From a virus: a stretch of DNA of 21,682 nucleotides. The notes under the pieces were generated by a model. That model saw only the letters and a list, made by a program, of their open reading frames with translations. It searched no databases and was not told the origin of the DNA. Numbering within the stretch: position 1 is the stretch's first letter; each line of letters begins with the position of its first letter. Location: positions 1 through 21,682 of the IMG/VR virus record IMGVR_UViG_3300049911_000081; one strand, written 5' to 3'. Below are positions 1-21,682 of this stretch, one piece after another. The position numbers and the translations under genes were made by a program.

Positions 1-22
1 ATTTTTATATGCTTATTTTATG

Positions 23-86
23 TGAGTATTTATACTTATTTTTCATATAAGTATTTATACTTAGTCCATATAAGTATTTATACTTA
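23..86. repeat. Three tandem 16-bp palindromes, operator-like
   Basis: Two perfect copies of TAAGTATTTATACTTA lie at 48-63 and 71-86, and a one-mismatch copy (TGAGTATTTATACTTA) at 23-38. Each is a 7-bp inverted repeat, TAAGTAT/ATACTTA, around a TT spacer. Centre-to-centre spacing is 25 and 23 bp, a little over two helical turns, so dimers would bind on nearly the same DNA face. The array lies just beyond the terminator of the late operon, in AT-rich DNA with no visible gene. It fits operators for a dimeric regulator of the next leftward gene. Iterons of a replication origin are an alternative, but the strong dyad symmetry favours operators. Confidence 0.6.
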
Positions 87-106
87 ATCAAAGTGCATAA
101 AATAAT

Positions 107-142
107 AATAATTAAAAAAGGGAGCCAATAATAACTCCCTTT
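107..142 (-). terminator. Rho-independent terminator of the late operon
   Basis: An 8-bp perfect stem (CTCCCTTT at 135-142 pairs with AAAGGGAG at 117-124) encloses a 10-nt loop. Read on the minus strand, the stem runs into six U (119-114) and then AU-rich sequence. It starts about 22 bp after the stop of the last gene of the minus-strand operon, where a terminator is expected. On the plus strand the stem is followed by C/A-rich sequence, so it looks unidirectional. Confidence 0.8.
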
Positions 143-164
143 CAAACCAACACAAATGAAAACA

Positions 165-638
165 CTAATTGAAGTTATATGCAACTCCTGTAAGCAGAAA
201 TGCCTTCTTATTCCCGAAAGAATAGCCTACTCCCACTGATATATATTGAAGCACTGAGACTGTCCCCGCAATAGATAATTTCGCCGGTTCAACATCTCCA
301 ACATCCTGAGTGAATAAAATCAATAAGTTCGCACTAAAATTCTGATAAGGTTGATCGTTCTGTGAAATAAAGTGAGAATAACTCAATCCTGTTCCCATAG
401 AACTCAATGAAGAAACCGCCATTGGCTTATCAAAAGTAAATTGCATCGCAGTAATTGTTACAATAGGCCTGAAAAGCCAAATAGAAGTACTCTGGTCAGC
501 TTTTGCTATTTGGTCAGTGGTCTCTGCCACTTTAAACAAAGATTCATCTACGGGCTTAAAAAAGCCTTTAAACAGACTTTGTGCGAATCCAGATAGAGTA
601 ACCGTAAATAGAAATAAAAGAATAATTAGCCTTTCCAT
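165..638 (-). CDS. Secreted, possibly outer-membrane protein of unknown function
   Basis: This 157-aa protein opens with a strong Sec signal peptide (hydrophobic residues 4-17, likely cleavage near GFAQ at 17-20). The rest has alternating hydrophobic/polar segments rich in aromatic residues and short beta-strand-like runs, with Gly-Tyr-Ser-Phe and Tyr-Asn-Phe near the end, as in small outer-membrane beta-barrels. It is the last gene before the terminator and overlaps the gene upstream by 13 bp. I do not recognise the family. Placement at the operon end and export would suit a moron-type gene that changes the host surface, such as a superinfection-exclusion protein, but that is inference. A periplasmic lysis accessory is the alternative. 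Confidence 0.7.
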   Translation of the reverse strand: MERLIILLFLFTVTLSGFAQSLFKGFFKPVDESLFKVAETTDQIAKADQSTSIWLFRPIVTITAMQFTFDKPMAVSSLSSMGTGLSYSHFISQNDQPYQNFSANLLILFTQDVGDVEPAKLSIAGTVSVLQYISVGVGYSFGNKKAFLLTGVAYNFN

Positions 639-820
639 AAGTGTACATTACTTAAATGTTGCCATACACCAAAGGCATGAAGCAACCAAATAATTAAAAT
701 AATCACCACAACAATATTCAGGATTTTTTTAATAGTAGGTTGCATAGGTATGCAGGTGTTTATAAACCAGAGTAAAACTCCGACAATTACGATTACGAGT
801 AAAATAGTTAATAATGGCAT
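626..820 (-). CDS. Small two-TM membrane protein, Thivi_2564-like
   Basis: A 64-aa protein with two hydrophobic helices (about residues 2-20 and 33-50). Between them is a short polar loop containing Asn-Thr-Cys-Ile-Pro-Met and Lys-Lys-Ile-Leu-Asn. This layout (N-terminal TM, a conserved Ile-Pro-Met turn, Ile-Lys-Lys-Ile-Leu-Asn-x-Val-Val-Val, second TM) matches the small Thivi_2564 family of bacterial membrane proteins, whose function is unknown. It follows the two holin-like genes with a 4-bp gap, so it may join the lysis machinery, or it may be a host-derived passenger. It ends inside the first codons of the next gene. Confidence 0.75.
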   Translation of the reverse strand: MPLLTILLVIVIVGVLLWFINTCIPMQPTIKKILNIVVVIILIIWLLHAFGVWQHLSNVHLWKG

Positions 821-824
821 AGTT

Positions 825-1079
825 TTAAATTTGAGGTTGTTTATCTATTGCTTTAATTTCACCAGCATCATCAGCCAAATATTTTGTTGCGATCTTAATG
901 AGTGAAGCTATCAGGTTCCAGCCAAACAAGACCCAGGCTTTGACGGCAGCACCGTGTTCTACTTCCGGCATTGTCATCATCACTCCATTCACCACCGGAA
1001 TAGAATACAGAAAGAAATCGCCTATCCGCTTCCAACGATCAGGCGTTCTCTTTGTGTAATTTTCAAGACGGATATTCAC
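825..1079 (-). CDS. Holin-like small membrane protein
   Basis: An 84-aa protein with a basic N-terminus (Lys/Arg-rich, including Lys-Arg-Thr-Pro-Asp-Arg-Trp-Lys-Arg-Ile-Gly-Asp at about 10-21). Two hydrophobic segments follow (about 22-37 and 47-66), then a charged C-terminal tail. The pattern of Thr-Pro, basic cluster, Gly-Asp and hydrophobic helix is common in short holin candidates of Bacteroidota phages. Its start overlaps the upstream holin-like gene by 4 bp (ATGA), suggesting translational coupling. A holin would form inner-membrane lesions that time lysis. The assignment rests on size, topology and lysis-module context, not on a specific motif. Confidence 0.6.
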   Translation of the reverse strand: MNIRLENYTKRTPDRWKRIGDFFLYSIPVVNGVMMTMPEVEHGAAVKAWVLFGWNLIASLIKIATKYLADDAGEIKAIDKQPQI

Positions 1080-1297
1080 GGAGTACTCGGCTTAAAGAAT
1101 ATCCCGACCAGTGCCACAACACCGGCAATGACAGTACTGACTGCCGTGAGAGTGCTGGTAGCTATCGGAAGTCCCTGCGCTGATTGCTCCGGTGTCACTA
1201 CACCAAAAGCAACCAAAATTGTGAAAAGTAATCCCAGGATAGAGACTGCCGTCTGTATCCAGTTAGAATTGTAGTCTTTTTTTCCTCTAAGTTTCAT
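1076..1297 (-). CDS. Putative holin, two TM segments
   Basis: A 73-aa protein with a basic N-terminus (Lys-Leu-Arg-Gly-Lys-Lys), a first hydrophobic helix at about 14-33, a short loop with Thr-Pro-Glu-Gln, and a second helix at about 47-68 ending in a short Lys-containing tail. Size and N-in two-TM topology are those of small phage holins. It begins 11 bp after the caspase-like gene and overlaps the next holin-like gene by 4 bp. A holin/antiholin pair formed by this gene and its downstream neighbour is plausible. Phage r1t-type holins are a reasonable comparison in size, but I cannot prove family membership by eye. Confidence 0.6.
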   Translation of the reverse strand: MKLRGKKDYNSNWIQTAVSILGLLFTILVAFGVVTPEQSAQGLPIATSTLTAVSTVIAGVVALVGIFFKPSTP

Positions 1298-1308
1298 TGT
1301 CTTAAATA

Positions 1309-2115
1309 TTAAATTATGTTCATTAAAAGTGAATTATAATCATCATCTCTGAGATTGCCGTCATAAAGACATATAGCCTCGTCTATCGGCTCATCGCCTC
1401 CATTACCTGCTAACTGTGTCCCATGTGTGCTGTTATGGATTATAAGGGTTGGCTTGCTGAAAACTATTTGATCCAATAGATAGTCTGGCCCTTCAATAGA
1501 AGGCGATTGTTCAAACTGAGTCCCCGGAAGATACTTGCAAATCTCTTTATGCCATTGACGGTAAGTAATACCCGGCCTTAATGTTGTACAAGCGTAAAAA
1601 GTGAAGGCGCCATGATATTCATTATCGATATAAGCATCAGCAGAATATTCCGTTTCACCACAGCCACTTATACATATCCATTTAATATCTCCTCTTGCAG
1701 CGAATGTTCCCGGCTTCAAACGTGGATACATTTTAACTCCTGGCTGTTGATAGAACCTATTACGTGTCGGATAATCTTCATTGGAATTAAATAACCTTGT
1801 CACCGTCCCCGAGAAACAACTATCAGGCAAAACCAGAACAGTTGCTCCGGGATCAAGAACTTTTATTGCGGCATTCACTTCTGATTTGAATGTATCAAGT
1901 GTTGCATGATGATCCATGAATCTACGAACATCAAAGTCCGACCAGTAATTAAGAAGCGTTTCTTTCAGTTGCTTGCCGTCATTGTTGCAACCGTTAAGAT
2001 CATTGATACTTCCGGCATAGTCATTGATTGTGAATGAAAGTAACCGCCTATTTGCAGGTTCAATAACTACCGGTGCAACCGGATCATGTCCCCCGAATAA
2101 TTTCTTAAAGCACAT
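1309..2115 (-). CDS. Metacaspase-like (peptidase C14) protein with displaced catalytic-His block
   Basis: A 268-aa protein with clear metacaspase motifs. Residues 25-50 hold the first strand and the signature Asn-Asp-Leu-Asn-Gly-Cys-Asn-Asn-Asp. The nucleophile is Cys100 in LPDSCFSGTVTR, and strands resembling p10 follow (KWICISGCGE at 145-154, HGAFTF at 168-173). The end of the normal fold is visible near 206-219 (Ser-Ile-Glu-Gly-Pro-Asp-Tyr-Leu-Leu-Asp...Val-Phe). The His strand expected between the second helix and Cys100 is absent: residues 85-95 run straight from helix to Cys strand. Instead it forms residues 220-268: LIIHNSTHGTQ with catalytic His231, the acidic GGDEPIDEAI region and a short helix. 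Both dyad residues are therefore present, in reversed order. Metacaspases usually cut after Arg or Lys. The gene lies in the lysis module between the endolysin and the holins. Assembly error, inactive remnant or functional permutation all remain possible. Confidence 0.85.
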   Translation of the reverse strand: MCFKKLFGGHDPVAPVVIEPANRRLLSFTINDYAGSINDLNGCNNDGKQLKETLLNYWSDFDVRRFMDHHATLDTFKSEVNAAIKVLDPGATVLVLPDSCFSGTVTRLFNSNEDYPTRNRFYQQPGVKMYPRLKPGTFAARGDIKWICISGCGETEYSADAYIDNEYHGAFTFYACTTLRPGITYRQWHKEICKYLPGTQFEQSPSIEGPDYLLDQIVFSKPTLIIHNSTHGTQLAGNGGDEPIDEAICLYDGNLRDDDYNSLLMNII

Positions 2116-2236
2116 TGCAAATATAAATTAGAGTTATTAACAAACTTATTAACAATATTATCCAAATCCATTCAAGTAATATCCTACAGCAATTCTTTAA
2201 AAATGAATATAGCCTATATGTAGTAGATATTTTCAT
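2105..2236 (-). CDS. 43-aa single-TM protein between endolysin and caspase genes
   Basis: An open frame in the apparent gap after the endolysin gene. Its ATG overlaps the endolysin stop in an ATGA junction, and its TAA lies 11 bp inside the caspase-like gene. The peptide has a basic N-terminus (Lys2, Arg8, Lys15, Arg19, with Cys16-Cys17) followed by one long hydrophobic helix at about 20-41, starting with Leu-Leu-Glu-Trp-Ile-Trp. This predicts an N-in inner-membrane protein. Tight overlaps on both sides and an intact frame in very AT-rich DNA favour a real gene. A small holin, antiholin or spanin-like accessory is plausible. The sequence alone does not decide which. Confidence 0.6.
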   Translation of the reverse strand: MKISTTYRLYSFLKNCCRILLEWIWIILLISLLITLIYICNVL

Positions 2237-2655
2237 GGCTCAATAATTTCAAAATGGCTTCCATCCCAGAATTTAGTATCATCAACATCACTATTCTGGT
2301 TCCAATCTACGCCGCATCGTATCTTATGACTTATTATGCTCATACGAAATAATATATCAGCAATACCTTTAACATACCCTGCGAAATTTGAACTCTGAAG
2401 TTTTGACCAATCCAAATGATTTGTCTCATAAGGCACAGCATCAACAGCCATAGAAGGATATTGATTATGCTTTGAATCAGGCCACTGTAACTGTGAGTAA
2501 CCATTTACATAAGCCTCCTCCTGTTCCAGTTGTCCTCTATGCCCGCAGACTATCGTATTGTCATATCCTAACACAACATAAAAGAATAATGTCTGTAAAT
2601 CAGGATGACAACTGTCAAGTTTCTTTTGACTTGCAAGTGAATAACTACTCATCAT
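2233..2655 (-). CDS. M15-family peptidoglycan peptidase, endolysin
   Basis: A 140-aa single-domain zinc peptidase of the L-alanyl-D-glutamate / D-Ala-D-Ala type used by phages to cut peptide stems of peptidoglycan. Visible motifs are Cys-Gly-His-Arg at 37-40, SKHNQYPSMAVDAVPY at 61-76 with zinc ligands His63 and Asp72, and WDGSHFE at 130-136 with zinc ligand His134 and an acidic catalytic candidate at Asp131. Length equals that of compact phage M15 endolysins, and there is no cell-wall-binding domain. There is no signal peptide, so a holin is needed for release, which fits the membrane genes around it. The ATG overlaps the upstream TGA (ATGA). A second in-frame ATG follows at once, so the start may be one codon later. 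Confidence 0.9.
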   Translation of the reverse strand: MMSSYSLASQKKLDSCHPDLQTLFFYVVLGYDNTIVCGHRGQLEQEEAYVNGYSQLQWPDSKHNQYPSMAVDAVPYETNHLDWSKLQSSNFAGYVKGIADILFRMSIISHKIRCGVDWNQNSDVDDTKFWDGSHFEIIEP

Positions 2656-3032
2656 TGTATTATTAACGCCAATACAGCACCTATTATAATTTGTAAAACA
2701 ATCCAGACCCCCAATCCAATATAAACGAGTTTAGAAATTGCGCCAATCTTATTATTGACACTTTCGATCTTTTGCTCTAAAAGTTTTTCACTACCAGAAA
2801 CTTCATCTTTTCTGATAAAGACCTTCTCCTGTTGATTATATTGATCTCGCCATTCATTTGCTTTATTAGCCCTTTCATTAGCTGCATGTTCTGCCTTTGT
2901 TATAGCCAATTGCATTAAATCAAATCTCAAGGATATTTTCTCATCCAAGTCAGTAATGACCTTATCAAAGTGTTTTTCAAGGGATATACTAAGCCTTGAA
3001 TTTTGTGATTGATCTGTCTCTTCTTCTTTCAT
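2652..3032 (-). CDS. Coiled-coil protein with C-terminal TM anchor, lysis accessory
   Basis: A 126-aa protein that is charged and helical for residues 1-100, with heptad-like patterns at about 17-65 and 80-98 (many Glu, Lys, Ala, Asn). A single C-terminal membrane helix spans about 101-124. This layout matches small tail-anchored proteins found next to phage endolysins (XhlA-like haemolysin or DUF7201-type proteins). It could oligomerise at the inner membrane and help the holin/endolysin step, or act like a spanin component. It lies directly upstream of the endolysin with a 4-bp overlap. The family name is a comparison of layout only. Confidence 0.6.
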   Translation of the reverse strand: MKEEETDQSQNSRLSISLEKHFDKVITDLDEKISLRFDLMQLAITKAEHAANERANKANEWRDQYNQQEKVFIRKDEVSGSEKLLEQKIESVNNKIGAISKLVYIGLGVWIVLQIIIGAVLALIIQ

Positions 3033-3047
3033 TTATTTCCCATTTAG

Positions 3048-3440
3048 TTAACTCCATCCAAGCAAAAAACATATTCCAACAATCCCGCAAACCAACTTCA
3101 TAAACCAACCCCAGCTTCCAAGTCTTGTCATTATCCTGTCATATAACTTCGTGGTTCCGTAATACCAAATCGGAATATGAGTGCCGCATAGTATTGTAGT
3201 TAAATTCCAAGTTGTATCATAAATCATAAATCTCATAAACCAGAATCCTAAGAATAGTTTCCAGTAAGGTGTATCATTGGGGTTGAACCACGCCCATGCT
3301 GCAAACGGAATAAAGAAAAGCAGTACTACTAATACATGATACTTCCTGATAAACTTGTTAATAGCAGGATTAAATTTATTGAATACAGCCTCTAAGACGG
3401 ATTCTGTTACTATAAAAAATATTGCGAGTAATAAATTCAT
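3048..3440 (-). CDS. Multi-TM membrane protein of unknown function
   Basis: A 130-aa protein with hydrophobic segments at about 2-19, 34-54, 60-75 and 112-128. Aromatic residues, mostly Trp and Phe, are frequent, and the loops carry several Arg/Lys. I see no catalytic motif. It starts 2 bp after the adhesin gene and precedes the tail-anchored coiled-coil gene by 15 bp, so it opens the lysis module. It may be a large holin-type protein or an unrelated membrane protein. The product is unrecognised. Confidence 0.65.
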   Translation of the reverse strand: MNLLLAIFFIVTESVLEAVFNKFNPAINKFIRKYHVLVVLLFFIPFAAWAWFNPNDTPYWKLFLGFWFMRFMIYDTTWNLTTILCGTHIPIWYYGTTKLYDRIMTRLGSWGWFMKLVCGIVGICFLLGWS

Positions 3441-3442
3441 AA

Positions 3443-5800
3443 TTAATTAGTTGTTACAACATAATGATTAGTTGCCAAAGTTGCCATAGCTGCATCACTC
3501 GCTGACGTTCTCGCTCCCATGCCTGAAAATTGTAAATTAATATGTATTCCGGCTGTGTTATGAGGTAATCCCGCGGCGGCGGCAATCAAAAAAGCATCAA
3601 CCATAGCAGTTGTCCAGGAATTATTTATTCCTATTCCACTACCGGATAATACCCATGCAGGAATAGCACCGCCATTATATATGACATTAGGACATCCGTT
3701 AAATAATAAAACCTGTAATGATGCTTGCATTGATTCTATGTGTCCTGTTATATTTGGCATGGCAGAACAGGAAAGATAGACCATTGCGACATTATCGAAA
3801 TCGGTTATATCGCCAACCCATGTGCCACCATTACCTTGTACACAGAAATACACTATTGAGGAAGGCAGATTTGCAAAATTACCAGTTACAACATATCCTC
3901 CATCTGCCAAATAAAATGTTGCCAATCCAGCCGGAACATTATTTGCGTTTCCAGTAATCTGTCCTGCAATTATATGATCAAGGGATAAATAAGTCAATCC
4001 CGCCGGTAAATTGTCCAACAAACCGGAATAATTTGCTAAATGAGTATCATCAATTCCATATAAAATCAATGTATGTAATGTTGTAGGCAGACTATTTATT
4101 GAACCATAAATTCCAGTAATATAAGCAAATGTCAAATCTACGAGAGGACAGGTAATTGCATCAATATCACCAATCCAATTGCCACGAGTTAATTTTAATA
4201 ATGTTAAAGCAGTAAGATTATTAAAATCAATTAAATTACCGGAAAGTGTAGTATTTGAGACTCCAAACCCGGTTATGAAAGTTATATCTCTATAAACTTT
4301 TATATGATAAGTCCCAGTTGAAACATAATTACTTGTATATATATTTGATCCCGTTGCCTCGACAACTGCCGTCCCGTCTCCCCAATCAATAAATGCTTTA
4401 TAACTTGTTGCTACGGTTAAAGATAATGCGACTTGTGAAATTGCTCCTGATTGAGTGCTGATGACTTCCAAGTAATCTTTTGGTAAAGGATTATCATTTG
4501 TATATGTCAAAATTTTAGTTAAATCACTTCCTGCTTTTGCAGTACTATAAGAAAATAATTCCTGCAAATAATTCCTGCTATCAACTGAATCGACAGATGT
4601 TTTCACAAAATTAATATCACGTTTTGCAGCGATCATCCATGAATCAATAAGTTCCTGATCCAATTCTAATGGATGCCATCTTTTAGGATTTGCAGCATCA
4701 TAATATCCTGCCCTTGCCGTTGCCTGATAAATACCTGCATCCGATCTGTCCCATCCCGCCCCCGCCATAATAACTAATGAATCGGCGAGATTATGATTCG
4801 TCAGACTGCCAACCTGGGATTTAATTTTTGGAAATGTATATCCTCCATAAACAATCGTATCTCCCATTAACTGAGTACCTGCGTAAGATAAACCAACATA
4901 AACACTTCCTTGTCCTGCAATATAATAATAAGTATATCCTTTATCCAATAAATATCTTGATCCTTGTATTCCATAAACTTTTTTAGTCGAAGCCATTGCT
5001 ACAGTAGCCATGTGATTACCATTGCCACTGACATCATAGAATATTGCACCTAAAGCACTAAATTCAACATTTAATGGCCAATGTGCTTCTGCTCCGGTTA
5101 CAAAACCTCTTGCCATAAGAGTTGCACCTTCGGCTGGAGTCAATAACCTACGATAGACATAAGTATCAGAATGAGATGACTTGCCAATGTAAGCACCCAC
5201 AGCCTGACAACCTACTGTAAATTTTACTGCACCTGATGGAGTAAAATTACCTGTAAAAGATTGATCTGTCCCTTGCTGTACTTCATTAACAAAAAATCTA
5301 ACTTTGGATGTTGCTAAATTTATATCTAACCTTAAAAATGCCCATCCTAAAGTTGTAAAATCAACTGTTGTAGATACATTAACATAAGTGCCTGACGAAT
5401 AAACTCTATATCTTAAATAACCTGTTGTAATATCCTGAAACACACAATAAGTTCCAAACCCATCACCGCCTATACTTTTTCCAAAAATCCATTTATAAGC
5501 AGTCTTTCCATTATCTTCACTATTGGCCCATCCGCATAAAGTTAAATCAGTTACTCCAATATCTAATTTACTCGCATCGTTCACATACGCATATTCATTT
5601 CCTGTTGGTTTATAATAATAAGGAAGCAAAAGACTTGCATCGCCCGCACCGGGAGTTACCGAATCAGGTAATGTTAATCCATTTCTTGTTCCTTCTTTAA
5701 CCCAGAAATTTGGAGTTTCTCCTCCTAATTTTTGGCCTGGTGAAGTCCAGACGCCACTGCCTCTTTTACCAATTCCGATATAATTTCCTATTCCTATCAT
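3443..5800 (-). CDS. LamG plus LRR-like adhesin, probable tail fibre
   Basis: A 785-aa protein without a signal peptide, beginning with an unusual Gly/Ile-rich stretch (MIGIGNYIGIGKRGSG). Residues of about 60-235 form a LamG/concanavalin-like jelly roll (Leu-Thr-Leu-Cys-Gly-Trp, then Phe-Phe-Val-Asn-Glu and a Tyr-Arg-Arg-Leu-Leu-Thr-Pro-Ala-Glu end, typical of carbohydrate-binding LamG_3 domains). A DWGDG motif near 470 marks a PKD-like Ig domain. From about 500 to 710 there are irregular leucine-rich repeats (Leu-Thr-x-Leu-x-Leu, Leu-Pro-x-x-Leu-x-x-Leu). The likely role is host surface recognition at the tail tip. It is the last gene of the adhesin module. Unlike the four genes before it, it has no export signal, which fits an ordinary virion protein. 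Confidence 0.7.
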   Translation of the reverse strand: MIGIGNYIGIGKRGSGVWTSPGQKLGGETPNFWVKEGTRNGLTLPDSVTPGAGDASLLLPYYYKPTGNEYAYVNDASKLDIGVTDLTLCGWANSEDNGKTAYKWIFGKSIGGDGFGTYCVFQDITTGYLRYRVYSSGTYVNVSTTVDFTTLGWAFLRLDINLATSKVRFFVNEVQQGTDQSFTGNFTPSGAVKFTVGCQAVGAYIGKSSHSDTYVYRRLLTPAEGATLMARGFVTGAEAHWPLNVEFSALGAIFYDVSGNGNHMATVAMASTKKVYGIQGSRYLLDKGYTYYYIAGQGSVYVGLSYAGTQLMGDTIVYGGYTFPKIKSQVGSLTNHNLADSLVIMAGAGWDRSDAGIYQATARAGYYDAANPKRWHPLELDQELIDSWMIAAKRDINFVKTSVDSVDSRNYLQELFSYSTAKAGSDLTKILTYTNDNPLPKDYLEVISTQSGAISQVALSLTVATSYKAFIDWGDGTAVVEATGSNIYTSNYVSTGTYHIKVYRDITFITGFGVSNTTLSGNLIDFNNLTALTLLKLTRGNWIGDIDAITCPLVDLTFAYITGIYGSINSLPTTLHTLILYGIDDTHLANYSGLLDNLPAGLTYLSLDHIIAGQITGNANNVPAGLATFYLADGGYVVTGNFANLPSSIVYFCVQGNGGTWVGDITDFDNVAMVYLSCSAMPNITGHIESMQASLQVLLFNGCPNVIYNGGAIPAWVLSGSGIGINNSWTTAMVDAFLIAAAAGLPHNTAGIHINLQFSGMGARTSASDAAMATLATNHYVVTTN

Positions 5801-5828
5801 TTAGTTTAAATTATTAATTTCAAAAATG

Positions 5829-8411
5829 CTATAATCCTCCTCCATCTGCTATTGTCCATCCATGACCTCCACTTCCAACTGCTAATACTAAATGCGCCCT
5901 TGCTGCCGCTGCTGCTCCCCCTGTTGTATATTGTGCATCGCCAGCATTAAATGTGACAGTATTTTGAACTGCCTGTGCTCCCCATGCAATCAACAAAGCA
6001 TCATAATTAGCTGTTGACAAAGCATTTGCAGCAAAAAACATAGTAGCCATATTTGTATTTAAATGCACATCAAATCCTGCAACAGATTGATTAAATACAG
6101 AACAACTCTGAAACATGGCATCTGTACGAGTTACTTTAGCCGTATTAAAATTTGCAACTGACTGATTGAACGCAGCACATCCATAAAACATATAATGCAT
6201 TACTGTTACATTCGCCGTATTAAAACCTGCAACGGATTGATTAAATGCTGTGCACGCATTGAACATTCCTGCCATATCAGTAACATTAGCGGTGTTGAAA
6301 CTTGATACTGATTGATTGAATGCCGTACAACCTGAAAACATACCATTCATATCCATTACATTAGCTGTACTAAAACCAACTGGAGAATTGAATGCAGCAC
6401 ACCCATTGAACATATTATTCATATCGTATATACTCGTTGTGTTGGGAATATCAGTATAATTACCAGTAAGGTTTGTACAACCATAAAAAGCACTATTCAT
6501 TGAACTCCAAACCGTATTTCCCCAATTTTCAATAGTTAAAAGTTTTAGCTTATCTCCACCGTTATTAAAATATATTCTTGGGAAAGTACCCCTTACCTTA
6601 ACTGTCTTTACTCCAGTTGACGGATATACATGAGTTATATTACCAGGAGTTCCTGTTGCATGTTCTTCTGCACTGCCATCACCCCAATCAATCCAACAAT
6701 CATATCCCGCTCCCGTAGTTGGTATTACTATTGTCTTTGTAGCTGATCCTCCATTCTCAGTTTGCCATGTCGTTATAAAACTATTTGATGTTCCTCCCTT
6801 AATTTCTTTGGACATTTCAATCCAAAGCCCAAGTGAAGCATTCCACTTAAAAACAATTATATCACAGTATTCCATTGTAAATGAATTACCTCCGGTAAGT
6901 GACAATCCATTCCCATTATCAAATTTAAGTGTGCCAGTTGAAGAATTATTGATTATCGTTAATTCCATCCCATCAAAAAGCCCATTAGCAATCTGCGGAT
7001 TAGCAGTAATATCCACATCGCCACTGGGGGTAACATATAAATATGGAGTTAATTTATCAGATGTTATTCCAGCAACATCCGGGGCAAATCCCCAAAAAGG
7101 CGTATTTGTATGACCCCTAAATATTATAGAAGCTGTCGCATTTGGTATTGTTACTACTGCATCTGAAAAATACATTGAAGGATATTCCACAGTAACATCT
7201 ATGGCTGGAGATTCCAAAAGTATATCAGTAGTAACTATGCCGGTCTTAGAATATAGATTCTTTCCTATCTTTGAATTTCTAAAGGATTCTGAATAAGCAC
7301 CAACCACATCTTGCCATATTAATGATGTTTCACCAACTGTAGAATTTGAAACTATGAGATTGCCTTCGATAACGACTCCTCTTGCAAACCTATATGGAGA
7401 ATCAGCGCAAATTATCTTTATTTGCGAACTGTCATTTGACTCAAAATAATTACCTGTTATATTTGCACTTTGAACACTATAATCCGAACCCGGAGCTAAA
7501 GAACCTAACTGCACGCCGGGTCCTTTATTTGTTTCAATTAAATTCCCGTTTACATTTAAACCTGAACCCACCCATTCAATTCCCGCATCACCATTAGAAG
7601 CAAAAGTACTATTGGTAATAGATATGCCATTTCCATTTGCCCCTGTATGTTTATCCGTTGTTCTACTTACAAAATTTATCCCATCTGATTTATTACAGAT
7701 AAGACTTACATGATTAAATGTATGTCCTACTGATAAATTTAAAGAATAAATGCCATGTCCCCCATTAAACCATGAATAAACACCCTCAAAATCACCATAA
7801 TTAGCATTGAATAATTCAATGCCATTACCACCCGTTCCACCTACACCAAATGCCCCACCATTCCCTTGTATCTTAATATCCTTGCAACTAAAATAAATAC
7901 AATCTCTAAATCTTAATGCTGCATGACCTGATGTATTAGAATTATAAATCACACTCTCAGGCCCCACCCCACGAATAGATATATAATTTTTAGTAACTAC
8001 AATAGAATCTGAAATCCTATATTTACCCCTCGGGAAAAATACTGTTGCACCGCCTACTGAATAAGCATTAACTCCAGCCGTCCCACCATGTACAGTTAAC
8101 TTAGCCTCAGTAATGGCTGCCTGAATTGCAGTTCTGTCATCTGTGATACTATCACCTTTTGCCCCATAATCTTTCACATTAAAAACGAGTGTTTTTGCAC
8201 TGTTTAACTGTGTCTGTATAGATGAAGTAGCATCAACAAAATTGAGTTGCGTCCCTGTTCTTGTCACTGTCACTGTTCCGATCTTTATTCCACTTACTGG
8301 TACTTCGATTCCGCCATTGGCTTTTATAACATACTTAAATGTATTTGATTGCTGACAGAAAGAAACTCCAGTAATTAAAATCCCTATCAAAAAAGTAATT
8401 AGTCTTTTCAT
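5829..8411 (-). CDS. Pectate-lyase-like beta-helix plus BspA-repeat adhesin with signal peptide
   Basis: An 860-aa modular protein. Residues 1-20 are a Sec signal peptide ending in SFCQ. Residues of about 75-410 form a right-handed beta-helix of the Pectate_lyase_3 type (NVKDYGAKGDSITDDRTAIQ at 78-97, then VFFPRGKYRISDSI), the fold of many phage tailspikes. A PKD-like domain with WIDWGDG lies near 570. Residues of about 638-800 are BspA/DUF285 repeats of 24-25 aa. The C-terminus is Ala/Gly-rich (about 825-860). The beta-helix could bind or cleave host glycans, but I cannot identify catalytic residues by eye. The BspA part is a classical Bacteroidota surface-adhesion module. The signal peptide is unexpected for a tail fibre. 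Confidence 0.7.
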   Translation of the reverse strand: MKRLITFLIGILITGVSFCQQSNTFKYVIKANGGIEVPVSGIKIGTVTVTRTGTQLNFVDATSSIQTQLNSAKTLVFNVKDYGAKGDSITDDRTAIQAAITEAKLTVHGGTAGVNAYSVGGATVFFPRGKYRISDSIVVTKNYISIRGVGPESVIYNSNTSGHAALRFRDCIYFSCKDIKIQGNGGAFGVGGTGGNGIELFNANYGDFEGVYSWFNGGHGIYSLNLSVGHTFNHVSLICNKSDGINFVSRTTDKHTGANGNGISITNSTFASNGDAGIEWVGSGLNVNGNLIETNKGPGVQLGSLAPGSDYSVQSANITGNYFESNDSSQIKIICADSPYRFARGVVIEGNLIVSNSTVGETSLIWQDVVGAYSESFRNSKIGKNLYSKTGIVTTDILLESPAIDVTVEYPSMYFSDAVVTIPNATASIIFRGHTNTPFWGFAPDVAGITSDKLTPYLYVTPSGDVDITANPQIANGLFDGMELTIINNSSTGTLKFDNGNGLSLTGGNSFTMEYCDIIVFKWNASLGLWIEMSKEIKGGTSNSFITTWQTENGGSATKTIVIPTTGAGYDCWIDWGDGSAEEHATGTPGNITHVYPSTGVKTVKVRGTFPRIYFNNGGDKLKLLTIENWGNTVWSSMNSAFYGCTNLTGNYTDIPNTTSIYDMNNMFNGCAAFNSPVGFSTANVMDMNGMFSGCTAFNQSVSSFNTANVTDMAGMFNACTAFNQSVAGFNTANVTVMHYMFYGCAAFNQSVANFNTAKVTRTDAMFQSCSVFNQSVAGFDVHLNTNMATMFFAANALSTANYDALLIAWGAQAVQNTVTFNAGDAQYTTGGAAAAARAHLVLAVGSGGHGWTIADGGGL
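6019..6500 (-). repeat. BspA/DUF285 repeat array
   Basis: About six imperfect tandem units of 24-25 codons (72-75 bp) inside the 860-aa adhesin gene. The consensus is MFxxCxxFNQSVxxFNTANV followed by Thr-x-Met. The central four units are best conserved and the flanking ones degenerate. Nucleotide similarity between units makes the array prone to copy-number change and to assembly collapse. Confidence 0.8.
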
Positions 8412-8417
8412 AATTAT

Positions 8418-8915
8418 TTAATTTGCAGTAATAACTATTTTCCAAGTTCCCACGTAAATCTTCAAAACATTCAAAGTACTATCATAAACCAGAAGTCCTA
8501 CAACGGGAGTTAAAGCATTTATTTGAGTGGTTGTCAGAACGGGTAATTTAATCCCTGACATCGAAAGGATGGCATCAGCCAATTCAATAGATTCAGGTTT
8601 ATTTGTCAAATCCGTATAACTACCACTAAAAAGAGTTGGCTTTCCAGTTATCTCAGCATAAGTAGGTACATAACCTATCGCCTTATAGAGACTATTATGG
8701 TCATGTGTAGCAGGAGTAAATACAGAAGGTTTATTGATCATAGTATTCCAGTCAGCAACACCTCCAGCGGGAAGTGATGTGTAGATAGTTCCTGCTGGAC
8801 TAAACCGAAATCCTTTGTTGAAAGTGACTATTGCATTGAAGTCTTTATCGGGTTGACAAAAAGCAACGGCAAAAGTAACCAACAAAAGAATAAGGATAAG
8901 TTTCATTTTTTTCAT
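8418..8915 (-). CDS. Short fibre protein with tail-repeat motifs and signal peptide
   Basis: A 165-aa protein. Residues 1-20 form a Sec signal peptide (Lys-Lys-Met-Lys then a hydrophobic run to Phe-Cys-Gln). The middle carries short tail-fibre repeats of the form Asp-Trp-x-x-x-x-Asn-Lys-Pro, Tyr-Ala-Glu-Ile-Thr-Gly-Lys-Pro and Tyr-x-Asp-Leu-Thr-Asn-Lys-Pro, with a Thr-His-Asp-His turn. These are typical of trimeric phage fibre shafts. The C-terminus (LLVYDSTLNVLKIYVGTW) resembles a beta-rich cap. It lies between two much larger adhesins with gaps of 6 and 2 bp. It may be an adaptor or a minor fibre. The Asn-Lys-Pro repeat recognition is good; the precise role is inferred. Confidence 0.65.
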   Translation of the reverse strand: MKKMKLILILLLVTFAVAFCQPDKDFNAIVTFNKGFRFSPAGTIYTSLPAGGVADWNTMINKPSVFTPATHDHNSLYKAIGYVPTYAEITGKPTLFSGSYTDLTNKPESIELADAILSMSGIKLPVLTTTQINALTPVVGLLVYDSTLNVLKIYVGTWKIVITAN

Positions 8916-8917
8916 AT

Positions 8918-11900
8918 TTAATGTTTTATAAGTTTCCCACCAATTTTTACTAATTTCATGTTGTGTTTTAACAGATTCCCGGTAGCCTCACTACCTCCAC
9001 CTTCTGCTACAAAACTTCGTTCATCACCGTAAGCAGTGCCAACACTATTTATGGCATAAGCCCTGATATAATAAGTTAAAGTTGCCGTCAATCCGGTTAT
9101 TGTACTCACAAATGTTCCTGTTCCTGTTCCGTCAGAAGAATAATTATCAGATTTAGATATTGCCGGTTCTGGAGTTGTACTCCAGCAAACACCCCTTGCT
9201 ATAATCCCACTACCTGATGCTATATAACCCCCGCTTTTCGCAGTGGAACTTGTTACATCATAAACAGAATTTGTTGAGACAACAGGTAATGCAGGCGTAG
9301 TGCCACCAAATTCAAATGCTCCAAGATCGGGTGCAGAACCCTGATAGGATAGCCCGACATTTATTCCTGCATTTATCAAATCAGAACCGGAAACAAGTTT
9401 TAAGAAGTTTACATCAGGTAAAGAACCTGCCTGCCTTGCTCCATCTATGCCAGTCGGGCTGATACTTGCAAAATCTGCATCAGTTACCGTGACACCTCCA
9501 TCCCAGCTATTATACTGGCTGTCATGAGAAGCATGGATAACTGGAGCAGTGCCATTGCCATAGTCAACATTATTTCTAAATACTGTCGGAAAATCATAAG
9601 TCGGGAAATAGAAGCCATTACCGCTTATTGTGACACCATTATAATAAGCAATATTATTATACATAACTACATGGAAAGAATAATAACCAGCCCTGAGACA
9701 AGAGAAACCTGTTGTTAGATTTCTATAAGCGACACAATTTGTGACAGTTCTTAAAACAGTACCCACATCAGGAGAAGATGATTTAGGCCCAAGTTTAAAC
9801 GCTTCTCCATTTCCTCTTGGAGTAAAAGTACCTGGTTCATAGCCATTATAGAACGCCCAGCAATTCTCAAGTGTATAATTGCCACATGCCAATCGTAAAT
9901 CCCAGCCGTCATCACAATTCCACCATGCTCTACAACCCCTGAAAGTTATATCTGTTGATGTTGCGCTCCCTGTTTCAAAACCATCTGACCCATCCCAGGG
10001 AGAAGCAGAATAAGGATCAGCATTATGATGACTATCACAATTAAGAAACAGGTCATCATCACAACCATCTCCTATGACAACGCCCCACCCCCCAATATGA
10101 TCTATCTCACATAACTCAAAAGTGCTGTTATCTACATTATTAATAAATATTCCGTATAACCCGTTTCCTCCATTACCATTGGTGGGCTGAATGAGATTTG
10201 TAAATCTTAATCCTTTTATATGGATATAATCAGCATTTTGCACTCTCAGGCAACATGTCATGCCCGAAACACTATGATATGAATAATCAAATACAGGTGT
10301 TTCGTTAGGATAGTTTAGTATGCTTATCAGATTGCCTGCCGTTCCGCTTATCCCTGAAAGAGTTTGAGGTGTTGCGATATAGGTTCCACCCCTTACATAA
10401 ATAATATCTCCCGGCACTGTTGCTGCATACGCATGCGATAATGTAAACCACGGACTACCTATTGTACCACTACCACTAATATCACTTCCTGTTGGTGATA
10501 TATAATAGACATGCGCTCCATAAGAAGTTACATTTATATAATTAATTTTTGTCTCTACATCTGAACCAGCACTATTAGTTGCTGTTAAAGAGACAGTATA
10601 ACTTCCGGCATTATTATATAGATGCGTGGGATTCTGTAATGTAGAAACAGGAGTTTCCCCAAATGTCCAGTACCAGCTTGTTGGAGATCCTGTAGATTGA
10701 TCCGTGAAGGTAACTGTTGTCCCTGCTGTGATATTAGTAGCCGAAGCAGTAAAGGCAGCATTCGGAAGAGCTGAAGCAGAATAAAGCCTTGCACCAATTT
10801 GCCACGATCCATTCTGATTGATCACTGAAGGGGCAGAACCTACAACCCAGGTAGCACTTGTAGATAATCCACTTTGATAAGTTGAACCAAGATTAGTACC
10901 GTAGTTTAATCGTGAAGTAGGAACAAGAGCGGTGGTATTTATGAAATTAGGATTTACAATCACCGAATGAGTATCATATCCCAAAGCCAGCCATGCCACC
11001 CATGTTATGGATGATCCATTCACATAAAAGACAGGATTGGAACCTGCACAATAATAGATATTATAATCGCACTCGAATCCATTTCCACATCCTGAGGCAA
11101 GATATATTACTGGAGTACCAGAAGGTGTAAAGAAGATATTATTCTTTATTTTAGTATTTATTGATGGAGTTGTAGTATTGGCATCAATATAAATCAAAGT
11201 CGATGAGTTTACCGAATAAAAAGTGTTATTGTAAATTTTAACCCCATTAAATCCTTTTATTCTAATATTTGTCGCACCTCCATGAAAAATATTATAAGCC
11301 ACAACTCCACTAATATCAGTCATATTGTATGCATCGTCAGATTTGAATACAATACTATAATGAGTATTATCAAAATAATTGTATTTAACTATTTGATTAA
11401 TGTTATACCCTAACATAATACCATGCGTAGATACAGGAACGGGATTGCCTGTCCATACAAACTTATTTCCTGTTATTATTGCTCCATCAAGATTATTATT
11501 TGTTGACAGACCACCGTTTTCATCTCCTGCCTGTAACATATACCCTGATGTATTCTGTGAGGTTACAGAGTTATTGATGAACGAAAAATTAGTTGGATTA
11601 TCTCTTAATATATCAACGCCATCCCATGAAGCATTAGTATTTGTATATGTCTGACCTTGTAATGTATATGATGTTTCTGTTAAATATTCGTAAGCTCCAA
11701 TATCAGGATTTGCATCTCTGGCATTCTCTCCGAAGTCATAGTTTATACTTATATCTACGCCTGCATCGATAGCATCAGAACTGGATGACAGTGTATAATA
11801 ATTAGTATTTGTATAACTTCCTGATCTTGATATATGGTTAGTGGATATTACATCTCCTGCTCCAATACAATCACTATCATAGGATTTATTATAAAGATTA

Positions 11901-12964
11901 TTGCTAAACGTAATTCCAACTAATTTAGATGCCTCTACAGGCCAAATACAATATGAACCATCTTCTTGAACTATTATGTTATTTCTGTAACTTGAATTAA
12001 CATTATTCGATGTTTCGCCTACTCCAGCTACAATTATATTACAACCATATATGCTATTTATAAATGTATTATTTGCAACCAATATATTATCTAAACTGCC
12101 ACCTGTATAAAAATTTCTACTACATCCATAAGCAATATTATTTATGAAGGTGTTTCTTGCATTACTTGGGATGCCTGTCTCATTCCAGTGACCAATACCA
12201 ACAGGGTGTTCATCGCCCATAGTTTTTGTCTGATAGACAAAATTTCTCTGAACTAAACAATCAGTTGCATCACTCACATAAATCATAACCGTATATGCGT
12301 TATAACTTATATTATCTTCAATAGTCGTGTGAGTTGCCTCAAAGGTAGAAATGCCTTCTCCCCAGTTATCATGCGCAATACAATGCCGAATAATGCAATA
12401 ATCAGGATAACGTCTTGCGCTTATCCCTGACCCCCATGAATCTGACCTCCCTTCATCGTGATTATTGTTTTGACAACAATCATAAACATTACAATATTCA
12501 ATTATAGTATAATCACCACTGACGCCTATACCTGATGCCCAACAATTATGAACTTCACAATGACTTATTAAATTATAAACTCCATCGCTTACTATTCCCG
12601 ACGCACCACCATTATTAAGTTCAAATCCAATAAAATTAATGTAGTCATCTGATAATGTAACCAATGTATTAGTACCTAATCCATTACCATCAATAATGGG
12701 ATATTCTCCAGAATAAGCAGATAGAATAGTAGGATAACCTGATGTGCCATCATGTCCCGAAACTGTAACTCTTTCATTATAGGTTCCTGTTCTTACAAAA
12801 AGAATATCTCCTGAAGCTAATCGTGATATTCCATAAGTAATCGTTAAGAATGGACTTCCTATAGTGCCGGGATTACCATTATTCCCCGTTTTTGCTACAT
12901 AGTAAATTGTGGCATTTAGAGAAATGCTTATTAAACAGAATAATATAATAAGAAGTTTTTTCAT
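8918..12964 (-). CDS. 1348-aa double beta-helix / PKD / FN3-like adhesin with signal peptide
   Basis: The largest gene here. Residues 1-18 are a Sec signal peptide. Residues of about 19-424 form a right-handed parallel beta-helix starting with Tyr-Tyr-Val-Ala-Lys-Thr-Gly and closing with PDIGAYEY. About 425-720 is further Asn-rich beta-helix. About 738-816 is a PKD domain (VTFTDQSTGSPTSWYWTFGE ... HLYNNAGSYTVSLTATNSAG). About 820-1216 is a second beta-helix module with the same opening (Tyr-Tyr-Ile-Ser-Pro-Thr-Gly-Ser) and closing (PDLGAFEF) as the first. About 1227-1320 is a fibronectin-III-like domain, followed by a short Lys-rich tail. This is a typical surface polysaccharide-binding or depolymerase architecture. 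The context makes it a tail adhesin, while the signal peptide would equally suit a cell-surface protein. Its ATG overlaps the upstream stop by 1 bp. Confidence 0.75.
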   Translation of the reverse strand: MKKLLIILFCLISISLNATIYYVAKTGNNGNPGTIGSPFLTITYGISRLASGDILFVRTGTYNERVTVSGHDGTSGYPTILSAYSGEYPIIDGNGLGTNTLVTLSDDYINFIGFELNNGGASGIVSDGVYNLISHCEVHNCWASGIGVSGDYTIIEYCNVYDCCQNNNHDEGRSDSWGSGISARRYPDYCIIRHCIAHDNWGEGISTFEATHTTIEDNISYNAYTVMIYVSDATDCLVQRNFVYQTKTMGDEHPVGIGHWNETGIPSNARNTFINNIAYGCSRNFYTGGSLDNILVANNTFINSIYGCNIIVAGVGETSNNVNSSYRNNIIVQEDGSYCIWPVEASKLVGITFSNNLYNKSYDSDCIGAGDVISTNHISRSGSYTNTNYYTLSSSSDAIDAGVDISINYDFGENARDANPDIGAYEYLTETSYTLQGQTYTNTNASWDGVDILRDNPTNFSFINNSVTSQNTSGYMLQAGDENGGLSTNNNLDGAIITGNKFVWTGNPVPVSTHGIMLGYNINQIVKYNYFDNTHYSIVFKSDDAYNMTDISGVVAYNIFHGGATNIRIKGFNGVKIYNNTFYSVNSSTLIYIDANTTTPSINTKIKNNIFFTPSGTPVIYLASGCGNGFECDYNIYYCAGSNPVFYVNGSSITWVAWLALGYDTHSVIVNPNFINTTALVPTSRLNYGTNLGSTYQSGLSTSATWVVGSAPSVINQNGSWQIGARLYSASALPNAAFTASATNITAGTTVTFTDQSTGSPTSWYWTFGETPVSTLQNPTHLYNNAGSYTVSLTATNSAGSDVETKINYINVTSYGAHVYYISPTGSDISGSGTIGSPWFTLSHAYAATVPGDIIYVRGGTYIATPQTLSGISGTAGNLISILNYPNETPVFDYSYHSVSGMTCCLRVQNADYIHIKGLRFTNLIQPTNGNGGNGLYGIFINNVDNSTFELCEIDHIGGWGVVIGDGCDDDLFLNCDSHHNADPYSASPWDGSDGFETGSATSTDITFRGCRAWWNCDDGWDLRLACGNYTLENCWAFYNGYEPGTFTPRGNGEAFKLGPKSSSPDVGTVLRTVTNCVAYRNLTTGFSCLRAGYYSFHVVMYNNIAYYNGVTISGNGFYFPTYDFPTVFRNNVDYGNGTAPVIHASHDSQYNSWDGGVTVTDADFASISPTGIDGARQAGSLPDVNFLKLVSGSDLINAGINVGLSYQGSAPDLGAFEFGGTTPALPVVSTNSVYDVTSSTAKSGGYIASGSGIIARGVCWSTTPEPAISKSDNYSSDGTGTGTFVSTITGLTATLTYYIRAYAINSVGTAYGDERSFVAEGGGSEATGNLLKHNMKLVKIGGKLIKH

Positions 12965-14286
12965 TAATTAAATGGATATGTTGATGTATATAATTCTGTT
13001 ACCTCACCGGCAGATACCGCCTTTGACCATATCCCTACCGCATCAATTCTACCAGCCAATCTTGTTCCTCCCCCGCTATATTCATTTCCCATATACCAGT
13101 TAGAAGTATTAACATATATGGTTCCTGAAAAAGTATCAGCAGAAGTTGATACATCCGCACCATTCAAGTATAGTTTAAGAGGATTTGCACCATTGCATAT
13201 CCCAACCAAATGATACCACTGTCCAGCCGATAAAGTGCCTGAAGAATGGACAGTAAAGTCAGTACCGGAAGTATTCTTAATATTAAAATATGCCTTATCA
13301 TCAGTGTCGATATATAACATCATTGTCTCCCACGGAGAAGCAGAAAGCGTAGAACGTATTAAGAATCCTGCGTTTCCTACTGTAGATTGTAATGATGTTA
13401 GATAAACCCATGCTGACAGACTTACAGTACTCCCCGAAAGAATCTGAGAAGAATTAAATGGTATCGTGGCAACATGAACAGGATCGGAGAAACTCTCTGC
13501 CTTTCCAAACTTACCAGTCTGGTTGACTATAGCAGAGGTATAACCATTTTGTGTGCCGGTCGCATCCACTATATCTGTTCCTGCTGTTTCATCGAATTGA
13601 TAAAATCCCAGAATACCTGTAAGCAAAGTTGATTCACCACTACCGCCACCCCCACCGGAACCTCCTTCTGGAATCAGATCATGCCAAACAATAGGATCAA
13701 AGGCATGAACTATTATTTGTTCTCCGGTTGCAAGAATTGGTTTAAATGTTAAAGTTCCGCTTGCTATATCAAATTTATATCCGTCAGGAGCTTTAACATT
13801 GGTTATATTCTGCCACTGCATTTGCCCTTCACGATAAACTGTTATATGTGGATGAGAAGTAAATCCTGTATTTATAATTAAAGAATCACCATTTACGGGA
13901 AATCCCGATGTGGTACCTATTATGCCCCTTAATTGATACATGCCAACCGCACCACCAGTACCCTCAAAACTCTGAAGTTGATTATAAGTGACTACCTGTT
14001 TAGGAACCTGCAAAGTATCTGTTTTAAGCCAGGCGTAAGTACCCAAGTCTTCAGCATCTGTCCGTAATTGATTCAGTGAATCATGGATTCTGTTACGTGT
14101 CTGCGATTCACGGTAGATATTCCCGAATGAATCTCTCACAGCAGAGAAGTTTGTATTTACCTTCTGGAAAGCCGTTCTTAGCGGATCACCGGTATGATCA
14201 TTCGCAGTTGTACCGACATTGACGACCGAAGTCTGTCCAAAGACCCCGAAGGGAATAAAGAGTAATAAATAGAGTATCCTTTTCAT
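12964..14286 (-). CDS. Tail fibre with N-terminal virion-type motif, LamG domain and signal peptide
   Basis: A 440-aa protein. The chosen ATG, 10 bp after the upstream stop, gives a standard Sec signal peptide (1-18, ending FGQ). An earlier in-frame ATG at 14307 would add seven residues and overlap the upstream gene. Residues 21-48 read VNVGTTANDHTGDPLRTAF...NTNF, the common N-terminal motif of phage tail fibres. A glycine linker (GGSGGGGGSG) near 208-217 joins this to a LamG jelly roll at about 222-438 (Leu-Ser-Ala-Trp-Val-Tyr, Trp-Tyr-His-Leu-Val-Gly, Leu-Tyr-Leu-Asn-Gly, then Asp-Ala-Val-Gly-Ile-Trp-Ser). The likely role is carbohydrate binding at the tail tip. The combination of a virion-type motif with an export signal is the strange part. 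Confidence 0.75.
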   Translation of the reverse strand: MKRILYLLLFIPFGVFGQTSVVNVGTTANDHTGDPLRTAFQKVNTNFSAVRDSFGNIYRESQTRNRIHDSLNQLRTDAEDLGTYAWLKTDTLQVPKQVVTYNQLQSFEGTGGAVGMYQLRGIIGTTSGFPVNGDSLIINTGFTSHPHITVYREGQMQWQNITNVKAPDGYKFDIASGTLTFKPILATGEQIIVHAFDPIVWHDLIPEGGSGGGGGSGESTLLTGILGFYQFDETAGTDIVDATGTQNGYTSAIVNQTGKFGKAESFSDPVHVATIPFNSSQILSGSTVSLSAWVYLTSLQSTVGNAGFLIRSTLSASPWETMMLYIDTDDKAYFNIKNTSGTDFTVHSSGTLSAGQWYHLVGICNGANPLKLYLNGADVSTSADTFSGTIYVNTSNWYMGNEYSGGGTRLAGRIDAVGIWSKAVSAGEVTELYTSTYPFN

Positions 14287-14296
14287 ATTAAATAAT

Positions 14297-17200
14297 TTAA
14301 CCTTCATCTACTGTTATTTCAGTTGAATCCACAGTTACCACAGTACTATCTGCCGTTGTTAAACCAGATGTTCCTTCTATATAAGCATTATCAATATTAT
14401 TGTCATAGGCACAATAAGCTCCCGTTGTCAATGCTGCCCACGTTGCCTGATCTTGTACTTCCGGAATCAAATCACCATTACGATATTTTGTCTCACAAAG
14501 ATTATTCGCTATCCAAACCTGATTGCCAATTTTAACGCTACTATAAATTTTCCCATCATTGCCGACCATATCAGCAAGTGTATCATCATCTTTGATTGGC
14601 CGAACTGAGAAACCAAAAAACTTTTGTCCTGTATAAGATCCATGATGAAAAAGAATATCATTATAACTTAATCCTTCCCAAACTCCATGCGTTACATCAA
14701 CCTCATCAGATGCCCATAAATTGCAACCATAAGTCAACGTCACAAATCCTATGAATATCCTTGCTCCCGATCCCCGGCCATTAAATCCTGTTGAATTTGT
14801 TGCCCCTGTGTTTGGTGAGGCCCAATGATCAAATCCTGTTTCTTTTAACTCACCTCCAGCAATAGCGTCCCCTCCAAGAAATGTATATAATGTTGCACAT
14901 TCTGCATCCGTTGGTATATGCCAACCTGCTGCACAAATATTTCTTGGATCATTAATGGCATACCAGTTATATAACGCACCATAAATAACTTCAAATGTTT
15001 CTTCCGGTTCTTCTGGTTCTGCAACTCTTGTACATATCTCACATAGATCAACATTCCATTCCCTGTTTCGCACATCAAACTCACCCCTGTTCATCACAAA
15101 AACCCTCACGTCACCATTATAGAGATTCAGGTCATCCTGGAAATTGCCAATAGGATCAATCTGAATATCCTGCGCCGTTTCCATGATAGGCATCTGAATT
15201 AATTGTTTTGGCCTTGCGTACTGATCAGCGATTTCATCTCCTATTAACTCCAGCAATGGTTTTGCTTCGGTTCCTCCCCTGCTATTCCATGTGTCAGTTG
15301 GCCCCAATACTGCCGTGTAAGTTGGTGATGTTTCCTCAACCGTTCCGTTAAGGTTGCCTGAGATATTTTCTACAGTAGTTTCAAAATCCAAGCCCAACAC
15401 CAATGATGTGAAAATTACATCCTCATTCGATGAGCTAATCAGAATATCAACTGTATCGAATCCTGTTATATAAAGATCAACAAATTCAGTTGCTGTGACC
15501 GTTAGATCGGTATTGAAATTTGCCGTGCCAGTATAGCCATTACAGGTAAGTTCCAAAAGTCCAGAATCACCAGTAAGGCGAACAATCATAACCTTATAAT
15601 CATCGGTTTGTTTTGCCACACCAAGTGCGCCGCCGAACTGTTCAATGACATTATCCATGTCAGCATCTACAACGTCACCGAGCTTGTATTCATAAACAAG
15701 ATTAACGCCATTGATGTTATTGTTTACTACGTATTCATTTTGTGTTATCTCTACAAATTCTTTAACTTTAATTGGTGCATATCTCCATTTGTTGCTGCCC
15801 CATAAAGGGAAATTCTGACCACCCCAGGGGTCAGGAAGCATAACCCGAACTGATTTGGTGCTAATGGAAACCGATGATAAATAGAACCTGACGTTTTTAA
15901 TTCCTAACCTCACATCGGCGAAAGGATAGGTATCATCCATGCAATGAATCCTTATCTGGTAAGGGCCAGCGTCAGGAAGTCCAATGACCTTCCGTTTATA
16001 TGTTGTCCAACCGGAACTACCAACCGGGGCATCAGCCGTTATAGTTATAGTGCTTGGCGTGGCAGTCCATTCAACAAAATCTTCATTTAATTCATGCAGG
16101 AAATAACCTGAACCGAAAATTGTTATATAGAAAATATTGCCCACAACGGCATCAGCACCGATATTATAAAGCAACCAGTCAAATTCCAATGTCACCCCGT
16201 CCGTTGCACTTATAATAGAGTTAATGCCGAATGATTGAAATATATAATCTCCAACGCCAGGATAATGATTTGTCCCTGTTAATAAAACTCCTTCATTTTC
16301 CCCGTTAATAACATTGGAGATAGGCTGAGGCAATGGTGTTCCGCTATTAGTCCAGAAATCAAATAAATATGAACCTCTATAAGTGTCGCCTTTGAATTGC
16401 CAGTTATCCAGCCAGCTTTGTTTATTGCCGTAATCCTGTTGAACAGTCACAGTTTTTGCCGGAGGTTCAATCATCAGCACTCCGCCCGGAACCTGAAGTC
16501 TTTTTGATGAAGGATGTGTAGCTATACGGTTAATAAACTGATCAGGATTAAGTGTTACTGCTGTCTTTGTAATCGCATCGGTGAAATATCTTCCATAAAC
16601 AGTTGTTGCGCCTAATTCAACAGGCCGGAGAATATAAAAGAATCCATTCCTTTGCCGGATGAAAGCGTTGTATTTTTTAAGAATCTCCACGAGTACATCC
16701 CAGCAGGTGAAGTCTTTGAAAACATCTACGTCTATCACTGTTTGATCGAAGGGACTGCTGTCAACCCCGTCCGTCATATCATCTTCATAAAGATTGACAA
16801 ACTCATAAAATGTTGTATGACCTATCTGACCAAGAATATCAAGAATAATTTCAGATTCACGTATGCGACCATCATGATAGGTAACTATCTCTTTGCCGTC
16901 ATCGTAGACTATGCTTTCTGCGTAAAGGATATTTTTCAAAATATCAAGACCGTCCGTTGCAACTACCTCAACTCTATAAGATACTGGTTCATATTCTTCG
17001 CTATAATTCTGTGTCTCAATAAATCCAATCCAATATGGTGTAATGCCGAAACGGGATATATTAACAGGTAAATGTTTATCTTCAATGGAATAAAATTCAG
17101 TTAATGCGAAGTGCGTATCAGAATAAACCCTGAATGTTGTCTTTGTAGGTCTTATCGGATCGAACAGATCATCGGAATCATTGTCATGGTTAATCGTTAG

Positions 17201-17317
17201 CGGATCGCCGGTTGCCTGCAGGATAATAGGATCGCTGGAATATAAAGGATCATTGACGCTGATTTTCCAATCAATAGCCATTATATCAGTAAACTCTATT
17301 TTCCAATGTTCAGCCAT
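14297..17317 (-). CDS. Tail-tip / baseplate protein with C-terminal FISUMP domain in reversed order
   Basis: A 1006-aa protein directly after the tape measure gene, the position of tail-tip hub or host-specificity proteins in siphoviruses. The N-terminal ~300 residues (Ala-Thr-Gly-Asp-Pro-Leu-Thr-Ile near 35, Phe-Ile-Glu-Thr-Gln near 98, Ala-Thr-Asp-Gly-Leu-Asp-Ile-Leu-Lys near 122) have the look of a Bacteroidota phage tail-hub protein. The middle is beta-rich. The C-terminus is a FISUMP domain, a C-type-lectin-like fold, but its normally second half (YGALYNWYAIND ... GFSVRPIKD, about 779-911) comes before its normally first half (DGKIYSSVKIGNQVWIANN ... WAALTTGAYC, about 922-970). A short Thr/Val/Asp tail ends the protein. 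The start overlaps the tape measure stop by 8 bp. The FISUMP part probably binds the receptor. Confidence 0.75.
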   Translation of the reverse strand: MAEHWKIEFTDIMAIDWKISVNDPLYSSDPIILQATGDPLTINHDNDSDDLFDPIRPTKTTFRVYSDTHFALTEFYSIEDKHLPVNISRFGITPYWIGFIETQNYSEEYEPVSYRVEVVATDGLDILKNILYAESIVYDDGKEIVTYHDGRIRESEIILDILGQIGHTTFYEFVNLYEDDMTDGVDSSPFDQTVIDVDVFKDFTCWDVLVEILKKYNAFIRQRNGFFYILRPVELGATTVYGRYFTDAITKTAVTLNPDQFINRIATHPSSKRLQVPGGVLMIEPPAKTVTVQQDYGNKQSWLDNWQFKGDTYRGSYLFDFWTNSGTPLPQPISNVINGENEGVLLTGTNHYPGVGDYIFQSFGINSIISATDGVTLEFDWLLYNIGADAVVGNIFYITIFGSGYFLHELNEDFVEWTATPSTITITADAPVGSSGWTTYKRKVIGLPDAGPYQIRIHCMDDTYPFADVRLGIKNVRFYLSSVSISTKSVRVMLPDPWGGQNFPLWGSNKWRYAPIKVKEFVEITQNEYVVNNNINGVNLVYEYKLGDVVDADMDNVIEQFGGALGVAKQTDDYKVMIVRLTGDSGLLELTCNGYTGTANFNTDLTVTATEFVDLYITGFDTVDILISSSNEDVIFTSLVLGLDFETTVENISGNLNGTVEETSPTYTAVLGPTDTWNSRGGTEAKPLLELIGDEIADQYARPKQLIQMPIMETAQDIQIDPIGNFQDDLNLYNGDVRVFVMNRGEFDVRNREWNVDLCEICTRVAEPEEPEETFEVIYGALYNWYAINDPRNICAAGWHIPTDAECATLYTFLGGDAIAGGELKETGFDHWASPNTGATNSTGFNGRGSGARIFIGFVTLTYGCNLWASDEVDVTHGVWEGLSYNDILFHHGSYTGQKFFGFSVRPIKDDDTLADMVGNDGKIYSSVKIGNQVWIANNLCETKYRNGDLIPEVQDQATWAALTTGAYCAYDNNIDNAYIEGTSGLTTADSTVVTVDSTEITVDEG

Positions 17318-18851
17318 TACGTCTTAATGCAAGTATTATATCCCGTCCCTTTATCTTACCGTCAACCTTTACTGTCATCATTCCAGAAGTCATTGGAGTA
17401 ACTTTTGATCCTCGTGGTAGATTTACTACTTCCGGCCCACGTTCACCAACAACTGAAAGTCCACCAGGTGCGAAGTTTGTTCCACTGGCAAATCCTGTTA
17501 TAAATTTTGCAAGTCCTCCACCCATAGCACCTCCAACATCAAATATTGCACTCGCAGGGAATAATAATTTCATAAGTCCGAATACCACCGCCCTTGCTGC
17601 CATTTGCTCGGCCATTTGAATTAACATCTGTTTGAATGATTCCGCCAATCCTTTGAATCCTTCATCCAAGCCTGAAAATAAAGTCTCAAAAACATCAGTT
17701 AGTTTATTCGCAACACTCATTTGCCTTTCAAGTTCATCAGTAACTTCGCCTATTGGCTTTTCACCTCCGAATTTTTGTAATCCTGGTAATACTGGTTTTG
17801 TTCCGAATCCTGGCAATGTTATGTTTTCAGTTGAGATAGGTTTTAATCCTGCCGCACCTGCACTTTTCGCTATTTCAGAATGAACTATTTTCCACGCTTC
17901 AGCTTGTTTTGTGGCTTCAATGTTTGCAGCTTTGATCTGATCTACATAATCCTGAATATTCTTTAATGCTTTTCCTGTTTCTTTGGTTACCTCAGCTACA
18001 ACAGTAGCCTCACCAAGCATTGTCCCTTTCCCTGCGTATTGTAACTCTTCTGGTGTTAAATCCTTTTTCTTATCTTCCAAAAATGCTGCATATTGCTTTT
18101 GGCTCATCATCATCTTTGAAAAGAAACTTAATTGCTTATCTGCTAATTGTTGAAAGAATGTTGTTGATCCTGAAAGTACTCTTTGAACTACCTTGCTGTT
18201 AACAAGAAACTCACCCCATGCTTCTTTTAAATCTTTTACTGAGGCAGACATAGCAGCGAATCTCACTCCTGCTGTATCTGAAACAGTCCCCATTTTTGCT
18301 ATTTCTGCATTGACAAGTTCCATTACACCCGTCAATCCTTCTTTTGACAATGCTTCTTTAGCGGCATTGGCCGAAATACCCAATGCAATAAACGACTTAG
18401 GCGCACGACGGCCCACGCCCTGAACTATCTTTTCAGTTAATTCGGTTATAGAACCTCCAGTCTGTATTGCCCTGTTAGTTGCAAATTCAAGTAACTTCGC
18501 TAAGTCTCTAAGTGGAACTCCAAAGTTTTGAGCTTTGATAGCCAATGCCATTAGATCAGACTGTTCAATGGTTCCACGTGTAGCCTTAGTCAAGTCACCA
18601 AGTACCTTTTGACCTACAGTTCCTAATTTGCTATAAGCATTTTTCACACCCTCAGCCTCAGCTGCGAGCTTCATGGATTCTTTGGAAAAACTAACAATAG
18701 CCCCGATACTAAAGAGGGCTACCACTGATCTGGCGGCAATAGAGATAGTATTTTTAAATCCGTTGATGGATTTATTCATGTCTCCCATTGCCTTCTGGAA
18801 GCCGGAAGTATCACCTTTAAATTTATATCCTATTGAATAATCTCTTGGCAT
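17310..18851 (-). CDS. Tail tape measure protein
   Basis: A 513-aa protein that sets tail length and forms the channel for DNA entry. It has an Ala/Lys/Glu-rich helical N-terminal half starting with phage tape-measure features (Phe-Lys-Gly-Asp-Thr-Ser-Gly-Phe-Gln-Lys-Ala at about 11-21). There is a hydrophobic segment at about 36-56 and a second hydrophobic region at about 420-455. The common C-terminal motif GGLSVVGERGPEVV lies at 463-476. It follows the chaperone and gp10-like genes and precedes the tail-tip gene, as expected. It is short for a siphovirus tape measure, implying a tail of roughly 75 nm at 1.5 Å per residue. The ATG overlaps the upstream TAA by 1 bp. Confidence 0.85.
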   Translation of the reverse strand: MPRDYSIGYKFKGDTSGFQKAMGDMNKSINGFKNTISIAARSVVALFSIGAIVSFSKESMKLAAEAEGVKNAYSKLGTVGQKVLGDLTKATRGTIEQSDLMALAIKAQNFGVPLRDLAKLLEFATNRAIQTGGSITELTEKIVQGVGRRAPKSFIALGISANAAKEALSKEGLTGVMELVNAEIAKMGTVSDTAGVRFAAMSASVKDLKEAWGEFLVNSKVVQRVLSGSTTFFQQLADKQLSFFSKMMMSQKQYAAFLEDKKKDLTPEELQYAGKGTMLGEATVVAEVTKETGKALKNIQDYVDQIKAANIEATKQAEAWKIVHSEIAKSAGAAGLKPISTENITLPGFGTKPVLPGLQKFGGEKPIGEVTDELERQMSVANKLTDVFETLFSGLDEGFKGLAESFKQMLIQMAEQMAARAVVFGLMKLLFPASAIFDVGGAMGGGLAKFITGFASGTNFAPGGLSVVGERGPEVVNLPRGSKVTPMTSGMMTVKVDGKIKGRDIILALRRNG

Positions 18852-19333
18852 TATCTTAATCCATACTTAACATGAAATCTCTCAATGGCGTTATACCACT
18901 CAGCTCCCATAACATTGACTGCATATTCACTCGTTGTATTAACCGCTTTTTTCATCCAGAAAGCATAAGGTCTTGAAGCATTCATCTTACCCGTAAATCT
19001 TTTATTCAATAATGGTTTGCCATGCCATGTCTTTGCCCACCGATCCACTGTTCCTTCCTCAACTAAATGCCCATGAGAACCTTTAAATGGCTTTCTTTTC
19101 CTTGCCCCCACAATAACAGCAGCTTCATTCCTTACAGTCAATAGGCCAATGGACTTTCTTAAATTACCAGTTACGCTATGATGAATATTTGACTTTGCTA
19201 ATTCAACTGTCGGCTTAGTTGCCTTGCGTAATGCAGAAATCACTATATTCCTTTGATCTTTATATTGCAATTCACTGAAAAGTCTTTGTAGTCTTTCCTG
19301 ATCCGGGGATTCTATTTTAAAGTTATTTACCAT
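18851..19333 (-). CDS. HK97-gp10-like tail / head-tail joining protein
   Basis: A 160-aa protein from an ATG at 19333, preceded by a purine-rich GGGAGAAG. A longer in-frame version starting at 19393 would lie deep in the chaperone frame and is unlikely. Visible features are an N-terminal helix with Leu-Gln-Arg-Leu-Phe-Ser-Glu-Leu, Ala-Leu-Arg-Lys-Ala-Thr-Lys-Pro, Ser-Val-Thr-Gly-Asn-Leu-Arg-Lys-Ser-Ile near 68-77, Gly-Ala-Arg-Lys-Arg-Lys, Gly-His-Leu-Val-Glu-Glu-Gly-Thr and Arg-Pro-Tyr-Ala-Phe. These match the HK97 gp10-like family of small basic tail-completion proteins. In most siphoviruses the gene precedes the tail tube gene; here it sits after the chaperones. It overlaps the end of the frameshifted chaperone by 11 bp. 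Confidence 0.75.
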   Translation of the reverse strand: MVNNFKIESPDQERLQRLFSELQYKDQRNIVISALRKATKPTVELAKSNIHHSVTGNLRKSIGLLTVRNEAAVIVGARKRKPFKGSHGHLVEEGTVDRWAKTWHGKPLLNKRFTGKMNASRPYAFWMKKAVNTTSEYAVNVMGAEWYNAIERFHVKYGLR

Positions 19334-19873
19334 TTTTCTTCTCCCAGGGGAATTTAAACAAATCTTCAGGGTTAGGAAATTTCTCTGTTCCATTCATGGC
19401 CACTACCGACCAGTAACAAATTGTCCTCACCTGCTCCCATGTTCTCTTTTCAGTTTCACTTTTCGCCTCGTTTATTGCCATAATTTCATCCGGTGACATT
19501 TCATCCCAGAAATACAAAGGATCGATCCCGACAACACCAACACAATAACCAAAGAGCTTATCGAATTTTATGGTTTCAATTTTTTTTTATCTTGTGCCGG
19601 GCCGAATAGCTTACTTATCGCCTCGTTAAATTTCTCCATAGCATCAGGATAAGGATCGATAGCATCATAAAACTCATCAAACGAATATTTAAACTGCTTG
19701 CCTTCCGCCTTTGCTCCCGTCTTGGCAACATCATAAAAATAATAGATCGACAATTCCAGGTTATCCGGTTCCTTTGCGCTTCTGTTAAGATGAGCGATTA
19801 ACGCCCGATTACTATATCGGACGTAAAACTCAAGATCACCCAGCTTAACTATTTCCGTCTTTAATAGTTCCAT
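19323..19873 (-). CDS. Tail assembly chaperone, frameshifted long form (G-T type)
   Basis: The short chaperone frame (19873-19568) contains a run of nine A at 19588-19580, seven codons' width from its end. A -1 slip at its last A enters the next frame, which is open down to the TAA at 19325-19323. The product has 98 residues from the first frame plus an 85-residue extension beginning Ile-Glu-Thr-Ile-Lys-Phe-Asp-Lys-Leu-Phe-Gly. The extension lacks a good ATG start of its own, which supports expression by slippage. The layout (two overlapping frames between the tail tube and tape measure genes) is that of lambda G/GT and equivalents, where the long form binds the tape measure protein during tail assembly. 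A sequencing error in the A run is the alternative, but position and layout favour a real shift. Confidence 0.75.
19568..19873 (-). CDS. Tail assembly chaperone, short form (G type)
   Basis: A 101-aa, mostly helical, acidic and Tyr/Phe-rich protein starting right at the end of the tail tube gene (1-bp overlap). It holds Leu-Glu-Phe-Tyr-Val-Arg-Tyr-Ser-Asn-Arg-Ala, then helices with Phe-Asp-Glu-Phe-Tyr-Asp-Ala-Ile, and ends in Asp-Lys-Lys-Lys-Leu-Lys-Pro. Size and position match the short tail chaperone that coats the tape measure protein before tube polymerisation. It is the non-shifted product of the site at 19580-19588. Confidence 0.75.
   Translation of the reverse strand: MELLKTEIVKLGDLEFYVRYSNRALIAHLNRSAKEPDNLELSIYYFYDVAKTGAKAEGKQFKYSFDEFYDAIDPYPDAMEKFNEAISKLFGPAQDKKKLKP
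19580..19588 (-). promoter_or_regulatory. Probable -1 ribosomal frameshift site (A9 slippery run)
   Basis: The minus strand reads GAT AAA AAA AAA TTG in the incoming frame. A nine-A homopolymer satisfies the X-XXY-YYZ pairing rule for -1 slippage in bacteria. The incoming frame stops 12 nt later, and the -1 frame is open for 85 codons. I did not identify a downstream stimulatory stem by eye. Confidence 0.7.
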
Positions 19874-20553
19874 TACGCTTCAGGTTCGGTTATTACAACT
19901 TTACCGGCAGCAGTGGCAAGAGCATCATCGGTCACGGTCACGGTATAAGTACCAGGCTCTAAACCTTCGATAGACTGAGTTGTCTGTGCCGGCGTGGTAT
20001 CCCATGAGAATGTATAGGGAGCAGTTCCGCCTTTAGGGAAGCAAGCTGCAAATCCATCATCAGCAGCATTAGCTGTACAATTAGTTTTCAAAACACCAAC
20101 CCTTAAATCACCTTCAGTACTGAATGAGAAACTACCATCAGAGTTCTCAAAACTTACTGTATAAGAAGCATTTTGCTGATCAGCTGCATTCTCATCCAAT
20201 CCGTTAATAATGAAGTTACCTTCTGCATAAAACTTGGTGTCATCCAAAGTACCTCCGACCAATTCTCCGTCTGTGAGTACTGCTCCGGTCTGATCACCGA
20301 ACGCAAGATGAACAACGTCACGAGCCAGATAAGCCGCTCCCAAAGTCGCAAAGTCCGTATCTACTTTTAAGTTATCGGAAGAGGCTGTAATATCCATTCT
20401 CCCGACCGCTTTAGTATTAAATTTACCAGTATCCTTATTTGAAGTATCTCTGGTATTCATTTTCATGCTTATCGAATGCGATGTTGCATGAGCAATTCTC
20501 ACAGCATCCAAAAAAACATAAAGGTCTGATCCGTTTTTAACAAAATTTGGCAT
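19873..20553 (-). CDS. Major tail tube protein with C-terminal SprB/Ig-like domain
   Basis: A 226-aa protein. Residues 1-150 have tail-tube features: Lys-Asn-Gly-Ser-Asp-Leu-Tyr-Val-Phe near 6-14, His-Ser-Ile-Ser-Met-Lys-Met-Asn-Thr-Arg-Asp-Thr-Ser near 26-38, and beta strands around Gly-Arg-Met-Asp-Ile-Thr-Ala and Tyr-Thr-Val-Ser-Phe-Glu-Asn. These resemble TP901-1-type major tail proteins. Residues of about 152-226 form a SprB-type repeat (CFPKGGTAPYTFSWDTTP ... GLEPGTYTVTVTDD), an Ig-like unit known from Bacteroidota gliding adhesins such as SprB. The fusion is analogous to the C-terminal Ig domain of lambda gpV and would decorate the tail surface in about as many copies as there are tube subunits. 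Confidence 0.8.
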   Translation of the reverse strand: MPNFVKNGSDLYVFLDAVRIAHATSHSISMKMNTRDTSNKDTGKFNTKAVGRMDITASSDNLKVDTDFATLGAAYLARDVVHLAFGDQTGAVLTDGELVGGTLDDTKFYAEGNFIINGLDENAADQQNASYTVSFENSDGSFSFSTEGDLRVGVLKTNCTANAADDGFAACFPKGGTAPYTFSWDTTPAQTTQSIEGLEPGTYTVTVTDDALATAAGKVVITEPEA

Positions 20554-20564
20554 TTTCTTTAAGT

Positions 20565-20942
20565 TTAATAATTATCTATAACTACACTAAAATTTAATCT
20601 TTGCCCATACATATTATCAATCCACGCCGGTTCATCAATGCCTGTAAGCTGAATGCGCCTTGTATCTGCCGTCCGTTGTAACTCCAGCGAAGCCCGTATC
20701 TGACCGACAATATCCTGGAGATTTGCATAATCCCCGCTTACAGCCGACACGCTGAAATTGCATTCATCATCGGCCCAGCCATCCTTCTCATATTCAACAT
20801 TAACAACCGAGTAATGATAAACAATGAACGGCAAAGGAGTATCTTCATTCGCCACAACCGGATAGATATTCGCCTCCGGCACTAAGACCAGCAATGAATC
20901 ATTAGCAGTCAGGAAATCTACTATTATCGTTCCGATAGTCAT
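20565..20942 (-). CDS. DUF3168-like tail completion protein
   Basis: A 125-aa protein with the usual pattern of this family: an N-terminal helix (Ile-Val-Asp-Phe-Leu), Tyr-Pro-Val near 27, then Thr-Pro-Leu-Pro-Phe-Ile-Val-Tyr-His-Tyr near 35-44. A charged stretch, a helix (Asp-Ile-Val-Gly-Gln-Ile-Arg-Ala-Ser-Leu) and a final strand with Arg-Leu-Asn-Phe-Ser-Val-Val-Ile follow. DUF3168/gp17-type proteins sit at the head-tail joint and complete the tail. The ATG overlaps the upstream stop by 3 bp, and the tail tube gene follows 11 bp later, as is usual. Confidence 0.75.
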   Translation of the reverse strand: MTIGTIIVDFLTANDSLLVLVPEANIYPVVANEDTPLPFIVYHYSVVNVEYEKDGWADDECNFSVSAVSGDYANLQDIVGQIRASLELQRTADTRRIQLTGIDEPAWIDNMYGQRLNFSVVIDNY

Positions 20943-21229
20943 TTTTTCTTACTTCTTTTCTTTGGAGTCTTTTTAATCTCCGGCTCAATAATCTCAGTTT
21001 CTACCTTCTTGGGTTTCGTTTTTGGCTTAGGAGCCTTAACCTCTTCTGGTACGAGTTCCAAATAGAAATCATAAAAGCCATGTTTCTCAATATGCTTCTG
21101 CAATTTCTTATCGTCATCCCGTCCGATAATCAATAGTTTCTTTTTTGTGTTCCAGTCTAAAGCCGCATCTTTGGCTTCAGCTTCATACACAACTTTGCCT
21201 GTCGCACGTGATTTAATTTCATATTTCAT
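20939..21229 (-). CDS. Small protein with Lys/Pro-rich C-terminal tail
   Basis: A 96-aa protein from the ATG at 21229, chosen because AGGAGG lies five bases upstream. A longer in-frame start at 21292 would overlap the upstream gene heavily. Residues 1-60 are a compact mixed alpha/beta region (Lys-Tyr-Glu-Ile-Lys-Ser-Arg ... Leu-Leu-Ile-Ile-Gly-Arg-Asp-Asp-Asp). Residues of about 66-96 are dominated by Lys, Pro and Glu and are probably disordered. I do not recognise the family. The position between capsid-side genes and the tail completion gene suggests a minor virion or assembly protein. The basic tail could contact DNA or acidic surfaces. Confidence 0.6.
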   Translation of the reverse strand: MKYEIKSRATGKVVYEAEAKDAALDWNTKKKLLIIGRDDDKKLQKHIEKHGFYDFYLELVPEEVKAPKPKTKPKKVETEIIEPEIKKTPKKRSKKK

Positions 21230-21230
21230 T

Positions 21231-21548
21231 TTAACCTCCTTGTTTAACATAATCAGTTTCTTCGAGATAACAGAATAACCTGTCAGTAGCATTCGTAAGA
21301 GTTATCGCAACGACAGGATATTCAAACGGAATGAAATCGCCTTGTTTCAATGCGACACTCTCCCATGTAGCATCAGCCAATTCCGTAGGTGTACCAGCAA
21401 TAAGATGATCAAGTGTTGATATTTCTGTATCATCAATACCAACGACAGCACCGTATGCAGCATAACCAACAGGCATCTCTTTTTCCGAGTCTCCGACAAT
21501 AAGGTAACAACCTTTTGCCCCTAACATTTTTTCTAAAGTGTTCATCAT
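21231..21548 (-). CDS. Small head-tail region protein of unknown function
   Basis: A 105-aa protein starting Met-Met-Asn-Thr-Leu-Glu-Lys-Met-Leu (the second Met, at 21545, is an equal candidate). A longer version from 21605 would be buried in the preceding gene's end and is rejected. The protein is slightly acidic with beta-strand-like segments (Gly-Cys-Tyr-Leu-Ile-Val-Gly-Asp, Val-Ala-Ile-Thr-Leu-Thr, Leu-Phe-Cys-Tyr-Leu). The Val-Gly-Ile-Asp-Asp-Thr and Ala-Ile-Thr-Leu-Thr pattern suggests a small beta-sandwich virion protein, but no family is recognised. Its last codons contain the ribosome binding site of the next gene. Confidence 0.6.
   Translation of the reverse strand: MMNTLEKMLGAKGCYLIVGDSEKEMPVGYAAYGAVVGIDDTEISTLDHLIAGTPTELADATWESVALKQGDFIPFEYPVVAITLTNATDRLFCYLEETDYVKQGG
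21235..21240 (-). promoter_or_regulatory. Strong AGGAGG ribosome binding site
   Basis: The minus strand reads AGGAGGTTAAAATG with AGGAGG at 21240-21235 and the ATG at 21229. A consensus Shine-Dalgarno is unusual in this window, where most starts are preceded by A/T-rich sequence as is common in Bacteroidota. It fixes the start of the Lys-rich small protein. Confidence 0.7.
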
Positions 21549-21558
21549 ATTATTAATT

Positions 21559-21682
21559 TTATGTTGAATAAATATTTTCCCAATCTGTATCCTCCGCACC
21601 TGCATATCCTGTAGGCGTTAATGTTTGATCGACACGATATTCTGTGCCGACAATCCTGTGCCTGTAGAGGTCATCTTTATCC
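21559..21682 (-). CDS. C-terminal end of an unknown gene, truncated by the window edge
   Basis: The minus strand is open from the edge to a TAA at 21561-21559, giving 40 residues beginning Asp-Lys-Asp-Asp-Leu-Tyr-Arg-His-Arg-Ile-Val-Gly-Thr-Glu-Tyr-Arg and ending Asp-Thr-Asp-Trp-Glu-Asn-Ile-Tyr-Ser-Thr. The stop is 10 bp before the next ATG, matching operon spacing. Composition is protein-like and in the same direction as all other genes. The position suggests a head-side or head-tail gene; the family cannot be named from this fragment. Confidence 0.6.
   Translation of the reverse strand, partial: DKDDLYRHRIVGTEYRVDQTLTPTGYAGAEDTDWENIYST

Follow-up and report, generated by a model that had tools for sequence, protein, structure and literature searches.

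Signal peptides on successive tail-fibre genes of a probable Bacteroidota phage suggest that some fibres are exported and attached late

The window analysed here, 21,682 nucleotides of viral DNA (IMG/VR record IMGVR_UViG_3300049911_000081, positions 1 to 21,682), carries four successive tail-fibre genes in which export signals are well supported, and their products most likely belong to the virion and are more than a cell-surface display. We consider it moderately probable that these fibres leave the cytoplasm as precursors, lose their signals, come together in the periplasm and join the tails when the cell lyses or afterwards; the cleavage, the periplasmic assembly and the late docking are steps that we infer. 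The data thus suggest that fibre assembly in some tailed phages takes place beyond the cytoplasm, with attachment as a late step. The host of the source virus is probably a member of the Bacteroidota, given the Cellulophaga-like tail tip and the Bacteroidota-type signals.

All genes lie on the minus strand, and the positions 12964, 8918, 8418 and 5829, by which an earlier note had named four genes with signal peptides, are gene ends. The note's claim is borne out by a self-written, rule-based predictor (positive n-region, hydrophobic core, -3/-1 cleavage rule), for which precisely these four among 22 genes are positive, each with n, h and c regions. Cleavage is predicted between MKRILYLLLFIPFGVFG and QTSVVN in fibre 1 (signal at 14236..14286), between MKKLLIILFCLISISLNA and TIYYVA in fibre 2 (12911..12964), between MKKMKLILILLLVTFAVAFC and QPDKDF in fibre 3 (8856..8915) and between MKRLITFLIGILITGVSFC and QQSNTF in fibre 4 (8355..8411). 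The hydrophobic runs of 13-16 residues have the length of signal peptides and not of a full membrane helix. With the same predictor, 28/860 longest-start ORFs from unrelated viral contigs are positive, and because this background is only 3.3%, four successive positives far exceed chance. The Bacteroidota-style cleavage that had been ascribed to all four holds for fibres 1, 3 and 4, which have Gln at +1 (the Q-rule), and fails for fibre 2, which has Thr; taken alone, the Q-rule is weak evidence for any one protein (5-20% by shuffling), and its weight comes only from recurrence. More than 60% of Porphyromonas gingivalis signal peptidase I substrates carry this Gln (PMC5837995). By eye, the residue ahead of Cys in fibres 3 and 4 is Phe, which gives no lipobox; relatives of fibre 3 read AVA|CGQ or ACG|Q, such that some could be lipoproteins. 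A fifth signal-bearing gene, 165-638, also follows the Q-rule (MERLIILLFLFTVTLSGFA before Q) and is kept in contigs L162 and L160; its product is outer-membrane-protein-like.

The four genes lie between the tail tip and the lysis genes and include beta-helix and lectin domains, as expected of virion fibres or tailspikes. Upstream lies the tail-tip gene (14297..17317, minus strand), which has no signal and matches MS-verified Cellulophaga tail proteins. Fibre gene 1 (12964..14286, 440 aa) encodes the signal, a gp10/gp9-like anchor and a C-terminal LamG-like lectin domain (Laminin_G_3, 7.3e-24 by Pfam; phrog_677, baseplate wedge tail fiber connector, 1.8e-7); its start is most likely 14286 rather than the 14307 of the ORF, because the resulting 10-base gap to the tail-tip stop equals that in contig L162. 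Fibre gene 2 (8918..12964, 1348 aa) combines its signal with two right-handed beta-helix regions and a PKD domain (Pel9A-like_beta_helix 1.4e-23, Beta_helix 4.1e-16, PKD_4 1.3e-13). Fibre gene 3 (8418..8915, 165 aa) has fibre repeats of the Asn-Lys-Pro type, resembles proteins annotated as tail or minor tail components, is 35% identical to L162:7379-7819 and has signal-bearing homologues in L251, L259 and L260. Fibre gene 4 (5829..8411, 860 aa) contains a pectate-lyase/tailspike domain and DUF285 repeats (DUF285 8.1e-40, Pect-lyase_RHGA_epim 4.3e-11; phrog_2234 and phrog_7458, tail spike). Both kinds of fibre motif reported earlier, the gp9/gp10-type motif and the Asn-Lys-Pro repeats, were thus recovered, as was the lack of a signal on the adhesin that bounds the block downstream (3443..5800, minus strand), whose N-terminus is negative by the predictor and which shares 31% local identity with the likewise signal-less L162:8583-9884.

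In fibre 1 the anchor motif QTSVVNVGTTANDHTGDPLRTAFQKVNTNFSAVRDSF (14125..14235, minus strand) begins directly behind the signal, at the predicted mature N-terminus. A profile built from 12 homologues with signals aligns with T4 gp10 over residues 3-36 (2.2e-7), the segment being the gp10 N-terminus in solved baseplates. Among 192 signal-free viral proteins with this motif, the spacing from Met to the motif core has a mode of 4 residues (171/192); in 20 signal-bearing proteins the distance from the predicted cleavage site to the core is 3-5 residues (4 in 15 of them). After predicted cleavage, the N-terminal length is that of the signal-free proteins, and only if this cleavage occurs would the fibre 1 anchor stand at the extreme mature N-terminus. 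Gln is at +1 in 19/20 of the signal-bearing motif proteins, and it is invariant in an alignment of 10 of them in which the hydrophobic residues vary. Scanning for Gln at the motif-start position returned only two classes of protein, those with a Met a few residues before it and those with a whole signal, and no intermediate forms.

Signal-bearing blocks recur, as a survey of homologues suggested by the earlier note makes clear. Scanning with an alignment of three closer tail-tip members (a nine-member alignment was too divergent) found homologues in 25 contigs, while single-protein scans with the tape measure and fibre 1 returned few or no relatives. Behind the tail-tip homologue stand three consecutive signal-bearing genes in L251, five in L259 and four in L260; other contigs have at least one or two, and several have none. 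Blocks of two to five successive signal-bearing fibre genes are found both in related contigs and in Cellulophaga phage isolates that belong to several families. The blocks are practically all-or-none for signals, as expected if partner proteins must meet in one compartment; the signal rates inside and outside blocks (19/19 versus 5/59) are partly circular, the blocks having been chosen by their signals, and are not used as evidence. Synonymous sites are mostly saturated among homologues, yet the signal is retained, and in pairs from different phage families the first 40 residues (signal and mature start) are 95-100% identical with bodies at 21-29%. The body of phi10:1 gp93 is also present in phi4:1 gp052, which is annotated from MS/MS and whose N-terminus has no signal (50% vs 25% identity).

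Virion membership of signal-bearing fibres is well supported in relatives. Thirteen such proteins from four Cellulophaga isolates (phi10:1 gp91-94, phi19:1 gp101-104, phi39:1 gp25-26 and phi18:3 gp85-87) are annotated from MS/MS of virions, and it is because of these that we take the fibres most likely to be virion parts, with the provisos that the annotation concerns relatives of the source virus and that material from the envelope could have co-purified with the virions. The remaining signal-bearing genes of phi10:1, phi19:1 and phi39:1 are absent from the MS/MS set. Since the Cellulophaga fibres are without the gp10-type motif, the proteins behind the exact-junction argument are not those behind the evidence from MS/MS.

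We propose that the four genes produce tail fibres or spikes as Sec precursors, and that at the inner membrane of the host signal peptidase I would cut off the signal, usually leaving Gln as the first residue. Bacteroidota turn an exposed N-terminal Gln into pyroglutamate. The mature fibres would remain in the periplasm, because no outer-membrane sorting domain was found: the fibre proteins have no Pfam match to the Type IX C-terminal sorting domain at E<=0.01, which also rules against the Type IX secretion route. There they would join into one complex, whose first member would now begin with the T4 gp10/gp9-type anchor. Once lysis proteins open the cell, this complex would dock on virions that had been put together in the cytoplasm, at the tips of their tails. 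Several points run counter to this scheme. Fibre 2 breaks the Q-rule, several related phages work with signal-free fibres, and lysis dilutes periplasmic proteins, such that late docking requires tight binding. Bacteroidota O-glycosylation was considered as a reason for export and rejected, the motif not being enriched (53 observed against 64 expected in exported fibres, 71 against 66 in cytoplasmic virion proteins).

Of the readings that the earlier note had offered, fibre joining during or after lysis fits best. Its proposal of export to the surface of the infected cell, for superinfection exclusion, polysaccharide binding or biofilm exit, can be widened to release from the cell, to lysogenic cells and to polysaccharide degradation, with the fibres serving outside the virion. 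This reading draws on signals that are genuine and on lectin, beta-helix and BspA-like domains that are frequent on bacterial surfaces; P. gingivalis phages moreover carry genes for Q-rule proteins whose function is unknown (PMC10367356), and gene 165-638 may be of such a type. As a main role it is nevertheless unlikely, given the virion-anchor motif precisely at the predicted mature N-terminus, the virion annotation of relatives, the fibre position of the genes and the missing sorting domain. A dual use, in which exported fibres act in or on the producer-cell envelope before virions take them up, is compatible with all sequence data, as a periplasmic pool would pre-exist lysis, but nothing points specifically to a pre-lysis function, and we give it a similarly small chance.

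The note's other suggestion, that the hydrophobic segment stays uncut as a helix attaching the fibre to the virion, to which anchoring in a membrane may be added, agrees with an MS/MS annotation that places such proteins in virions and is silent on cleavage. It is very improbable in view of the short hydrophobic runs, the conserved small-residue/Gln cleavage sites and an anchor that starts precisely at the cleavage point, where an uncut signal would occupy the interface. That the signals are passive relics, gained with bacterial surface-protein domains while the fibres still fold in the cytoplasm, would suit bodies that are clearly shuffled and cellular in type; we regard this too as highly unlikely, as signal and mature start stay constant while bodies are exchanged, the signal outlasts near-saturation of synonymous sites, and it stands before a phage-specific motif with no transitional forms.

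Current understanding places the assembly of tail fibres in tailed phages in the cytoplasm. Export, if true, would mean a separate assembly compartment for fibres and an infectivity dependent on host Sec, signal peptidase and glutaminyl cyclase pathways; co-infecting phages could share fibres within a lysate, and laboratory expression of such fibres would have pitfalls. We would put at slightly better than even the chance that many Bacteroidota tailed phages (and apparently a few in other phyla, for example Verrucomicrobiota) have two-compartment virions, in which a cytoplasmic capsid and tail are joined only at or after lysis by a Sec-exported, signal-cleaved receptor-binding fibre complex from the periplasm. 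The prediction is checkable in already existing virion proteomic spectra, where the expected pyroglutamate N-termini are pGlu-GVAPLVDQVR (phi19:1 gp101), pGlu-VEQVEAVVLAK (phi39:1 gp25), pGlu-TTDVVK (phi10:1 gp91), pGlu-TVEGTVGSDGSLIPYNVSGGLDETAVDTK (phi10:1 gp94) and pGlu-VLVPENTGYGYDNLTTVQLNALTK (phi18:3 gp85). We found no report of exported signal-bearing tail fibres in the open-access papers searched and no mention there of signal peptides on flavophage or Cellulophaga fibres, the term being absent from Bartlau et al. (PMC8776804).

Among known systems, coat proteins of filamentous phages (inoviruses) use a signal to cross the inner membrane and only then enter the particle; their extrusion through the envelope is non-lytic, whereas the phage here is tailed and has an endolysin gene. 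T4 gp9 attaches to a preformed baseplate. The T4 proteins gp10 and gp9, trimeric outer baseplate proteins bearing fibres (PMC3004832), share the N-terminal motif with fibre 1 but are made in the cytoplasm and signal-free, whereas fibre 1 has a signal directly before the motif. The branched tailspike complexes of CBA120 TSP4 and G7C gp66, with several fibres on one adaptor (PMC8825819), offer a model for how four successive fibres may form one complex, although no export signals are described for them, unlike the four fibres here. The P. gingivalis phage proteins (PMC10367356; also noted in PMC10653852), described as possible modifiers of the outer membrane, have Bacteroidota Q-rule signals in common with our fibres but are not described as fibres. 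The Cellulophaga phages phi10:1, phi19:1, phi39:1 and phi18:3 have, like the source virus, two to five successive signal-bearing fibre or pectate-lyase genes, with products annotated from MS/MS as virion proteins; the mature N-termini of these products differ from the gp10 type, and both their host and their particles are known.

The window, a virus record of 21,682 bases, is a siphovirus-type tail module with all main genes on the minus strand. In the direction of transcription, the tail genes come first, with the tape measure (17310-18851) preceding the tail-tip gene (14297-17317), and are followed by four fibre genes (12964-14286, 8918-12964, 8418-8915 and 5829-8411), directly after these an adhesin without a signal (3443-5800), then membrane proteins, an endolysin (2233-2655, matching phrog_465) and a caspase-like gene (1309-2115). 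The proposal of the earlier note that the four fibre proteins carry signal peptides is borne out by our rule-based predictor, which scores exactly these four of the 22 window genes as positive and has a background rate of 3.3% (28 of 860 unrelated viral ORFs). The hydrophobic runs span 13–16 residues, and in three of the four genes the cleavage site is a small residue followed by Gln; Bacteroidota signal peptidase I usually cleaves directly before Gln at +1 (the Q-rule, PMC5837995). The signals obey this rule, and the tail tip has matches among the virion proteins of two Cellulophaga phages, phi12:1 and phi18:1; the host is therefore most likely one of the Bacteroidota.

Three further features of the window deserve mention. 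A small, outer-membrane-protein-like gene near the lysis genes (165-638, minus strand), absent from the earlier note, passes a relaxed version of the predictor with a Q-rule signal that is kept in two related contigs, L160 and L162 (54% identity in the latter). Residues 780-974 of the tail tip align with a protein from a Rhodobacteraceae phage (36%), and residues 778-867 with a 735-kb phage; the tips of L162 and contig L140 are shorter, and this part thus looks like a domain inserted near the C-terminus. In the caspase-like gene, a segment of about 50 residues with the presumed catalytic His (IHNSTHGTQLAGNGGDE...) is not at its usual site ahead of DSCFSG but at the very C-terminal end (reference, the homologue L162:12605-13384), reflecting either intragenic transposition or permutation, or an assembly shuffle.

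The predicted mature N-terminus of fibre 1 is QTSVVNVGTTANDHTGDPLRTAFQKVN. Fibre 1 hits phrog_677 at 1.8e-7 (annotated 'baseplate wedge tail fiber protein connector'), and a profile built from 12 relatives that carry signals aligns with T4 gp10 of solved baseplates over residues 3-36 (2.2e-7); gp10 and gp9 are fibre-carrying trimers at the baseplate rim (PMC3004832). Across viral contigs this anchor motif nearly always directly follows the start codon, e.g. MAKQTINIGTTANDGTGDPLRTAF, and a signal peptide preceded it in two of the first 109 proteins surveyed; a directed scan and a second, signal-independent scan brought the number of distinct proteins with a signal to 20. Four residues separate Met from the [IV]x[IV]G core in 171 of 192 signal-free proteins, and four separate the predicted cleavage from the core in 15 of 20 signal-bearing ones (three or five in the rest); some of these loci came from a pattern with a fixed Gln position, and among the 14 found without it the spacing is four in nine and three or five in five. 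Because the spacings match, cleavage would restore, almost to the residue, the N-terminus of signal-free anchor proteins. In an alignment of ten signal-bearing anchor proteins, the +1 residue is invariably Gln while the hydrophobic residues vary. Signal and anchor also occur together in some GC-rich contigs that do not seem to come from Bacteroidota (L035, L087, L149 and L205, the last from a Verrucomicrobia MAG), and the arrangement may thus have had more than one origin. L035, probably not from Bacteroidota, has three successive signal-bearing genes (6545-9235), one with the anchor motif, which suggests an independent origin.

Evidence that such proteins reach particles comes from GenBank records of Cellulophaga phages that flag proteins seen by MS/MS of virions. 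All 13 proteins of the consecutive annotated runs phi10:1 gp91-94, phi19:1 gp101-104, phi39:1 gp25-26 and phi18:3 gp85-87 start with signal peptides, and the +1 residue is Gln in 12; the capsid, portal and tail-tip proteins checked in these four phages have none. The remaining signal-bearing genes of phi10:1, phi19:1 and phi39:1 are missing from the MS/MS list, which argues against general envelope-protein contamination, though those genes are small. Virion fibres of phi18:1, phi4:1 and phi14:2 lack signals. The body of phi10:1 gp93 reappears at 50% identity behind a different, signal-free N-terminus in phi4:1 gp052, itself an MS/MS-annotated virion protein, so this type of fibre occurs in particles whether or not an export signal precedes it. 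The first 40 residues of phi10:1 gp93 and gp94 (signal and mature start) share 95-100% identity with fibres from other phage families (Pachyviridae, Duneviridae), although the bodies share just 21-29%; the export signal moves together with the N-terminal connector.

Two annotations in further Cellulophaga phages are worth recording. In phi13:2 (contig L296, 2865-4525) the first fibre gene is seemingly split: gp084 retains the signal, and gp085, a 71-residue 'virion structural protein' without one, looks like its broken-off end. Several notes in the phi38:1 record (NC_021796) point to similar genes 'phi18:1_gp69' through 'gp101', numbers beyond the 65 genes of phi18:1; another phage was probably meant.

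Tail-tip homologues occur in 25 viral contigs, and the homologue survey called for by the earlier note found multi-gene signal-bearing blocks recurring in some of these relatives, not in all. Consecutive signal-bearing fibre genes follow the tail tip in L251 (three; L162 is this same contig), L259 (five) and L260 (four), one gene among these counts being scored by eye; L160 has three signal-bearing fibre genes, and at least one or two follow the tail tip in L255, L262/L264 and L263. The fibre position of L257/L258, L266, L268, L269, L271 and L275 holds no signal-bearing genes. With synonymous sites mostly saturated across related blocks, the signals remain hydrophobic and cleavable. Directly behind the block of L162 lies an ORF (7826-8566) resembling a GIY-YIG-type homing endonuclease, possibly a driver of fibre exchange.

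Q-rule signals have been reported in P. gingivalis phages, in proteins of unknown function (PMC10367356; repeated in PMC10653852). Among the open-access papers searched, we found none that links signals of this kind with virions or tail fibres, and signal peptides go unmentioned in the North Sea flavophage paper; fibres, anchors and Sec signals are each known, their combination apparently not. Most likely, the fibres would be exported by Sec and cleaved by signal peptidase I; no Type IX sorting domain was found in them, and they should thus remain in the periplasm. There they would build a branched complex within one compartment and dock, via the first member, on tails made in the cytoplasm, which would be possible only once the inner membrane is breached, that is, at or after lysis. 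Signal-bearing blocks are essentially all-or-none and the gp10-type anchor of the window occurs only in the first fibre gene, which fits a branched assembly like that of CBA120 TSP4 (PMC8825819). For the proposed late docking, T4 gp9, which binds a preformed baseplate (PMC3004832), offers a partial precedent.
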